64,000 nt of DNA from Bradyrhizobium sp. CB3481 (lineage in GTDB: Bacteria; Pseudomonadota; Alphaproteobacteria; Rhizobiales; Xanthobacteraceae). Both the position numbers and the translations under genes were made by a program. Below, in pieces: positions 1 through 64,000 of this stretch. The notes beneath the pieces are model-generated. The model was not told the DNA's origin. It searched no databases and saw only the letters and a program-made list of their open reading frames with translations. Location of the stretch: NCBI RefSeq assembly GCF_029714305.1, contig NZ_CP121647.1, positions 1,074,501-1,138,500 of the forward strand, written 5' to 3'. Position 1 is the stretch's first letter, and every line of letters begins with the position of its first letter.

Positions 1-1
1 G

Positions 2-1246
2 GCGCTGCTGATCGTCGGCGGACTGGCGGGCGGCTGGATGGCGTTCGTGCCGCTGTCGGGCGCCGTTGTGGTGCCGGGCAATCTGGTGGTGCAGTCCAAC
101 GTCAAGGCGATCCAGCATCCGACCGGCGGTGTGGTCGCGAAAATCCCGGTCCATAACGGCATGCGCGTCAATGCCGGCGATCTCCTGTTGCGGCTGGATT
201 CGACGCAGGCCCAGGCCAGCCTGCAGGTCGTCAGCAAGCAGCTCGATGAAGTCCGCGCCAAGATCGCGCGGCTGGTCGCCGAGCGCGACGGACAGCCGAA
301 GCCGGCGATACCGCCCGAACTGTCGACCCGGCTGGAAGATCCCAACGTCAAGACGCTGCTGGCCTCCGAGGCAGCGCTGTTCAGGGCGCGGGTGACCGCG
401 CGCGAGAGCCAGAAGGAGTTGCTGCAGAGCAAGGTGTCGCAGCTCGGCGAGGAGATCATCGGTCTCGACGCGCAGGTCGTGTCCAAGGGCAAGCAGCTCG
501 AGCTCATTACCGGCGAACTCACCGGTGTTCAGGATCTTTTCGACAAGCGTCTGGTGCCGCTGGCGCGGCTGACGACCCTGCAGCGCGAGAGCGCCAGAAT
601 CGAGGGCGAGCGCGGCCAGTTGCTTTCCACGATCGCCGAGACCAAGGCCAAGGTTGACGAGGCCAAGCTTCAGATGGTCCGGCTCGACCAGGACGTCCGC
701 ACCGAGGTGGTCAAGGAGCTCGGCGAAGCGCAGGGCAAGGAGGCCGAGCTGTCGGAGCGCGCGGTCGCCGCGCGTGACGTGCTCGAGCGCATCGAGATGC
801 GCGCGCCGACCTCGGGCGTGATCCATCAGCTCGCGGCCCACACCATCGGCGGCGTCGTTCGCGCCGGCGATACCATCATGGAGGTGGTGCCTGACTCCGA
901 CGACCTGCAGATCGAGGCGCGCTTGCAGCCGAACGATATCGATCAGGTGCGCAAGGGCCAGCAGGCGTTCGTCCGCTTCTCGGCCTTCAACCAGCGGGTC
1001 ACGCCGCAGTTGATCGGGCAGGTGTCGTTCGTTTCGCCCGACACCACAAAAGACCAGCAGAGCGGCATGTCCTATTTCACCGTCAGGATCATGCTGCCGG
1101 AGGAGGAGCGCCGGCTTCTGGCCGGGCTACAGCTCGTCTCCGGCATGCCGGCGGAAGTGTTCATGCAGACCGGCAGCCGGACCATGCTGAGCTATCTGTT
1201 CAAGCCGATCATGGATCAGTTCCAACGCGCCTTTGTCGAGCGGTAG
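2..1246 (+). CDS. HlyD-family type I secretion periplasmic adaptor, 5' partial
   Basis: Membrane-fusion (adaptor) protein joining an inner-membrane ABC exporter to a TolC-like outer-membrane channel. The frame is open to base 2, so the true start and cytoplasmic N-terminus lie upstream. The first visible residues (ALLIVGGLAGGWMAF) are the membrane anchor. Next come the first lipoyl half (IQHPTGGVV), a long charged coiled coil over about 190 residues, the second lipoyl half (IEMRAPTSGVIHQL) and a C-terminal beta domain ending near FMQTGSRTMLSYLFKPI. This order is typical of type I (HlyD/PrtE) adaptors. The ABC partner is expected just upstream, outside the window; substrate unknown. Confidence 0.9.
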   Translation, partial: ALLIVGGLAGGWMAFVPLSGAVVVPGNLVVQSNVKAIQHPTGGVVAKIPVHNGMRVNAGDLLLRLDSTQAQASLQVVSKQLDEVRAKIARLVAERDGQPKPAIPPELSTRLEDPNVKTLLASEAALFRARVTARESQKELLQSKVSQLGEEIIGLDAQVVSKGKQLELITGELTGVQDLFDKRLVPLARLTTLQRESARIEGERGQLLSTIAETKAKVDEAKLQMVRLDQDVRTEVVKELGEAQGKEAELSERAVAARDVLERIEMRAPTSGVIHQLAAHTIGGVVRAGDTIMEVVPDSDDLQIEARLQPNDIDQVRKGQQAFVRFSAFNQRVTPQLIGQVSFVSPDTTKDQQSGMSYFTVRIMLPEEERRLLAGLQLVSGMPAEVFMQTGSRTMLSYLFKPIMDQFQRAFVER

Positions 1247-1256
1247 CCTGCAAGCC

Positions 1257-1340
1257 CGTCATGCCCGGGCTTGACCCGGGCATCCACGTCCTGGTCTTAG
1301 CACGGCAGGACGTGGATGGCCCGGGACAAGCCCGGCCATG
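1257..1340. repeat. Intergenic palindromic repeat
   Basis: Long imperfect inverted repeat between the adaptor gene and htpG. The left arm has CATGCCCGGGCTTG and CATCCACGTCC; the right arm has GGACGTGGATG and CAAGCCCGGCCATG. It would fold into a long stem in RNA and could act as a terminator or mRNA stabiliser. It looks like a dispersed non-coding element. Confidence 0.7.
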
Positions 1341-1444
1341 GCGACGCGGGACCTTGAACGGAGCGTTCCCGCAATCTTGCCACTTCAGATGGCGGCGCTA
1401 TATCAGGGCTTTCCGCCCTGCCTTGCGTTGATTGCGAGACCCGT

Positions 1445-3313
1445 ATGACCACGACCACCACCCCTGAATCCCAGCCGTTCCAGGCCGAGGTTGCCGAGCT
1501 TCTGAACCTGATGGTGCATTCGGTCTACTCGGAGACCGACATTTTCCTGCGCGAGCTGATTTCGAACGCGTCGGACGCCTGCGACAAGCTGCGCTATGAG
1601 GCGATCTCGGCGCCGGAATTGATCGCCGACGGCGCCCCGCCAAAAATCCGCATCGTGCCCGACAAGAAGGCCAACACGCTCGCCGTCGTCGACAGCGGCA
1701 TCGGCATGGACCGCCAGGAGCTGATCGACAATCTCGGCACCATCGCGCGCTCCGGCACCAAGTCGTTTCTCTCCCGCCTCACCGAAGCCAAGGACGGTGC
1801 CAACCTGATCGGGCAGTTCGGCGTCGGCTTCTATGCCGCGTTCATGGTCGCCGAGCGCATCGTGGTCACCAGCCGCCGCGCCGGCTCCGATCAGGCCTTC
1901 GTCTGGTCGTCCTCCGGCGGCAGCGGATTTGAAATTGCGCCGGCGAGCGAGGAGGACGCGACGCGCGTCACCCGCGGCACCGAGATCGTGCTGCACCTGA
2001 AGAAGGAGGCGGCGAAATATCTCGAGACCCATGAGATCGAGCGCATCGTCCGCGCCTGGTCCGACAACATCCAATTCCCGATCGAACTGGTGCCGGAGGA
2101 AGGCGAGCCGCGCCAGATCAATTCGGCCTCAGCACTCTGGCAGCGGCCGAAATCCGAGCTCAAGCCGGAAGACTACAAGCAGGCCTACCAGCAGCTCGCC
2201 GGCGCGTTCGACGAACCCGCGATGACGCTGCATTACCGCGCCGAGGGCCGGCAGTCCTATGCGGTGCTGCTGTTCGCGCCGTCAACAAAGCCGTTCGACC
2301 TGTTCGACCAGGCGCGAAAGGGCAAGGTGAAGCTCTATGTTCGCCGCGTCTTCATTGCCGACGACGCCGATCTGTTGCCGGCTTACCTGCGCTTCATCCG
2401 CGGCGTGATCGACAGCGAGGACCTGCCGCTCAATATCTCCCGCGAGATGCTGCAAAACAATCCGCAGCTCGCGCAAATCCGAAAAGCCGTCACCGGCCGC
2501 GTGATCTCGGAGCTGGAAACGCTCGGCGAGAAAGAGCCGGACGCGTTCGCCAAGGTCTGGGACGCGTTCGGCGCCGTGATCAAGGAAGGCCTCTGGGAGG
2601 ATTTCGAGCGGCGCGAGAAGCTGCTCGCGCTGTCGCACTTTACAACGACGAAGGGCGAGAATCGCTCGCTCAAGCAATATGTCGACGACATCAGGCCGAA
2701 CCAGACTGATATCTACTATCTCACCGGCGAGAGCATCGAGCGGCTGAAGGCGAATCCGAAATTGGAATCCGCCACCGCCCGCGGCATCGAGGTGTTGCTG
2801 CTCACCGATCCGGTCGATGCGTTCTGGACCTCGGCACCGCTTGATTTCGGCGGCAAACCGCTGAAGTCGCTGAGTCAGGGCGACATCGATTTCGGCCTGA
2901 TCCCGCTGCTGGATGAAACGGCCGAGGACAAGAAGGACGCGCCTGGCGCCGATGAAGCCACCACGATCGCCTTGATCAAGGATGCACTCGGCGAGCGCGT
3001 CTCCGACGTGCGCGCCTCGCAGCGCCTGACCTCGAGCGCCTCGTGCTTGGTCGCCGGCGGCGGCGCACAGGACCGCATGCTCGAGCGTCTGCTCGCGATG
3101 CAGAACAAGGGCCCGACCACCAAGCCGATCCTGGAAATCAATCTGCGCCATCCGCTGGTCGCGGCGATTGCCGGCGACAAGGACGCGGCAAAGGACCTGT
3201 CGTTCCTGCTGCTGGAGCAGGCGCAAATCCTCGACGGCGAATTGCCGGAAGATCCGGCCGCGTTTGCCAGCCGGCTCAATCAGCTGGTGCTGCGGGGGCT
3301 CGCGAAGGGGTAG
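1445..3313 (+). CDS. htpG: Molecular chaperone HtpG (bacterial Hsp90)
   Basis: ATP-dependent cytosolic chaperone that remodels late folding intermediates. The protein has 622 residues, normal for HtpG. The N-terminal GHKL ATPase motifs are present: [20 protein letters not shown] and [14 protein letters not shown]. The middle domain holds [19 protein letters not shown] and the conserved [11 protein letters not shown]. The C-terminal dimerisation part is complete. It begins [16 protein letters not shown] at the only sensible ATG. No RpoH promoter was identified directly upstream, although the family is often heat inducible. Confidence 0.97.
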
Positions 3314-3390
3314 GACGTTTCGCCGCGCGCTGAACCGGATTCCAAATCCGTCCGTATCTGCCACAACGAAGCGGGGTAGCCCAGATCGCT

Positions 3391-4545
3391 ATGACGACGC
3401 CCGACGGCACCGACATCTTCTACGGCGCGATCCCGGTCTTTCGCGGCTTCGGCAGCCTGATGGATCCGGCGATGTATGCGCCGCTGCCGGATGACTGGAC
3501 TGTCGGCGTCGCCGACATCGTGGAATCGACCAAGGCGATCGCGAACCAGCGCTACAAGGCGGTCAACATGGCTGGCGCTGCCGTGATTGCGGCCGTCACC
3601 AATGCGCTGGACGGGCGCGAATTCCCGTTCGTGTTCGGCGGCGATGGTGCGAGCTTTGCGGTGGCGCCCGCCGATCTGGTGCGCGCCCGTGAGGCGCTGG
3701 CGGCGACGGCTGCATGGGTCCGGCAAGATCTTGATCTGGTGATGCGGGTGGCGCTGGTGCCGGTGAAGGACATCCGCGCACAGGGCCTGGACGTGCGCGT
3801 TGCCCGCTTCGGCCCCTCGGCCAATCTGTCTTACGCGATGTTTTCCGGTGGTGGCCTCGGCTGGGCGGATGCCGCGATGAAGCGCGGCGCGTTCGCGGTG
3901 CCGGCGGCGCCGCCGGGCTCACAGCCGGATCTCTCCGGCCTCTCGTGCCGCTTTGAGGAAATGCCCGCAACGCGCGGGCTCATACTTTCCGTGCTGGTGG
4001 TGCCCACCAAGGACGCCGATCCGCGTGCCTTCCGCAAGGTGATCGAGGACATCATCAGCCTGGTCGAAGACTCGCCGGATGCCGGGCGGCCGGTGCCGGC
4101 GGGCGGCCCGCCGCTGCGCTGGCCGCCGGCGGGTGTCGAGTATGAAGCGCGCGCCGCGCGCGGCGGCCCGCTCCTGAAGCGGCGCACCGTGGTGCTCGCG
4201 GTGACGCTGTGGGCCTATGTCGTGATGCGCTTCGGCATCAAGGTCGGCAATTTCGTGCCGAAGAACTACGTGCAGCAGGTGGTGGAGAATTCCGACTTCC
4301 GCAAATATGACGACGGCCTGCGGATGATCCTCGATTGCACGACGGAGCTGGAAGGCGCGCTCACTGCGCTTCTGGCCACGGCGGCGTCGGAGAAAATCGT
4401 GCGCTACGGCCTGCACCGGCAGGACGCCGCCATGATGACCTGCTTCACGCCGTCAGTGATGCGTAGCGATCACGTCCATTTCATCGACGGCGCCCGCGGG
4501 GGATACGCGTCCGCCGCGACGGCGCTGAAGGAGATGGCGGCGTAG
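3391..4545 (+). CDS. DUF3095 family protein
   Basis: 384-residue soluble protein that I recognise as DUF3095 (function unknown). The N-terminal half (FYGAIPVFRGFGSLMDP; DWTVGVADIVESTKAI; PFVFGGDGASFAV) resembles a nucleotide-cyclase-like fold, with an Asp after the first strand and a GGDGA turn. This cyclase-like reading is inference from motif layout only. There is no signal peptide; one short hydrophobic stretch (VVLAVTLWAYVVMRF) occurs near residue 270. It lies 77 bases after htpG on the same strand, so co-transcription is possible. Biochemical role unknown. Confidence 0.8.
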   Translation: MTTPDGTDIFYGAIPVFRGFGSLMDPAMYAPLPDDWTVGVADIVESTKAIANQRYKAVNMAGAAVIAAVTNALDGREFPFVFGGDGASFAVAPADLVRAREALAATAAWVRQDLDLVMRVALVPVKDIRAQGLDVRVARFGPSANLSYAMFSGGGLGWADAAMKRGAFAVPAAPPGSQPDLSGLSCRFEEMPATRGLILSVLVVPTKDADPRAFRKVIEDIISLVEDSPDAGRPVPAGGPPLRWPPAGVEYEARAARGGPLLKRRTVVLAVTLWAYVVMRFGIKVGNFVPKNYVQQVVENSDFRKYDDGLRMILDCTTELEGALTALLATAASEKIVRYGLHRQDAAMMTCFTPSVMRSDHVHFIDGARGGYASAATALKEMAA

Positions 4546-4562
4546 GCCGTCCCGATGTTAAC

Positions 4563-4693
4563 CCCTCATGGTGAAGAGGCGCGAACGGGGTCCGCGCGAA
4601 GCGCGGCCCCGTTGGCGCCGTCTCGAACCATGTGGCCCGGCTGCTGCCATTCATCCTTCGAGACGACCGCTGCGCGGTCTCCTCAGGATGAGG
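4563..4693. repeat. Dispersed repeat, CCTCATGGTGA...AGGATGAGG family (copy 1)
   Basis: Begins CCTCATGGTGAAGAGGCGC and ends CTCCTCAGGATGAGG, with internal TCTCGAACCATG and ATCCTTCGAGACG. The arms are mutually complementary. A second copy lies at 15912-16012. This copy carries an extra nested hairpin (GCGCGAAGCGCGG) in its first half. Confidence 0.75.
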
Positions 4694-4712
4694 TCTTACA
4701 TCAAGGTGAGCT

Positions 4713-5156
4713 TCACCTTCCCACGCGCGTCCAGGTCTCGCCGCCGCAGAGCGCGCCGACGCAGCCTTCGACGCGCAGCGTATCCGGCCCCGCCACCGAG
4801 ATGCTGCTCGCATAGGTGCCGCCGTCGTCGGCGTTGTAGATCTGGCCCGACCATTTGTTGGCGGCGACCGGCTGCATGCCGCTGAATAGCGGCAGCCCGA
4901 GCATTGGCCGCTTCTTCATCGCAGGATTCGGATTCTTGTCATCGACCTGCGGCTTGCCGGTGGCCTGATCGATCGGCTCCTTCAGGCTGACGATCACGCC
5001 GCAGATGCCGCCGCCGCACTTGCTGATCTTCACCCGCGCGTCGCCGGCCTGGGTCTGCCAGACTCCGCTCGGCTCGGCGGCACCTTGCGCGAAAGCGGAT
5101 GTTGCGGCCAGAAATGCCGCGGTGACAGCGATGACGAGAGTTTTTGTGCAAGCCAT
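4713..5156 (-). CDS. DUF2147 family exported protein
   Basis: 147 residues. An N-terminal signal peptide (VIAVTAAFLAATSAFAQ, cleavage near residue 24) sends it to the periplasm. The mature part fits DUF2147: an early GVWQTQAGDARVKI, paired cysteines (CGGGIC), a central KWSGQIYNADDGGTY and a closing LRVEGCVGALCGGETW. DUF2147 is a small beta-barrel-like domain of unknown function. The gene stands alone on the minus strand between a repeat and the MATE gene. Start chosen because it gives a standard n-region before the hydrophobic core. Confidence 0.8.
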   Translation of the reverse strand: MACTKTLVIAVTAAFLAATSAFAQGAAEPSGVWQTQAGDARVKISKCGGGICGVIVSLKEPIDQATGKPQVDDKNPNPAMKKRPMLGLPLFSGMQPVAANKWSGQIYNADDGGTYASSISVAGPDTLRVEGCVGALCGGETWTRVGR

Positions 5157-5244
5157 GAATCATTCCCCGAAAAAAGCAGGCTTGCATAGCAACAAATCAG
5201 ATTTGTGCAACGTACGATTGCGTGTGTGTGGCGTGAGCTGTGGG

Positions 5245-6627
5245 TTATTTGCCCCAGTCTGCGAGGCGAATCGACAGCGCCGTGCCGAGGCCATAAACGA
5301 CCATGGCGCCGCCCACCAGCGCGAACAGGGTCCAGGCCGGTGCGCCGATCGAGGCCAGCAGCCAGCCACCGCCGCCGACGATCAATAGTCGCGCGGTGCC
5401 GGCCATCACGGGACCGCCGACCTTTGCCGCGCCTTGCGACGAGAAATAGAGGCAGGCGCCCATTCCAAAAAAGGCGAACGCCGGGCCTGCCCAGACGAGA
5501 TAGGTCGAAGCAGCAGTGGTGACGCCGGGATCGCTGGTAAACATCGAGACCCAGAGCGAGGGCATGACTGCGACAATAAGTCCGATCGCGCCCACCGTGA
5601 TGGCGGCCGCAGCGCCCGCGGTCCACGCCACCTGCCGCGCGCGCGTCACTAGGCCGGCGCCCATCGCCATCCCGACCATCGGCACGGAGGCGACGCCGAA
5701 CGCGAAAGCGATCGGCGTCAGCAGAAATTCCAGCCGCGAGCCCATGCCGTAACCGGCCAGCGTCGCAGTGCCATAGCCGGCGAGAATTTTGGTGAAGATC
5801 AGCACGGTGAGCACCGTCTGCAGCGGCGACAGACAGGACACCGCGCCGACCTTGAGGATATCGAAAAACAGGTCACGCTCGAACTTGAAGCCCTTGAAGT
5901 TCAGCGTCAGGCGGCTGTTGCCGCTGAGCAGATACCAGGCGAGGAAGATCGCCCCGAGCGTGAAGGCCGTGAACTGGCCGGCGGCAACGCCGCCCATGCC
6001 TAGCTGGGGCAGGCCGAGCAGGCCGAGGCCGAGCGCGCCGCCAACCGCGACCTGAACGAGTGCCGTGCCGATCAGCGTCACCGAAGGAATCCGCATGTCG
6101 CCGGTGCCGCGCACTACCGAGGCCAGCGTGTTGACCAGCCATATTGAAATCGCACCGGAGAACAGCACGTGCGAATATTGCATCGCTTCGTCGAGCACGC
6201 CGCCGCGTCCGCCAAGCAGCGTATAGAACGCGCGGCCGAACACCAGCATCGTCACCGTGAAGAACAGCCCCGCGCAGGCGCCGATCATCGCCGCATGCAA
6301 CGCCAGCGTCGCTGCGCGGTCGCGATTTCCCGCGCCGAGCGCGCGGCTGATGGCGGAGGAAACGCCGCCGCCCATCGCGCCCGCCGACATCATCTGGGTA
6401 AGCATGACGAACGGAAACACCAGCGCGACGCCGGCGAGCGGCTCGGTGCCGAGCCGGCCGATATAGGAGGTCTCGGCGACCGCCACCAGCGTGGTGCCGA
6501 CCATGGCGATCGCATTGGGGAGCGCGAGTTTCAACAGCGTCGGCAGGATCGGGGAGGTGAGGATCGCGCTGGTCGGCGCTGAGGGAACCGCGGCGGGACG
6601 CATGTCGATCGGGGCATCAATGGTCAT
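5245..6627 (-). CDS. MATE family efflux transporter
   Basis: 460-residue inner-membrane exporter with about twelve hydrophobic segments arranged as two homologous six-helix halves. The MATE pattern shows early in LALPNAIAMVGTTLVAVAET and FVMLTQMMSAGAMGGGVSSA, and again at residue 245 onward (LKVGAVSCLSPLQTVLTVLI). Members export organic cations or drugs using Na+ or H+ gradients; the substrate cannot be read from the sequence. The N-terminus (MTIDAPIDMRPAAVPSAP) is cytoplasmic. No regulator is adjacent. The region upstream (6645-6690) is unusually AT-rich and probably holds its promoter. Confidence 0.9.
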   Translation of the reverse strand: MTIDAPIDMRPAAVPSAPTSAILTSPILPTLLKLALPNAIAMVGTTLVAVAETSYIGRLGTEPLAGVALVFPFVMLTQMMSAGAMGGGVSSAISRALGAGNRDRAATLALHAAMIGACAGLFFTVTMLVFGRAFYTLLGGRGGVLDEAMQYSHVLFSGAISIWLVNTLASVVRGTGDMRIPSVTLIGTALVQVAVGGALGLGLLGLPQLGMGGVAAGQFTAFTLGAIFLAWYLLSGNSRLTLNFKGFKFERDLFFDILKVGAVSCLSPLQTVLTVLIFTKILAGYGTATLAGYGMGSRLEFLLTPIAFAFGVASVPMVGMAMGAGLVTRARQVAWTAGAAAAITVGAIGLIVAVMPSLWVSMFTSDPGVTTAASTYLVWAGPAFAFFGMGACLYFSSQGAAKVGGPVMAGTARLLIVGGGGWLLASIGAPAWTLFALVGGAMVVYGLGTALSIRLADWGK

Positions 6628-6713
6628 GCGTCACCGGTGACCCAAATCAATAGATTATGGATGACATATTATTTAGCGGTTATGCTCCAAGCCACCTGCG
6701 GCGAATGCAGGGG

Positions 6714-7253
6714 TCACCATGGCAGGCCGCATAGGTCGATTATTCCATCGCGCGGCTTGCGCGTGAAATCGAATATGTAGGGGGCCATGACTTCGAAGCG
6801 AATTCTTCCCTCCGGCTGTTCGGCATAGACTTCGCCCTCAAAACGGTGCCAGCCGCGCGCCTGGTAGAACGCCTCGTTGTGCGGCTCGCAGAACAGGATC
6901 GCAAACCTGACGGCTTCGTGATCGCGCAGCATCCTGATGGCGGCGTTCAGCGCCAGCGTGGCGTAGCCGCGGCCGCGGCAATCCTCACGGGTCGAGACGC
7001 CGCCGATGCCGCCGATCTGCACCTTGCGCCCGTCCCAGGTGCCGGTCCGGAAATAGACGCCGACATGGCAGGCAAGCCCGGGTGTCGGCGAATCCTCCGG
7101 CGCGTCGATCAGCACACGCAGATCCGCGTTCGCCCATTTGACGCGGCCCCAGGGCAATTTCTCCAGGACATGGCGAGGCCAGACCGCCTGCATCAGCGGC
7201 TCGGCCCGTCGCCATGAGGAGTCCCCGTTCAGAACGTCGATTTCGATGCTCAT
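6714..7253 (-). CDS. GNAT family N-acetyltransferase
   Basis: 179 residues from the ATG at 7253; an upstream in-frame TTG would add seven residues. The acetyl-CoA motif A is clear (GIGGVSTREDCRGRGYATLAL, where RGRGYA is the pyrophosphate loop), followed by motif B (FAILFCEPHNEAFYQARGW). The layout LPWGRVKWAN...GVSTREDCRGRG loosely recalls AAC(2')-type aminoglycoside acetyltransferases, but similarity at this level does not fix the substrate. It has its own transcript direction next to the MATE gene (87 bases away), so the two could be one unit. Confidence 0.8.
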   Translation of the reverse strand: MSIEIDVLNGDSSWRRAEPLMQAVWPRHVLEKLPWGRVKWANADLRVLIDAPEDSPTPGLACHVGVYFRTGTWDGRKVQIGGIGGVSTREDCRGRGYATLALNAAIRMLRDHEAVRFAILFCEPHNEAFYQARGWHRFEGEVYAEQPEGRIRFEVMAPYIFDFTRKPRDGIIDLCGLPW

Positions 7254-7377
7254 TTCACTGCCACACTGTGTCAAATCCCGGTGTTCGGGCCCCCGTCATA
7301 CGCTGGACGCGGAGAAGCCTTACCTGAGAACCCCTCCGTTTTGCCAAATTGCGGTGTTTAAGCGCAATGGAACCTTC

Positions 7378-7383
7378 TATAAG
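7378..7383 (+). promoter_or_regulatory. Possible -10 element upstream of superoxide dismutase
   Basis: TATAAG lies 44 bases before the sod start in an otherwise GC-rich region. No convincing -35 hexamer sits 16-18 bases upstream, so the assignment is weak. Confidence 0.25.
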
Positions 7384-7427
7384 AGTTTCCCGTTAGACTA
7401 CTCTCCCATCAGTTCGGACATCACCCC

Positions 7428-8030
7428 ATGACCTTCACGCTGCCCAATCTACCCTATTCCCACGACGCCCTTGCGCCCCACATGTCCAAGGAGACGCTGG
7501 AATATCACCACGACAAGCATCACCAGGCTTACGTGACCAACGGAAACAACGCGATCAAGGGGACTGAATTTGAAGGCAAGTCCCTGGAGGAGATCGTCAA
7601 GGCTTCGTTCGGCAAGAACCCGGCCGTGTTCAACAATGCCGGCCAGCACTACAACCATCTGCATTTCTGGAACTGGATGAAGCCGAACGGCGGCGGCAGC
7701 AAGCTGCCCGGCCGTCTGGAAAAGAAGATCACCGAGGATCTCGGCGGTCTCGAAAAATTCAAGGCCGATTTCGCCGCCGCCGGCGTCGGCCAGTTCGGCT
7801 CCGGCTGGTGCTGGCTGTCGGTCAAGAACGGCAAGCTGGAAATCTCCAAGACCGCGAACGGCGAAAGCCCGCTGGTCCATGGCGCGACGCCGATCCTCGG
7901 CTGCGACGTCTGGGAGCACTCCTACTATATCGACTACCGCAACCGCCGTCCCGATTATCTCAAGGCGTTCTGCGATCATTTGATCAACTGGGACTATGTC
8001 GACGAGCTGTTCGGCAAGGCCGGCGGTTAA
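7428..8030 (+). CDS. sodB: Superoxide dismutase (Fe/Mn family)
   Basis: Converts superoxide to oxygen and hydrogen peroxide in the cytosol. 200 residues, the standard length. All four metal ligands are visible: His27 (YHHDKHHQAY), His74 (NNAGQHYNHLHFW), Asp160 and His164 (GCDVWEHSYYIDY). Metal specificity, Fe versus Mn, cannot be decided by eye, so the symbol is the conventional one for this single-domain form. No signal peptide. The gene is followed directly by a palindromic repeat that could serve as its terminator. Confidence 0.95.
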   Translation: MTFTLPNLPYSHDALAPHMSKETLEYHHDKHHQAYVTNGNNAIKGTEFEGKSLEEIVKASFGKNPAVFNNAGQHYNHLHFWNWMKPNGGGSKLPGRLEKKITEDLGGLEKFKADFAAAGVGQFGSGWCWLSVKNGKLEISKTANGESPLVHGATPILGCDVWEHSYYIDYRNRRPDYLKAFCDHLINWDYVDELFGKAGG

Positions 8031-8041
8031 GTTTTAGCAGC

Positions 8042-8122
8042 GTCATTCCGGGGCGGCGCGAAGCGACGAACCCGGAATCTCGAGACTCCGGGTTCGCTGC
8101 TTTCGCATCGCCCAGGAATGAC
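8042..8122. repeat. Dispersed repeat, GTCATTCC...GGAATGAC family (copy 1)
   Basis: Inverted repeat immediately after sod with outer arms GTCATTCC and GGAATGAC and an inner pair AACCCGGAATCTCGAGA / GACTCCGGGTT. A second family member is at 63647-63760. Confidence 0.75.
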
Positions 8123-8264
8123 TCTGAGCAAGTTAGAAGGGGCGGTGGCTGCGGCTACCGCTCTTTTTCGTTGGCACGTGTGTCCTCCGCTCCTTGCACA
8201 GATCGCCCACCTACGGCACAAGCACTCTGCCGGGTGACTTTCGCTGACGTGGAAAACTGCTGCA

Positions 8265-8639
8265 ATGAGCTATCTACTGGTCTTTGTCGGGGGCGGCCTC
8301 GGCGCGTCGCTGCGCCATCTGATCAACATCACCTGCGCGCGCTGCATGGGCACTGGGTTTCCCTGGGGCACTTTCATCATTAATATTACAGGCTCGACCG
8401 TGATGGGGCTGATCGCGGGCTATCTTGCCTTCAAGGGCGAGGCGTCGCAGCCTTGGCGGATTTTCCTGATGACCGGCGTCCTCGGCGGCTATACCACGTT
8501 CTCGGCCTACTCGCTCGATGCGGCGCTGCTCTACGAGCGCGGCGAGCTGATGCTTGCGGCGCTTTACGTGATCGGCTCCGTCGCGCTCTCGATCGCCGGC
8601 CTGTTCGGCGGCCTCGCGCTGGTCCGCCAGTTCGCCTGA
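8265..8639 (+). CDS. crcB: Fluoride efflux channel CrcB/Fluc
   Basis: Small dual-topology channel exporting fluoride across the inner membrane. 124 residues with four hydrophobic segments. Family signatures are the N-terminal GGGLGASLRHLIN, the pore motif NITGSTVMGLIAGY and the phenylalanine-box region GVLGGYTTFSAYSLDA. A single copy is present, so it probably works as a homodimer. The region upstream was examined for a fluoride riboswitch and none was recognised. Start ATG is preceded by only a weak GGAAAA. Confidence 0.95.
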   Translation: MSYLLVFVGGGLGASLRHLINITCARCMGTGFPWGTFIINITGSTVMGLIAGYLAFKGEASQPWRIFLMTGVLGGYTTFSAYSLDAALLYERGELMLAALYVIGSVALSIAGLFGGLALVRQFA

Positions 8640-8786
8640 GCCACGGCCCGTACGAACACGGGTCTGCGTGACGTCCTCGCATAGGCATGCCTGACAAGCG
8701 CATGGGTATCGTGCGAGCTTCCGTTTGCTTCGTCACAAGGGCCGGACTAAGCAGGATGCAATCGCATCGCCCGCAACCCCATCGCC

Positions 8787-9380
8787 TTGTCCGACCCTCC
8801 GCAAAAAGATCCGGCGCCCGCCGACGACACCGAGCCAAAACCCAGGCGGGCCCGCAAGCCGGTCGGCTGGTCGATGATCTTCATCGGTGTGCTTGTCGTG
8901 GTCAGCGCCGCGCTGGTGTGGCGGCGCGACGGGATCGACGGCGTGCTCAAGATTCTCTCGCATGATCTCCTGCTGTTCGGTGAAATCATCCCGCGCGTGC
9001 TCGCTGGCTGCCTGCTTGGCGGCTTCATCGCGGAAATTCTGCCGCACGACAAAGTCTCGCGCTCGCTCGGTCCGGAATCCGGCCTGAAGGGCCTTTTGAT
9101 CGGCACGGCATTCGGCGCGATTCTGCCCGGTGGTCCCTTCACTGCCTATCCAGTGGCGGCGGCGCTTTTGACCGTTGGCGCCGATTTCGGCGCTACCATC
9201 GCCATGGTGGTGAGCTGGACGCTGATCGGCTACGGCCGCGCGGTCGCCTGGGAATTGCCGATCCTCGGCACCGACTTCACGCTGTGGCGCATCGTGATCT
9301 CGCTGCCGATCCCGGTGCTGGCCGGCGCGCTCGGCCGGCTCGTGTTTGTCCGGATGTACCCGAAGGGCGAGCCCGAATGA
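8787..9380 (+). CDS. Permease half-gene A (UPF0718/ArsP-like)
   Basis: 197-residue membrane protein with a charged, proline-rich N-terminus, then about four hydrophobic segments. Conserved-looking features are GEIIPRVLAGCLLGGFIAE and the re-entrant-type GAILPGGPFTAYP. These match one half of the two-fold repeated permease family often annotated UPF0718 (YraQ/ArsP-like), whose members are normally single chains of about 300-350 residues. Its stop overlaps the start of the next gene (ATGA), so the halves are probably translationally coupled. The start used is a TTG without a good ribosome site, so the N-terminus is uncertain. Substrate unknown. Confidence 0.65.
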   Translation: MSDPPQKDPAPADDTEPKPRRARKPVGWSMIFIGVLVVVSAALVWRRDGIDGVLKILSHDLLLFGEIIPRVLAGCLLGGFIAEILPHDKVSRSLGPESGLKGLLIGTAFGAILPGGPFTAYPVAAALLTVGADFGATIAMVVSWTLIGYGRAVAWELPILGTDFTLWRIVISLPIPVLAGALGRLVFVRMYPKGEPE

Positions 9381-9880
9381 CGGCATCGGCCCTGATCATC
9401 GACGTCACGCTGTGGGGTTCGGTCGCACTCCTCGGATTCATGGCGTGGCGGCGCGGCCGCGTCGTGCTGGTGTCGTCGGTGCGCGAAGGCTCGATGGACT
9501 TCATCAACATCGTGCCGCGCATTGCGCTCGGTGTGATCGGCTCGGGCTACATCGCCGCCGTCATCCCACCGGAGGTGATCACCGGCTGGCTCGGCCCCGA
9601 CAGTGGCTGGCTCGGCGTCCTGACCGCAGTAATCGCCGGCGCGGCCACGCCGGGCGGCCCGGTGGTCGGTTTTTCGATCGGCGCGGTGGCGCTCAAGGTC
9701 GGCGGCGGATCGCCGCAGGTAATCGCCTATGTCGTCGCCTGGGCGCTGTTCGCCTTCCAGCGCATGATCCTCTGGGAAATCCCGTTCATGCCGGCGAAAT
9801 TCGTCTGGTTTCGCGCCGCGGTCTCGCTGCCGTTTCCGTTTCTCGCGGCAGCGATCGCGATGGCGATCGGCAAACCGTGA
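9377..9880 (+). CDS. Permease half-gene B (UPF0718/ArsP-like)
   Basis: 167-residue membrane protein starting at the ATG that overlaps the previous stop codon. It repeats the layout of half A: NIVPRIALGVIGSGYIAAVIP, WLGPDSGWLGVL, then GAATPGGPVVGFSIGAVAL and a final pair of hydrophobic segments. The shared GPxSG and PGGP motifs in both halves suggest gene A and gene B form a heterodimer equivalent to one full-length two-repeat permease. A longer upstream extension of the frame runs inside gene A and is unlikely to be used. Confidence 0.7.
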   Translation: MTASALIIDVTLWGSVALLGFMAWRRGRVVLVSSVREGSMDFINIVPRIALGVIGSGYIAAVIPPEVITGWLGPDSGWLGVLTAVIAGAATPGGPVVGFSIGAVALKVGGGSPQVIAYVVAWALFAFQRMILWEIPFMPAKFVWFRAAVSLPFPFLAAAIAMAIGKP

Positions 9881-9940
9881 GGTCAGGCGCGGCTGGCCAC
9901 AAGGCTTCCAATGAGACGCTGAAATCACTATGTTTACAGG

Positions 9941-10168
9941 ATGACCCGCTTGTTCGAACAGGCTGTTGAGGCCGTCTCCGCCCTGCCCGAGGAGGCGCAG
10001 GATGATCTTGCGCGAATTCTGCTGCAGCTCGCGGGCGTGGATCAGCCGCCCTATGAACTGACGCCGGAGGAGGCCGCCGACCTCGATGCTTCGCTGGCGG
10101 AAGCCGCGCAGGGGGAGTTCGCGACGGATGATGAAGTCCGCGCGGTATGGGCGAAGCATGGGCTGTGA
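9941..10168 (+). CDS. Antitoxin-like protein of a ParDE/RelBE-type module
   Basis: 75-residue acidic protein (LFEQAVEAVSALPEEAQDD; ELTPEEAADLDASLAEAAQ; ATDDEVRAVWAKHGL). The helical N-terminus, the 'LTPEE...DLDASLAEA' middle and the C-terminal 'F.TDDEVRAVWAKHG' are typical of small antitoxins or addiction-module components that sit in front of ParE/RelE toxins. Its stop overlaps the GTG start of the toxin frame by four bases, the usual translational coupling. The antitoxin is intact although its toxin partner is broken. Confidence 0.75.
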   Translation: MTRLFEQAVEAVSALPEEAQDDLARILLQLAGVDQPPYELTPEEAADLDASLAEAAQGEFATDDEVRAVWAKHGL

Positions 10169-10453
10169 AGGTCCGTTACACACGCCGGGCGCTGCGCCAG
10201 CTTGCCGAAATTCTCGACTACATTGACGCACGTTCGCCGCAAGGCGCAGACAACGTCAAGCGGCGGCTCAACGCCGTGATCGATCTGCTCGCACAACATC
10301 CGAATTCCGGACGCCTTACCCGCAGGGAAGGCATCCGCAAGGCGGTGGCAAGGCCGTATCCGAAGGCCGTATCCGTATGTGATTTTCTATCGGCCCGATG
10401 CAAGCGGCATTGTCGTCCACGGGATCAGGCATGCCGCACGCAGACCGCTTTAG
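10165..10453 (+). pseudogene. ParE/RelE-family toxin, frameshifted by a 13-bp tandem duplication
   Basis: From the GTG at 10165 the frame reads as a ParE/RelE fold toxin: VKVRYTRRALRQLAEILDYI, then ARSPQGADNVKRRLNAVIDL and HPNSGRLTRREGIRKAVARPYP. At 10350-10375 a 13-base unit (AAGGCCGTATCCG) is present twice in tandem and shifts the frame. Removing one unit restores PYPYVIFYRPDASGIVVHGI followed by RHAARRPL and a stop at 10451, giving 91 residues, a normal toxin length. As written the frame runs on to 10710 with unrelated sequence. The C-terminal strand that completes the toxin core is lost, so the product is probably inactive. Confidence 0.8.
10350..10375 (+). repeat. 13-bp perfect tandem duplication inside the toxin gene
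   Basis: AAGGCCGTATCCG occurs at 10350-10362 and again at 10363-10375 without any difference. Because 13 is not a multiple of 3, it changes the reading frame of the toxin gene. Confidence 0.95.
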
Positions 10454-10476
10454 CAGCGTCGATTTATGAACTTCGT

Positions 10477-10968
10477 CTAGTTCGGGTTCAGTTGGACCGC
10501 AGGTCTGCCGCCGACCATCGTCTTCGCCGCAATCCAGCTCGCAAGCAGGGCCAGCCACGCCGCGCACATTACGGCCAGCGGGTGGGACGGCAGACCCGTC
10601 GCGGGCCACAATTCCCAAAGCCAGTAGGCTTGCGCGATCCCAGGCAGCAGGAAGGTCGCGACCAGGCCTTGGATACTGGTGCCGACGGGAGCCATCATCA
10701 GCATGCTTAGATGGAGCACGGGCGTGAGCAGGAACAGTAGGGCCTGGGAAATGGCGCGGATCGATTGCCAGTTCAGGCCCTGCAGGGAATGCGCGAACGT
10801 GTAGGCGCCGACGAAGACGATGAGGCCGGCGAGAAAGCCGTCGGGCCTATAGTGGTAAACGGCCAGGGCGCCGATGCCGATGGCCAGAAAATCGACCAGC
10901 CACGCGCGCAGGCTGTAGCTGCGCTCGGGATCGGCAGGACGGTTCGTTAGGGTGGCCGCTTGGGTCAT
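10477..10968 (-). CDS. Hypothetical multi-pass membrane protein
   Basis: 163 residues from the ATG at 10968; an in-frame ATG at 10989 would add seven. There are roughly four hydrophobic segments (FLAIGIGALAVYHY, FLAGLIVFVGAYTFA, ALLFLLTPVLHLSMLMM, AVMCAAWLALLASWIA) and no recognised family motif. It lies head-to-head with the zinc operon: the two starts are about 110 bases apart and share the region holding the Zur-box-like palindrome, so zinc-dependent control is possible but not shown. Its 3' end faces the broken toxin gene. Confidence 0.6.
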   Translation of the reverse strand: MTQAATLTNRPADPERSYSLRAWLVDFLAIGIGALAVYHYRPDGFLAGLIVFVGAYTFAHSLQGLNWQSIRAISQALLFLLTPVLHLSMLMMAPVGTSIQGLVATFLLPGIAQAYWLWELWPATGLPSHPLAVMCAAWLALLASWIAAKTMVGGRPAVQLNPN

Positions 10969-11054
10969 CGCGCTAATTGGTCGCCCCATCCGGTGGCCGC
11001 GTTCAAGCCCGTCCGGCGCCAGGTCCGCGGTGTTGCCGGCACATGGACTCCCGT

Positions 11055-11073
11055 AATGTTATATTATAACGTC
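11055..11073. promoter_or_regulatory. Zur-box-like palindrome upstream of the zinc operon
   Basis: AATGTTATATTATAACGTC contains the perfect palindrome GTTATA-T-TATAAC (11058-11070). This closely matches the known Zur operator core (ATGTTATANTATAACAT). It is an AT-rich island in very GC-rich DNA, lies six bases before the first operon ATG and could overlap a -10 element. Zinc-loaded Zur bound here would block transcription of the importer. Confidence 0.75.
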
Positions 11074-11078
11074 TTTCC

Positions 11079-11258
11079 ATGCCGCATTTGCATACCCATG
11101 ACCACGCCCATTACGCCCATTCCCATGGTCCGGCGACGCCCCATCCGGCGCAGGCGGCGCCCTGGTCGATCCTGCGGATGACGGTCGCCGCCCGCCTCGC
11201 TGCGGCCCTGGCGGTCTCGGCCGCGCTGTGGGCCGTCGTGCTGGTCGCGATGAGGTGA
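11079..11258 (+). CDS. 59-residue His-rich single-pass membrane protein in the zinc operon
   Basis: Starts MPHLHTHDHAHYAHSHG, with eight histidines in the first 22 residues in an alternating HxHxHxH pattern. A Pro/Ala linker (PATPHPAQAAPW) and one hydrophobic helix (ARLAAALAVSAALWAVVLVA) follow, ending MR. It has no recognised family. It begins six bases after the Zur-like box and ends two bases before znuC, whose ribosome site (GAGGTGAG) overlaps its last codons, so it is the first gene of the operon. It resembles CbtB only in having a single helix plus His cluster, but the cluster here is N-terminal. Likely role, by inference: zinc binding or delivery near the ZnuBC importer. No Shine-Dalgarno is visible, consistent with a leaderless transcript. 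Confidence 0.65.
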   Translation: MPHLHTHDHAHYAHSHGPATPHPAQAAPWSILRMTVAARLAAALAVSAALWAVVLVAMR

Positions 11259-11260
11259 GC

Positions 11261-12016
11261 ATGGCGGCGCAGCTCAATCTCCACAACGTCACGCTGGGCT
11301 ATGACCGCCATCCGGCGGTGCATCATCTCACCGGCGAGGTGGCCGCTGGCGCGCTGCTGGCGGTGATCGGGCCGAACGGCGCCGGCAAGTCGACGCTGTT
11401 TCGCGGGCTCGCCGGAATCCTGAAGCCGCTCTCCGGATCGATCGATCTCGGCGGCCTCGATGTCAGAGACATCGCCTATCTGCCGCAGAGCGTCGATATC
11501 GACCGCAGCTTTCCGATCTCGGTGTTCGATTTCGTCGGCACCGGCCTGTGGCGATCCATCGGGTTTTTCGGCGGCATGGGAAAGCCGGCGCAGGGCAAGA
11601 TCACAAGAGCGCTCGCCGCCGTCGGCCTCAACGGGTTTGAAAGCCGTTCGATCGGCACACTGTCGGGCGGCCAGACCCAGCGCATGCTGTTTGCGCGTGT
11701 GCTGCTGCAGGATGCGCGCCTGATTGTGCTCGATGAACCCTTCAACGCCATCGACACCAAGACCTCGGCCGATCTGCTGGCGCTGGTGAAGCGCTGGCAC
11801 GGCGAGGGCCGTACTGTATTGGCGGCGCTGCACGACATGGAGCTGGTGCGCGACCATTTTCCCGAAACCTTGCTGCTCGCGCGCGGGCCGGTGGCGTGGG
11901 GCCCGACCGCCGAGGTGCTTAACGCCGAAAACCTGATGGTCGCCTTGCGGATGTGCGAGGCGTTCGACGACAGCGCCGCCGCCTGCGCCGACGATTTGCC
12001 GTCGCGGGCCGCCTGA
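11261..12016 (+). CDS. znuC: Zinc ABC transporter ATP-binding protein ZnuC
   Basis: 251-residue ATPase energising metal uptake. Walker A is GPNGAGKST (residues 37-45), the signature is LSGGQTQRMLFARVLL, Walker B is LIVLDEPFNAI and the H-loop His is in LAALHDMELV. Start placed at the ATG with GAGGTGAG just upstream; an upstream in-frame GTG inside the preceding gene is less likely. Its stop overlaps the znuB start (TGATG). The zinc assignment rests on the Zur-like box, the adjoining His-rich and G3E genes, and the ligand set of the binding protein; manganese cannot be fully excluded from this subunit alone. Confidence 0.9.
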   Translation: MAAQLNLHNVTLGYDRHPAVHHLTGEVAAGALLAVIGPNGAGKSTLFRGLAGILKPLSGSIDLGGLDVRDIAYLPQSVDIDRSFPISVFDFVGTGLWRSIGFFGGMGKPAQGKITRALAAVGLNGFESRSIGTLSGGQTQRMLFARVLLQDARLIVLDEPFNAIDTKTSADLLALVKRWHGEGRTVLAALHDMELVRDHFPETLLLARGPVAWGPTAEVLNAENLMVALRMCEAFDDSAAACADDLPSRAA

Positions 12017-12885
12017 TGCTGTACGACGCGCTGATCGCGCCCTTCACCGAATTCGAGTTCATGCGCCGCGCGCTCGCCGCCGTGGTCGCGCTCGCGCTTG
12101 GCGCCGCGCCGATCGGCGTTTTCTTGATGCTGCGGCGGATGAGCCTCGTCGGCGACGCCATGGCGCATGCGATCCTGCCGGGCGCGGCGATCGGCTTCCT
12201 CGTCTCCGGCCTCAATCTGTTCGCGATGACGACCGGCGGGCTGATCGCGGGCTTCACGGTCGCGCTGCTTGCCGGCCTGGTCGCGCGCAATACCGAGCTG
12301 AAGGAGGATGCCTCGCTCGCGACCTTCTACTTGGTTTCGCTCGCGCTTGGCGTCACCATCGTTTCCGTCAAGGGCACCAATATCGATCTTCTGCACGTGC
12401 TGTTCGGCAACATTCTGGCCATGGACGACCAGACGCTGCTCGTGATCGCCTTCAATGCGACGATCACGCTGCTGGTGATGGCGATCATCTACCGTCCCCT
12501 GGTGATCGAATGCGTCGACCCGGTATTCCTGCGCACGGTCAGCCGCGCCGGCGCGCCTGCGCATCTGGCATTCCTGGCCCTCGTCGTGATCAATCTCGTC
12601 AACGGCTTTCACGCGCTCGGCACCTTGCTCGGCGTCGGCCTGATGATCCTCCCCGCCGGCATCGCGCGGTTCTGGTCGCGCGACATCACCGGCATGATCT
12701 GCATCGCGGTCGCCAGCGCGATCGTGTCAGGCTATGCCGGGCTGGTGCTGTCGTTCCAGACCACGATCCCTTCAGGCCCCGCGATCATCCTGATTGCTGC
12801 CGGGCTCTACGTGGTGTCGCTGCTGTTCGGATCCGTCAGCGGCCTTATCCGGCAGATGTTCCCCGGCCGGCATTTGGAGGCATAG
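12016..12885 (+). CDS. znuB: Zinc ABC transporter permease ZnuB
   Basis: 289-residue inner-membrane permease of the ABC-3 family with about eight or nine hydrophobic segments. Family motifs include the N-terminal FMRRALAAVVALALGAAPIG, RRMSLVGDAMAHAILPGAAIG (the conserved 'LxGDAxxHAxLPG' coupling region) and the late GVGLMILPAGIARFW. Start overlaps the znuC stop by one base, so translation is coupled. It would form the homodimeric channel receiving zinc from the periplasmic binding protein encoded next. Confidence 0.92.
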   Translation: MLYDALIAPFTEFEFMRRALAAVVALALGAAPIGVFLMLRRMSLVGDAMAHAILPGAAIGFLVSGLNLFAMTTGGLIAGFTVALLAGLVARNTELKEDASLATFYLVSLALGVTIVSVKGTNIDLLHVLFGNILAMDDQTLLVIAFNATITLLVMAIIYRPLVIECVDPVFLRTVSRAGAPAHLAFLALVVINLVNGFHALGTLLGVGLMILPAGIARFWSRDITGMICIAVASAIVSGYAGLVLSFQTTIPSGPAIILIAAGLYVVSLLFGSVSGLIRQMFPGRHLEA

Positions 12886-12887
12886 CG

Positions 12888-13757
12888 ATGATCCGGCTTT
12901 GGCTCGTCGCTCTCGCGATGTTCATCGCTACTGGGTCCGCGCGAGGGTCAGAGCGGCTCAACGTCGTCGCCAGCTTCTCGATCCTCGGCGATTTCGTCCG
13001 CAATGTCGGCGGCGATCGGGTCAGCGTCACGACACTGGTAGGACCCGACAGCGACGCGCATGTCTATACGCCGACGCCGGCTGACGCCAAGAAGATCGCC
13101 GATGCCAGGCTGATCTTCGTCAACGGTCTCGGTTTCGAAGGCTGGCTGCCGCGGCTGGTGCAATCCGCCGGCAGCAAGGCGAAGATTGTCACCGCGAGCG
13201 ATGGCATCTCTCCCCTCCGGTTGGGGTCGGCCGCCGATCCCCATGCCTGGCAGTCGGTCACCAATGCGAAGGTCTATGTCGCCAATATCAGCCTCGCGCT
13301 CTCGGCCGCCGATCCAGCCTCTGCCGAGGAGTTCATGAAGAATACGCAGGCCTATATTGAACAGCTCGATGCGCTCGACCGCGAGGTCCGCGACGCCATC
13401 GCAAAGCTGCCGGAGGGCCGGCGCAAAGTGATCTCGACCCACAACGCCTTTGGCTATTTCGCCGCTAGTTATGGTATCGAGTTCATCGCGCCGCTCGGCG
13501 TCTCCACCGAATCCGAACCGAGTGCGCGGGACATCGCCAAAATCATCACTCAGATCAAGGCGGCCAAAATACCGGCGGTGTTCCTCGAAAATATCACCGA
13601 CCCCCGCCTGATGGGCCGGATCTCGGCCGAGACCGGCGCCAGGATCGGCGGAACACTCTATTCGGACAGTCTAACGGGCGAAAAGGGCGATTCTCCCACT
13701 TACATTGCGATGGTCAGGCACAATATAAAGGCCCTGACCGGCGCGCTGAGCCCATAG
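12888..13757 (+). CDS. znuA: Periplasmic zinc-binding protein (ZnuA/AztC-like)
   Basis: 289-residue cluster A-I (TroA-like) solute-binding protein with a cleavable signal peptide (LWLVALAMFIATGSARG). Metal ligands can be placed as His58 (DAHVYTPTP), His119 (ADPHAWQSV), His185 (STHNAFGYF) and Asp260 (YSDSL), a 3 His + 1 Asp set typical of the zinc subgroup. It lacks the long His/Asp-rich loop of E. coli ZnuA, as in AztC-type proteins. The missing loop makes the His-rich first protein of the operon more interesting as a separate metal collector. Starts two bases after znuB. Confidence 0.9.
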   Translation: MIRLWLVALAMFIATGSARGSERLNVVASFSILGDFVRNVGGDRVSVTTLVGPDSDAHVYTPTPADAKKIADARLIFVNGLGFEGWLPRLVQSAGSKAKIVTASDGISPLRLGSAADPHAWQSVTNAKVYVANISLALSAADPASAEEFMKNTQAYIEQLDALDREVRDAIAKLPEGRRKVISTHNAFGYFAASYGIEFIAPLGVSTESEPSARDIAKIITQIKAAKIPAVFLENITDPRLMGRISAETGARIGGTLYSDSLTGEKGDSPTYIAMVRHNIKALTGALSP

Positions 13758-13812
13758 GGCAGGGGCCTCCCTGCCTGCCGGCGCGTCCCAAATTTTCCGC
13801 TCCGGAGCGATT

Positions 13813-14868
13813 ATGTCTGAACTTTCGTCCCAAAAAATTCCAGTGACCGTGCTGACGGGCTATCTCGGCGCCGGCAAGACCACGCTGCTCAACCGCATCC
13901 TGTCGGAAAACCACGGCAAGAAATACGCCGTCATCGTCAATGAATTCGGCGAGATCGGCATCGACAACGACCTCATCATCGGCGCCGATGAGGAAGTGTT
14001 CGAGATGAACAATGGCTGCGTCTGCTGCACCGTACGCGGCGATCTCGTCCGCATCATGGATGGGTTGATGAAGCGCAAGGGCAAGTTCGACGCCATCATC
14101 GTCGAGACCACGGGGCTCGCCGATCCGGCCCCCGTGGCGCAGACCTTCTTCGTCGACGAGGACGTGCAGAGGAACGCGCGGCTCGACGCCGTCGTGACGG
14201 TGGCCGATGCGAAGTGGCTGAGCGACCGCCTGAAGGATGCGCCGGAAGCCAAGAACCAGATCGCGTTTGCCGACGTCATCGTGCTCAACAAGACCGATCT
14301 CGTCTCCAAGCCGGAGCTCGCCGAGGTCGAGGCCCGCATCCGCGGCATCAACCCTTACGCAAAGCTGCACCGCACCGAGCGCTGCAAGGTGGCGCTGGCT
14401 GACGTACTGGAGCGCGGCGCGTTCGACCTCGACCGCATCCTGGAGATCGAGCCGGAATTCCTCGATGCCGGCGACGACCATCATCACCACGATCATGATC
14501 ATCATCATGACCACGACCACCACCATGATCACAGCCACAGCCATGGCGGGTTGAAGCACTATCACGACGAGGACATGCAGTCGCTCTCGCTGCGCTCGGA
14601 CAAGCCGCTCGATCCCACAATCTTCATGCCCTGGCTGCAAAACCTCGTCGCCACAGAGGGCCAAAAGATTCTGCGTTCGAAGGGCATCCTCGCTTTCGCC
14701 GACGACGACGATCGCTACGTCTTCCAGGGCGTGCACATGATGCTGGAAGGCGATCATCAGCGGAAGTGGAAGGAAGGCGAGCCGCGCGAAAGCCGTGTCG
14801 TCTTCATCGGCCGCGAGTTGCCGGAAAAGACGATCCGCGAAGGTTTTGAAGCCTGTATCGTTATGTGA
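13813..14868 (+). CDS. COG0523 G3E GTPase (CobW/ZagA-like metallochaperone) with His tract
   Basis: 351-residue cytosolic GTPase. Walker A GYLGAGKT is at residues 16-23, the metal-binding CxCC motif is Cys69-Cys72 (NNGCVCCTVRGD), the switch region holds VETTGLADPAP, and the guanine motif is NKTD (159-162). Residues 221-251 form a tract in which nearly every residue is His or Asp, ending HSHSHGG, before the C-terminal CobW_C domain. Proteins of this subgroup hand zinc to client enzymes under zinc starvation. It lies 55 bases after znuA with no Zur-like box between, so it is read as part of the operon. Confidence 0.92.
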   Translation: MSELSSQKIPVTVLTGYLGAGKTTLLNRILSENHGKKYAVIVNEFGEIGIDNDLIIGADEEVFEMNNGCVCCTVRGDLVRIMDGLMKRKGKFDAIIVETTGLADPAPVAQTFFVDEDVQRNARLDAVVTVADAKWLSDRLKDAPEAKNQIAFADVIVLNKTDLVSKPELAEVEARIRGINPYAKLHRTERCKVALADVLERGAFDLDRILEIEPEFLDAGDDHHHHDHDHHHDHDHHHDHSHSHGGLKHYHDEDMQSLSLRSDKPLDPTIFMPWLQNLVATEGQKILRSKGILAFADDDDRYVFQGVHMMLEGDHQRKWKEGEPRESRVVFIGRELPEKTIREGFEACIVM

Positions 14869-14887
14869 GGCGAAGAAGATCGAACTC

Positions 14888-15892
14888 ATGTCTTCCGAAC
14901 AGCTCTCAATAGCATCTATGACCGACCGCGTGAAACCCGTCGCGGTCGGCGCGCCGGTCGCCGCGGTGCACTTTCTCGGCGATGTCGCCGCCTTCGTCTG
15001 CGCGGAGGAGAAGGTCGCGCTCGCCGGCGTTGATGGCGAAGTCTCGCGCACCGACGTGCATGGCGGTGCCATCCTCTGTACGGCGTCCGATGGCAAGCGA
15101 GTAGTCACCGGCGGCGATGACGGCAAGGTCGTCGCGTTGAATGCCAAGGGCGAAACGTCCGTGCTCGCGACCGACGCCAAGCGGCGCTGGATCGACAACG
15201 TTGCGCTGCATTCCGACGGCACCGTGGCATGGTCGGCTGGCAAGACCGCATTCATCCGCAGCGCAAAGGGCGAGGAGAAGAGTTTTGATGCGCCTTCGAC
15301 CGTGGGCGGACTGGCGTTTGCGCCGAAGGGCCTGCGCGTCGCAGTGGCCCATTACAACGGCGTGACGCTTTGGTTTCCCAACATGGCGGCGAAGCCGGAA
15401 TTCCTGGAATGGGCCGGCTCGCATCTTTCCGTGACCTTCAGTCCGGATAACAAGTTCCTCGTCACCGCCATGCATGAGCCGGCGCTGCACGGCTGGCGGC
15501 TCGCCGACAACAGACACATGCGGATGAGCGGCTATCCCGGCCGCGTCCGCTCGATGTCGTGGAGCGCCGGCGGCAAGGGGCTCGCCACCTCGGGCGCGGA
15601 CACCGTGATCATCTGGCCGTTCAACAGCAAGGATGGTCCGATGGGTAAGCAGCCCGCGATGCTGGCGCCGTTGCAAGCGCGCGTCTCCTCAGTCGCCTGT
15701 CATCCGAAGCAGGAGTTCATGGCGGCCGGGTATAGCGACGGCACCATCCTGATCGTGCGTTATGAGGATGGCGCGGAAATTCTGGTGCGCCGCAATGGCA
15801 GCGAGCCAGTCTCCGCGCTCGGCTGGAACGCGAAAGGCACGCTGCTGGCTTTCGGCACCGAGGATGGCGACGCCGGGATGATGGAATTCTAG
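14888..15892 (+). CDS. WD40-type beta-propeller protein of the zinc operon
   Basis: 334 residues with degenerate WD40 blades, clearest in the second half: VRSMSWSAGGKGLATSGAD-TVIIWPF, VSSVACHPKQEFMAAGYSDG and VSALGWNAKGTLLAFGTEDG. No signal peptide is visible, so it should be cytosolic, where the G3E GTPase acts. It starts 20 bases after the GTPase gene, so it looks like the last gene of the zinc operon. An alternative start is the ATG at 14918. In AztABCD systems a secreted beta-propeller (AztD) is a zinc chaperone; a cytosolic propeller beside a G3E GTPase is a different arrangement. Its function is not known to me. Confidence 0.75.
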   Translation: MSSEQLSIASMTDRVKPVAVGAPVAAVHFLGDVAAFVCAEEKVALAGVDGEVSRTDVHGGAILCTASDGKRVVTGGDDGKVVALNAKGETSVLATDAKRRWIDNVALHSDGTVAWSAGKTAFIRSAKGEEKSFDAPSTVGGLAFAPKGLRVAVAHYNGVTLWFPNMAAKPEFLEWAGSHLSVTFSPDNKFLVTAMHEPALHGWRLADNRHMRMSGYPGRVRSMSWSAGGKGLATSGADTVIIWPFNSKDGPMGKQPAMLAPLQARVSSVACHPKQEFMAAGYSDGTILIVRYEDGAEILVRRNGSEPVSALGWNAKGTLLAFGTEDGDAGMMEF

Positions 15893-15911
15893 GCATAGGG
15901 CGTCATGAATC

Positions 15912-16012
15912 CCTCATGGTGAGGAGGCGCGTTAGCGCCGTCTCGAACCATGAGGCCCAGACGGGCCTGCATCCTTCGAGACGCGGCGAAGACGCCGCTC
16001 CTCAGGATGAGG
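15912..16012. repeat. Dispersed repeat, CCTCATGGTGA...AGGATGAGG family (copy 2)
   Basis: CCTCATGGTGAGGAGGCGC at the start and CTCCTCAGGATGAGG at the end, with internal GTCTCGAACCATGAGGCC and ATCCTTCGAGACG. The same element as 4563-4693 without the nested hairpin. It lies just after the zinc operon and could end its transcript. Confidence 0.75.
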
Positions 16013-16088
16013 GGCTTGAGCAGGTTCCGCGCGGAACCATGCGTCCGGCCGGCCGTTGATCCGCGAAATGATTTCGTGGGTGAACGAT

Positions 16089-16427
16089 ATGCCTGCCGAT
16101 GAACGCCAACGCCAATACCGACGGGATATGCTGGCCGCGTCCACATTGATCGCAGCCGGTCTTGTCGTATCCGTGCTTTCGCTGACCGAAATCATGGCAG
16201 GCGATTCCGTGCACATCGCGCAGGCGACGCCGCCGACACAATCGACGCCCGGCGCGGAAACCAAACCGTCCGGGCCGCCGCCCGAGCCACCCACGACCGG
16301 CCAGCGCCCTTCGGATACCCCGCCGCAGCCGGCCCGGCCTGATCCGGACGCGCAGAAACAGGGCGCTCAGCCCGCGCTGCCGCCCGCACCGGCGGAGAAG
16401 ACCGCGCCGCCGATCCGGGAGAAATGA
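16089..16427 (+). CDS. Small membrane-anchored proline-rich protein, hypothetical
   Basis: 112 residues from the ATG at 16089 (upstream in-frame ATG at 16068). A basic N-terminus (ERQRQYRRDMLA) leads into one hydrophobic segment (STLIAAGLVVSVLSL). A long low-complexity tail rich in Pro, Ala and Thr follows (PPTQSTPGAETKPS; PAEKTAPPIREK). It is probably inner-membrane anchored with a periplasmic disordered tail. No family recognised. Coding is supported by strong GC at third positions and the sensible topology. Confidence 0.5.
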   Translation: MPADERQRQYRRDMLAASTLIAAGLVVSVLSLTEIMAGDSVHIAQATPPTQSTPGAETKPSGPPPEPPTTGQRPSDTPPQPARPDPDAQKQGAQPALPPAPAEKTAPPIREK

Positions 16428-16468
16428 TCCCACTTTTGCGATGCCGATTGTGCAATCGCAAAATCGTG

Positions 16469-16488
16469 GGCCGCGAAAAGTCGCGGCC
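16469..16488. terminator. Strong hairpin after the small proline-rich gene
   Basis: GGCCGCGA-AAAG-TCGCGGCC, an 8-bp perfect stem with a 4-base loop, preceded by a looser hairpin (TTTTGCGAT / AATCGCAAAA). No T-run follows, so termination is only a guess. Confidence 0.35.
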
Positions 16489-16661
16489 ATGCGTAATGGT
16501 GCGCCGTTGCGGCCATATCGCCCCGTTCGTCCGCATCAATTGGTAGCAGACGGTCAGGACGCTGCCCCCGAACGCCTTGTGTTGATCCCCAACAAGCGGT
16601 TAGGCTTGCGGCAACAACAGCCGGCAGGTCGAACAATGGCCGGCACGCCAGGGAGTGACGC

Positions 16662-17597
16662 ATGCGTGAGTTAACGCCTGAGACGATCACGGACGCCGTG
16701 CTCGAACAGATGGCGACGACGCCGGACCCGCGCCTGAAGGAGATCATGGCAGCGGCGGTCAAGCATCTCCACGCCTTCGCCCGCGAGGTCAATCTGACGC
16801 CCGCAGAATGGATCAAGGGCATCGAATTCATGACCGCCGCGGGCAAGATGTGTTCGCCGGAGCGGCAGGAGTTCATCTTGCTGTCGGATACGCTCGGCCT
16901 CTCGGCGCTGGTCAACGGCCTGCATGATGCGACCGCGCTGGAGGAGGCGACCCATACCAGCCTGCTCGGCCCGTTCTACCGCGAAGCGACGCCGACGCTC
17001 GCGGCCGGCAGCTCGATCGCCAAGAATCCAAAGCCCGGCACCGAATGCGTGCTGTATGGCCGCGTCACCGATGCTGCCGGCAAGCCGGTGGCGAATGCCA
17101 CGGTCTCGATCTGGCAGACTGGTGCCGATGGTCTCTACGACATTCAGGCCAGCGCCACTTCGGTCGACTACCGCGGCGTGTTCGCGACCGACGCCAATGG
17201 CGTCTACGTCCTGAAGACCGTCAAGCCGCTCGGCTATTCCATCCCGATGGACGGTCCGGTCGGCGCCATGGTGAAGGCGCAGGCCCGGCACGGCATGCGG
17301 CCGGCGCACATCCACTTCCTGGTCGGCGCCACCGGCTATCGCGAACTGGTCACCGCGCTTTATCTGCGCGACGATCCGCATCTGGCTGACGATGTCGTGT
17401 TCGGCTCGTCGGGCGATCTCGCCGTCGATGTTGTCGCCAACGATCCGGATTGTCCGATCAAGGGCATGCCGAGCATCCGCTTCGACATGCGGCTGTCGCG
17501 CGAAAGCGCCGCCGACAAGGTAAGCGGCCGCGTTGGCGCTGATCCATCGGCGATTATCAAGCAGGCGGCCAAGAGCGAAACCGTGGGGGCTGGATAG
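16662..17597 (+). CDS. Intradiol ring-cleavage dioxygenase (catechol/hydroxyquinol 1,2-type)
   Basis: 311-residue non-haem Fe(III) enzyme that opens catecholic rings between the two hydroxyls. Ligands are visible: Tyr159 (GADGLYDIQ), Tyr192 (PLGYSIPMDGPVG), His216 and His218 (RPAHIHFLV). The N-terminal helical dimerisation domain is present (residues 1-105, ending SLLGPFYREATP). That domain plus a short linker favours the catechol/hydroxyquinol 1,2-dioxygenase subgroup over protocatechuate 3,4-dioxygenase. It is followed 84 bases later by a complete HAAT importer, hinting at uptake and cleavage of an aromatic compound. The exact substrate is not determinable. Confidence 0.9.
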   Translation: MRELTPETITDAVLEQMATTPDPRLKEIMAAAVKHLHAFAREVNLTPAEWIKGIEFMTAAGKMCSPERQEFILLSDTLGLSALVNGLHDATALEEATHTSLLGPFYREATPTLAAGSSIAKNPKPGTECVLYGRVTDAAGKPVANATVSIWQTGADGLYDIQASATSVDYRGVFATDANGVYVLKTVKPLGYSIPMDGPVGAMVKAQARHGMRPAHIHFLVGATGYRELVTALYLRDDPHLADDVVFGSSGDLAVDVVANDPDCPIKGMPSIRFDMRLSRESAADKVSGRVGADPSAIIKQAAKSETVGAG

Positions 17598-17681
17598 TTC
17601 TCGCTTGACCTAACCATTGGCGGGCGACTGGACGAAGATCCGGCGGGAGCCGAAACGACACAACGAAAATGAGGGGGAGCA

Positions 17682-18926
17682 ATGAAACGCAGAACATTCC
17701 TGGGCGGCGCGATGGCTGTCGCTGTGGTTGGGCACGGTTCGAACGCCCTGGCCCAGCAGCCGCCGATCAAGATCGGCATGTCGATGCCGCAAACCGGCGG
17801 CCTCGCCGGCGGCGGCAAGGCATCGCTGCTCGGCATCGAGATCTGGCGCGACGACATCAACGCCAAGGGCGGCCTGCTCGGCCGCAAGGTCGAGCTCGTC
17901 GTCTATGACGACAAGTCGAGCGCGTCGGAGACGCCGGCGATCTACGCCAAGCTGGTCGATGTCGACAAGGTCGATCTCTTGTTCGCGCCCTATGCGACGG
18001 TGCCGACCGCGCCGATCATGCCGTTCGTCAAGCAGCGCGGCCTGCTCTTGATGGGCAATTTCTCGTTCCAGGTGAACAGCAAGGTCGGCCACGACATGTG
18101 GTTCAACAATGCGCCCTGGGGGCCGGCGGACAGCTGGGCGGCCTCGTTCCTCGACCTTGCGCAGAAGGCCGGCGGCAAGAACATGGCGTTGCTCACGGCG
18201 GACCAGGAGTTCGCGCAGAATCTCGCGGTGACTGCGCGCGACGTCGCCAAGCAGCGCAACATCCCTGTTGTCTTCGACCAGGTCTATCCGCCGAGCACCG
18301 TCGAATTCGCGTCCATCATTCGCGCGCTCAACGCCGCCAAACCCGACATCGTCTATGTCGCGTCCTATCCGCCGGATTCGGCCGGCATCCTGCGCGCGGT
18401 GAACGAAATCGGCGTCAGTGACAACGTCAAGATTTTCGGCGGCGGCATGGTCGGCCTGCAATTTGCTGCCGTGATGTCGAACCTCGGCTCGCTGCTCAAT
18501 GGCGTGGTGAACTACAACACCTGGCTGCCGGAAAAGAGCATGTATTTCGACGGCACCAAGGACTTCTTCGACAAGTATACCAAGCGCGCCATCGAGGCGA
18601 AGGTTGATCCGCTCGGATATTATCTGGCGCCGTTCGGCTACGCGATGGGCCAGATGATCGAGGCGGCGGTCAATTCCACCAAGTCGCTCGATCAGAAGGG
18701 CATCGCCAAATACCTGCGCGAAAATGAGCACAAAACTATCGTCGGCCCGATCGCGTTTTCTGCGGACGGCGAGCGCAAGGAAACCGCGACGCTGCAAGCG
18801 CAGTTCCGGGGCGTCAAGGACAAGGACATCGATCAGTTCCGCTCCTCCGGCAAGCAGGTGATCCTGTTCCCGGACAAGCTGAAGACCGGTGAACTCATCA
18901 GTCCCTTCGAGGCGGCCCGAAAGTAG
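17682..18926 (+). CDS. HAAT-family ABC transporter substrate-binding protein (LivK-like)
   Basis: 414-residue periplasmic binding protein with a twin-domain (Peripla_BP_6) fold. The N-terminus (MKRRTFLGGAMAVAVVGHG) is a signal peptide with a weak Tat-like RRTFLG. The mature protein opens PPIKIGMSMPQTGGLAGGG, as in branched-chain amino-acid and aromatic-acid receptors, and carries FAPYATVPTAPIMPF and YVASYPPDSAGILRA. Ribosome site GAGGGGGAGCA precedes the ATG. First gene of a five-gene importer; with a ring-cleavage dioxygenase beside it, an aromatic ligand is at least as likely as an amino acid. Confidence 0.9.
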   Translation: MKRRTFLGGAMAVAVVGHGSNALAQQPPIKIGMSMPQTGGLAGGGKASLLGIEIWRDDINAKGGLLGRKVELVVYDDKSSASETPAIYAKLVDVDKVDLLFAPYATVPTAPIMPFVKQRGLLLMGNFSFQVNSKVGHDMWFNNAPWGPADSWAASFLDLAQKAGGKNMALLTADQEFAQNLAVTARDVAKQRNIPVVFDQVYPPSTVEFASIIRALNAAKPDIVYVASYPPDSAGILRAVNEIGVSDNVKIFGGGMVGLQFAAVMSNLGSLLNGVVNYNTWLPEKSMYFDGTKDFFDKYTKRAIEAKVDPLGYYLAPFGYAMGQMIEAAVNSTKSLDQKGIAKYLRENEHKTIVGPIAFSADGERKETATLQAQFRGVKDKDIDQFRSSGKQVILFPDKLKTGELISPFEAARK

Positions 18927-18968
18927 GTCTCGTGGCTTTTTCGGCTTCGAGCGCAAGGGGGAACTGAC

Positions 18969-19844
18969 GTGTTTTCGATGGACCTGCTGCTCGGGGCCGT
19001 GCTGCTCGGGGTGCTGCTCGGCTGCTTCTATGCAGCCGTCAGCGTCGGGCTGTCGGTCTCGTTCGGGCTGCTCGACGTGCCCCACGTCGCTCACCCGGCC
19101 TTCCTGGTGCTGGCGTCCTACGGCGTCTATCAGCTCAATGAAAGCTACGACATCGATCCGCTGCTGGCGGGGCTCGCAATCACGCCGCTGTTCTTCCTGT
19201 TCGGTCTCATCGCCTACCGCGTCTATTACGAGACCTTCGAGCGGCGTGGCAGCGATGCCGCCGTCCGCGGCATCGCGTTCTTCTTCGGCATAGCCTTCAT
19301 CATCGAAGTGCTGATCATCCTGCAGTTCGGCGTCGACCAGCGCTCGGTCAGCGCAACATATATCGGCAAATCCTGGCGCTTCGGCGAGTTCCGGATACCG
19401 ATCCGGCAACTGGTCGCGTTCGCGGTGGCGCTGACGCTGACCGCACTGCTGGCGATCTATCTGTCGAAGACCTTCATGGGCCGCGCGATCCGCGCCGTCG
19501 CGCAGGACGAGGAGGCGCTGCGGCTGATGGGCGCCAATCCGGTCCGCATCAAGCAGTTCGCCTTCGGCATCGCCACTGCCGTGCTTGGCATTGCCGGCGC
19601 GCTCCTCATCATCGTGGCGCCGGTCGAGCCGACGCTCGACCGCGCCTATATCGGACGCACCTTCTGCGTCGTCGTCATGGCCGGGCTCGGCAGCATCAGC
19701 GGCACGCTGATCGCCGCCGTCATCCTCGGCGTCGCCGAATCGATCGTGCTTACGATGTTCGGTGCGTCCTGGGCCCCCGCGATCTCGTTTGCAATGCTGC
19801 TCGCCGTGCTCGCCGTCCGCCCGCAAGGTCTGCTCGGCCGATGA
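18969..19844 (+). CDS. HAAT ABC transporter permease LivH-like
   Basis: 291-residue inner-membrane permease with about eight hydrophobic segments; family features include LLLGAVLLGVLLGCFYAAVS and GLGSISGTLIAAVILGVAES. The start is GTG at 18969 with AGGGGG nine bases upstream; an in-frame ATG three codons on is a possible alternative. Its end overlaps the LivM-like start (ATGA), so translation is coupled. Forms the translocation pore with the next product. Confidence 0.9.
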   Translation: MFSMDLLLGAVLLGVLLGCFYAAVSVGLSVSFGLLDVPHVAHPAFLVLASYGVYQLNESYDIDPLLAGLAITPLFFLFGLIAYRVYYETFERRGSDAAVRGIAFFFGIAFIIEVLIILQFGVDQRSVSATYIGKSWRFGEFRIPIRQLVAFAVALTLTALLAIYLSKTFMGRAIRAVAQDEEALRLMGANPVRIKQFAFGIATAVLGIAGALLIIVAPVEPTLDRAYIGRTFCVVVMAGLGSISGTLIAAVILGVAESIVLTMFGASWAPAISFAMLLAVLAVRPQGLLGR

Positions 19845-20806
19845 AAAAGCCCCGCCACAGCATCGCATTCTGGGCCGGCGTCGCCGTCTTTCTCGTCGCC
19901 GTGCTGGCGATGACGCAAGTAGTCCGCAACGAATATCCGTTCTTTGCCGGTTACGTCATCCTGCAGTTCATCGCGCTCGCGGTGGCCTGGAGCATCCTCG
20001 GCGGCTACGCCGGCTACGTCAATTTCGGCACCAACGCCTTTTTCGGCGTCGGCGTCTATACCGCGGTCGCCCTGGTCAAGGCGACCGGCGCGCCGCTGGT
20101 GGTGCAGATCGCCGCCGCCGCGGTGGTCGGCATGATGCTCGGTTTCGGCGTCGGCCTTTTGACCTTGCGGATGCGCGGCATCTTCTTCTCAATCGCGACG
20201 ATTGCGCTTGCCATCATCATCGAGACCGTCGTGATGAACTGGCGGTTCGTCGGCGGCGCGGCCGGCATCCAGATCCAGCGACCGCCGGTGATGGCGCCGT
20301 TCGACAGCTATGTGAAGATGCTGTTCTTCGTGCAGGCCGTTCTGGCGGTGACAGCCGTTGCGATCGCGCGCTACATCCAGAATTCGAAGATCGGCCGCGG
20401 CCTGCAGGCGCTGCGCGACGATGAACTCGCCGCCGAATGCACGGGCGTGCCGACGCTCAAGCTGAAGCTCGTCGCCTGCATGATCTCGGGCGGGCTGATT
20501 TCCGCCGCCGGCGCGCCGGCCGCGATGTACCTGCAATACGCTGATCCGTCCTCGGCGTTCAATCTGAGCTACTCGGTTTCGGCGCTGGCGATGGCGCTGA
20601 TCGGCGGCACCGCGCATTGGATCGGTCCGGTGCTCGGGGCCATCCTGCTCGGCTCGACCCAGCAGCTTCTTGCCGTCACCATCTCCTCGGAGGTCAATGT
20701 GCTGGTGCTCGGCATCATGCTGGTGCTGTTCGTGGTCGGCGCGCCCAAGGGCATCATCGGGCTGCTCCGGCCGCGCTATCGCCTGCGCGCGGGAGGCAAA
20801 CCATGA
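19841..20806 (+). CDS. HAAT ABC transporter permease LivM-like
   Basis: 321-residue permease with about ten hydrophobic segments. Typical LivM stretches are AVAWSILGGYAGYVNFGTNA (the conserved 'GYAGxxxFG'), ALRDDELAAECTGV and a C-terminal GGTAHWIGPVLGAILLG. It starts at an ATG overlapping the LivH stop and ends overlapping the LivG start (ATGA), so the permease and ATPase genes are tightly coupled. Confidence 0.9.
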   Translation: MKKPRHSIAFWAGVAVFLVAVLAMTQVVRNEYPFFAGYVILQFIALAVAWSILGGYAGYVNFGTNAFFGVGVYTAVALVKATGAPLVVQIAAAAVVGMMLGFGVGLLTLRMRGIFFSIATIALAIIIETVVMNWRFVGGAAGIQIQRPPVMAPFDSYVKMLFFVQAVLAVTAVAIARYIQNSKIGRGLQALRDDELAAECTGVPTLKLKLVACMISGGLISAAGAPAAMYLQYADPSSAFNLSYSVSALAMALIGGTAHWIGPVLGAILLGSTQQLLAVTISSEVNVLVLGIMLVLFVVGAPKGIIGLLRPRYRLRAGGKP

Positions 20807-21540
20807 CGACACCTGCCGCAACCGACGCGCCGCTCCTGCAGGTCGGGACGCTGACAAAAACCTTCGGCGGCTTCACCGCGCTCGACAATATCAGCGTCGA
20901 CATCAAAAAGGGCGAGCGCTTCGGCCTGATCGGCCCGAACGGCTCCGGCAAGACGACGCTGATCAACTGCATTTCCGGCGCGCTGCGCCCGCAGACGGGC
21001 AGCGTGGTGTTCTGCGGCGAGGACGTCACCCAGCTGCCGCCGCATTTGCGCGCACGCCGCGGCATCGCGCGCAGCTTCCAGATCCCGCGTCCCTTCCGGA
21101 GCATGACCGTGCTGGAGAACCTCATGGTCGGGCTCGACTTTGCCGGCGTCGGTTCGGGCCAGATCGAGGAAGAGGCCGCGATGTCGATCCTGACGCGGAT
21201 GGGGCTTGCCGCGAAGGCCGATGCGCCCAGCGACACGCTGAGCCAGGTCGAGTTGCGCAAGATGGAGCTCGCCCGCGCCATGGCGGTGCGGCCAAAACTC
21301 CTGATCTCGGACGAGGCGATGGCCGGGCTGTCCTCATCAGAGGTCGACGAGGTGCTCGACCTGCTGATCAGCCTCGGCCAAGAAGACATCACCATCATCA
21401 TGATCGAGCACATCATGCAGGCGGTGATGCGCTTCTCGGAACGGGTGATGTGCCTCGATGCCGGCAAGATCATCGCGCTCGGTGCGCCTAGCGAGGTGAT
21501 GGCCAACAAGCGGGTGCAGGAGGCCTATCTTGGCACTTAG
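20803..21540 (+). CDS. HAAT ABC transporter ATPase LivG-like
   Basis: 245 residues. Walker A is GPNGSGKTT (44-52). The signature is LSQVELRKMELARAM, which departs from the usual LSGGQ but keeps the following R-x-x-E-x-A-R-A spacing. Walker B region is LLISDEAMAGL and the switch His lies in MIEHIMQAVM. The true start is the ATG overlapping the LivM stop; longer upstream extensions run through livM. Confidence 0.9.
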   Translation: MTTPAATDAPLLQVGTLTKTFGGFTALDNISVDIKKGERFGLIGPNGSGKTTLINCISGALRPQTGSVVFCGEDVTQLPPHLRARRGIARSFQIPRPFRSMTVLENLMVGLDFAGVGSGQIEEEAAMSILTRMGLAAKADAPSDTLSQVELRKMELARAMAVRPKLLISDEAMAGLSSSEVDEVLDLLISLGQEDITIIMIEHIMQAVMRFSERVMCLDAGKIIALGAPSEVMANKRVQEAYLGT

Positions 21541-22267
21541 CCTTGCCATTGAGAAGCTCGATGCGGGTTACGGCGCGGTCAAGGCGCTGCGCGGCGTCAC
21601 GCTGCATGTGGAGGCCGGCGAGACCGTTGCTTTGCTCGGCACCAATGGCAATGGCAAGAGCACGCTGATGAAATGCGTGATGGGCCTGGTGCGACCGGAC
21701 AGCGGCCGGCTCTCGCTCATCATCGACGGCGTGGCGCATGACCTGACAAAACTGTCGCCCGAGGCGATCGTCGATCTCGGCGTCGCGCTGGTGCCGGAGG
21801 GACGGCGGCTGTTTCCCAAGCTGACGGTGACGGAAAACCTGATGCTGGGCGCCTTCCGCAAGGCCGCGAGGGCCACGATCGACGGCAACCTCGCGCTCGT
21901 CTTCGATACTTTCCCGGTGCTGAAGGAGCGGCGCCACCAGCTCGCCGGCACCATGTCCGGCGGCCAGCAGCAGATGCTGGCGATCGCCCGTGCGCTGATG
22001 TCCTCGCCGCGCCTCCTGCTGATCGACGAGCCGTCGGTCGGCCTCTCGCCGCTATTGGTGTCGCAGACCATCGCCAAGATCGGCGAGCTCAAGCAGCGTG
22101 TCGGCCTGACCGTGCTGATGGCAGAGCAGAATTTCAACCAGGCGATCCGGATCGCCGACCGCGGCTACATCATCGTCCACGGCGAGATCGCGGTATCCGC
22201 GCAGTCGGTCGACGAGCTCAAGGCCAACGACATCGTCAAGCGGCTCTATCTCGGCGGCGTCGTTTGA
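21530..22267 (+). CDS. HAAT ABC transporter ATPase LivF-like
   Basis: 245 residues. Walker A GTNGNGKST, signature MSGGQQQMLAIARAL, Walker B LLLIDEPSVGL and H-loop region LMAEQNFNQA are all intact. The start is TTG at 21530, supported by a consensus AGGAGG six bases upstream that lies inside the end of the LivG gene; the two frames overlap by 11 bases. Last core gene of the importer. Confidence 0.9.
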   Translation: MALSLAIEKLDAGYGAVKALRGVTLHVEAGETVALLGTNGNGKSTLMKCVMGLVRPDSGRLSLIIDGVAHDLTKLSPEAIVDLGVALVPEGRRLFPKLTVTENLMLGAFRKAARATIDGNLALVFDTFPVLKERRHQLAGTMSGGQQQMLAIARALMSSPRLLLIDEPSVGLSPLLVSQTIAKIGELKQRVGLTVLMAEQNFNQAIRIADRGYIIVHGEIAVSAQSVDELKANDIVKRLYLGGVV

Positions 22268-22320
22268 GGGCTATGACGGCATCGTGACGTTCTGCCGATT
22301 CTTCAGCCTCGCTTGCTGCC

Positions 22321-22360
22321 ATCATCTGCCGCATAATCCAATGGCATCAATGCAGATGAT
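22321..22360. promoter_or_regulatory. Inverted repeat upstream of the acetoacetate-decarboxylase-family gene
   Basis: ATCATCTGC (22321-22329) and GCAGATGAT (22352-22360) are perfect 9-base complementary arms separated by 22 bases, ending 14 bases before the start codon. It could be an operator or an mRNA hairpin. Confidence 0.4.
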
Positions 22361-22374
22361 AGATGGGGCAGGCG

Positions 22375-23115
22375 ATGAAGATCGATGACGTCAGGCGAAC
22401 CGCCTATTCGATGCCGCTGACCAACCCGTCGTTTCCGCGGGGACCGTACCGGTTCTTCAACCGCGAATATTTCATCGTCACCTATCGCACCGATCCCGAG
22501 GCGCTGGCCGCCGTGGTGCCCGAGCCGCTCGAAGTCGCGGACGCCGTCGTCAAGTACGAATTCATCCGTATGCCCGACTCGACCGGCTTCGGCGATTACA
22601 CCGAGACCGGGCAGGTCATCCCGGTCCGTTTCAAGGGCGAGGAGGGCGTCTACGTTCATTCGATGTATCTGGACGACGAAGGGCCGATCGCGGGCGGCCG
22701 CGAGCTCTGGGGCTTTCCCAAGAAGCTGGCGTCGCCGAAGATCGCCGTCGAGAGTGACGTACTGGTTGGCACGCTACATTACGGCTCGGTGCTCTGTGCC
22801 TCCGCCACCATGGGCTACAAGCATCGTCCGGTCGATCATGATGCGGTGCTCAAGGGCATGAAGGCGCCGAACTTCATGCTCAAGATCATCCCGCACGTCG
22901 ACGGCAGTCCGTGGATTTGCGAGCTGGTGCGCTATTATCTCGAGGACATCAATCTGAAGGAGGCCTGGACCGGCCCTGCGGCGCTCGGCCTATTCCCGCA
23001 TGCGCTCGCCGACGTCGCCCGCCTGCCGGTGCGCGAGGTGGTCTCTGCGCTGCATTTCAAGGCCGATCTGACACTGGGGCTCGGGACGGTCGCGTTCGAT
23101 TATATGGCGCGGTGA
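22375..23115 (+). CDS. Acetoacetate decarboxylase family protein
   Basis: 246 residues from the ATG preceded by GGGGCAGG. The Schiff-base lysine pair is conserved (Lys116-Lys117 in [12 protein letters not shown]), as are the equivalents of Arg29 and Glu76 of the clostridial enzyme (Arg30 and Glu77, in NREYF and YTETGQ). This argues for a real lysine-dependent catalyst, either a beta-keto-acid decarboxylase or a related aldolase/dehydratase. It follows the importer genes by 107 bases on the same strand, so it may process a ring-cleavage product, but this is inference. Confidence 0.85.
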
Positions 23116-23137
23116 GGGACGAACCGGGGGCGCGCGA

Positions 23138-23365
23138 TCACTGCGCGCCCCTGAGCGTGCAGGCCGTCGAGCAGGTCACTACCACGCCGCGCTCACAGGC
23201 GATGCAGACCGCGACGCACTGCTTCATGTCCTTGGGATTGTACTGGCTGTAGAGCTTCCGCGCGCAATTGTCGATCGAGCCGGTCACCTCGGCATTGCTG
23301 CCGTTCTCGGGCGTGCATGCGGCCAAGGCCGCAGCTGCCAGCACGCTGATAATGACGACGCGCAT
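23138..23365 (-). CDS. Small cysteine-rich lipoprotein, hypothetical
   Basis: 75 residues. A signal peptide ends in the lipobox LAAC (MRVVIISVLAAAALAAC). The mature part has six further cysteines (NCARKLY; QCVAVCIACERG; TCSTACTLRG), suggesting disulfides in the periplasm. No family recognised. It is convergent with the preceding decarboxylase-family gene, 22 bases apart. Confidence 0.7.
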   Translation of the reverse strand: MRVVIISVLAAAALAACTPENGSNAEVTGSIDNCARKLYSQYNPKDMKQCVAVCIACERGVVVTCSTACTLRGAQ

Positions 23366-23580
23366 TTCGGTCGCTCCAACCGGAGCCGTCGCGCGAACAA
23401 GCGGCGACGGCCATAGGCCCTCGCAAAAATTGATCCTTCAGGATTGCGCGATCGAGTTAATCGAGTGTTACGGGAAATCGGAGTTCCCGTGGGTAGTTCT
23501 ACGCCCAGGGCGGGGGCGGCAAGCGATGTGCGCTGCAGCAGGGACCGGTGAAGCCTGCCGGGCATGCGGCAGCGACGCCG

Positions 23581-24531
23581 TTACTTCTTCAGGTTCATGA
23601 AAGGTTCGAACGCTTCCTTGCCGGACCCGAAATGCTCGTAGATCGAAGCGGATTTGTTCATCAGCTCAAAAGCCCGTTCCTGGTCCGCGCCCTGGCGCTT
23701 GTCCTTGAAGGTGGTAATCAGCATGATCGCGGTCATGTAGTTGCCGAACGCGGCTTGCTCGGCCCCGAGCAGGTTCTTGAGCCGCGCATCGCGGGTAAAG
23801 AAGTCGGACATCGTCGTCTTGATGCCTTCGTCGCCTGCCGAAAGCGATTGCGTCGACCAGAAGGCTGAGGCGAGCGTCAGCAGGCGGCGAAATTTTTGCG
23901 GGTCCACCTTGCACTGGTACTTTTCGCAGGCCGCTTTCGTCATCACGTCGTCACGGCCCTTGGGCGTGAGCGTATTGCCGAACTTGCTCATCATGTACGC
24001 CATGCGCAAGGCGTCGCTGACCATCGCGTCGTCGGCGCCCGCGTAATTGTCGAGGATGCGCTGGATGAAGACGGTGTTGCCCGATGCCATGTAGGCGCCG
24101 ATCAAGGTGTCGTTGTCGCCGGGGATTTCCGAAGGCCTCACCGCCTCCAGCACCGGGACACGCGCCGCTTGCAGTTTATCCAGCAGCGCGGTGAGCTGGC
24201 TGGCGGCGGCATACTTTTTCGCTTCCTCCGCAAGGCCAGCGCGATACAGGCTGTAGACGTAGACTTGTCGGACGTTGTTGGAGGGCTCGTTCTTGAGCAG
24301 GCGTTCCCGCTCGTCCGGAGAAGCCCTGAACAGTTCGGCCAGGAAGCCGACAAGGTTGTCCGGCGCAGATCGCGCCACCATCTGCCGGAACTGCGCCAGC
24401 GTCTCATCGACACAGGCTGGCGACTTACTGCGGTAATAGCTCGCCATGCAATTGTTCTCGGCGGCGAGGGCAGGGCCGGAACAGAGCCACAGCATCGCGA
24501 GCGCGACGGCTGCGCCGATATTTTTCGTCAT
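23581..24531 (-). CDS. Exported protein of unknown function
   Basis: 316 residues from the ATG at 24531, chosen because it gives a classical signal peptide (MTKNIGAAVALAMLWLCSG, cleavage after ALA); in-frame starts at 24555 and 24561 are possible. The mature protein is largely alpha-helical by composition, with short repeat-like helical pairs (LVGFLAELFRASPDERERLL; VYVYSLYRAGLAEEAKKYAA), perhaps a TPR-like or Sel1-like solenoid. No domain recognised. It stands alone after the lipoprotein gene. Confidence 0.65.
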   Translation of the reverse strand: MTKNIGAAVALAMLWLCSGPALAAENNCMASYYRSKSPACVDETLAQFRQMVARSAPDNLVGFLAELFRASPDERERLLKNEPSNNVRQVYVYSLYRAGLAEEAKKYAAASQLTALLDKLQAARVPVLEAVRPSEIPGDNDTLIGAYMASGNTVFIQRILDNYAGADDAMVSDALRMAYMMSKFGNTLTPKGRDDVMTKAACEKYQCKVDPQKFRRLLTLASAFWSTQSLSAGDEGIKTTMSDFFTRDARLKNLLGAEQAAFGNYMTAIMLITTFKDKRQGADQERAFELMNKSASIYEHFGSGKEAFEPFMNLKK

Positions 24532-24661
24532 CGTGGAGTGGGGTTGTTTTCGCATTGTCACCGGCGCAGCTGTCAGGGCGCAATGTTGTGGTTGCGCACC
24601 CTAACAGCCTCATCTCGGCTTCGACAATGGCGGCCGCACCGCCTGTGCCGTGCTGGCGCGC

Positions 24662-26104
24662 TCAGCGCACTAGGATGTTCCTGAACTGCCAGGGATCGGA
24701 TGTGTCGATGTCTTCCGGGAACAGGCCGGGACGGTCGGTCAGCGGCGTCCAGTCGGTGTAAAAACCCTTCACCGGGCCGAGATACGGCAACTGGATTTCC
24801 AGCAGACGTTCGAAATCCATTTCGTCGGCTTCGACGATGCCTTCGTTCGGGTTTTCCAGCGCCCACACCATGCCGCCGAGCACGGCGGAGGTCACCTGCA
24901 GGCCGGTGGCGTTCTGATAGGGCGCGAGCTTGCGGGTCTCTTCGATCGAGAGCTGCGAGCCGTACCAGTAGGCGTTGTTGTCATGGCCGAACAGCAGCAC
25001 GCCGAGTTCGTCGATGCCGTCGACGATCTCGTTCTCATCGAGGATGTGGTGTTTTTCCTGCATCTTCGCGGCGCGGCCGAACATTTCGTGCAGCGACAGC
25101 ACAGCATCGTCAGCCGGATGATAGGCATAGTGGCAGGTCGGCCGATAGATCGCCGTGCCCGATGCGTCACGCACCGTGAAGTAATCGGAGATCGAGATCG
25201 ACTCGTTGTGGGTGACGAGGAAGCCGTACTGCGCGCCGCGGGTCGGGCACCAGGTGCGCACGCGCGTATTGGCGCCGGGCTGCATCAGATAGATGGCTGC
25301 GCCGCAGCCAGCTTCGTGGGTATGCGCATTCTCCGGCATCCATTTTTCATGGGTACCCCAGCCGAGCTCGGACGGCTGCACACCTTCCGACAGAAAGCCT
25401 TCCACCGACCAGGTGTTGACGAAGACATCAGGCTCTTTCGGCTTCTTGGAGCGCTGGGTGTCGCGTTCGGCGATGTGAATGCCCTTGACGCCGGCCTGCC
25501 GCATCAGGTCCGCCCATTCGGCCCTGGTCTTCGGCTTGGGGGCATTGAGCTTCAGATCGGCGGCGACATTGAGCAGCGCCTGCTTGACGAAAAAGGAGAC
25601 CATGCCGGGATTGGCGCCACAGCAGGAGACGGCCGTCGTCGAGCCGGCGGGGCGCGCCTTCTTGGCGGCCAGCGTCACTTCGCGAAGGGCGTAGTTGGAA
25701 CGCGCTTCCGGGCCCTTCGAAGCATCGAAATAGAAGCCGAGCCAGGGCTCGTTAACGGTGTCGATATAAAGAGCGCCAAGTTCGTTGCAGAGCTCCATGA
25801 TGTCGGTGGAGCCGGTATCGACCGAGAGGTTGACGCAAAAGCCCTGGCCGCCGCCTTCGGTGAGCAGCGGGATCAGCAACTCGCGATAATTGTCCCGGGT
25901 CACGCCCTTCTGGATGAAGCGTACATTGTGCTTCTCGCAATGCGCCTTGCGGCCCTCGTCCTTGGGATCGATCACGGTGACGCGCGACTTGTCGTAGTCG
26001 AGATGCCGCTCGATCAGGGGCAGCGTGCCTTTGCCGATGGAGCCGAAGCCGACCATGACGATGGGACCGGTTATCTTCGCGTAGATCTGCGCGGCGGGGC
26101 TCAT
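24662..26104 (-). CDS. hss: Homospermidine synthase
   Basis: 480-residue NAD-dependent enzyme joining two putrescines to sym-homospermidine, the main long polyamine of rhizobia and relatives. The N-terminal Rossmann motif is GFGSIGKGTLPLIERHL, followed by VIDPKDEGRKAHCEKHNVRF. The family-specific NEPWLGFYFD, SCCGANPGM and HEKWMPENAHTHE are present. Length is normal. It is the last gene of a minus-strand run that includes ornithine decarboxylase, its putrescine supplier. A RidA gene lies 48 bases upstream. Confidence 0.93.
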   Translation of the reverse strand: MSPAAQIYAKITGPIVMVGFGSIGKGTLPLIERHLDYDKSRVTVIDPKDEGRKAHCEKHNVRFIQKGVTRDNYRELLIPLLTEGGGQGFCVNLSVDTGSTDIMELCNELGALYIDTVNEPWLGFYFDASKGPEARSNYALREVTLAAKKARPAGSTTAVSCCGANPGMVSFFVKQALLNVAADLKLNAPKPKTRAEWADLMRQAGVKGIHIAERDTQRSKKPKEPDVFVNTWSVEGFLSEGVQPSELGWGTHEKWMPENAHTHEAGCGAAIYLMQPGANTRVRTWCPTRGAQYGFLVTHNESISISDYFTVRDASGTAIYRPTCHYAYHPADDAVLSLHEMFGRAAKMQEKHHILDENEIVDGIDELGVLLFGHDNNAYWYGSQLSIEETRKLAPYQNATGLQVTSAVLGGMVWALENPNEGIVEADEMDFERLLEIQLPYLGPVKGFYTDWTPLTDRPGLFPEDIDTSDPWQFRNILVR

Positions 26105-26152
26105 GGGATGGTTTCTCCGGAACGTACTGGTAGACGAATGGTGAGGGGTGAA

Positions 26153-26542
26153 TCAGGCAGTGCGGTGCTTCGCGGTCACTTCGATTTCGATCTTCATCTC
26201 GGGCTTGTAGAGCCCCGCAACGACCAGCAGCGTTGCAGCCGGGCGGATGTCGCCGAGGACCTCGCCGCAGACGGCGAAGTGGGCATCCGCGTCCTTTGGA
26301 TCGGTGATGTAGTAGGTCGCGCGGACGATGTCGGCCATCGCGAAACCGCCTTCCTTCAGTGCGGCTTCGATGGTCTTGAAGCAGTTCCGTGACTGGCTCG
26401 TGACGTCAGCCGGCATCGTCATGGTGGCGTAATCGTAGCCGGTGGTGCCGGCGACGAAGGCGAAATCGCCGTCGATAACGGCGCGGCTGTAGCCGGCGGC
26501 CTTTTCAAACGGCGAACCGGTGGAGACGAGATGTCGGGACAT
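26153..26542 (-). CDS. RidA/YjgF family protein
   Basis: 129 residues. Typical RidA strands are PFEKAAGYSRAVIDGDFAFV and ATYYITDPKDADAHF, with a C-terminal KIEIEVTAKHR. RidA proteins hydrolyse reactive enamines and imines formed by PLP enzymes. Its place between the PLP-dependent decarboxylase and homospermidine synthase genes fits a clean-up role in the same pathway (inference). The canonical arginine equivalent is not conserved in the usual position (VRATYYI contains an Arg two residues away), so activity is not certain. Confidence 0.85.
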   Translation of the reverse strand: MSRHLVSTGSPFEKAAGYSRAVIDGDFAFVAGTTGYDYATMTMPADVTSQSRNCFKTIEAALKEGGFAMADIVRATYYITDPKDADAHFAVCGEVLGDIRPAATLLVVAGLYKPEMKIEIEVTAKHRTA

Positions 26543-26637
26543 CAGGACCTCGGATTTCAGGAGCTGGCTGGTTTTGGCGGGGTTTAAGAGATTTTTCCCG
26601 GCGCGCGCAACCCCTCGCAGCGTCAGCGGAACGGTTC

Positions 26638-26781
26638 TCAGACCGCGTCGGACGGCGGCGCAGCGCCACCCCAGCGGCGCGCCACAATGTCCCTGACGAC
26701 CATGACCGAGATCATGATCAGCAGGGCCATGGTGATGGCGCCGCGCCAGCGCGGGCGCGTGGCTGGAAGGTTCTCCGGCAT
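26638..26781 (-). CDS. 47-residue single-pass membrane protein, hypothetical
   Basis: Begins MPENLPATRPRWRG, then one hydrophobic helix (AITMALLIMISVMVVRDIVA) and a short tail (RRWGGAAPPSDAV). It starts four bases after the stop of the GNAT gene, so it is likely co-transcribed. The basic residues before the helix suggest N-in topology. No family recognised. Existence is inferred from the position, start context and clean topology. Confidence 0.5.
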   Translation of the reverse strand: MPENLPATRPRWRGAITMALLIMISVMVVRDIVARRWGGAAPPSDAV

Positions 26782-26785
26782 GGCC

Positions 26786-27388
26786 TCAGGCCACGCGCGG
26801 GACGAGCAACGCCTTCGTCTTCCGGCTCCGGGCAGCCCTTGGTTTGAGCAGCGGCTTTCCGGTCGCGGCAATCATGCCCCAGGCGCCATCCAGCGCGCCC
26901 TCAGCGAGCTCGAGGCCGAGCAGGCGCTCGCGCTCGAACGCGCCCGGCAGCGACAATTGGCCGGTCTTCGCGGCCGAGAAGCCGAAGCGGGCGTAATAGG
27001 GCGCGTCGCCCAGCAGGATGACCGCGCGATGGCCCCGCGCCCTCGCCGCCGCGAGCGCGTGGGCCATCAGCGCGGCCCCGGCCCCGTGCTGGCGGGAGGA
27101 AGCCTCAACCGCCAGCGGGCCAAGCATGAGCGCCGGGACGCCCCCGGCGCTGACGTGCCACAACCGCAACGTACCGACCAGCCGTCCCGCCGCCACGGCC
27201 GAAAAGGCGAGGCCTTCGGCGGGTGCACGTCCGTCGCGCAGGCGCTGGCAGGTGCGCATATGGCGGTTTGCGCCAAAGCAGGCATCCAGCAGCGTCTCGC
27301 GCGCCGCGACGTCCGAGGCCCGCTCAGCACGGATCGCGAACCGGGCGGCGTCGGAGACTAGGGTGGTGGTCTTCCGCAAAGCAGTCAT
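26786..27388 (-). CDS. GNAT family N-acetyltransferase (YhbS-like)
   Basis: 200 residues. An early stretch AIRAERASDVAARETLLDACFG is followed by the catalytic-core strand LWHVSAGGVPALMLGPLAVE. The acetyl-CoA loop is SSRQHGAGAALMAHALAAA and the last strand pair is VILLGDAPYYARFGFSAAKTG, the pattern of YhbS-type acetyltransferases. It lies in the polyamine gene run 123 bases after the decarboxylase, so polyamine acetylation is possible but not indicated by the sequence itself. Confidence 0.8.
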   Translation of the reverse strand: MTALRKTTTLVSDAARFAIRAERASDVAARETLLDACFGANRHMRTCQRLRDGRAPAEGLAFSAVAAGRLVGTLRLWHVSAGGVPALMLGPLAVEASSRQHGAGAALMAHALAAARARGHRAVILLGDAPYYARFGFSAAKTGQLSLPGAFERERLLGLELAEGALDGAWGMIAATGKPLLKPRAARSRKTKALLVPRVA

Positions 27389-27461
27389 GGCACGTCAGTC
27401 CCCGCTCGCAACGGCCCGCAGGCCGCGCCAAGCGTTGTCTTCAAATCGCAGATGACGGGGA

Positions 27462-27508
27462 GGGAGCCGGCGCACCGGCTCCCGTTAGTTAAGGCCTCAA
27501 ATGAGGCC
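27462..27508 (-). terminator. Two hairpins after the ornithine decarboxylase gene
   Basis: GGCCTC-AAAT-GAGGCC (27493-27508) just after the stop codon, then GGGAGCCGG-CGCA-CCGGCTCCC (27462-27483). Both stems are perfect but lack a strong U-run, so they may pause or stabilise rather than terminate. Confidence 0.4.
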
Positions 27509-27511
27509 GCT

Positions 27512-28654
27512 TCAGATGTGGTAGGTCCGCAGCGGCGGGATGCCGTTGAACGCTACCGACGAGTAGGTCGACGTATAGGCTCCGGTGCCTTCGATCAGCA
27601 GCTTGTCGCCAATCTCGAGCGTCACCGGAAGCGGATACGGCAGCTTCTCGTACAGCACGTCGGCGCTGTCGCAGGTCGGCCCGGCGAGCACGCACGGCGT
27701 CATCTCCGCGCCGTCATGCGGCGTACGGATGGCGTAACGGATCGACTCGTCCATCGTCTCGGCGAGACCGCCGAACTTGCCGATGTCGAGATACACCCAG
27801 CGCACCTCATCCTCGTCGCTCTTCCTGGAGATCAGGACGACTTCGGTCTCGATGATCCCGGCATTTCCGACCATGCCGCGGCCCGGCTCGATGATCGTCT
27901 CCGGGATCTGGTTGCCGAAATGCTTGCGTAAGCTACGGAAGATCGACCGGCCGTACTGCACGACCGGCGGAACGTCCTTGAGGTACCGGGTCGGGAAGCC
28001 GCCGCCCATGTTGACCATGGACAGGCTGATCCCGCGCTCGGCGCAGTCGCGGAACACCGTCGAGGCCATCGCCAGCGCGCGGTCCCACGCCTTCACCTTG
28101 CGCTGCTGCGAGCCGACATGGAACGAGATGCCGACCGGCTCCAGGCCCAGACGCTTGGCGAGGTCGAGCACCTCGACCGCCATCTCCGGGTCGCAGCCGA
28201 ACTTGCGCGACAGCGGCCACTCGGCGCCGGCGCAGTCATAGAGGATGCGGCAGAACACCTTGGCGCCGGGGGCGGCGCGGGCGATCTTCTCGACCTCGGC
28301 GGCGCAGTCGACCGCGAACAGGCGAATGCCGAGCGCGAAGGCGCGCGCGATGTCGCGCTCCTTCTTGATCGTATTGCCAAAGGAGATGCGGTCCGGCGTC
28401 GCACCGGCGGCCAGCGCCATCTCGATCTCGGCAACCGTCGCGGTGTCGAAGCAGGAGCCCATCGAGGCGAGCAGCTGCAGCACTTCGGGCGCCGGGTTCG
28501 CCTTCACGGCGTAGAACACGCGGCTGTCCGGCAGCGCCTTGGCAAAGGTCTGGTAGTTGTCGCGCACGACTTCGAGGTCGACGACGAGGCACGGCTCGGT
28601 GTCGAGGCCCTCGCTGCGGCGGTTGCGCAGGAATTCCTGAATACGTTCGGTCAT
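27512..28654 (-). CDS. Ornithine/lysine decarboxylase (fold III, PLP-dependent)
   Basis: 380 residues; makes putrescine (or cadaverine) for the downstream homospermidine synthase. The PLP lysine is Lys51 (FYAVKANPAPEVL); the phosphate-binding glycine turn is NMGGGFPTRY; the C-terminal active-site Cys is near 328 (AGPTCDSADVLYE). Start fixed by TTGGAGGG four bases before the ATG; a TTG 12 bases earlier lies inside this ribosome site. Preceded by a long structured leader with a possible short reading frame. Substrate preference between ornithine and lysine is not certain. Confidence 0.92.
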   Translation of the reverse strand: MTERIQEFLRNRRSEGLDTEPCLVVDLEVVRDNYQTFAKALPDSRVFYAVKANPAPEVLQLLASMGSCFDTATVAEIEMALAAGATPDRISFGNTIKKERDIARAFALGIRLFAVDCAAEVEKIARAAPGAKVFCRILYDCAGAEWPLSRKFGCDPEMAVEVLDLAKRLGLEPVGISFHVGSQQRKVKAWDRALAMASTVFRDCAERGISLSMVNMGGGFPTRYLKDVPPVVQYGRSIFRSLRKHFGNQIPETIIEPGRGMVGNAGIIETEVVLISRKSDEDEVRWVYLDIGKFGGLAETMDESIRYAIRTPHDGAEMTPCVLAGPTCDSADVLYEKLPYPLPVTLEIGDKLLIEGTGAYTSTYSSVAFNGIPPLRTYHI

Positions 28655-29043
28655 AGCACCCTCCAAACGGCCTTTGCGACAAGGACCCGTTCAAATGTGA
28701 GCTCGGACATGAGTGCTTTGGCGTTGCCGCACGATGGAGACGCGACTAGGCCTCGAACTCGAGATCCGAAGTTGTGCTGCCGTGGATTGGTTGGGAATTT
28801 CCCGCCCGCACACCTGGCAATGAAGGACAAGCCTTTTCAGTAGCCCGCGCCGGCGTTGGAATGCCGGTAGAGACCAAAAAAGCCCGATCCGTCGTTGCTT
28901 TAAGTCGCGTCCCCCGTTGAGAGCGGGGTGCGCCGGTTCGCCTCCGGCTGCCAGTCACGGTTGCAAAGGATGCAGAGACCTTCAACGGCATCTCTTGAGA
29001 GAGATGCTGGCCACTCAAACGAGAGCGACCCTCGGTTCTTCAT
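28655..29043 (-). ncRNA. Structured mRNA leader of the ornithine decarboxylase gene (speF-type candidate)
   Basis: A 389-base untranslated stretch upstream of the decarboxylase. On the minus strand it contains three clean hairpins in a row: GCATCTCT/AGAGATGC (28988-29007), GCCGG/CCGGC (28932-28948) and CCCCG/CGGGG (28911-28928). A run of six U follows at 28876-28881, preceded by a weak AAAGC/GCTTT pairing. A reading frame of 47 codons (29043 to 28900) covers the hairpins. Alphaproteobacterial ornithine decarboxylase genes are known to carry a conserved leader, the speF motif. Identity with that motif is inferred from position and structure and needs a covariance-model search. Confidence 0.5.
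28900..29043 (-). CDS. Possible 47-codon leader peptide upstream of ornithine decarboxylase
   Basis: Frame starting MKNRGSLSFEWPASLSRD, with a CILC pair in its middle and ending TPLSTGDAT, stopping about 245 bases before the decarboxylase start. It overlaps the three leader hairpins, so translation would change their folding, as expected of an arrest-peptide sensor. Against it: the AAGGG is directly adjacent to the ATG, giving poor ribosome-site spacing. It may be a by-product of the conserved RNA structure. Confidence 0.3.
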   Translation of the reverse strand: MKNRGSLSFEWPASLSRDAVEGLCILCNRDWQPEANRRTPLSTGDAT

Positions 29044-29309
29044 CCCTTGGCGGCTGTCCGGCCTCTTGTCCGGATACCTACCGACTGACACACGACCACA
29101 GGCACGTGCGAAATTGGGCAAAACGGGAAATAAGTGTTTTGACTCGGCTTCGCAAGAATTTTTTTAGGCTGGGGACAAATTTCCCGCATGCGTGATTACG
29201 AAAGCGTTCGCACCGCGCGTCGCCGATAAACAAACATGAATGGACGTTAAGATTTCTCGATCGGCGCTGAGCGCGTCGGCGCCTGCGCAGCAAGCGATTC
29301 TCGCGCGCG

Positions 29310-29570
29310 TCAGCCGCGCCGGAAGAACGGCTCGATGCGCTGCGCGTTGCGGATGAACGCGACCATGATCAGCACGCCGATGCCGAACAGCACGGCCTGC
29401 AGGATATGCGCCGAGGTATCGTTGAGGCCGAACAGGATCGCCAGCGCCCAGCCGCCGGCAAACGCCGCGCCAAACACTTCGGCGCCGATCAGAATGGCCG
29501 CGGAGATGACGGTGATGACGCTCGGCCAGTAGATCGCGGATGAGGGCTTCGAAGCGGGCTGTGGGTTCAT
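29310..29570 (-). CDS. Small two-helix membrane protein, hypothetical
   Basis: 86 residues from the ATG at 29570 (an upstream extension to 29618 is less likely). Hydrophobic helices are SVITVISAAILIGAEVFGAA and ILQAVLFGIGVLIMVAFI, with a short loop (GLNDTSAH) and a basic tail (NAQRIEPFFRRG). No family recognised. It is divergent from the M3 peptidase gene, 130 bases apart, so they share a regulatory region. Confidence 0.65.
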   Translation of the reverse strand: MNPQPASKPSSAIYWPSVITVISAAILIGAEVFGAAFAGGWALAILFGLNDTSAHILQAVLFGIGVLIMVAFIRNAQRIEPFFRRG

Positions 29571-29700
29571 GAAAAAAGGTCCTGTTCTGGTGGCGCAATC
29601 TCTCCGAAAAGCCCCCATCTATCAAGCACAAAAGGCCCAAAAATGCCGCATCGCGTGCTATAGATTGCCGCATCAATTTTGGGCCAAAACGGGATTTGTG

Positions 29701-31791
29701 ATGTCGGAAATAGTGCAAACGGCCGAGCTCTCGGAAGCCAGGGCGAACCCGCTGTTGAGGCCGTGGGAAACGCCATTCGAGACACCGCCTTTCGCCGAGA
29801 TCGAGCCGGAACACTTCCTGCCGGCCTTCGAGCAGGCCTTTGCCGACCACGCCGCCGAGATCGCGGCGATCACCCACGACCCGTCGGCGCCGGACTTCGC
29901 CAACACCATCACGGCGCTGGAGCGCTCGGGCAAGCTGCTCTCCAAGGTCGCGGCGGTGTTCTACGACCTCGTCTCGGCCCATTCCAATCCGGCGATCCTC
30001 GAGATCGACAAGGAAGTGTCGCTGCGGATGGCGCGGCACTGGAACCCGATCATGATGAACGCGGTGCTGTTCGGCCGCATTGCTCTGCTGCACGAAAATC
30101 GCGCCGCGCTCGACCTCACGGGCGAGCAGAAGCGCCTGCTGGAGCGCACCTACACCAACTTCCACCGCGCCGGCGCCGGCCTCGACGAGGCCGCCAAGAA
30201 GCGCCGCGCCGAGATCAACGAGCGTCTGGCGCAGCTCGGCACCTCCTTCAGCCATCATCTGCTCGGCGACGAGCAGGAGTGGTTCATGGAGCTCGGCGAG
30301 GACGACCGCGCCGGCCTTCCCGACGCCTTCATCGCCGCGGCCAAGGCGGCGGCGGAGGAGCGCGGCATGGCCGGCAAGGCAATCGTGACGCTGTCGCGCT
30401 CCTCGGTCGAGCCGTTTCTGAAGAGCTCGTCCCGCCGCGACCTGCGCGAGAAGGTCTACAAGGCCTTCACCGCCCGCGGCGACAATGGCAACGCGAACGA
30501 CAACAACGCCACCATCGTGGAGATCCTGGCGCTCCGCGAGGAGGCCGCCAAGATCATGGGCTTTCCGACCTATGCCGCCTACCGCCTGGAGGATTCCATG
30601 GCCAAGACGCCGGAGGCCGTGCGTGGCCTCCTGGAGCGGGTCTGGACGCCGGCCCGCGCGCGGGCTCTGGCCGACCGCGACGCGTTGCAGGCGTTGATCG
30701 CGGAAGAGGGCGGCAATTTTGACCTCGCCCCGTGGGACTGGCGCTACTACGCCGAAAAGCTCCGGCAGCGTCGCGCGGATTTCGATGACGCCGCGATCAA
30801 GCCTTATCTCGTGCTCGACCACATGATCGAGGCCGCCTTCGACTGCGCCACCCGCCTGTTCGGCGTCACCTTCGAAGAGCGCAAGGACGTTCCGGTCTGG
30901 CACCCGGATGTGCGGGTCTGGGAAGTCAAGGGTCCCGACGGCAGCCACAAGGCGCTGTTCTACGGCGACTACTTCGCCAGGCCCTCAAAACGCTCCGGCG
31001 CCTGGATGACCTCGCTGCGCGACCAGCAGAAGCTCGACGGCGAGGTCGCCCCGCTGGTTATCAATGTCTGCAACTTCTCCAAGGGGGCGGATGGGCAGCC
31101 GTCGCTGCTGTCGCCTGATGACGCCAGAACCCTTTTCCACGAGTTCGGCCATGGACTGCACGGCATGCTGTCCAACGTCACCTATCCCTCGCTGTCGGGC
31201 ACGTCGGTGTTCACCGATTTTGTCGAGCTGCCCTCGCAGCTCTATGAGCACTGGCAGGAGCAGCCGCAGGTGCTGCGGCAGTTCGCCAAACATTACCAGA
31301 CCGGCGAGCCGCTGCCGGATGACCTGCTGCAGCGCTTCCTCGCCGCACGAAAATTCAACCAGGGTTTTGCCACCGTGGAGTTCGTGTCCTCGGCGCTGAT
31401 CGATCTCGAATTCCACACCCAGCCGGCCGCGGCCAGCCGCGACGTCGCGGCGTTCGAGAAGGCGGAGCTGGAGAAGATCGGCATGCCCGCGGAAATCGCG
31501 TTGCGGCACCGGCCCACCCAGTTCGGCCACATTTTCTCCGGCGACCACTATGCATCAGGCTATTATAGCTACATGTGGTCGGAGGTGATGGACGCCGACG
31601 CGTTCGGCGCCTTCGAGGAGGCTGGCGACATCTTCGATCCGGCGGTGGCAAAACGCCTGCACGACGACATCTACTCATCGGGCGGCTCGCGCGATCCCGA
31701 GGACGCCTATGTCGCCTTCCGCGGCCGCGAGCCGGAGGCCGACGCACTCTTGCGCCGGCGGGGCCTGCTTGAAACAACGCCGGCGGCTTGA
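29701..31791 (+). CDS. M3 family zinc metallopeptidase (oligopeptidase A/Dcp type)
   Basis: 696-residue cytosolic peptidase degrading short peptides. The zinc motif HEFGH is at residues 480-484 (LFHEFGHGLHG), followed by the third-ligand region TDFVELPSQLYEHW. The C-terminal signature FSGDHYASGYYSYMWSEV of M3A enzymes is present. The start at 29701 (MSEIVQTAELSEARANPL) follows an AT-rich promoter-like stretch; an in-frame extension to 29569 covers the intergenic region and is unlikely. Length and motifs place it with oligopeptidase A/Dcp rather than PepF. Confidence 0.93.
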   Translation: MSEIVQTAELSEARANPLLRPWETPFETPPFAEIEPEHFLPAFEQAFADHAAEIAAITHDPSAPDFANTITALERSGKLLSKVAAVFYDLVSAHSNPAILEIDKEVSLRMARHWNPIMMNAVLFGRIALLHENRAALDLTGEQKRLLERTYTNFHRAGAGLDEAAKKRRAEINERLAQLGTSFSHHLLGDEQEWFMELGEDDRAGLPDAFIAAAKAAAEERGMAGKAIVTLSRSSVEPFLKSSSRRDLREKVYKAFTARGDNGNANDNNATIVEILALREEAAKIMGFPTYAAYRLEDSMAKTPEAVRGLLERVWTPARARALADRDALQALIAEEGGNFDLAPWDWRYYAEKLRQRRADFDDAAIKPYLVLDHMIEAAFDCATRLFGVTFEERKDVPVWHPDVRVWEVKGPDGSHKALFYGDYFARPSKRSGAWMTSLRDQQKLDGEVAPLVINVCNFSKGADGQPSLLSPDDARTLFHEFGHGLHGMLSNVTYPSLSGTSVFTDFVELPSQLYEHWQEQPQVLRQFAKHYQTGEPLPDDLLQRFLAARKFNQGFATVEFVSSALIDLEFHTQPAAASRDVAAFEKAELEKIGMPAEIALRHRPTQFGHIFSGDHYASGYYSYMWSEVMDADAFGAFEEAGDIFDPAVAKRLHDDIYSSGGSRDPEDAYVAFRGREPEADALLRRRGLLETTPAA

Positions 31792-31808
31792 CCAGCCGGC
31801 GCCTCCAC

Positions 31809-31995
31809 GCGTCGTCCCCGCGAACGCGGGGACCCATAACTCCGGTGTTCGTTGTGAGGGAAATGCCTTTGCCACACTGCCAAAAAGCTACAGCACGGCG
31901 TATGGGTCCCCGCGTGCCGCCTTCGCTAAAGCTTCGGCGAGCCCAATCGCCAAACCCCGGCGAAGCCTTGGCGAAGACGGGTCGCGGGGACGACG
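31809..31995. repeat. Palindromic repeat running into the DUF1007 start codon
   Basis: Left end GTCGTCCCCGCGAACGCGGG with ACCCATA; right half TATGGGTCCCCGCG, then CCTTCGCTAAAGCTTCGGCG, CCCCGGCGAAGCC and finally GTCGCGGGGACGAC. The last bases provide the GGGGA ribosome site and abut the GTG start of the next gene. Confidence 0.7.
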
Positions 31996-32633
31996 TGCGG
32001 CGAGCGCTGTTCGGATTGCTGGGCCTGATCGTCGTGTGGTTGGTCGGCACAGCCTCAGCCGAGGCCCACCCGCACGTCTGGATCACCGCGCGGAGCGAGG
32101 TGGTCTACGGCACCGACGGCGCGATGACGGGGGTGCGTCATGCCTGGACATTCGACGACATGTTCACGACTTACGCGCTGCAGGGTCTCACGACCAAGAC
32201 CAAGGGCGTCTACACCCGCGAGGAACTGGCGCCGCTGGCACAGACCAATGTCGAATCGCTGAAGGAGTTCAATTTCTTCACCTTCGCCAAGGCCGACGGC
32301 AAGAAGGCAAAATTCAACGAGCCGACCGACTACTATCTCGAATACAAGGACAGCACGCTGACGCTGCATTTCGTGCTGCCGCTGAAGGCGCCGGTGGCGT
32401 CGAAGCAGCTCGCGCTGGAAGTGTTCGACCCTTCCTACTTCATCGACTTCAAGTTCGAGGACAAGGATCCGATCAAGCTGGTCGGCGCGCCGGCCGCGTG
32501 CCAGATGGAGTTTCAGCGGCCCAATGATGGGACTGCCAACGCCCAGCGGCTCAATGAGAACAATTTCATGAACGGCGACAATTCCAACTATGGCGCGATG
32601 TTCGCCAACAAGATCACGGTGAACTGCCCGTGA
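31995..32633 (+). CDS. DUF1007 family exported protein
   Basis: 212 residues starting at a GTG with GGGGA six bases upstream. The signal peptide (ALFGLLGLIVVWLVGTASAEA) leads to a mature N-terminus HPHVWITARSEVVY, the hallmark of DUF1007. Such proteins occur next to NicO-type or zinc transporters and are thought to be periplasmic metal-related partners. The gene overlaps the NicO gene by four bases (GTGA), so the two act together. The in-frame extension upstream is repeat DNA and was not used. Confidence 0.82.
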   Translation: MRRALFGLLGLIVVWLVGTASAEAHPHVWITARSEVVYGTDGAMTGVRHAWTFDDMFTTYALQGLTTKTKGVYTREELAPLAQTNVESLKEFNFFTFAKADGKKAKFNEPTDYYLEYKDSTLTLHFVLPLKAPVASKQLALEVFDPSYFIDFKFEDKDPIKLVGAPAACQMEFQRPNDGTANAQRLNENNFMNGDNSNYGAMFANKITVNCP

Positions 32634-33730
32634 GGTCGATACCTGCAGGCCTTGCGCGAGGCATCGCACTCACGGCCGCGTCATTCGCGGCCGTCGTCGT
32701 TTTCGACGCTGCCATGAATACGCTGATGGCACAGAACCCGTTCGGCGGCTCGCGCCCGCCGGCCGAGCCGCAGGTCGGTGGCATCATCGGCTGGATTCTC
32801 GCCAAGCAATCCGAATTCTACCGCGAGATGTCCGCGACCATCCGCGCCGCCAAGTCGGACGGCAGCGCGGTCTGGACGCTGCTCGGGATTTCCTTTGCCT
32901 ACGGCATCTTCCACGCCGCCGGCCCCGGCCATGGCAAGGCGGTGATCTCGTCCTATCTGGTCGCCAACGAAGAAACCGCGCGGCGCGGCATCGTGCTGTC
33001 GTTCGCCTCGGCGCTGCTGCAGGCGCTGGTGGCGGTCGCCATCGTCGCGGTGTTCGCCTGGCTGCTTTCCTCGACGGCGAAAACGATGTGTTCGGCGGAA
33101 AAGGCGATCGAGATCGCAAGTTATGGCCTGATCGCGGCGTTCGGTGCCCGGCTGGTCTGGACCAAGGGCGCCGGTTTCATGCGCGCGCTGCAGGCGAAGC
33201 CGGCGATGGCGGCGGCGCATCAACATGACCATCCTCATGATCACAGCCGCGATCATGACCATCACCACCACGATCATCACCACGGCCACGCGCATTCTCA
33301 TGATCACGGCCATTCGCACGGCCACGACCACGTCCATGATGAACATTGCGGCCATTCGCATGGGCCGACACCGGACCAACTCGCCGGCCCCGGCGGCTGG
33401 CGCCGCGGCCTCGGCACGATCTTCGCGGTCGGCATGCGGCCTTGCTCGGGCGCTATCCTGGTGCTGGTGTTTTCGCTGGCGCAGGGCCTGTTCCTGGCCG
33501 GCATCGCCGCGACCTTCGTGATGGGCCTCGGCACCGCGATCACGGTCGCTGCCATCGCCATCATCGCCGTCTCGGCGAAGGGACTCGCGAAGCGCCTGAG
33601 CGCAGGCCGCGAAGGCGGCGGCACGCTCGTCATGCGCGGCATCGAATTCGGCGCCGCTGGCCTGGTGCTGCTGTTCGGTCTCGGCCTGTTGTTCGGCTAC
33701 CTCGCCGCCGAACGCGCAACGTGTTTGTAG
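32630..33730 (+). CDS. NicO/RcnA-like nickel-cobalt (divalent metal) exporter
   Basis: 366-residue inner-membrane transporter of the NicO family with about seven hydrophobic segments. The metal-handling motif is FHAAGPGHGKAVISSYLVA (residues 94-112) and the C-terminal partner is GTIFAVGMRPCSGAILVLVF. Residues 197-244 form a cytosolic or periplasmic loop in which about half of all residues are His, alternating with Asp. GTG start overlaps the preceding stop. Family members export Ni or Co; the long His loop and DUF1007 partner also fit zinc. Metal specificity is unresolved. Confidence 0.85.
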   Translation: MRSIPAGLARGIALTAASFAAVVVFDAAMNTLMAQNPFGGSRPPAEPQVGGIIGWILAKQSEFYREMSATIRAAKSDGSAVWTLLGISFAYGIFHAAGPGHGKAVISSYLVANEETARRGIVLSFASALLQALVAVAIVAVFAWLLSSTAKTMCSAEKAIEIASYGLIAAFGARLVWTKGAGFMRALQAKPAMAAAHQHDHPHDHSRDHDHHHHDHHHGHAHSHDHGHSHGHDHVHDEHCGHSHGPTPDQLAGPGGWRRGLGTIFAVGMRPCSGAILVLVFSLAQGLFLAGIAATFVMGLGTAITVAAIAIIAVSAKGLAKRLSAGREGGGTLVMRGIEFGAAGLVLLFGLGLLFGYLAAERATCL

Positions 33731-33740
33731 TTTTAGAACG

Positions 33741-33819
33741 TAGGGCGGATTAGCGAAGCGTAATCCGCCAATTCCCCGGGGCGCATTGGCGGATTACGCC
33801 TTGCGGCTAATCCGCCCTA
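33741..33819. repeat. TAGGGCGGATTA...TAATCCGCCCTA palindromic repeat
   Basis: Inverted repeat: TAGGGCGGATTAGCGAAGCG and TAATCCGCCAAT on the left; ATTGGCGGATTACGCCTTGC and GGCTAATCCGCCCTA on the right. It would form a near-perfect hairpin and may end the NicO transcript. Confidence 0.8.
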
Positions 33820-33876
33820 CGCATTCTCCGTCCGATCGGCTATGCAATCAGCGAACGCCGTAACGCCGAGTATCTC

Positions 33877-34314
33877 ATGTCACGCGAGCAATTCTGGTTC
33901 TTCCACCCGTTCCGGGTGCGCTATTCCGAGATCGACGGCCAGGGCGTTGTCTTCAACGCGCATTATCTGACCTATTTCGACACCACCATCACGGAATATT
34001 TTCGCGCGCTCGGCTACGATCAATACGCCGACGCCAGGCAATCCGGCGTCGATTTCCACGTCGTGAAATCCGTGATCGAATACAAGGCGCCGGTCCGCTT
34101 CGACTGGGAGCTCGACGTCGGCGCGCGCGTGGCGCGGATCGGCAATTCGAGCATGACGTTCGAGCTCGCGATTTTCCTGAAGGGCGGGAGTGAGGCGTTG
34201 GTGACCGGCGAGATCGTCTGGGTGAATACCGACCAGCAGACCCATCGCCCGGTCCCGATATCGAAGGAGATACGGGATTTGATCGCGACGCGGGAGCGGC
34301 ATTTGGTTGCGTGA
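33877..34314 (+). CDS. Hotdog-fold acyl-CoA thioesterase (YbgC/4HBT family)
   Basis: 145 residues. The hotdog signature RVRYSEIDGQGVVFNAHYLTYFD matches YbgC/4-hydroxybenzoyl-CoA thioesterases: the catalytic Asp (SEIDGQG), the asparagine before His (FNAHY) and the long central helix. A central VIEYKAPVRFDWELDV and a C-terminal ALVTGEIVWV complete the fold. It hydrolyses a small acyl-CoA; the substrate is unknown. Not next to tol genes, so a Tol-Pal role is not indicated. Confidence 0.88.
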   Translation: MSREQFWFFHPFRVRYSEIDGQGVVFNAHYLTYFDTTITEYFRALGYDQYADARQSGVDFHVVKSVIEYKAPVRFDWELDVGARVARIGNSSMTFELAIFLKGGSEALVTGEIVWVNTDQQTHRPVPISKEIRDLIATRERHLVA

Positions 34315-34340
34315 GATTTGCGTCGCGAGACTCTATCGCT

Positions 34341-34422
34341 GTCATTGCGAGCGAAGCGAAGCAATCCATCCATCCCAGCGCTGAGGCATGGATTGCTTCG
34401 TCGCTTTGCTCCTCGCAATGAC
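34341..34422. repeat. Dispersed repeat, GTCATTGCGAG...CTCGCAATGAC family (copy 1)
   Basis: Outer arms GTCATTGCGAGCGAAGCGAA and TTGCTCCTCGCAATGAC, inner arms GCAATCCAT and ATGGATTGC. Other copies: 39886, 44547 and 57873. Confidence 0.85.
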
Positions 34423-34510
34423 GCGGACCGACCGCGGCGCAGATGTCGTAACGCTATCGACCGTCGCGCGCGCCATGAGCGCAGCAGCGCAGCGCGATGT
34501 ACCCGAACAA

Positions 34511-34720
34511 CTATAGCCTCGGCGAGCGGCTCAGGCTATCCGTCGAAGAGAACTTATGCCTGAAGAACAGATCAAGCTTCACAGGTTCGCCGGTATCTCG
34601 CCAGAACAGTCTTTGACCGAGGCTGGCCGCCACCGCTAGGCGATGGTGGCCGCCGATTAGAGTATGGTCATCCGTTGCTTTGGCGATGACCTCGCCGGCT
34701 TCGTCAACGATGGTTTTCAT
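34511..34720 (-). CDS. Small hypothetical protein
   Basis: 69 residues (MKTIVDEAGEVIAKATDDHT ... LGQRLFWRDTGEPVKLDLFF). The start is well supported: TTGGAGG lies six bases before the ATG at 34720. A longer in-frame version to 34903 has no such signal. No transmembrane segment or known domain is visible. Confidence 0.45.
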   Translation of the reverse strand: MKTIVDEAGEVIAKATDDHTLIGGHHRLAVAASLGQRLFWRDTGEPVKLDLFFRHKFSSTDSLSRSPRL

Positions 34721-35102
34721 GCGCCGCCTCCAATGCAACGCGCCGTCCGGCGCAGCCGCGATGGTACGCAAGCTATCCAACCTCGTGCCGGCTCCGTCGT
34801 TCCAACCTATGACGATCGAGGCTTGGTATGCGACATGCGCCACATCGCGCGATGTCCTTGTGTACGATGTGATGCATAATTTATCGCGGTGTGGTGAGTT
34901 CAAATATCTTCACACCGGCCGGTCCCCAGCCTTCGCGGCGGTAGCCCCAAACGACCCGGCGCTTCCATGGCAACGTGCCCTATGACCCCTTGCAAGGGTT
35001 CCTTCACCTTGATGCTGGGAACACCCGAACTGACTCTAGCCGCGGCTCGCATTGCGTTGAAAAGTCAGACCGCTGCTGCTGGGGGCCAAACGGAGATATC
35101 CG
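34721..35102. other. Intergenic region without recognised gene
   Basis: 382 bases between two small orphan genes. The only structure noticed is the 12-base palindrome CCCTTGCAAGGG near 34987. No tRNA, terminator or convincing coding frame was seen on either strand. Confidence 0.5.
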
Positions 35103-35267
35103 ATGGGTGTGGCAGGCTTGCGCTTCGCGCATGTGAAAAGAACTCTCCGCGTCCGGGCGGCCCTTGTCGGGCTGCTGGAAGAGTTGCCGTTTATCTGCCC
35201 GGTGGTGGTCGCGATCGGCTCGCTGATCATGATCGTAATCCAGCTCTGCAAGGATTGGCCGCAGTGA
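35103..35267 (+). CDS. 54-residue single-pass membrane protein, hypothetical
   Basis: Reads MGVAGLRFAHVKRTLRVRAA..., then a hydrophobic helix (FICPVVVAIGSLIMIVIQL) and the tail CKDWPQ. GGAG at 35092-35095 gives a well-spaced (7-base) ribosome site. The basic N-terminus implies N-in topology. It stands alone in an otherwise empty stretch; no family recognised. Confidence 0.45.
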   Translation: MGVAGLRFAHVKRTLRVRAALVGLLEELPFICPVVVAIGSLIMIVIQLCKDWPQ

Positions 35268-35450
35268 TACGGCCCGACCACCAACGCGCCCGCTCGATCA
35301 TCTACCAAATTATCTCGATGTGAGCCGTGCCCGCCATTCCATCACCGATCGAGCCTCTTGATGGTGGGCACGCAGAGCCTGTCATCGGGCGCGCATTCGC
35401 GCGACCCGCTCGCAATGACGGTGAGAGAGCCGCATGAGCCCAACTCTACC

Positions 35451-35849
35451 CTACGCCGGCAGATATACCTTGATCGCCGGCATGAAGAAGATCGCGATGT
35501 TGATCGCAAATCCCAGGCTCCACAAGATCGAGCGCAGCGTCGGGCGGTCGCCGAGATAGGTGAAGACATAGGCAATCCGCACGATTACGAAGAGAATGGC
35601 GAGCTCGTCGATCAGGTGCTGCGGGCCCTGTCGAAACTCCGCCAGCAGCACGGCGGCCGCAAAGAACGGAAAGGCCTCGATGCCGTTCTGGTGCGCGCCG
35701 AGCGCGCGGGCGCGGATCGGGTCGGCGTAGAACGCGGAATCACGGGGTCTGGAATTGTCGAACCCGCGCCAGGCGGCCCATTTGACCGATCCGATCGTCA
35801 AAAGATACAGCAGCACCGTCCCGAAAACGCACCATTCGGCGATCGTCAT
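35451..35849 (-). CDS. MAPEG family membrane protein
   Basis: 132 residues with four hydrophobic helices. The start is fixed by GGGAGGAA three bases before the ATG at 35849. MAPEG features are the second-helix region ARALGAHQNGIEAFPFFAAA (the conserved R-A-x-x-N-x-x-E) and AYVFTYLGDRPTLRSILWSL. MAPEG enzymes are glutathione-dependent transferases or isomerases in membranes; the bacterial role is unclear. Confidence 0.85.
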   Translation of the reverse strand: MTIAEWCVFGTVLLYLLTIGSVKWAAWRGFDNSRPRDSAFYADPIRARALGAHQNGIEAFPFFAAAVLLAEFRQGPQHLIDELAILFVIVRIAYVFTYLGDRPTLRSILWSLGFAINIAIFFMPAIKVYLPA

Positions 35850-35960
35850 GGGTTCCTCCCCCGGGCGTACTCGCACGCGTCCCCCGCGGCAATATTGCGA
35901 GCGTAGCGAACCGGCGGTTGTCTTGACAAGGATGGGGCAACGCGCGAAGCCATCGAGATC

Positions 35961-36998
35961 ATGACCACGGTCATCCCCTTTGGAAATGCGAAGCCGGCGG
36001 CGGCGTCCCAGCCGCAGCGCATCGGCGTGCTGCTGGTCAATCTCGGTACGCCCGACACCGCCGACGCCGCCGGCGTGCGCGTCTACCTGAAGGAATTCCT
36101 CTCCGATCCCCGTGTGATCGAGGATCAGGGCCTGGTCTGGAAGCTGATCCTCAACGGCATCATTTTGCGCGTACGCCCGGGCCGCAAGGCGCGCGACTAC
36201 CAGAAGATATGGAATGCCGAAAAGAACGAGTCACCGCTGAAAACCATCACGCGCTCGCAGGCCGAAAAGCTCACTGAAGCGATCGCCGACCACGACCATG
36301 TCGTGGTCGACTGGGCGATGCGCTACGGAAATCCGTCGATCCGCGCGCGTATCGATGCGCTGACCGCGCAGGGCTGCGATCGCCTCTTGGTGGTACCGCT
36401 CTATCCGCAATATTCCGCGGCGACCTCGGCGACCGTTTGCGACGAGGTGTTTCGGGTGCTGGCGGAAAAGCGCGCGCAGCCGACCCTGCGGGTGACGCCG
36501 CCCTACTATGACGACCCCGACTACATCGAAGCGCTCGCGGTCTCGATCAATGCGCACCTCAAGACATTGCCGTTCCAGCCCGAACTGATCGTCGCCTCGT
36601 TTCACGGCATGCCGCAGAAATATGTCGATCAGGGCGATCCCTATTATGTTCAGTGCGTTGCAACAACGGACGCGCTGCGCAAGCGCGTGGGGCTTGATGC
36701 CTCAAAGCTGCTGCTTACATTTCAATCACGTTTCGGCAATGACGAGTGGCTGCAGCCCTATACGGACAAGACCATCGAAAAGCTCGCGAAAGATGGCGTG
36801 AAGCGCATTGTCGTCGTCACCCCCGGCTTCGCCGCCGATTGCCTGGAGACGCTGGAAGAAATCGCGCAGGAGAATGCCGAGATCTTCAAGCACAATGGCG
36901 GCGAGCATTTTTCCGCGATTCCCTGCCTCAATGACAGCGAGGCTGGCATGGACGTGATCCGCCAGCTCGTGCTGCGCGAGCTTCAGGGCTGGATATAG
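35961..36998 (+). CDS. hemH: Ferrochelatase
   Basis: 345 residues; inserts Fe(II) into protoporphyrin IX, the last step of haem synthesis. Signatures are GVLLVNLGTPDTADA near the N-terminus, the metal-site His215 in VASFHGMPQKYVDQGDPY, and the conserved LLTFQSRFGNDEWLQPYTD and TPGFAADCLETLEEI. Length is typical of alphaproteobacterial enzymes. No iron-response box was recognised in the short upstream gap. Confidence 0.96.
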   Translation: MTTVIPFGNAKPAAASQPQRIGVLLVNLGTPDTADAAGVRVYLKEFLSDPRVIEDQGLVWKLILNGIILRVRPGRKARDYQKIWNAEKNESPLKTITRSQAEKLTEAIADHDHVVVDWAMRYGNPSIRARIDALTAQGCDRLLVVPLYPQYSAATSATVCDEVFRVLAEKRAQPTLRVTPPYYDDPDYIEALAVSINAHLKTLPFQPELIVASFHGMPQKYVDQGDPYYVQCVATTDALRKRVGLDASKLLLTFQSRFGNDEWLQPYTDKTIEKLAKDGVKRIVVVTPGFAADCLETLEEIAQENAEIFKHNGGEHFSAIPCLNDSEAGMDVIRQLVLRELQGWI

Positions 36999-37182
36999 CC
37001 CACCTAAAAACTTGCCGACATGTTGCCGCCGTTCGGGCGTGAGAACATCTGGTGGCCGCCCAACCGTTCCCTAGCTATATACCATAACAGAACAGCCGGC
37101 CTGAACCGGCGCCGCGGTGACGCTGACTCATGGTGAGAGGCGGCGTCCGGCAACGCATCACCTTGCCGCTCTGGAGGACTTT

Positions 37183-38184
37183 ATGACTGGTTTCGATATT
37201 TTCGCGATCGCCTTCGTCCTGCTCGTCGTCGTCACGCTGTTCGCCGGGGTCAAGACGGTGCCGCAGGGCTATGACTGGACCATCGAGCGGTTCGGCAAAT
37301 ACACGCGGACGCTGTCGCCGGGGTTGAACCTGATCGTGCCCTATTTCGACCGTGTCGGCCGCAAGATGAACATGATGGAGCAGGTGATCAACATCCCCGA
37401 GCAGGAGGTGATCACCAAGGACAACGCCACCGTGACGGTGGACGGCGTCGCGTTCTTCCAGGTCTTTGACGCGGCGAAGGCGAGCTACGAGGTCGCCAAT
37501 CTCGAGCAGGCGATCATCGTGCTGACCATGACCAACATCCGCTCGGTGATGGGCTCGATGGACCTCGACCAGGTGCTGTCGCATCGTGACGAGATCAATG
37601 AGCGGCTCTTGCGCGTGGTCGACGCCGCCGTCTCGCCCTGGGGCCTCAAGGTCAACCGCATCGAGATCAAGGATATCGTGCCGCCGGCCGATCTGGTCGA
37701 GGCGATGGGACGGCAGATGAAAGCCGAGCGCGTCAAGCGCGCCGACATCCTGCAGGCCGAGGGCCAGCGCCAGTCGGAAATCCTGCGTGCCGAAGGCGCC
37801 AAGCAGGGCCAGATCTTGCAGGCCGAAGGTCGCCGCGAAGCCGCGTTCCGCGACGCCGAGGCGCGCGAACGCCTGGCGGAGGCCGAAGCCAAGGCGACGC
37901 AGATGGTCTCTGAATCCATCGCCAAGGGCGACATTGCCGCGCTGAACTATTTTATCGCCGACAAATACATCAAGGCGTTCGGAAGTTTCGCGGAATCGCC
38001 GAACCAGAAGATCCTGATGATCCCGGTGGAGGCGACCAGCGTGCTGTCCTCGCTTGCCGGCATCGGCGAGATCGCCAAGGCGGCGTTCGGCGAGAGTTCG
38101 GCTTCGGCAACGGCCGCCGCGCGGCGGACCGGCTCGGTGCCGAGCACCGGCCCGACGCCGCCGCCGATCACGCCGCAGCCGTGA
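37183..38184 (+). CDS. SPFH/Band 7 protein (QmcA/stomatin-like)
   Basis: 333 residues, N-terminally anchored in the inner membrane (FDIFAIAFVLLVVVTLFAG). The SPFH domain begins TVPQGYDWTIERFGKYTRTL and includes VDGVAFFQVFDAAKA. A long charged coiled coil follows (residues about 185-260, repeats of the type ILQAEGQRQ/ILRAEGAKQ), then a Pro/Thr-rich tail. GGAGG lies six bases before the ATG. It is directly followed by an NfeD gene, its usual partner in membrane microdomain organisation and quality control. Confidence 0.92.
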   Translation: MTGFDIFAIAFVLLVVVTLFAGVKTVPQGYDWTIERFGKYTRTLSPGLNLIVPYFDRVGRKMNMMEQVINIPEQEVITKDNATVTVDGVAFFQVFDAAKASYEVANLEQAIIVLTMTNIRSVMGSMDLDQVLSHRDEINERLLRVVDAAVSPWGLKVNRIEIKDIVPPADLVEAMGRQMKAERVKRADILQAEGQRQSEILRAEGAKQGQILQAEGRREAAFRDAEARERLAEAEAKATQMVSESIAKGDIAALNYFIADKYIKAFGSFAESPNQKILMIPVEATSVLSSLAGIGEIAKAAFGESSASATAAARRTGSVPSTGPTPPPITPQP

Positions 38185-38226
38185 GGCCCGGTTAGCAAGA
38201 TCACTTTGCTTGATGAGGTTCGTGTC

Positions 38227-38670
38227 ATGGCCGATATGTTTTCCACCCTCGGCACCTGGAACTGGCTGATCTTCGGCTTCATCCTGATGGCGCTGGAATT
38301 GCTCGCGCCGGGTGTCTTCATCTTCTGGCTCGGGCTCGCGGCGCTGCTGGTCGGGCTTGTCTCGTTTGCCATGAACCCGTCCTGGCAGACGCAGCTTTTG
38401 ATGTTCGCGATATTCGCGATCGCGGCAGTACCGGCCTGGCGCTACTTCGCGCGCAGCGCCGGAAGCAGCAGCCAGAGCCCGTTTCTCAACAACCGGACCA
38501 AGGCGCTGATCGGCCGCGAATTCACTTTGGACAAGCCGATCATCGACGGGACGGGCACGGTGCGGATCGACGACACGATCTGGCGCGTCGCCGGCCCCGA
38601 CGCACCCGCCGGCAGCCGCGTCAAGGTGGTGCAGGCCGATGGCGCCAGCCTGACGGTGGCGATGGCTTGA
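38227..38670 (+). CDS. NfeD family membrane protein
   Basis: 147 residues: three or four hydrophobic segments (LIFGFILMALELLAPGVFIF, LGLAALLVGLVSFAM), then a soluble OB-fold domain (ALIGREFTLDKPIIDGTGTV ... GSRVKVVQADGASLTV). Truncated NfeD proteins like this pair with SPFH proteins such as the one encoded 42 bases upstream. Start ATG supported by GATGAGG. Confidence 0.92.
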   Translation: MADMFSTLGTWNWLIFGFILMALELLAPGVFIFWLGLAALLVGLVSFAMNPSWQTQLLMFAIFAIAAVPAWRYFARSAGSSSQSPFLNNRTKALIGREFTLDKPIIDGTGTVRIDDTIWRVAGPDAPAGSRVKVVQADGASLTVAMA

Positions 38671-38674
38671 TGAA

Positions 38675-38745
38675 CTCCCTCGCCCCGTTCTTCACGGGGT
38701 CGAGACAAGCGAAGCTTGCTCTTAGAGGGCAGGGGTGAGGGGCTC
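38675..38745. repeat. CTCCCTCGCCCCG...GGGGTGAGGGG palindromic repeat
   Basis: CTCCCTCGCCCCGTTCTTCA with an inner CACGGGG at the left and GAGGGCAGGGGTGAGGGGCTC at the right, around GCGAAGCTTGC. Non-coding inverted repeat after nfeD, possibly a terminator. Confidence 0.65.
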
Positions 38746-38791
38746 TCGCCGCGAATTCGGTGCGAGTTGATCGAACGTGACGAGGAAGAGG

Positions 38792-39127
38792 TCAGCTTCG
38801 CCTGCTCCAGCGCTCGGCAAAGCGATGCAGCGGCAGGAAGCTCTCCATCAGCTCCCGGCCGAGCGATGTCAGGCAATAGCCGTCGCCGGAAAGCAGCTCG
38901 ACGAGGCCGGCCTCGCGCAGCTCCGAAAGGCGGGCCTGCATCACCGTCGGCGAGGCGTCGTCGCAGGCGGTGCGCAGCGCCCGCGAGGTCAGCGGGCCCT
39001 CGCGCAGCTCCCACACGATCCGCAAGGTCCAGCGGCGGCCGAGCAGGTCGAGCAGGGCCATGATCGGCCGCCCGGTCCGGGAGCCGCGGACGGCGCGTGG
39101 TTTGGTGGTGGCGGCCGGTTTCGGCAT
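38792..39127 (-). CDS. HxlR family transcriptional regulator
   Basis: 111-residue winged-helix DNA-binding protein. HxlR features are IMALLDLLGRRWTLRIVWEL, the recognition region PLTSRALRTACDDASPTVMQ and RLSELREAGLVEL, and the wing GDGYCLTSLGREL. It is divergent from the carboxymuconolactone-decarboxylase-family gene, with a palindrome between them that is probably its operator, so it likely controls that gene and itself. HxlR proteins often sense electrophiles through cysteines; Cys is present in ALRTACDDA. Confidence 0.9.
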   Translation of the reverse strand: MPKPAATTKPRAVRGSRTGRPIMALLDLLGRRWTLRIVWELREGPLTSRALRTACDDASPTVMQARLSELREAGLVELLSGDGYCLTSLGRELMESFLPLHRFAERWSRRS

Positions 39128-39147
39128 GGGAGACCCTCTTGCGTATC

Positions 39148-39186
39148 GCTACAAATAATGTAGCGTTGTGCTACGTTATTTGTAGC
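39148..39186. promoter_or_regulatory. Palindromic operator between the HxlR and CMD genes
   Basis: GCTACAAATAATGTAGC (39148-39164) and GCTACGTTATTTGTAGC (39170-39186) are inverted copies matching at 16 of 17 positions, spaced by five bases. Each arm is itself a partial palindrome (GCTAC...GTAGC), the layout expected for two HxlR dimers. It ends three bases before the GGAG ribosome site. Confidence 0.8.
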
Positions 39187-39199
39187 ACAGGAGTTGGCC

Positions 39200-39751
39200 G
39201 TGTCCCAGACCTTGCCGCGCATCGCGCCGCTCGATCCGCCTTATGCACCTGATATTGCCGCGCAGTTCGACCGCATCATGCGCGGGGCGCCGCCGCTGAT
39301 GCTGTTCCGCGTCGTCGCCGGCAGCGCCCGCGCCTGGGAGAAATTCACCGCCGGCGGCCTGCTCGACCGCGGGCCGCTGTCGTTACGCGAGCGCGAGATC
39401 GTCATCGACCGCACCTGCGCGCGGACGGGCTGCGAATATGAATGGGGCGTGCATGTCACGACATTCGCCGGGGCTGCGCGCCTGACGGAAGAGCAGGTCC
39501 GCGCCACCGTGACTGGCGCCGCCGATGCGGAATGCTGGTCAGCGGCCGAACAGGCCCTGATTGCCGCCGTCGATGCACTGCACGAGCGCGCCACGCTCGG
39601 TGATGCCGAGTTCGCCGCACTCGCGGCGCATTATGACGAGGCGCAGATATTCGAGATCATTCTGCTGTGCGGATTCTATCGCACGGTGTCGTATCTCGCG
39701 AATGGCCTGGCGCTGCCGCTGGAGGAGAAGGGCGCGCGATTTCCGCAGTGA
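39200..39751 (+). CDS. Carboxymuconolactone decarboxylase family protein
   Basis: 183 residues from a GTG with GGAG six bases upstream (a TTG six bases earlier is in frame). The AhpD/CMD core is present: LREREIVIDRTCARTGCEYE, WGVHVTTF and YRTVSYLANGLALPLE. The Cys/Glu/His arrangement resembles CMD-type peroxidatic or decarboxylase enzymes. With a divergent HxlR regulator, a role in reactive-electrophile or peroxide defence is likely, but the substrate is unknown. Confidence 0.85.
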   Translation: MSQTLPRIAPLDPPYAPDIAAQFDRIMRGAPPLMLFRVVAGSARAWEKFTAGGLLDRGPLSLREREIVIDRTCARTGCEYEWGVHVTTFAGAARLTEEQVRATVTGAADAECWSAAEQALIAAVDALHERATLGDAEFAALAAHYDEAQIFEIILLCGFYRTVSYLANGLALPLEEKGARFPQ

Positions 39752-39759
39752 CGGAGTGG

Positions 39760-39850
39760 TAGGGTGGGCAAAGCGCAGCGTGCCCACCATCAAGCTGCGC
39801 ATTCGGTGACAGATGGTGGGCACGGCGCAAGCGCGCCTTTGCCCACCCTA
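39760..39850. repeat. TAGGGTGGGCA...TGCCCACCCTA palindromic repeat
   Basis: TAGGGTGGGCAAAGCGCAGC and GTGCCCACCAT on the left; ATGGTGGGCACGGCGCAAGC and TTTGCCCACCCTA on the right. Near-perfect long inverted repeat just after the CMD gene. Confidence 0.8.
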
Positions 39851-39885
39851 CGGCACTGCGAAATTTCCAGTAAAGGCCTAACCCC

Positions 39886-39968
39886 GTCATTGCGAGCGAA
39901 GCGAAGCAATCCATTTCGCGGCATAACGGATAGGTGGATTGCTTCGTCGCGTTGTTCCTCGCAATGAC
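39886..39968. repeat. Dispersed repeat, GTCATTGCGAG...GCAATGAC family (copy 2)
   Basis: Same element as 34341-34422: GTCATTGCGAGCGAAGCGAA, GCAATCCA / TGGATTGC, and a closing CTCGCAATGAC. It sits between convergent genes with another repeat directly before it. Confidence 0.85.
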
Positions 39969-39983
39969 GGGGGAGAGACCGCC

Positions 39984-41000
39984 CTACGCCACGCCCGCGC
40001 GCAAAAAGTCGTGCAGATGCACGATGCCGACCGGCTTGCTGCCGTCGGTCACGATCAAGGTCGTGATCTTCGAGGAATTGAGAATCTCCAGCGCCTCGCC
40101 GGCCATCACGTCGCGTGCGATCGTCTTCGGATTTTTGGTCATCACCTCGTCGACAGTCGCCGCCATCAGGTCGGGATGATCCATGTGGCGGCGCAAATCG
40201 CCGTCGGTGACGATGCCGGCGAGATGGCCGCGCGCATCGACGATGCCGACGCAGCCGAATCCCTTGGACGTCATCTCCACCAGCGCCTCGGACATTTTGG
40301 TGCCGAGCGGCTTCAGCGGAATCGATTCGCCGGAATGCATGAGGTCGCGGGCATATTTCAAGAGCGCGCCGAGCTTGCCGCCCGGATGCAGCACGCTGAA
40401 GTCGGTCGAGGTGAAGCCGCGGCCTTCGAGCAGCGCGATCGAAAGGGCATCGCCGAGCGCCAGCATCATCAGCGAGGAGGTGGTCGGCGCCAGGTTGTGC
40501 GGACAGGCCTCGCGCGCCTTCGGCAGCGTCAGGGCGATGTCGGCCGCCTTGGCGAGCGAGGATTCCCGATCCGCCGTCATCGCGATTACGGCAATCCGGA
40601 AGCGCTTGGCATACGTGATCAGGTTCTTCATCTCCGGCTGCTCGCCGGACCAGGACAGCGCCAGGATGACGTCCTCGGCCGTGATCATGCCGAGGTCGCC
40701 ATGGCTCGCCTCGGCGGCATGGACGAAGAAAGCCGGCGTGCCGGTCGAGGCAAAGGTCGCGGCGATCTTGCGGCCGATATGGCCTGATTTGCCGAGCCCG
40801 GTGACGATCAGCCGTCCCTTGGCGTTCCGGATCAGGTCGGCGGCAGCGGTGAAGGGGGCGCGGAGGTCGGACTGCAGCGCTGCCGTCAGCGCGGCGATCC
40901 CGCTGCCCTCGGCGTCAAGCGTGCGCAGGGCCGACTGTACGGCGGATTGAGCGGGATCGGTGCCGGATGAATCTGTCATCAGCGGATGCGGATTGGCCAT
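39984..41000 (-). CDS. kdsD: Arabinose-5-phosphate isomerase (KpsF/GutQ/KdsD)
   Basis: 338 residues; converts ribulose 5-phosphate to arabinose 5-phosphate for Kdo and lipopolysaccharide synthesis. The SIS domain begins GRLIVTGLGKSGHIGRKIAA (Lys71 region) and includes HGDLGMIT and SWSGEQPEMKNLI. The linker has TTSSLMMLALGDALSIALLE and DFSVLHPGGKLG, diagnostic of this family. Two CBS domains follow (GCVGIVDARGHLAGIVTDGD; TLIVTDGSKPVGIVHLHDF). Start ATG at 41000; longer versions run into the region upstream. Confidence 0.94.
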   Translation of the reverse strand: MANPHPLMTDSSGTDPAQSAVQSALRTLDAEGSGIAALTAALQSDLRAPFTAAADLIRNAKGRLIVTGLGKSGHIGRKIAATFASTGTPAFFVHAAEASHGDLGMITAEDVILALSWSGEQPEMKNLITYAKRFRIAVIAMTADRESSLAKAADIALTLPKAREACPHNLAPTTSSLMMLALGDALSIALLEGRGFTSTDFSVLHPGGKLGALLKYARDLMHSGESIPLKPLGTKMSEALVEMTSKGFGCVGIVDARGHLAGIVTDGDLRRHMDHPDLMAATVDEVMTKNPKTIARDVMAGEALEILNSSKITTLIVTDGSKPVGIVHLHDFLRAGVA

Positions 41001-41187
41001 GTCTGTTCCAAGGGAGAAGGGCGCTACGCGCCAAAGCCGTCCATAGCATGGCTGCACCAGCGATGCGACGCGAGCGGACGCCCGCAACGGCTCATTAACC
41101 ATAATTGTTTTAACTCCATTAACGACATGTTCCGGCCGAGGGTGCGGAGCATGCCAGCTAAGTGACTGTTTTGGTTGGAGTATATTT

Positions 41188-42900
41188 TTGGTGATGGCGA
41201 GGCCAGCAACGGCCCGGAACAGCCGCGCGCGCGTCCTGTGCGCCGTCTTGCCGTGCCTTGCGCTAATGGCCGTATCGGGAACCGTGGCGCAGGCGCAGAC
41301 CGTCACCCCAGACCTGTTCAGCTCCCGCCGCACCGGCCAGACGGCGCCGCCGGATTCGCCGCTGCGCCGGACTGCGGCGGAAGTGAACGACCCGCTCACC
41401 AGCCCAAAACTCCCGGAGAACGAGCAGCCCGCGCCGCGGCGCGCCGGGCCGATCCCGAAATACGGCCTGCCGGCCGCGACCGGCGCTGCCGACACCGGCT
41501 ACGACTCGCTCAACCGCAAGCGCAAGCAGCCAAAATATTATCCGGCGCAGCCAAGGCCGAAGCCGCCGATCGGGCCAGGCAGCCCGCCCCGGCCGGCGAT
41601 CGCATCGAATACGTCACTGCGGCTTTCGATTCCGCCGTCGGAGTCGGCGCACAAGACGCCGATCCCGCCGGCGATGGCGGGCACAATCGTGGGACAGCCG
41701 CCGCGCAAGCGCCTCAAGGTCGACGACGATCCGTTCGGCGCGGTCGGCGACTATGCCGGCAGCTTCCTGATCAAATCCGCCGTCGAAGTCTCCGCCGGTT
41801 ACGATACCAATCCCGGACGTCTGGCTGCGGAGCAAGGCAGGCCGGTCTACGTGGTCGCGCCGGAGTTTCTGGCGGTCTCCGACTGGGAACGCCACGCTTT
41901 GGTCGCCGACCTCCGCGGCTCCTTCACCGGCTACACCAGCAATCTGACGCCGAACGCGGACGGCACGCCGCTGTCGGCGCCGCTCGATATCGACCGGCCG
42001 AATTTCATCGGCCATGTCGATGGGCGCCTCGACGTCAGTCGCGATACGCGGCTGACTGCGCAGGGGCGCCTGTTCCTCTCGACCGACAATCCCGGCAGCC
42101 CGAACGTGCAGGCGGGCCTCGCCAGATATCCTGTTTACACCACGGTGGGCAGCACGATCGGCGTCGACCAGAGCTTCAACCGCCTGCAGGTGTCCGCCGG
42201 CGCTACCGTTGACCGCACCGACTACACCAACTCGAAGCTGACAGACGGCACCTCCAGCACCAACGACGACCGCAACTTCACCCAGTACGGCGGCGTCGGC
42301 CGCGTCAGCTATGATCTGAAGCCCGGCATCAAGCCGTTCGTGGAAGTGCAGGGTGATAGCCGCGTGCATGACCTCAGGCTCGACCGCGCCGGCTTTGCGC
42401 GCGACTCCGCGGGCGGCTACGCCAAGGGCGGCACCAGTTTCGAATTCTCGCGGCTGCTGACCGGCGAAATCGCCGTCGGCTACGCCATGCGCGACTATGT
42501 CGATGTCAGGCTCAATCGCCTTGAAGGCCTGCTCGTCTCGTCCTCGCTGGTGTGGACCGCGACGCCGCTGACCACGGCCAAATTCTATTCCGACACCACG
42601 ATCACCGAGACCACGCTGCCGGGCACCTCGGGCGTGCTGACGCACATCTACACCGTCGAGGTCGACCACGACTTCCGCCGCTGGCTGACGACGATCGGAA
42701 AATTCACCTGGGGCACGCTCGACTACCAGGGCAATCCGCGGCGCGACAAGATCTTCACGGTGTCGGGCGAAGCCATCTACAAGATGAACCGCAACCTCTG
42801 GCTCCGCGGCACGCTGCGCCGCGACTGGCTGGAGTCGAATTTGCCGGGGAATAGCTCGGCGTCGACGGTGATGATGCTAGGGGTGCGGGTACAGAATTGA
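41188..42900 (+). CDS. Outer-membrane beta-barrel protein (BBP2-like)
   Basis: 570 residues. Signal peptide ends AQAQ near residue 36, followed by a long Pro-rich, probably periplasmic region (residues 37-185). A barrel domain of alternating strands runs to the end (EVSAGYDTNPGRLAAEQGRP; VADLRGSFTGYTSN; GKFTWGTLDY; SASTVMMLGVRVQN). The asymmetry of strands with aromatic girdles and the terminal hydrophobic strand fit an outer-membrane protein of the BBP2 type. The start is TTG (TTGGAG seven bases upstream), with GTG and ATG as the next two codons. Confidence 0.82.
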   Translation: MVMARPATARNSRARVLCAVLPCLALMAVSGTVAQAQTVTPDLFSSRRTGQTAPPDSPLRRTAAEVNDPLTSPKLPENEQPAPRRAGPIPKYGLPAATGAADTGYDSLNRKRKQPKYYPAQPRPKPPIGPGSPPRPAIASNTSLRLSIPPSESAHKTPIPPAMAGTIVGQPPRKRLKVDDDPFGAVGDYAGSFLIKSAVEVSAGYDTNPGRLAAEQGRPVYVVAPEFLAVSDWERHALVADLRGSFTGYTSNLTPNADGTPLSAPLDIDRPNFIGHVDGRLDVSRDTRLTAQGRLFLSTDNPGSPNVQAGLARYPVYTTVGSTIGVDQSFNRLQVSAGATVDRTDYTNSKLTDGTSSTNDDRNFTQYGGVGRVSYDLKPGIKPFVEVQGDSRVHDLRLDRAGFARDSAGGYAKGGTSFEFSRLLTGEIAVGYAMRDYVDVRLNRLEGLLVSSSLVWTATPLTTAKFYSDTTITETTLPGTSGVLTHIYTVEVDHDFRRWLTTIGKFTWGTLDYQGNPRRDKIFTVSGEAIYKMNRNLWLRGTLRRDWLESNLPGNSSASTVMMLGVRVQN

Positions 42901-42915
42901 GGAGCCACAAGGAAG

Positions 42916-43019
42916 CTGTCATGCCCCGCGCAGGCGGGGCATCCAGTACGCTGCGGCTTATCGACTCAAAGTAAAGGCCTCTGGAATACTGGATCGCCCG
43001 CCTTCGCGGGCGATGACAG
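42916..43019. repeat. CTGTCATGCCCCGCG...CGGGCGATGACAG palindromic repeat
   Basis: Composite inverted repeat: CATGCCCCGCGCAGGCGGGG with ATCCAGTA on one side, TACTGGATCGCCCGC and CTTCGCGGGCGATGACAG on the other. It lies between the convergent barrel and gltD genes and probably ends both transcripts. Confidence 0.75.
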
Positions 43020-43039
43020 TCGTGTAGGAGGAGACAGCT

Positions 43040-44497
<1,458 letters not shown>

Positions 44498-44546
44498 TAA
44501 ACCTGATGCCCCTGCATCTTGCGTTCGTTTGTTTCGTCCTGCCTCC

Positions 44547-44629
44547 GTCATTGCGCGGAGCGCTGGCGACGAAGCAATCCATGGTTCGGCTTGGGGAGCG
44601 ATGGATTGCTTCGCTGCGCTCGCAATGAC
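44547..44629. repeat. Dispersed repeat, GTCATTGCG...GCAATGAC family (copy 3), inside gltBD
   Basis: GTCATTGCGCGGAGCGCTGG, then GAAGCAATCCAT / ATGGATTGCTTC and CGCTCGCAATGAC. It sits between the gltB stop and the gltD start, so if gltBD is one transcript the element is in the middle of it. Confidence 0.85.
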
Positions 44630-44642
44630 GGGCTTGTTGTGA

Positions 44643-49391
<4,749 letters not shown>

Positions 49392-49874
49392 TTCATTCCT
49401 CTCAAAAAAGGCTAAAGGGCCTCACCGCATCGTCGGCGCACCTTGGACGCTTGCGGCACCCACCGGGCCACCGCTCGTCCGCCGCGAGCCGCAATTTCTT
49501 AAATTCAGGCTTTCCCGTTCAACGTCCCTGAGGAACGGCCTTGCCTGCACTGCCCTGGAGCTCGTGGCGCCACGGTTTCGTTGCAATCCCTGTGCCGGGA
49601 CAGCTCCGCAATTGAGACAGTGATACTGTCCTAACTTCGACCATGCCAAATTTTTCTCTATCACACAAGCGCGTGAAAGTCCTCGCCCGCATGCGGATTC
49701 GGGCCTCGCAGCCGGGGAAAAGCTGCCGGGCAGGGCCTTGCGGCAGCAGCGTGCCCCGATCTGGCCCAAGGACCGCCGGATTTCCTAACGAAATTCGCCG
49801 CGGGTCAACGGGCGAGAGAGCGAAATGCTCCCGCCAGGGCCCGGCGGCTGCGGGGCTTACAGGAGCTTTCGATA
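49392..49874. other. Divergent intergenic region between gltB and a secreted-protein gene
   Basis: 483 bases without a supported gene. It holds the candidate sigma-54 site for gltB (separate entry) and AT-richer stretches near 49645-49670 (CAAATTTTTCTCTATCACAC). The reading frames here look non-coding. Confidence 0.5.
49581..49597 (-). promoter_or_regulatory. Candidate sigma-54 (RpoN) promoter for gltB
   Basis: On the minus strand: CGGCACAGGGATTGCAA. The invariant GG and GC are 10 bases apart, and the flanks GGCAC and TTGCAA match the consensus TGGCAC-N5-TTGCA at all but the first base. Transcription would start about 12 bases further on, leaving a leader of roughly 180 bases. Sigma-54 control would link gltBD to nitrogen status. 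Confidence 0.5.
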
Positions 49875-50615
49875 ATGAAGTTGTTCACGGGATCTTTGGC
49901 GGCGGGACTGGTCCTTTTGGCGGGCAGCGCGCAGGCGCAGGTAGCTGGGCGCTACACGGCGGCGTCGGATTTCGATGCGCCATACGCGGTGGCTCCGCCG
50001 GTGGTCCATGGGCCGCGCTACGCCCCGGGTCCGGATTACGTACCCGGCCCGCAATACGGCTACGCCCCCGGTCCCGGCCTGTTGCCGTCAACGGAAGTCT
50101 ATTCCGTGCTGCGCGACAACGGCTTCTCGCCGCTCGGCATCCCGCGGCTGCGTGGCTTCGTCTATACGATCTCGGCGATCGACAGGGGCGGCGAGGACGG
50201 CCGGCTGGTGATCGACGCCCGCAACGGCCGGATCATCCGCTTCGTGCCCTACCGTACGGGCGACAATTTCTTCGAAGACCAGAGCGCGCTGCGCCCGCCG
50301 CCGGCCGCTCCAGTGCCGCCAGCCGGCACGCAGGCTCACGTCCAGCCCGCGACACCGGCGGCCCCTGTCCAGGCCGCACCGCGGCCGTCAAAGCCGGCCG
50401 CGCAGGTGGCGAGCCGAACAGTGCCGATGCCGAAGGCCAGCCCGGTCGCTGCCAAGCCTGCGCCGGCGCCGGTCCAGCAGGCCGCGGTGCCCGCACCGAA
50501 GCCGACCGAGACACAGGCCGCGGCTGCACCGGCTGCGACCGGGACCATTCCGGACAAGTCCGCGCCGCAGATCGCGCCGACCAAGGATATGCCGAACGTG
50601 CAGGGGTTGGAGTAA
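49875..50615 (+). CDS. Exported Pro/Ala-rich protein, hypothetical
   Basis: 246 residues with a cleavable signal (LFTGSLAAGLVLLAGSAQAQ). Three parts follow: a Pro/Gly/Tyr-rich stretch (PRYAPGPDYVPGPQYGYAPG), a small folded core (VYSVLRDNGFSPLGIPRLRG; DGRLVIDARNGRIIRFVPYR) that looks PepSY-like or like a short beta/alpha domain, and a long low-complexity Pro/Ala/Lys tail. Probably periplasmic or cell-wall associated. No function recognised. The ATG follows AGGAGC. Confidence 0.75.
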   Translation: MKLFTGSLAAGLVLLAGSAQAQVAGRYTAASDFDAPYAVAPPVVHGPRYAPGPDYVPGPQYGYAPGPGLLPSTEVYSVLRDNGFSPLGIPRLRGFVYTISAIDRGGEDGRLVIDARNGRIIRFVPYRTGDNFFEDQSALRPPPAAPVPPAGTQAHVQPATPAAPVQAAPRPSKPAAQVASRTVPMPKASPVAAKPAPAPVQQAAVPAPKPTETQAAAAPAATGTIPDKSAPQIAPTKDMPNVQGLE

Positions 50616-50624
50616 AGCTTCCAT

Positions 50625-50649
50625 CGTCGCCCCTGCGAAGGCAGGGGCC
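50625..50649. repeat. Short palindromic repeat after the exported-protein gene
   Basis: GTCGCCCCTGCGAAGGCAGG with a closing GGCC forms a compact hairpin (CCCCTGC-GAAG-GCAGGGG). Likely one half of a dispersed element. Confidence 0.55.
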
Positions 50650-50742
50650 CATACCGCGTGATCTATCAATCAGAGCGATATGACAGACGCCTCTCGCAAA
50701 ACCACAGCCGGTGGTTATGGGTCGACAGCAATATCAGAACCG

Positions 50743-50768
50743 CCTCGGTCTTCCGGGGCGTTTTCTTT
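50743..50768 (+). terminator. Rho-independent terminator candidate
   Basis: CGCCTCGG-TCTT-CCGGGGCG, one G-U pair in an 8-bp stem, followed by TTTTCTTT on the plus strand. Fits the end of the exported-protein transcript; the minus-strand side lacks a T-run. Confidence 0.65.
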
Positions 50769-50775
50769 GCTCCAG

Positions 50776-51549
50776 CTATTCGTGCTGGCCCGTGGCAGCC
50801 AGGATGAGATCGGCGACCTTGTCGGGCTGCGACACCAGCGACAGGTGGCCGGCATCCAGCTCGACCGTCGTTGCGTTCATCCGCTTGGCAAGAAAGCGTT
50901 CGAGATCGGGATTGATCGTGTCGTCCTGCTTCGACACGGCATACCAGCTCGGCTTGCTGCGCCAGGCGGCGGCGGTGGTGCGGCCGGCGAACAGCGAGGC
51001 TGCGGTCGGCTCCTGCACGGCGTAGAGCACTTCCGCGGTCTTCCGGTCGACGCCATTGGCGAAATATTTCAGGAATGCATCCTCGGACAGTTTGGTGAAG
51101 CCGTCATGCTCCTGAACGCCGGCGCGCGCCGGGCCCGTCGGAAACTTCTGTGAGAGCGCGACGAAATCCTCGCCCGCGTCGGGGGCGCGCGCCGCGATAT
51201 AGACCAGCCCCGTGACCTTCGGGTCGTTGCCGACTTCGCTGATGACAGTGCCGCCCCAGGAATGCGCCACCAGCACGGTCGGACCATCCTGCTGCGCCAG
51301 CGCGCGGCGCGTGGCGGCGACCGAGTCTTCCAGCGAGGTCAGCGGATTCTGGACCGCGGTGACGTGAAGCCCGGCCGCCTGCAGCCGCGGAATAACTTTT
51401 GACCAGCTGGATCCGTCGGCCCAGGCGCCGTGCACCAGCACGACGTTCTTGATCTTTTCAGGCGCGGCAGCGAGCGCCGGCGCGGTTTGCGCGCCGAGCG
51501 ATCCGGCAAGAAGGGCGGCAACGACTGTCAGTGTTCGCAAGGTTTTCAT
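50776..51549 (-). CDS. Exported alpha/beta hydrolase
   Basis: 257 residues from the ATG at 51549 (GGAG seven bases upstream), with a signal peptide (LRTLTVVAALLAGSLGAQTAP). The fold begins KNVVLVHGAWADGSSWSKVI. The nucleophile elbow is VLVAHSWGGTVI (Ser in H-S-W-G-G). The acid and His lie in SKQDDTINPDLERF and ELDAGHLSLVSQPDKVADL. It resembles the secreted esterase group with an oxyanion HGAWAD motif. Substrate unknown. Confidence 0.88.
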   Translation of the reverse strand: MKTLRTLTVVAALLAGSLGAQTAPALAAAPEKIKNVVLVHGAWADGSSWSKVIPRLQAAGLHVTAVQNPLTSLEDSVAATRRALAQQDGPTVLVAHSWGGTVISEVGNDPKVTGLVYIAARAPDAGEDFVALSQKFPTGPARAGVQEHDGFTKLSEDAFLKYFANGVDRKTAEVLYAVQEPTAASLFAGRTTAAAWRSKPSWYAVSKQDDTINPDLERFLAKRMNATTVELDAGHLSLVSQPDKVADLILAATGQHE

Positions 51550-51672
51550 CGATCTGCTCCGTATCTGGTTGTCCCGGCTCGTTGGCAATTTCGATGGGAG
51601 CAGCAGCATCGTTACGGTCGTCACGCCGACGTGATGCACCTTTACGACGAGAATGCGGACCAGATGGCGCGC

Positions 51673-51704
51673 AAAAAAACGCCCCGGTTTCCCGGGGCGT
51701 TTTC
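51673..51704 (-). terminator. Rho-independent terminator of hsp20
   Basis: On the minus strand ACGCCCCGG-GAAA-CCGGGGCGT followed by seven T. A perfect 9-bp GC-rich stem 37 bases after the hsp20 stop. T residues also follow on the plus strand, so it may work in both directions. Confidence 0.85.
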
Positions 51705-51740
51705 GCATTCAGCCAATATCTGCTGAACGGCTGGCCGCCG

Positions 51741-52208
51741 TTACGCGGCGACGGAAGCGTCGACCACCTGCGGGGCCTGCGCGCCCGAGCTGATCGGAAT
51801 GCTGCGCGGCTTCTTGGCCTCGGGGATCTCGCGGACGAGATCGACATGGAGCAGGCCGTTCTCGAGCGAAGCGTTCTTCACCTGCACGAAATCGGCAAGC
51901 TGGAAGACGCGCTCGAAGGCGCGCGCGGCGATGCCGCGGTAGAGCACTTCGGATTTGTCCTTGCCGTTCTCATTGGCGGTCTTCTCGCCCTTGATCGTCA
52001 GCGTATTTTCCTTCGCGACGATCGAAAGCTCGCCTTGCGAGAAGCCGGATACCGCAACGCTGATGCGGTAGGCGTTCTCGCCGGTGCGCTCGATATTGTA
52101 GGGCGGATAACCGGGGCTGCCGTCGGAGGTCACCTGGTCGAGCAGATTGAAGAAGCGGTCGAAGCCGACGGTGGAACGATAAAACGGGGTGAGATCATAG
52201 GTACGCAT
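51741..52208 (-). CDS. Small heat-shock protein, Hsp20/IbpA family
   Basis: 155-residue holdase chaperone. The N-terminal class A pattern (MRTYDLTPFYRSTVGFDRF) matches alphaproteobacterial HspA/IbpA proteins. The alpha-crystallin domain spans about 40-125 (YRISVAVSGFSQGELSIVAK; RAFERVFQLADFVQV; ENGLLHVDLVRE), and the C-terminal IPI motif is RSIPISS. The start is the ATG with GGAGGA upstream, which is part of the thermometer hairpin. Regulation by both RpoH and a ROSE element is supported (separate entries). Confidence 0.95.
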   Translation of the reverse strand: MRTYDLTPFYRSTVGFDRFFNLLDQVTSDGSPGYPPYNIERTGENAYRISVAVSGFSQGELSIVAKENTLTIKGEKTANENGKDKSEVLYRGIAARAFERVFQLADFVQVKNASLENGLLHVDLVREIPEAKKPRSIPISSGAQAPQVVDASVAA

Positions 52209-52334
52209 AGATAGTCCTCCATTGAGCGACTGTTTCAATTACCCGCCCGCCATCGGGCCGGGCCGTAGTCCGTGCAGCCTCAGTTTTTCGGAGCCTTCCG
52301 TTTCGGGTCCGAAACACTGGTAGCGGCCTGCACA
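52209..52334 (-). promoter_or_regulatory. ROSE-type RNA thermometer in the hsp20 leader
   Basis: The leader of about 125 bases ends in a hairpin masking the ribosome site: AGTC-G-CTC-AATG-GAG-GACT (minus strand, 52213-52231). It contains the ROSE signature UCGCU opposite AGGA, with the single bulged G that makes the helix heat-labile. A GC-rich hairpin (CCCG...CGGG) lies just upstream, as in known ROSE elements of Bradyrhizobium hsp genes. At low temperature the Shine-Dalgarno is hidden. Confidence 0.75.
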
Positions 52335-52340
52335 GAAATG

Positions 52341-52368
52341 ATATGGGAGGGGTGAAATGGCGTTCAAG
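52341..52368 (-). promoter_or_regulatory. RpoH (sigma-32) promoter of hsp20
   Basis: Minus-strand CTTGAA (52363-52368), 14-base spacer, TCCCATAT (52341-52348). The -35 is identical to the sigma-32 consensus and the -10 matches CCCCATNT at seven of eight positions. The predicted start near 52334 gives a leader long enough for the ROSE element. Confidence 0.75.
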
Positions 52369-52439
52369 AGGGGCGAAACGGGCCCCTTTTTGCGCCCCCG
52401 CCTTGATTTCCAGCCTTTTTCACCTATTCGGTTCCCGTC

Positions 52440-53387
52440 ATGACGCTCGTCTCGATCCCCGCCAACCCGGTTCCGGAGGACGTCGTCTCGGGTACCATCA
52501 AGACGCCCGATGGGGCGGAACTGCGGTTCGCGCGCTGGGCGCCGCCGGCCGGGCGCAAGGGCACGGTCTGCGTCTTCACCGGGCGCAGCGAGCCGATCGA
52601 GAAATATTTCGAGACAGTGCGCGACCTGCGCGACCGCGGCTTTGCGGTGGCGATGATCGACTGGCGCGGGCAGGGTCATTCCTCGCGCCGGCTGCGCGAT
52701 CCGCGCAAGGGTTATGTCCGCGACTTCTCCGATTACGAGGTCGACGTCGAAACCTTCGTGCAGCAGGTGGTGCTGCCGGATTGCCCGCCGCCCTTTTTCG
52801 CGCTGGCGCATTCGATGGGCGGCGCCGTGATGCTGAGGATCGCGCATGCCGGAAAGCGCTGGTTCGACCGCATGGTGCTGTCGGCGCCGATGATCGACCT
52901 GCCGGGGCGCACGACTGCATTTCCGGCGCGGGCACTGCTGCGCGTGATGCGGCTGATGGGGCAGGGCGGCCGCTACGTGCCCGGCGGCGGCGATAAGTTG
53001 ACCGGCACGGAATCCTTCATCAACAATCCCTTCACCAGCGATCCCGTGCGCTACGCGCGCAACGCCGCAATCTTCGAGGAAGATCCGACGCTTGGCCTCG
53101 GCTCACCGACGGTAGCCTGGGCCGATACCGCGTTCCGGGCGATGAATACGTTTCGCGGCATGAACTACCCATCGGAAATCCGCCAGCCGATCCTGATGCT
53201 GGCCGCCAGCAACGACAGCATCGTGTCGACCGCCGCGATCGAGGAGTTCGCCTATCACCTGCGCGCCGGCTCGCACCTCGTCATCGCCGGCTCCAAGCAT
53301 GAAATCCTGCAGGAGCAGGACCGCTACCGCAGCCAATTCTGGGCGGCGTTCGACGCCTTCGTGCCGGGCACGCCGCTGTTCAAGTGA
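52440..53387 (+). CDS. Alpha/beta hydrolase (lysophospholipase/monoacylglycerol lipase type)
   Basis: 315 residues, no signal peptide. PldB-like features: VCVFTGRSEPIEKYFETVRD, the strand-turn AMIDWRGQGHSSR and the nucleophile elbow ALAHSMGGAVML (Ser in H-S-M-G-G). The acid is in LMLAASNDSIVSTAAIE and the His in VIAGSKHEILQEQDRYR. It faces hsp20 head-to-head. Likely a cytosolic lipase/esterase of membrane-lipid turnover; the precise substrate is not known. Confidence 0.92.
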   Translation: MTLVSIPANPVPEDVVSGTIKTPDGAELRFARWAPPAGRKGTVCVFTGRSEPIEKYFETVRDLRDRGFAVAMIDWRGQGHSSRRLRDPRKGYVRDFSDYEVDVETFVQQVVLPDCPPPFFALAHSMGGAVMLRIAHAGKRWFDRMVLSAPMIDLPGRTTAFPARALLRVMRLMGQGGRYVPGGGDKLTGTESFINNPFTSDPVRYARNAAIFEEDPTLGLGSPTVAWADTAFRAMNTFRGMNYPSEIRQPILMLAASNDSIVSTAAIEEFAYHLRAGSHLVIAGSKHEILQEQDRYRSQFWAAFDAFVPGTPLFK

Positions 53388-53409
53388 TGTTCTGGCATCC
53401 GTGTGCGTT

Positions 53410-53562
53410 CCCCGGATGCTGCGCAGCGCCATAAGCGCGTTCACGCGCGTCTTCGACGCGCTATGGTTGGCGGCGTGGTGCGCTGCTGATCCGGGGTCTA
53501 TCCGCTGAGGCGTGGGTCCCGGCTCTGCGGAGCAGCGTTTCACACTGCACCGCGTCCCGGGA
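53410..53562. repeat. Composite palindromic repeat (two adjacent inverted repeats)
   Basis: First unit: CCCCGGATGCTGCGCAGCGC to GTGCGCTGCTGATCCGGGG (53410-53496). Second unit: TGGGTCCCGGCTCTGCGGAG to CGCGTCCCGGGA (53513-53562). It fills the gap between two convergent genes. Confidence 0.75.
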
Positions 53563-53571
53563 CATGAGAGC

Positions 53572-54234
53572 TTATGTTTTAGGAGCCGCAGGCTTCGGCA
53601 ACCTTGCCGTGATGCGCTCGGGCAGCCGCCGCTCGATGAACAGCATTCTGACTTCGGCGACGCTGAGATAGCGTGCCTCGCCTTCGCCCTTGCCGAGGAT
53701 TTTCAGCAGCACCGGCCACTCGCCCTTCATCAGGATCGGGAAGTACCAGCGCGCCGCGTCGCCGTCGCGCTTGATATTGGCCGCCATGAAGGCCTCGATT
53801 TCCTTTGCTGTCAGGCCGGTCTCGATGCCGCCTGCAGGATCCTTGCAGTCCTTGCCGAAGCTGGCGAGCCGCTCGATCTGGTCTTCGTGAACCTTGGCCT
53901 CGGCGTCGAGAATGCGCGAGCCGCCACCATGCTTGTCGAGCGGGCCGTTGCGCAGTTCGTCGAGCAGGGCACCCGAGGTCGCGCTCTTGAACACGCTCAC
54001 CGGGCCGAGGCCGTTGGCGATGCCGGCAACCATCCGCGTTTCGATGTGCACCTTGGTCAGGGCGGAGCCGGTCTCGCCGCTGGCACATCCGACCATCTCG
54101 GCAAGCTGCGACAGCGGCACGACGTGGCCGCCGACATAACCGCCCGCGACCAGCGCACGCAGGAACGGGCAAGGATTGTTAGTTGAGACCGGAAATTGCC
54201 CGGCGAGCGCGGTGCCAATCGCATGATCCGACAT
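53572..54234 (-). CDS. Protein with a Pro-Cys-Pro peroxygenase-like N-terminal motif
   Basis: 220 residues, no signal peptide. Residues 20-46 (NPCPFLRALVAGGYVGGHVV, then PLSQLAE) resemble the start of the haem-thiolate peroxidase family (Peroxidase_2: C-P-x-L-N-x-L-A-N-x-G-Y), with Cys22 in the position of the haem ligand. Further on, LDKHGGGSRILDAEAKVHED could correspond to the acid/base region, but the usual E-H-D triad is not obvious. The C-terminal KGEGEARYLSVAEVRMLFIE carries a regular segment found after that domain in some proteins. The family assignment is tentative; otherwise an orphan. Confidence 0.55.
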   Translation of the reverse strand: MSDHAIGTALAGQFPVSTNNPCPFLRALVAGGYVGGHVVPLSQLAEMVGCASGETGSALTKVHIETRMVAGIANGLGPVSVFKSATSGALLDELRNGPLDKHGGGSRILDAEAKVHEDQIERLASFGKDCKDPAGGIETGLTAKEIEAFMAANIKRDGDAARWYFPILMKGEWPVLLKILGKGEGEARYLSVAEVRMLFIERRLPERITARLPKPAAPKT

Positions 54235-54393
54235 GGTTCAAAATCCTCAAAGGCGCCGAATATGAAAATGGCCCGTCCGCGGCGCGGAGCGAGTGACGGT
54301 TCTGAAAAAGGAAATTCGGCGAGGCGCTACTTCAGGGTGTAGGCAAGTCTTGGCGGAATTCGCCGCCGTGTCAACCGACCGCCTCACACGTGC

Positions 54394-56199
54394 TCAGGAA
54401 TCCGCGGCAAGCTTCGGTGAGGACTCGACGAGCGCAAGCCTGCTGAAGGGGACGCCCGCCTTCACCAGGCCATCGCGATAATGTGCGACGTCGGCCGCCG
54501 ACTTCCAGCGGAAGTTCCGCAGGTGCCGGTCGACGGTCAGGGTCGGATAGTTGCTCAAGAGCACCTCGGCCGCGCTCACCGCTTCGGCGGTGCGTCCCAA
54601 TTGCGCGAACGCCGCCGCGCGTATCGCGAGCGCCTGAAGATGGTTGGGATTCATATAAAGCTGTTCACGTGCCCAGGACAGCGAGGCGTCATACTGTCCG
54701 AGCAGGTAATGCGCGAATGCATTGACGGCCGCCCATTGATAGCGGGGATCGTTGCTGCCGCTCTGTGCCGCCATCGTGAACAGCTCGATGGCGTTGCGGT
54801 GTTCACCGGAAACCAGATGACACACGCCGAGCACGCCGCGCGCGCCCATGTCGTAGGGATTGAGTGACACCGCCCGCTTTCCTGCGTCCATCGCCGCCTC
54901 GAAATTTCCTTCTGCGGCATGCACGTAGGCGAGAATCTGGAACGCAAAGGACGAACGGGGATCGAGCCGGACGCTGCTCTCCGCTAGGCTCATCGCGGCA
55001 TCCCATACTTCGCGCGTACCTTTGATCCATCCAAGCTGCATGCCCTGGACAAGGACGGTGGCGAGATAGGCGCGCGCGATCGAGAGCGTCGGATCGAGCG
55101 CGATCGCTTCCTTGAACAGCCCGATCGAGGTTTCGACGTCGGCCTGGGTCTGCAGATAGTAGTAGGACAGCCCCTTGAGGAACCGATCCCAGGCGGTGAT
55201 GTCGTTGGACGAGGAGCGCGGCGGTGCGGAGGCCTCCGCCCGATAGATCTCGGCTGCGATCGCCGCCGACAGGCTGGTGGTGAGCTCGTCCTGCATCGCA
55301 AAGAGGTCGCCGATATCGCGGTCGAACCGGCCGGTCCATAATTGCTCGCCGTTCTCGGGCGCGATCAACTCGGCGGTGACGCGGATCTTGTTGGGCGAGC
55401 GGCGCACGGACCCCTGAATCAGGTAGGTGGCGTCGATCTCGCGCGCGATCAGGCGCGTGCTCACGTTCTTGCCCTTGAACGAGAAGGTCGAGGGCCGGCT
55501 CAGCACCCGGTAGAACGATTGCAGCGAAAGCGCGTGGATCAGGTCCTCGGTCAGCCCATCGGCAAAATACTCGTCGGCGCTTTCGCTCAGATTGGCGAAT
55601 GGGAGTACGCCCACGATCGCGGTGCGATACTGGGCGGGCAGGTTGGTGGCCGATGTCTCCTTGGGCGCTGGGGCGCCGGCATCGGCGCCGTCGGGCTGCC
55701 AGGTCCAGACATGGATCGGCTCCTCGATATTCTTGAACCGGTGGGGACCGGCATCGACGAAGGTGACGCTGAGACGCTTGCCGGCCTCGTGACAGGCCTT
55801 GCTGGAAACCGCCACGCCGCCGGGGGCGGCGACCGATTCGAGGCGGACGGCGATATTGACGTCGTCGCCGAACACCTCGTCCTCGTCGGCCATCACGTCG
55901 CCCATGTGGATGCCCATGCGGAACTGCATGATGCGATCGGACGGCAGATGCTCGTTCCGTTCCGCCATCACCATCTGCATGGCCACCGCAGCCTCGATCG
56001 CCCCGACGATGGAGGGAAATTCCAGAAGAAAGCCGTCGCCGGTGTTCTTCACCAGGCGGCCGCCGTGATTGAGGATGATCGGATAGATCGCGGTGCGATG
56101 GGCCTTGAACGTGGCGTGCGTTCCCGCCTCGTCGGCCCCCATCATGCGGGAATAGCCGGCGACGTCAGCGCAGACGATGGCTGCCAGGCGTCTTTCCAT
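54394..56199 (-). CDS. Class III adenylate/guanylate cyclase with TolB-like and TPR regions
   Basis: 601 residues. The cyclase domain (1-165) has metal aspartates Asp12 (VCADVAGYSRMMG) and Asp55 (VKNTGDGFLLEFPS), and FGDDVNIAVRLESVAAPGG for substrate contacts. A region like the TolB N-terminus follows (GVLPFANLSESADEYFADGL; YLIQGSVRRSPNKIRVTAEL). About eight TPR-type helices (from residue 300; FKEAIALDPTLSIARAYLAT; AAMDAGKRAVSLNPYDMGAR) end the protein. This cyclase-TPR architecture is frequent in Bradyrhizobium. No membrane segment is visible. Its signal is unknown. Confidence 0.92.
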   Translation of the reverse strand: MERRLAAIVCADVAGYSRMMGADEAGTHATFKAHRTAIYPIILNHGGRLVKNTGDGFLLEFPSIVGAIEAAVAMQMVMAERNEHLPSDRIMQFRMGIHMGDVMADEDEVFGDDVNIAVRLESVAAPGGVAVSSKACHEAGKRLSVTFVDAGPHRFKNIEEPIHVWTWQPDGADAGAPAPKETSATNLPAQYRTAIVGVLPFANLSESADEYFADGLTEDLIHALSLQSFYRVLSRPSTFSFKGKNVSTRLIAREIDATYLIQGSVRRSPNKIRVTAELIAPENGEQLWTGRFDRDIGDLFAMQDELTTSLSAAIAAEIYRAEASAPPRSSSNDITAWDRFLKGLSYYYLQTQADVETSIGLFKEAIALDPTLSIARAYLATVLVQGMQLGWIKGTREVWDAAMSLAESSVRLDPRSSFAFQILAYVHAAEGNFEAAMDAGKRAVSLNPYDMGARGVLGVCHLVSGEHRNAIELFTMAAQSGSNDPRYQWAAVNAFAHYLLGQYDASLSWAREQLYMNPNHLQALAIRAAAFAQLGRTAEAVSAAEVLLSNYPTLTVDRHLRNFRWKSAADVAHYRDGLVKAGVPFSRLALVESSPKLAADS

Positions 56200-56383
56200 G
56201 TCCCCTTTATATCCCCAACTGCGCCGGAATGCGCAGCATAACCACTACGCGCTCAGTCGACCAATTCCAATGTTTATAAAATATGCGCATTCTGGTGGAA
56301 GGCCGATTTGCCATGATAGTACTGCAATCCTTCCAGATTGGCATGCGCGCCATTGGTCTCACACGAAAGGGAACCCGTTAACG

Positions 56384-57028
56384 ATGGCGGAAGCGCTCGG
56401 CATTCACGAACTATGGCTGTTTGTCATCTCGGGGCTGCTGCTCAACATCACCCCGGGGCCGGATACGGCCTACATTATCGGCCGCAGCATCCAGTTCGGC
56501 TGGCGTGGCGGGGTGGCGGCGGCGACCGGGATCTGCGCCGGCTGTCTCGTGCACGTGTTTGGCGCGGCCATCGGCCTGTCGGCGCTGCTGATGGCCTCGT
56601 CCGCCGCCTTTACTGTCCTGAAATGGGTCGGCGCCGCCTACCTGTTGTTCACCGGCGTGCAGATGTTGCTGTCGCGATCGCGGCCGCTGGCGGAGGCTGC
56701 CTCAGCCGGCGGCGAAGCGTCGCTTGCCTGTGTGTTCTGGCAGGGCGCGCTGACCAACGTGCTCAATCCGAAGGTGGCGCTGTTCTTTCTGGCATTCCTG
56801 CCGCAGTTCGTGGCGGCGGAGTCTGCCCACAAGACGCTGGCCTTCCTGGCGCTCGGCCTGATCTTCATCACCAGCGGCACGTTGTGGTGCTTTTGCATCG
56901 CCGCCTTCGCGGCCCGCGCCGCCGGCCGCATCCGGGAGTCGGCCGGTGCGGTGGCCTGGGTCAACCGCGCGCTCGGCGGGCTGTTCGTCTATCTCGGCAT
57001 CCGCGTGGCGATGCTGGAGGCGCGCTAG
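56384..57028 (+). CDS. LysE family translocator (amino-acid exporter)
   Basis: 214 residues with six hydrophobic segments. The family motif NITPGPDTAYIIGRSIQFGW is near the N-terminus, FWQGALTNVLNPKVALFFLA in the middle and VNRALGGLFVYLGIRVA at the end. It is the RhtB branch, exporting amino acids or homoserine lactones. Start at the ATG after GGGAACCCGTTAACG; a longer upstream frame is non-coding. It meets the TauE gene tail to tail. Confidence 0.9.
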   Translation: MAEALGIHELWLFVISGLLLNITPGPDTAYIIGRSIQFGWRGGVAAATGICAGCLVHVFGAAIGLSALLMASSAAFTVLKWVGAAYLLFTGVQMLLSRSRPLAEAASAGGEASLACVFWQGALTNVLNPKVALFFLAFLPQFVAAESAHKTLAFLALGLIFITSGTLWCFCIAAFAARAAGRIRESAGAVAWVNRALGGLFVYLGIRVAMLEAR

Positions 57029-57780
57029 ACACCGACCAACTTCGCGAGTGCATTGCCGGCAAGGTAGAGCCCCAGGGCAATCATGCCGATCTGAAACCAG
57101 CGCCGGAAAGTTTCCGGCTGCAATCGCGCGCGTGCCGCCTGCCCAATGAACATGCCGATGAACGAGCACGCCAGCGCGACTGCACCCGGCAGTGCGCTTG
57201 CCGCCGTCAGCAGGCCTTCACTGGTGAGGTTGAAGCCAAGCGCCAGCGTCGCAACGGTGAAGAACACGCCGAGCGCCTGGATCAGCTCGTCCTTCTCCAT
57301 GCCGATCGCCTGCAGGAACGGCACCGAGGGAATCACCTGCACGCCGGTTGCCGCGGAAACCATGCCGGTGATGACGCCGACAACGCCGCCCACCCATTTT
57401 TCGTTGTGGCGCTCGATGCTGATATGCAGCTTGCAGAGACCGATGACGGCATTGAGCACCAGCAACAAGCCGAGTGCGATCGTGGTGTAGCGTGCGTAGG
57501 GACCGGTCAGCGATCCGGCGTTCAGCCAGATGCCCACGACGGTTCCGATCAGCAGCGGCCATAGCCGACGGAGGATGTCGCGAAGATAGGGGCCGCCGAA
57601 TGTCTGCCAGATATTGGTGACGATCGCGGGAACAATCACGATGGCGATCGCCTGGCCCGGCGGCATCGATATCGCGAGCAGGCCCATTGCCACCGTGGGC
57701 AGGCCGAGCCCGAGAGCTCCCTTGACGAAGCCGGCCAGCAGCAGGGCGGCGGCGATGAAAGGCAGTGCGGAATCGAACAT
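57025..57780 (-). CDS. Sulfite exporter TauE/SafE family protein
   Basis: 251 residues with about eight hydrophobic segments in two homologous halves. Motifs: FIAAALLLAGFVKGALGLGL at the N-terminus (the conserved 'GFxxGxxGxG'), and in the second half GVVGVITGMVSAATGVQVIP. The family transports sulfite, sulfoacetate or other organosulfonates. Its stop codon shares the palindrome CTAG with the LysE stop. Substrate unknown. Confidence 0.9.
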   Translation of the reverse strand: MFDSALPFIAAALLLAGFVKGALGLGLPTVAMGLLAISMPPGQAIAIVIVPAIVTNIWQTFGGPYLRDILRRLWPLLIGTVVGIWLNAGSLTGPYARYTTIALGLLLVLNAVIGLCKLHISIERHNEKWVGGVVGVITGMVSAATGVQVIPSVPFLQAIGMEKDELIQALGVFFTVATLALGFNLTSEGLLTAASALPGAVALACSFIGMFIGQAARARLQPETFRRWFQIGMIALGLYLAGNALAKLVGV

Positions 57781-57872
57781 GCCGGCGACATTGACCGATC
57801 GCGATTATCGGCACAATCTGGAGATTACGGAGACAGCCTTCGGTAAAGTCGAAGTCAGGTGATGACGTCTTC

Positions 57873-57957
57873 GTCATTGCGAGGAGCGGAAGCGACGAGG
57901 CAATCCATTTATCCGTTGTGCCGCGCTGTGGATTGCTTCGCTTTCGCTCGCAATGAC
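57873..57957. repeat. Dispersed repeat, GTCATTGCGAG...GCAATGAC family (copy 4)
   Basis: GTCATTGCGAGGAGCGGAAG, GCAATCCA / TGGATTGC and CGCTCGCAATGAC. It lies just upstream of the LysR gene, ending 21 bases before its start. Confidence 0.85.
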
Positions 57958-57977
57958 GGTCTTGATAGGGATTCCCG

Positions 57978-58871
57978 ATGCGCTTCGATCTGGTCGACCT
58001 CCAGCTCTTCGTTGCGGTCGCCGAGATGCGCAGCATCACCAACGGCGCCACGAAGGTACATCTGGCGCTGGCCTCGGCGAGCGAGCGAATCAAGGGCCTG
58101 GAGGAGGCGCTCGGCGTGTCGCTGTTGACGCGGGGCCGCCGCGGCGTCGAGCTGACGCCGGCCGGCGAAACCCTGCTCGATCATGCCCGGGTCATACTGC
58201 ACAATGTCGAGACGATGCGCGGCGATCTCATCGCCTTTGCCCGCGGCGCCAAGGCCACCGTCCGCTTCCTCGCCAACACATCGGGCCTTTCGGAATATCT
58301 GCCGAAGGCGCTTGCGGCGTTCCTTGCCGCCCATCCTCACATTTCGATCGATGTCGAGGAGCGCGAAAGCGCCGAAATCGCCCGCGCCATTCTGTCCGGT
58401 TCTGCCGATCTCGGGCTCGCGGCCGAACACGCGCTTGCGGACAATATCGAGCGAGTGCCGTTCAGCGAGGATCGCCTGGTGCTGGTCGCCGGGCGGGACG
58501 ACGAGCTGGCGAACCGGCGGCAGGTCGATTTCAGCGAAGTGGTGCAGCGTGATTTCGTCGGCCTGATCAGTTCGATCGCGCTGCATACCCATATCAGCGG
58601 GCACGCGGCGCGCCTTGGCGCGCGCCTGCGTTTTCGCGCGCGGCTGAACAGTTTCGATGCGATTGGCCGGATGGTCGCCTCCGGCATCGGGATCGGCGTG
58701 ATGCCCGAGGTTGCCGCAAAACGCTGCGCGCGCTCGATGAAGGTCAATGTGATCAGGATCAGGGATTCCTGGGCCAACCGGCGGCTGGTGATCTGCGCCC
58801 GCAGCTTCCGGTCATTGCCAAAACCGGCGCAGCAACTGGCGGAGCATCTGCGCAAGCATGCGCCGCGCTGA
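57978..58871 (+). CDS. LysR family transcriptional regulator
   Basis: 297 residues: winged-helix DNA-binding domain (MRFDLVDLQLFVAVAEMRSI; HLALASASERIKGLEEALGV; RGRRGVELTPAGE) and a LysR substrate domain (residues 90-297). The N-terminal helix-turn-helix is shorter in charge than average but normal. It is transcribed toward the TctC genes (convergent) and away from TauE; either could be regulated. The effector is unknown. The region before the gene is largely repeat DNA, so its promoter lies within or before the repeat. Confidence 0.9.
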   Translation: MRFDLVDLQLFVAVAEMRSITNGATKVHLALASASERIKGLEEALGVSLLTRGRRGVELTPAGETLLDHARVILHNVETMRGDLIAFARGAKATVRFLANTSGLSEYLPKALAAFLAAHPHISIDVEERESAEIARAILSGSADLGLAAEHALADNIERVPFSEDRLVLVAGRDDELANRRQVDFSEVVQRDFVGLISSIALHTHISGHAARLGARLRFRARLNSFDAIGRMVASGIGIGVMPEVAAKRCARSMKVNVIRIRDSWANRRLVICARSFRSLPKPAQQLAEHLRKHAPR

Positions 58872-58890
58872 TGTCTGGAGGCCGGGCGCG

Positions 58891-59856
58891 CTACTTGCCT
58901 GAGGCGAGACCGGCGGCGTTGATGACACGCGCCCACTTCTGCGTCTCGCCTGCGATATAGCTGCGGAAATGCGCCGCCGTGTTGCCGGCGACGGTCAGGC
59001 CCTGTTCTGCGAGCTTCTGCTTCACCTGCGGATCGTTCATCGCTTCGTTGGCAAGGCGGTTCAGGGCGGTGACGATCGGCTCGGGCGTACCGCCCGGCGC
59101 GAGCATGCCGTACCAGTTCTCGATCAAGAGGTCAGGCATGCCGACTTCGGCTGTTGTCGGCACGTCGGGTGAGGTCGGCGCGCGCTGCGGCGCGCCAAGC
59201 GCAATCGGGCGCAGCGTGCCCGCCTTGATGTGCGGCAGCAGCACCGGCAGATCGAGGAACGCCATCTGCACCTGCTGCCCCAGCAGGTCGTTGATGGCGG
59301 GCGCCGCGCCGCGATAGGGCACGTGGACGATGTCGATGCTAGCGGTCTGTTTGAGCAGTTCGCCGGCCAGATGCGGCATACCGCCGACGCCGGCAGATGC
59401 GAAATTGAGTTTGCCCGGCTGCGTCTTGGCGAGCGCGATCAGCTCCTTCATGTTGCCGGCGGGAACGTTGCCGGCGACGACGAGCATTTCCGGCACCGTC
59501 GTCACCAGCGTGACGGGCGCAAAGTCTTTCGCGACGTCATACGGCACCTTTTCCATCGTCGGGTTGATGACGAGCGCGCTCGCGCTGACGATGCCGATCG
59601 TGTAACCGTCCGGCGCGGCCTTGGCGATTGCGTCGGTGCCGAGCACGCCGGCCTGGCCGCCGCGATTGTCGATCACGACCGGCTGTTTGGCGATTTCCGA
59701 CATGCGCTGGCCGACGAGGCGCGCAATGATGTCGTTGGGACCGCCGGGCGGGAACGGCACGATCAGCTTGATCGGCTTGCTCGAAAAATCCTGTGCGGTC
59801 GCTGCTGCGGGCAGCAGCGTGGACAATCCGATGAGAAGCACGCGAAGAGCCTTCAT
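58891..59856 (-). CDS. TctC/Bug family periplasmic solute-binding protein (copy 1)
   Basis: 321 residues. Start fixed by GGAGG five bases before the ATG; a longer frame upstream is non-coding. Signal peptide (MKALRVLLIGLSTLLPAAAT, cleavage after TAQ or AQD). Bug motifs: KPIKLIVPFPPGGPNDIIAR, VIDNRGGQAGVLGTDAIAK, VPYRGAAPAINDLLGQQVQM. Bug proteins bind carboxylates or other small anions. No TctA or TctB membrane gene is nearby, so it may serve a distant transporter or act as an extracytoplasmic sensor. Close paralogue of the next gene. Confidence 0.92.
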   Translation of the reverse strand: MKALRVLLIGLSTLLPAAATAQDFSSKPIKLIVPFPPGGPNDIIARLVGQRMSEIAKQPVVIDNRGGQAGVLGTDAIAKAAPDGYTIGIVSASALVINPTMEKVPYDVAKDFAPVTLVTTVPEMLVVAGNVPAGNMKELIALAKTQPGKLNFASAGVGGMPHLAGELLKQTASIDIVHVPYRGAAPAINDLLGQQVQMAFLDLPVLLPHIKAGTLRPIALGAPQRAPTSPDVPTTAEVGMPDLLIENWYGMLAPGGTPEPIVTALNRLANEAMNDPQVKQKLAEQGLTVAGNTAAHFRSYIAGETQKWARVINAAGLASGK

Positions 59857-59971
59857 CAAAGCCTCCGGCCACTTGTCGTGCCGGAGCGGCGTGAAGCGCA
59901 TTCGTCGCGCCAGACGTCCCGGCTATTTCACTTCTTCAGCGCAGCAACAAGCAAGGAGCGAACCGTCATGC

Positions 59972-60940
59972 TTACTTCGTCGTCGCGACCCCCGCGTCCT
60001 TGATCACTTTCGTCCACTTCTTGATTTCGCTGTCGATGAAGCCGCGGAAATGTTCCGGCGTATCGCCGACCAACGTGGCGCCCTGGGCGGCGAGCTTTTC
60101 CTTCACTGTCGGATCGGCCATCGCCTCGGTCGTGATCCTGTGCAGGCTGGCCAGGATCACCGGCGGGGTCGCAGCGGGCGCCACCATGCCGTACCAGTTC
60201 TCGATGATCATGCCGGGCATCCCGGCCTCGGCCGTGGTCGGCACCTCCATCGCGGTCGGCGCCCGCTCGGCCGCGCCGACAGCGATCGGCCGCAAGGCAC
60301 CGGCCTTGATCTGCGGCAACAGCACAGGCAGGTCGAGGAACGTCATCTGCACCTGTTGCCCCAAGAGGTCGTTCACCGCCGGCGCCGCGCCGCGGTAGGG
60401 GACGTGCACGATGTCGATGCCGGCGGTCAGCTTGAACAGTTCACCGGCCAGATGCGGCAGGCTGCCGGGGCCGGACGAGGCGAAGTTCAGCTTCCCCGGC
60501 TGCGCCTTGGCGAGCGCGATCAGTTCTTTCATGTCCTTGGCGGGGACATTGGTTGCGACCACCAGCATCTCGGGCACGGTCGCGACCAGCGTCACCGGCG
60601 CAAGATCCCTGGGCGTGTCGTAGGCGACCTTCTCCATGCTGGGGCTGATGGCGAGCGCGCCGGCGCTTGAGATCGCGATGGTGTAGCCGTCAGGCGCGGC
60701 CTTCGCGACCGCGTCGGTGCCGAGCACGCCGCCCTGGCCGCCGCGGTTGTCGATCAAAACCGGCTGCTTTGATATTTCGGACATGCGCTGGCCAATCACC
60801 CGCGCGATGATGTCGTTGGGTCCGCCGGCCGGGAACGGCACGATGAGCTTGATCGGTTTGGCGGGGAAGTCCTGCGCCGAGGAGAGAGCCGGCAACAACA
60901 GTAGGGTCAGTCCAGCGAGAATCTTGCCCGGCAATCTCAT
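59972..60940 (-). CDS. TctC/Bug family periplasmic solute-binding protein (copy 2)
   Basis: 322 residues; ATG at 60940 preceded by GGGGAG. Signal peptide (LPGKILAGLTLLLLPALSSA). Nearly the same motifs as copy 1 (KPIKLIVPFPAGGPNDIIAR; LIDNRGGQGGVLGTDAVAK; VPYRGAAPAVNDLLGQQVQM), so the pair arose by tandem duplication. Ligand-pocket residues differ locally (for example FAPVTLVTTVP versus LAPVTLVATVP), so ligands may still overlap. The two genes are 115 bases apart and probably co-transcribed. Confidence 0.92.
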   Translation of the reverse strand: MRLPGKILAGLTLLLLPALSSAQDFPAKPIKLIVPFPAGGPNDIIARVIGQRMSEISKQPVLIDNRGGQGGVLGTDAVAKAAPDGYTIAISSAGALAISPSMEKVAYDTPRDLAPVTLVATVPEMLVVATNVPAKDMKELIALAKAQPGKLNFASSGPGSLPHLAGELFKLTAGIDIVHVPYRGAAPAVNDLLGQQVQMTFLDLPVLLPQIKAGALRPIAVGAAERAPTAMEVPTTAEAGMPGMIIENWYGMVAPAATPPVILASLHRITTEAMADPTVKEKLAAQGATLVGDTPEHFRGFIDSEIKKWTKVIKDAGVATTK

Positions 60941-61045
60941 CAAATGCTCCCCGATCCCGCATCTGTCGTGCGGTGTTGACGGGCATCGTACGCGATGAGC
61001 CGATCGACGCAAGGTCCTGCCGGTTGTGGCCGGAGCCGAACCGCC

Positions 61046-61573
61046 TCAAACCAGGAGTTCGTCCGTCCGCGCCAGCGTGACGGATCGTGGCGTGATCAGG
61101 TTACGCCAGACCCAATGATGGTGACGAATGACGCTCGCCGCGTCGAGGTGAGGGCGGTCGTTCAAGGTATGGGCGTCCGTTACCACGACGACATCGTAAC
61201 GGTTTGAAACGGCGGACCGCACCGTGGCATCGACGCAGAAATCGGTCGCCCATCCGGCAATCAGGAGCCGGCTAGGATCGAGCGCCTGCAAGCGCGCGGA
61301 CAGGTCGGTTTCCACGAACGGATCGTTCAAGGTCTTCCGGATCACGATATCGGCGGGCTCGCGGTGCAGTTCGGGAAGCAGCGCCCAGCCTGGCGTTTCC
61401 GGCTCGAAATCGTCGCTCTTGCCGCCGCAATGCTGAATGAAGATGACCGCTCCGGAGCGTGTGCGGACATTTGCGGCGAGGCGGTTGATGCGTGCGATGA
61501 CGCCGCGCAAATCGTGCTTCGGCTCCCCGTTGAGGAGTCCGACCTGCATATCGACGACAATCAAAGCATCCAT
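61046..61573 (-). CDS. Isochorismatase-like cysteine hydrolase
   Basis: 175 residues. The catalytic triad of the family is visible: Asp8 (LIVVDMQVG), Lys80 (IVIRKTLNDPF) and Cys113 (GWATDFCVDAT), with the conserved cis-peptide turn before Cys. This core is shared by nicotinamidases, ureidoacrylate hydrolases and isochorismatases; the sequence does not say which. ATG at 61573 gives the canonical start two strands before the first Asp. It is on the same strand as the TctC genes, 105 bases upstream. Confidence 0.88.
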   Translation of the reverse strand: MDALIVVDMQVGLLNGEPKHDLRGVIARINRLAANVRTRSGAVIFIQHCGGKSDDFEPETPGWALLPELHREPADIVIRKTLNDPFVETDLSARLQALDPSRLLIAGWATDFCVDATVRSAVSNRYDVVVVTDAHTLNDRPHLDAASVIRHHHWVWRNLITPRSVTLARTDELLV

Positions 61574-61783
61574 TGGGCGTTCGAGTCGAAAAACCGGTGC
61601 GCAGCGGTAATTGAAACGATTGTGAGCGGCTTAACAAGCCAACGTTCTGTTTCGCGTTATACAACCGAAGCGCTATTTTGCGCGACATGCACCCGCGAGG
61701 AAACACGCGCTGCTGCGGATCAGCTTGCTCGATCCGGCAGTCGCTGCGGCCATACTTTTTATGCTCATATTTCGGAGGAGATA

Positions 61784-62356
61784 ATGTTGAAGCGATTACC
61801 GCTCGTTATTGCTGCCGTTCTCTGCCTGTCCTGGTGCGCCGTTCCGGCCAATGTGGCGTTCGCGGATCAGAGCCGTGAGGACAATATCGATCGGCCGGGT
61901 GGCGACTTCCGCAACTTCCCGGTCAATCCCCCGGGGCCCGGATCCTTCGGCACGGTCGCCGACATTTGCCGGATCAATTGCGAACAGAGCGGTAGTTGCA
62001 AGGCATGGACGCTGGTGAGGGCCGGCCTGCAGGGACCGCAAGCACGGTGCTGGCTCAAGAGCGTCGTTCCCGCAGCAAACTTCAACGGGTGCTGCACCAG
62101 CGGCGTGCCCATGAGGGTGATCGAGCCGCAGATCGACAGGCCGGGCGGCGACTTCAAGAACTTTGATCTGGCTGCGGCAGATCCTAACCTCTGCAAGTCC
62201 GCATGCGAACGGGAAGGAATGCTGTGCCACGCCTGGACCTTCGTCCGACCGGGCGTTCAGGGGCCGCGCGCAAGGTGCTGGCTCAAGTTCACCGTTCCGC
62301 CGGCCGTTACCAGCAACTGTTGTACTTCCGGTGTCCGCTTCGATCAGCCGAGGTGA
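61784..62356 (+). CDS. Exported protein with two tandem PAN/Apple-like domains
   Basis: 190 residues from the ATG after GGAGGAG. Signal peptide (RLPLVIAAVLCLSWCAVPAN). The mature part is a twofold repeat: RPGGDFRNFPVNPPGPG with CRINCEQSGSCKAWTLV, ARCWLKSVVP and GCCTSGVP, then RPGGDFKNFDLAAADP with CKSACEREGMLCHAWTFV, ARCWLKFTVPP and NCCTSGVR. The Cys spacing fits PAN_4-type domains, which bind proteins or carbohydrates. Extracytoplasmic; partner unknown. Confidence 0.85.
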   Translation: MLKRLPLVIAAVLCLSWCAVPANVAFADQSREDNIDRPGGDFRNFPVNPPGPGSFGTVADICRINCEQSGSCKAWTLVRAGLQGPQARCWLKSVVPAANFNGCCTSGVPMRVIEPQIDRPGGDFKNFDLAAADPNLCKSACEREGMLCHAWTFVRPGVQGPRARCWLKFTVPPAVTSNCCTSGVRFDQPR

Positions 62357-62394
62357 ACGCAAGCGATAACGCGTTCGCGCCAGGCGTTGTGTCG

Positions 62395-63174
62395 CTAGCT
62401 GTTCAAGAGCTTCATCGCCGCTTCGTGCACCCGCGGGTCGCCGGCGGCGATGATGCGGCCGCCGCTCTGGGCGGGCTTGCCTTCCCAATTGGTGACGACG
62501 CCGCCGGCGCCGGTGACGATCGGGATCAAGGCTGCGATGTCATAGGGCTTGAGCTCGGTCTCGACCACGAGGTCGAGATGGCCGGCCGCCAGCATGCAGT
62601 AGGAGTAGCAGTCGCCGCCATAGCGCGACAGCTTCACCGCACTCTCGACCCGGCCGAAGATCTCGCGGTCGGCGGCGTTCATCAAGAGCGGGCTCGTGGT
62701 GTAGGAAGTGGCGTCCTTCAGCGCGGCGCAGCGGCGGGCTGTCAGCCGTCGCTCGCCCGATGGACCCGAATAATGCGCCGAGCCGGAATCGCCGGAAAAA
62801 CGCTCGCCGATATAGGGCTGGTGCATCATCCCGAACACCGGCACGCCCTTGTGCAGCAGCGCGATCAGCGTGCCCCAGATCGGAAAGCCCGCAATGAAGG
62901 ATTTGGTGCCGTCGATCGGATCGAGCACCCAGACATATTCGGCGTCTTCGCGCTCGTTGCCGAATTCCTCGCCGACGATGCCGTGCTGGGGAAAGTTGGC
63001 CTTGATCAGGCGGCGCATCACCGCTTCGGCGGCGCGGTCGGCCTCGGTGACGGGATCGAAATCGCTGGCGCTCTTGTTGTCGATGGACAGGGAGGTCCGG
63101 AAGAACGGCAGGATGGTCTCGCCCGAAGCCGTCGCCAGCCGTCCGATAAACGCAGTGAAATCGATGACCGTCAC
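62395..63174 (-). CDS. hisN: Histidinol-phosphatase/inositol monophosphatase family (HisN type)
   Basis: 259-residue Mg2+-dependent phosphatase. Metal motifs: GEE at 68-70 (HGIVGEEFGNE), DPIDGT at 85-90 (WVLDPIDGTKSFIAG) and a late KPYDIAALIPIVTGAGG. In this family the alphaproteobacterial HisN-type enzymes hydrolyse histidinol phosphate, and FIAGFPIWGTLIAL is typical of that group. Inositol monophosphate or other sugar phosphates are alternatives. The adjacent gene downstream of the repeat looks like N-formylglutamate amidohydrolase. Confidence 0.88.
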   Translation of the reverse strand: MTVIDFTAFIGRLATASGETILPFFRTSLSIDNKSASDFDPVTEADRAAEAVMRRLIKANFPQHGIVGEEFGNEREDAEYVWVLDPIDGTKSFIAGFPIWGTLIALLHKGVPVFGMMHQPYIGERFSGDSGSAHYSGPSGERRLTARRCAALKDATSYTTSPLLMNAADREIFGRVESAVKLSRYGGDCYSYCMLAAGHLDLVVETELKPYDIAALIPIVTGAGGVVTNWEGKPAQSGGRIIAAGDPRVHEAAMKLLNS

Positions 63175-63531
63175 GGCTGTCCCTTACCGCAATAAAAACG
63201 CCGCCACATGCCTAGCCCAAACCGGTGCGCTGCGCACCGCCGACGGCACGTTATTCCCATCCGCTTTGCGAGCCAGCTTTCGAATCGGGTTTCGGAATGG
63301 CTTCGTTTAGGCATGGATTTTTGGTTAGCGAAGCCATCACGATGTTGCGATTTTTGGCATACCAGCACTGCAGCGAGACGGGGGCTGCGGGTGTCATTGT
63401 TGTAAGTCGTTGATATTTTTGAGTTAAATAGCCATTCGCGGTGGTGTTGCCGATCCGCCAGCCTGTTCCACATTGGACCGGAACTAGCTCAAAAACCCTT
63501 GCGTTTTGTGCAGCGCGGTCGCATATTGTTG
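63175..63531. other. Intergenic region upstream of hisN and the sRNA
   Basis: 357 bases. It contains a perfect 17-base palindrome CGGTGCGC-T-GCGCACCG (63223-63239) and a candidate plus-strand promoter for the sRNA (TTGCGT, 17-base spacer, CATATT, about 63500-63528). No supported coding frame. Confidence 0.45.
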
Positions 63532-63621
63532 CGGTGCGGTAGGGCCTCGCCCTATCGCTGCCCTCCTTGGGCGTTTCCTCCCTAGACTTGGGCCGCTTGT
63601 TCATTCAGGCGGCCCTTTTTT
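63532..63621 (+). ncRNA. Candidate small RNA with anti-Shine-Dalgarno motifs
   Basis: About 90 bases after a promoter-like site. Hairpin 1 is GGTAGGGC-CTC-GCCCTATC. Next, GCCCTCCTTGGGC forms a small hairpin that presents CCUCC in its loop, followed by an unpaired TTTCCTCCC, so two anti-Shine-Dalgarno motifs are exposed. Hairpin 3 is GGGCCGC / GCGGCCC with TTTTTTCTTTT, a strong rho-independent terminator. No coding frame precedes the terminator on this strand. The layout resembles CCUCC-type rhizobial sRNAs (alpha-r14-like or BjrC1505-like, from memory). Confidence 0.65.
63590..63621 (+). terminator. Rho-independent terminator of the candidate sRNA
   Basis: GGGCCGC-TTGTTCATTCAG-GCGGCCC followed by TTTTTTC and more T. 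A 7-bp GC stem with an excellent U-tract. Confidence 0.85.
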
Positions 63622-63646
63622 CTTTTGTGCGTTTCTTCTGTGCGCT

Positions 63647-63760
63647 GTCATTCCGGGGCGCGAAGCGAACTATGGTGCGCAATTGCGCCCTGAGAATCTC
63701 GAGATTCCCCGATGCGCGATTGCGCATCTGAGATCACCGCTGCGCGGTGTCCGGAATGAC
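63647..63760. repeat. Dispersed repeat, GTCATTCC...GGAATGAC family (copy 2)
   Basis: Outer arms GTCATTCCGGGGCGCGAAGC and GGTGTCCGGAATGAC, inner GCGCAATTGCGC and AGAATCTCGAGATTC. Same family as 8042-8122. It lies directly before the end of the last gene. Confidence 0.75.
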
Positions 63761-63773
63761 GGAGCGAGAAATT

Positions 63774-64000
63774 CTATTCCGCCGCTGCCTGGAACGGGCC
63801 GAGATCGCCGAGCGGCACCTGCGACAGCGCTTCTGCCAGCCTGGTGAAGTCGGCCGCCACCTGCGCAAAGCGCGGACTGCGCTCGCGCCGCCGCTCGTCC
63901 ATATAGATCGCGCGGTTGAGCTCGAGCTGCACGGTATGCAGCCCGCTGGCCGGGTTGCCATAATGCTCGGTGATGAAGCCGCCGGCATAGGGCTTGTTGC
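63774..64000 (-). CDS. N-formylglutamate amidohydrolase family protein, C-terminal part
   Basis: The minus-strand frame enters from beyond the window and ends at the stop at 63774-63776. The visible 75 residues (NKPYAGGFITEHYGNPASGL; HTVQLELNRAIYMDERRRER; ...GPFQAAAE) match the C-terminus of this family, in which the conserved YAGGFIT-H-YG and QLELNRxxYMDE occur. The N-terminal zinc-site residues are outside. Members cut N-formyl groups from glutamate during histidine breakdown or from other N-acyl amino acids. Confidence 0.85.
   Translation of the reverse strand, partial: NKPYAGGFITEHYGNPASGLHTVQLELNRAIYMDERRRERSPRFAQVAADFTRLAEALSQVPLGDLGPFQAAAE

Follow-up and report, generated by a model that had tools for sequence, protein, structure and literature searches.

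Zinc ABC importers of cluster A-I are described as three-part systems, and ZnuABC of the E. coli type, an importer under Zur control, belongs to this cluster. Other transporters have single-helix small subunits, such as KdpF and, in cobalt uptake, CbtB/CbiN, which are tiny and encoded beside their transporter. The accessible part of PMC6689063 also presents the zinc importers of this cluster as three-part systems. AztABCD of Paracoccus denitrificans (NF040873, NF040871, NF040870, NF038015) is encoded by pden1595-1598, with the gene order A-B-C and a Zur box upstream of aztA, and no small gene is listed with it in the available excerpt of PMC5387054. AztD is a propeller whose gene comes last in an azt operon; it is periplasmic according to the same part of PMC6689063, and it forms a separate family. 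A GTPase of COG0523 subfamily 5, in which Haas et al. 2009 (PMC2770081, excerpted text) placed most eukaryotic members, has been reported beside a WD40 gene, znuABC and Zur sites, and the excerpt makes no mention of a small membrane protein.

Within the window, a stretch of 64,000 nt from the 8.04-Mb genome of Bradyrhizobium sp. CB3481, six open reading frames on the + strand follow one another in the order S (our name for a small membrane protein), ATPase, permease, binding protein, COG0523 GTPase and WD40 protein (Table 1). Gaps of 2, -1, 2, 55 and 19 nt between successive genes bear out the first-pass annotation, which had described a tightly spaced six-gene unit on one strand. The gene order is also retained among relatives, in 77 of 80 named loci, the remaining 3 being cut contigs. 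A consensus scan detected nothing resembling a sigma-70 promoter; it gave two terminator-like sites, which both lie within aztB (12100-12120) and are fewer than in shuffled sequences. The evidence supports a single unit, Zur-controlled by its looks, that would serve zinc import together with a putative metallochaperone GTPase. That the main parts of this operon belong together was known before, as the association of the GTPase, the WD40 protein, znuABC and Zur was published in 2009 (PMC2770081, in the part available); what is new here is S.

Table 1. Features of the operon in window coordinates
Feature	Position	Strand	Details
Zur-like box ATGTTATATTATAACGT	11056..11072	.	6 nt before first ATG
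S, single-helix membrane protein, 59 aa, 180 bp, His-rich N-terminus	11079..11258	+	core R39, L50-W51, V54
aztA-like ATPase	11261..12016	+	PF00005 1.5e-24; NCBIfam AztA 209.1 bits, cut-off 220
aztB-like permease	12016..12885	+	PF00950 1.4e-51; NCBIfam AztB 258 bits, cut-off 280
aztC-like binding protein	12888..13757	+	PF01297 1.6e-89; NCBIfam AztC 301 bits, cut-off 350
COG0523 (G3E) GTPase	13813..14868	+	PF02492 5.1e-60, PF07683 9.2e-28; CVCC residues 69-72
His/Asp tract of GTPase, ~residues 223-244	14479..14544	+	
WD40 beta-propeller, cytosolic, 334 aa	14888..15892	+	PF00400 1.9e-16

The second to fourth genes carry PF00005, PF00950 and PF01297 above cut-off within one operon, the gene content of a cluster A-I zinc ABC importer. 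They had initially been named znuC, znuB and znuA; the importer assignment holds, while the names give way to AztA, AztB and AztC, which are the best NCBIfam matches. The scores against the NCBIfam ZnuA/ZnuB/ZnuC models lie far below the cut-offs (66/85/89 versus 268/284/306 bits). Because all three Azt scores also fall below their curated cut-offs, we refer to the importer as AztABC-like. Alignments with the nearest solved structures, 5kzj and 5w56, cover almost all of the binding protein; both structures are listed as "Periplasmic solute binding protein", and we take them to be AztC. The window's protein keeps the His residues of DAHVY, DPHAW and THNAF and the Asp of YSDS, conserved residues resembling metal ligands, and zinc is the putative substrate. 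As had been noted, the usual His loop is missing: no His occurs between DAHVY and DPHAW, where 5w56, the closest solved protein, has a His-bearing loop.

The protein families, the A-B-C order and the upstream Zur box are as in AztABCD. However, in addition to the lower scores and the missing loop, the window's operon differs from AztABCD by containing S and by having the GTPase and the WD40 protein follow in AztD's place. AztD itself has no match in the genome by its model, NF038015, which matches in 2 of 14 of a control set. The WD40 protein was considered as an AztD relative, and this was rejected, given the lack of any AztD match in the genome and the assignment of the propeller to WD40 families in Pfam. 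In contrast to periplasmic AztD, it has no signal peptide visible by eye. The GTPase contains a cobW domain, a CobW_C domain and the CxCC motif of COG0523/G3E proteins, with the three Cys of CVCC invariant in 65 sequences, and at 202.5 bits it stays below the 600-bit cut-off of ZigA (NCBIfam NF038288). Its likeness to COG0523 subfamily 5 is one of gene neighborhood alone.

A Zur-like box had been reported ahead of the operon, and ATGTTATATTATAACGT indeed proves to be the sole zero-mismatch match to ATGTTATANTATAAC in the entire genome. In the window, 0.18 matches with at most 3 mismatches are expected by chance, and two or more matches arose in 4 of 100 shuffles. Of 119 loci, 93 have a box of this type (at most 4 mismatches of 16) no more than 420 nt ahead of aztA, consistent with a promoter site of a Zur regulon. 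The distance from the box to the S start, measured to the first in-frame ATG/GTG/TTG, is 0-69 nt in 64 of 67 loci and at most 12 nt in 25, a spread that led us to reject a fixed spacing between the two.

S contains 8 His residues in the window, and its core consists of one C-terminal helix with a conserved Arg and Trp rather than the His tract. R39 and W51 are invariant across 21 aligned rows, and the Trp is replaced by Tyr in locus L172 and is hence not invariant everywhere. Pairwise comparison of the window's S with its counterparts at named loci gives a median dN/dS of 0.22 (77 pairs, which all share the window's sequence and so are not independent); the corresponding medians are 0.219 for the S core, 0.175 for aztA and 0.246 for aztC. 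These values support purifying selection on S and hence a true coding gene. No Pfam or NCBIfam family matched below E 0.02 when 21 members were scanned, and the best matches (Pfam 0.027, NCBIfam 0.065, PDB 0.13) are not worth calling, which sets S apart from KdpF and CbtB/CbiN. Likewise, no description of S was found in the open-licence PMC papers searched. As a short protein with one C-terminal helix bearing R and LW, encoded directly upstream of aztA, S is by its sequence a member of an unnamed small-protein family, proposed here, that lies beside this transporter group across Pseudomonadota.

To follow S and its neighbors, we hand-picked 60 family loci (L041-L100) from 139 strong WD40 matches, spread over genera and with room on the contig, 60 class loci (L136-L195) from 115 aztB places and 20 phylum loci (L196-L215), and took 10 of 43 plasmid-collection records. 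In the genomes searched, S is restricted to the neighborhood of this transporter. All 39 family loci in which aztA is present and the upstream side is not cut carry it; in the 20 family stretches that lack aztA, nothing matched S below E 0.27. A model of the S core, trained on the 39 family sequences with the His tract left out, yielded 34 matches at E <=0.01 among 9,599 open reading frames of 60 other-family loci, 33 of them directly upstream of aztA, and none among the reversed frames. In whole-genome searches, S matched in 76 of 387 Alphaproteobacteria. Scoring took in no more than 16 first-look candidates per genome, and among these each matching genome gave a single match. Upstream of aztB and on the same strand lay 73 of these 76 matches (64 of 67 without the genomes supplying model rows) and, phylum-wide, 71 of 71 (58 of 58 without them); some of the whole-genome matches come from close relatives of the model rows, and the set is phylogenetically non-independent. 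The distance to aztB, 671-1139 nt, leaves room for aztA. Records naming Skermanella, Methylobacterium, Gemmobacter, Neisseria, Comamonas, Bartonella and Thioclava are among those with S. At E 0.001, S was not detected in 38 of 113 aztB-bearing genomes, although the locus test does show it in some of them, with weaker scores. Three loci (L183, L184 and L194) have no S upstream of aztA even at E 10, L203 and L205 are likewise without it, and a check of five AztD-bearing clusters (L197, L200, L296, L301 and L302) turned up no S.

The charge distribution of S is asymmetric. Among the 89 rows that contain the W motif and whose helix score reaches 1.5 or more, K+R is higher before than after the helix in 54, with 35 ties and no case of the reverse. 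The small open reading frames upstream of aztA were picked by best membrane-helix score, so that neither this list nor the topology count is proof by itself, and the evidence for the family lies in the HMM and whole-genome tests. We favor an orientation in which the N-terminus is inside and the His tail would be cytosolic.

Overall, we consider it probable that the operon is a Zur-repressed zinc-starvation unit in which S serves as a one-helix, AztB-linked subunit of the importer, with a His tail that could relay zinc to the GTPase. In such a unit, Zur would repress an operon built around the AztABC-like importer, and S would be an accessory subunit with its conserved Arg where the helix meets the cytosol and its Leu-Trp inside the helix. 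The helix would most likely pack on the permease AztB. The lineage-specific His tail could pick up zinc emerging from AztB and deliver it to the His/Asp tract of the GTPase made from the same operon. Loading of client enzymes would then fall to the GTPase, with the WD40 protein as its possible partner or scaffold. Such a relay cannot be general, since most S proteins outside the family have few or no His residues, and the fact that the AztD-bearing clade does without S counts against S as an accessory subunit.

Alternatively, the GTPase and the WD40 protein could be a constitutive module for zinc allocation that, in this lineage, has simply been added to the Zur operon, in which case the six genes would not make up one pathway; we lean slightly against this and regard it as a serious contender. 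Strong WD40 orthologues occur in 139 of 149 family genomes (E <=4e-102). In 20 of 60 family stretches the WD40 gene, with or without the GTPase, is present with no aztA, and in L059 the WD40/GTPase genes lie apart from aztABC. Outside the family, 47 of 60 azt stretches showed neither gene within a fetched region of at most 4.5 kb behind aztB that ends less than 2 kb from aztB in L144, L160, L164, L187 and L192. In addition, 11 GTPase and 11 WD40 genes that do not immediately follow azt have no Zur-like box in the 300 nt upstream of them. Against a separate module, both genes stand behind azt on the same strand in 39 of 60 family and 13 of 60 other-family loci, Skermanella and Gemmobacter showing this arrangement too, and Zur sites upstream of several COG0523 subfamily 5 members have been published (PMC2770081, in the part available). 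The neighbors of stand-alone WD40 genes, with open reading frames read by eye, showed no common zinc theme. The available part of PMC4176598 describes Caulobacter zrpW as a six-helix putative transporter and thus not as a WD40 protein. The proposal that the genes at both ends act in zinc handling survives in part. The conserved unit of zinc import and GTPase is supported, and a role of the same kind for both ends is not, because S tracks the transporter, being found before aztA (E <=0.1) in 35 of the 47 other-family stretches where GTPase and WD40 were not seen.

Some single-helix small proteins modulate other transporters by holding them closed or marking them for degradation. S might act on AztB in this manner once zinc returns, as a negative or quality-control modulator. 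The synteny and topology are compatible with this too, and a cytosolic tail that is rich in His and variable could serve as a sensor of zinc; however, the shared Zur box suggests co-induction with the importer, the wrong timing for an inhibitor unless zinc binding switches S, and we judge such a role unlikely. A role of S as leader peptide or translational coupler of aztA, with an idle protein product, is quite improbable. Although S is short, comes first after the Zur box and has a stop codon that overlaps or abuts the aztA start in many loci, selection acts on its amino acids, and the Arg and Trp persist from class to class despite free variation in length and tail. In addition, the S members of L173, L176, L167, L189 and L181 are separated from aztA by 45-83 nt, more than simple coupling would allow. 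Finally, the first-pass suggestion makes S a collector of metal at the membrane and has its tail, together with the GTPase tract, stand in for the His loop that the binding protein lacks. We rejected this as very improbable. The inverse relation between S and AztC-loop His counts (rank correlation -0.295, p = 0.01, 75 loci; -0.33, p = 0.005 on the contrast set), which with the loop-less binding protein and His-bearing S of the window had favored it, is erased by independent contrasts (r = -0.02, p = 0.86, 71 contrasts). S and the loop both carry His in L070 (19 and 8) and L071 (14 and 13), and neither does in L140, L163 and L174. The loop is periplasmic whereas the GTPase and, by charge, the S tail would be cytosolic.

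S as an AztB-linked subunit may be an overlooked part of this importer type. Should it belong to the complex in a large share of Pseudomonadota, structures and reconstitutions that omit it would be incomplete for that share. For the COG0523 family, S would also be a physical candidate for the way in which zinc gets from the importer to a metallochaperone GTPase. A broader proposal, which we offer tentatively as doubtful, is that a large branch of zinc ABC importers has an overlooked one-helix Arg-Trp fourth subunit, that AztD-type systems are derived and lost S, and that in Bradyrhizobium and its kin a cytosolic His arm reaches the COG0523 GTPase and couples import to allocation.

The His content of S varies widely. 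Outside the family, at least 4 His precede the helix in only 9 of 60 rows (L179, which is not S, being dropped), at odds with the earlier picture of S as essentially a His-rich collector. Tails with at least 6 His occur at the C-terminus of AztA in L136 and L180, where S lacks His, in the S-less loci L196-L200, and in L194, for which S was not recognized. L209 combines 6 His on its AztA tail with a His-bearing S. A rule placing a His tail on either S or the AztA C-terminus was rejected, as the cases are too few. The AztA tails do provide a hint that the S tail would lie on the cytosolic side.

The description given in the first-pass annotation, a Zur-like box followed by six plus-strand genes, is correct, with intergenic gaps of 2, -1, 2, 55 and 19 nt in the 5' to 3' direction (see the table). 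According to Haas et al. 2009 (PMC2770081), prokaryotic COG0523 subfamily 5 members cluster with WD40, znuABC and creatinase genes, and several are preceded by a Zur site. Since this clustering is published, the core association of importer, COG0523 GTPase and WD40 protein under Zur is already known; the new part is S, the small one-helix membrane protein encoded by the first gene. The window GTPase resembles subfamily 5 in its gene neighborhood.

Sites and genes of the operon and of neighboring or related regions in the same genome (C1, genome contig)
Feature	Location	Strand	Content
Zur-like box and six genes	window 11056-15892	+	S (59 aa), ABC ATPase, ABC-3 permease, ZnuA-type binding protein, COG0523 GTPase, WD40 protein
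Repeat-like stretch	window 15893-16060		palindromic by eye; downstream of WD40 gene
ORF pair	window 9941-10470		presumably small antitoxin-like ORF and ParE/RelE-like ORF, named by eye
Second Zur-like site cluster	C1:6646303-6646470 (locus L040, C1:6640000-6656000, about 5024-9410)		divergent 405-aa COG0523 GTPase on one side; 135-aa small protein, then 792-aa ORF, on the other
Fur-family domain	C1:34708-35060 (L102, L103)		split over two frames

The best NCBIfam models for the transporter genes were AztA, AztB and AztC, all scoring under cut-off (209.1/220, 258/280 and 301/350 bits), and the window genes fell far under the cut-offs of the ZnuA, ZnuB and ZnuC models. Judged by sequence, the importer is thus AztABC-like. 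The solved structures nearest to the binding protein were 5kzj and 5w56, which we take to be Paracoccus AztC; 5w56 contains a His-bearing loop, whereas the window protein lacks a loop at that place.

The evidence is strong that S is a genuine protein-coding gene linked to the AztAB-like transporter group. An HMM of the S core, built from 39 family sequences with the His tract excluded, was run against 9,599 stop-to-stop ORFs from 60 azt loci of other families. At E ≤0.01 it gave 34 matches, 33 of them directly upstream of aztA; the lone exception (L185) has the same strand but sits some 1 kb farther from aztA on its upstream side. At E ≤0.1, 45 of 46 lay directly upstream of aztA, and reversed ORFs gave no match at E 0.01. 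The same model found no S upstream of aztA in L183, L184 and L194 even at E 10. The 3,325 ORFs of 20 family stretches without aztA gave no match below E 0.27. Whole genomes were searched with a 21-row alignment, scoring at most 16 candidates per genome. Among 387 Alphaproteobacteria genomes, 76 contained exactly one match each among the candidates scored, and 73 of these matches lay 724-1139 nt upstream of aztB on the same strand, a distance that leaves the room occupied by aztA (64 of 67 once the nine row-supplying genomes are left out). In the exceptions, the match lies 1.85 kb upstream of aztB on the same strand (G161), at a contig edge in a genome without an aztB match (G276), or on a different contig from the one that aztB starts (G382). 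Across the phylum, 71 of 397 genomes had one match each, all 71 located 671-979 nt upstream of an AztB match (58 of 58 after removal of 13 genomes, 12 row suppliers and one more), and 33 of the 71 belong to classes other than Alphaproteobacteria; some genomes occur in both samples, and each still includes near relatives of the row-supplying genomes. Of 113 genomes in which aztB matched at 1e-40, 38 yielded no S at E 0.001. Several of those, such as G391 and G457 (loci L146 and L150), do show S in the locus test with weaker scores, so the true S-bearing fraction lies between. A second-round model placed S before aztA in 13 of 20 hand-picked phylum loci, including 10 of 11 from other classes; it found none in L196-L200, in which AztB scores over the NCBIfam cut-off, or in L203 and L205. 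A small S-like ORF also lies directly upstream of related importer genes in a Neisseria gonorrhoeae record (L300), and thus the S family reaches Betaproteobacteria.

S also looks, from its substitution pattern, like a translated gene. Median dN/dS of the core against 77 named loci was 0.219 at dS 0.65, similar to the 0.246 of aztC and the 0.175 of aztA, and third codon positions hold 1,041 of 1,962 mismatches across 79 loci. A profile search of 8,000 scored candidates returned at least 1,754 database proteins at E ≤0.001. Among the 120 matches listed, every given name was "hypothetical protein" except one sulfurtransferase label (P0082), and none carried a precomputed Pfam domain; Pfam, NCBIfam and PDB scans with S gave nothing worth calling. 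In plasmid-collection records, S is annotated as a 46-aa hypothetical protein in Skermanella and Comamonas, while, in incomplete gene tables, Bartonella and Thioclava list no CDS at S and Gemmobacter lists neither S nor aztA. The first gene had been described as a His-rich membrane protein. The His-rich character does not hold as a conserved feature: the His count before the helix ranges from 0 to 19, whereas an Arg and a Leu-Trp are retained in the C-terminal helix (Tyr replaces Trp in L172). S is an unnamed, widespread microprotein, conserved in its Arg-Trp helix and in its place next to AztAB-like importers in the genomes searched.

PMC6689063 describes AztD as a periplasmic propeller serving AztC in Paracoccus; a profile search of the window's genome gave no AztD match. 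S was not found before aztA in five clusters that carry AztD or a closely related protein: L197, L200, L296 (Paracoccus versutus), L301 (Sinorhizobium numidicum) and L302 (a Klebsiella plasmid). Seven named clusters whose stretch shows no AztD do have S, three of them reaching significance by the second-round model alone. A tree of 107 permeases, including three distant outgroup rows, groups L203 with the eight permeases that are AztD-type or over the AztB cut-off in a single clade of 9 (support 1.0). Because this clade is nested among S-bearing permeases, albeit with weak backbone support and a distant outgroup, the tree suggests that S was lost once at the base of the branch holding the studied Paracoccus type. 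In L205, L183, L184 and L194, S would have been lost separately or was overlooked.

K+R residues are more numerous before than after the helix in 54 of 89 S members, tied in 35 and more numerous after it in none, and because of this excess the positive-inside rule predicts a cytosolic N-terminal tail. S could then accept zinc as it exits the permease, and would not be a substitute for the periplasmic loop. The earlier proposal that the other His-rich products may replace the AztC loop also lost its raw correlation under independent contrasts. We consider it moderately well supported that S is a one-helix accessory subunit of the importer, touching AztB. More tentatively, its His tail might take zinc leaving the permease and pass it to the GTPase, with the WD40 protein as a scaffold or partner of the latter. 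C-terminal His tails occur on AztA in L136 and L180, where S lacks His, and in L196-L200, which have no S; this distribution fits a cytosolic zinc acceptor, a pattern broken by L209.

The WD40 protein has a strong orthologue (E ≤4e-102) in 139 of 149 family genomes, with weak matches alone in six and none in four. Its invariant His, Asp and Trp residues are not enough on their own to establish a metal site. S, aztA, aztB, GTPase and WD40 occur in that order in 39 of 60 family loci, 35 with aztC in place and four (L068, L072, L073 and L094) with no binding-protein match between aztB and the GTPase. Nine loci have the GTPase-WD40 pair without aztA, nine have WD40 and no GTPase in the stretch, two (L046 and L082) have the two apart, and L059, missing its upstream end, has aztABC with GTPase and WD40 apart. 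Gene order is kept in relatives, as the first-pass annotation had proposed to check: all six genes are in order in 77 of 80 named loci fetched by permease, the remaining three (L231, L239 and L284) being incomplete stretches. The named sequences nearest to the window here come from Bradyrhizobium. Outside the family, GTPase and WD40 are present in 13 of 60 azt stretches, and some of the other 47 end early at contig edges.

A genome-wide search for the box, ATGTTATANTATAAC, gave the window site as sole exact match in the 8.04-Mb single-contig genome; with up to two mismatches it added the second cluster and one lone two-mismatch site, the reversed pattern giving 3 + 3 matches. In 93 of 119 loci, the 420 nt upstream of aztA include a Zur-like box (≤4 mismatches of 16); its score was equaled in ≤5 of 100 mononucleotide shuffles for 96 of 119, and the first in-frame start codon follows the box by 0-69 nt in 64 of 67 S-bearing loci. 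Within 300 nt before flagged genes, no box was found for 21 GTPase or 13 WD40 genes (11 of each apart from azt), which suggests that the Zur connection of these two genes, among the loci examined, is their position in the azt operon.

The 792-aa ORF beside the second cluster reads by eye like a TonB-dependent receptor, and these genes probably serve the zinc response of the operon at the outer membrane. The split Fur-family domain suggests a frameshift or sequencing error; the genome has three further Fur-family matches. A scan of the repeat-like stretch gave no terminator-like hairpin with a T run. In the ORF pair, the frame of the second ORF is apparently disturbed near a short tandem duplication.
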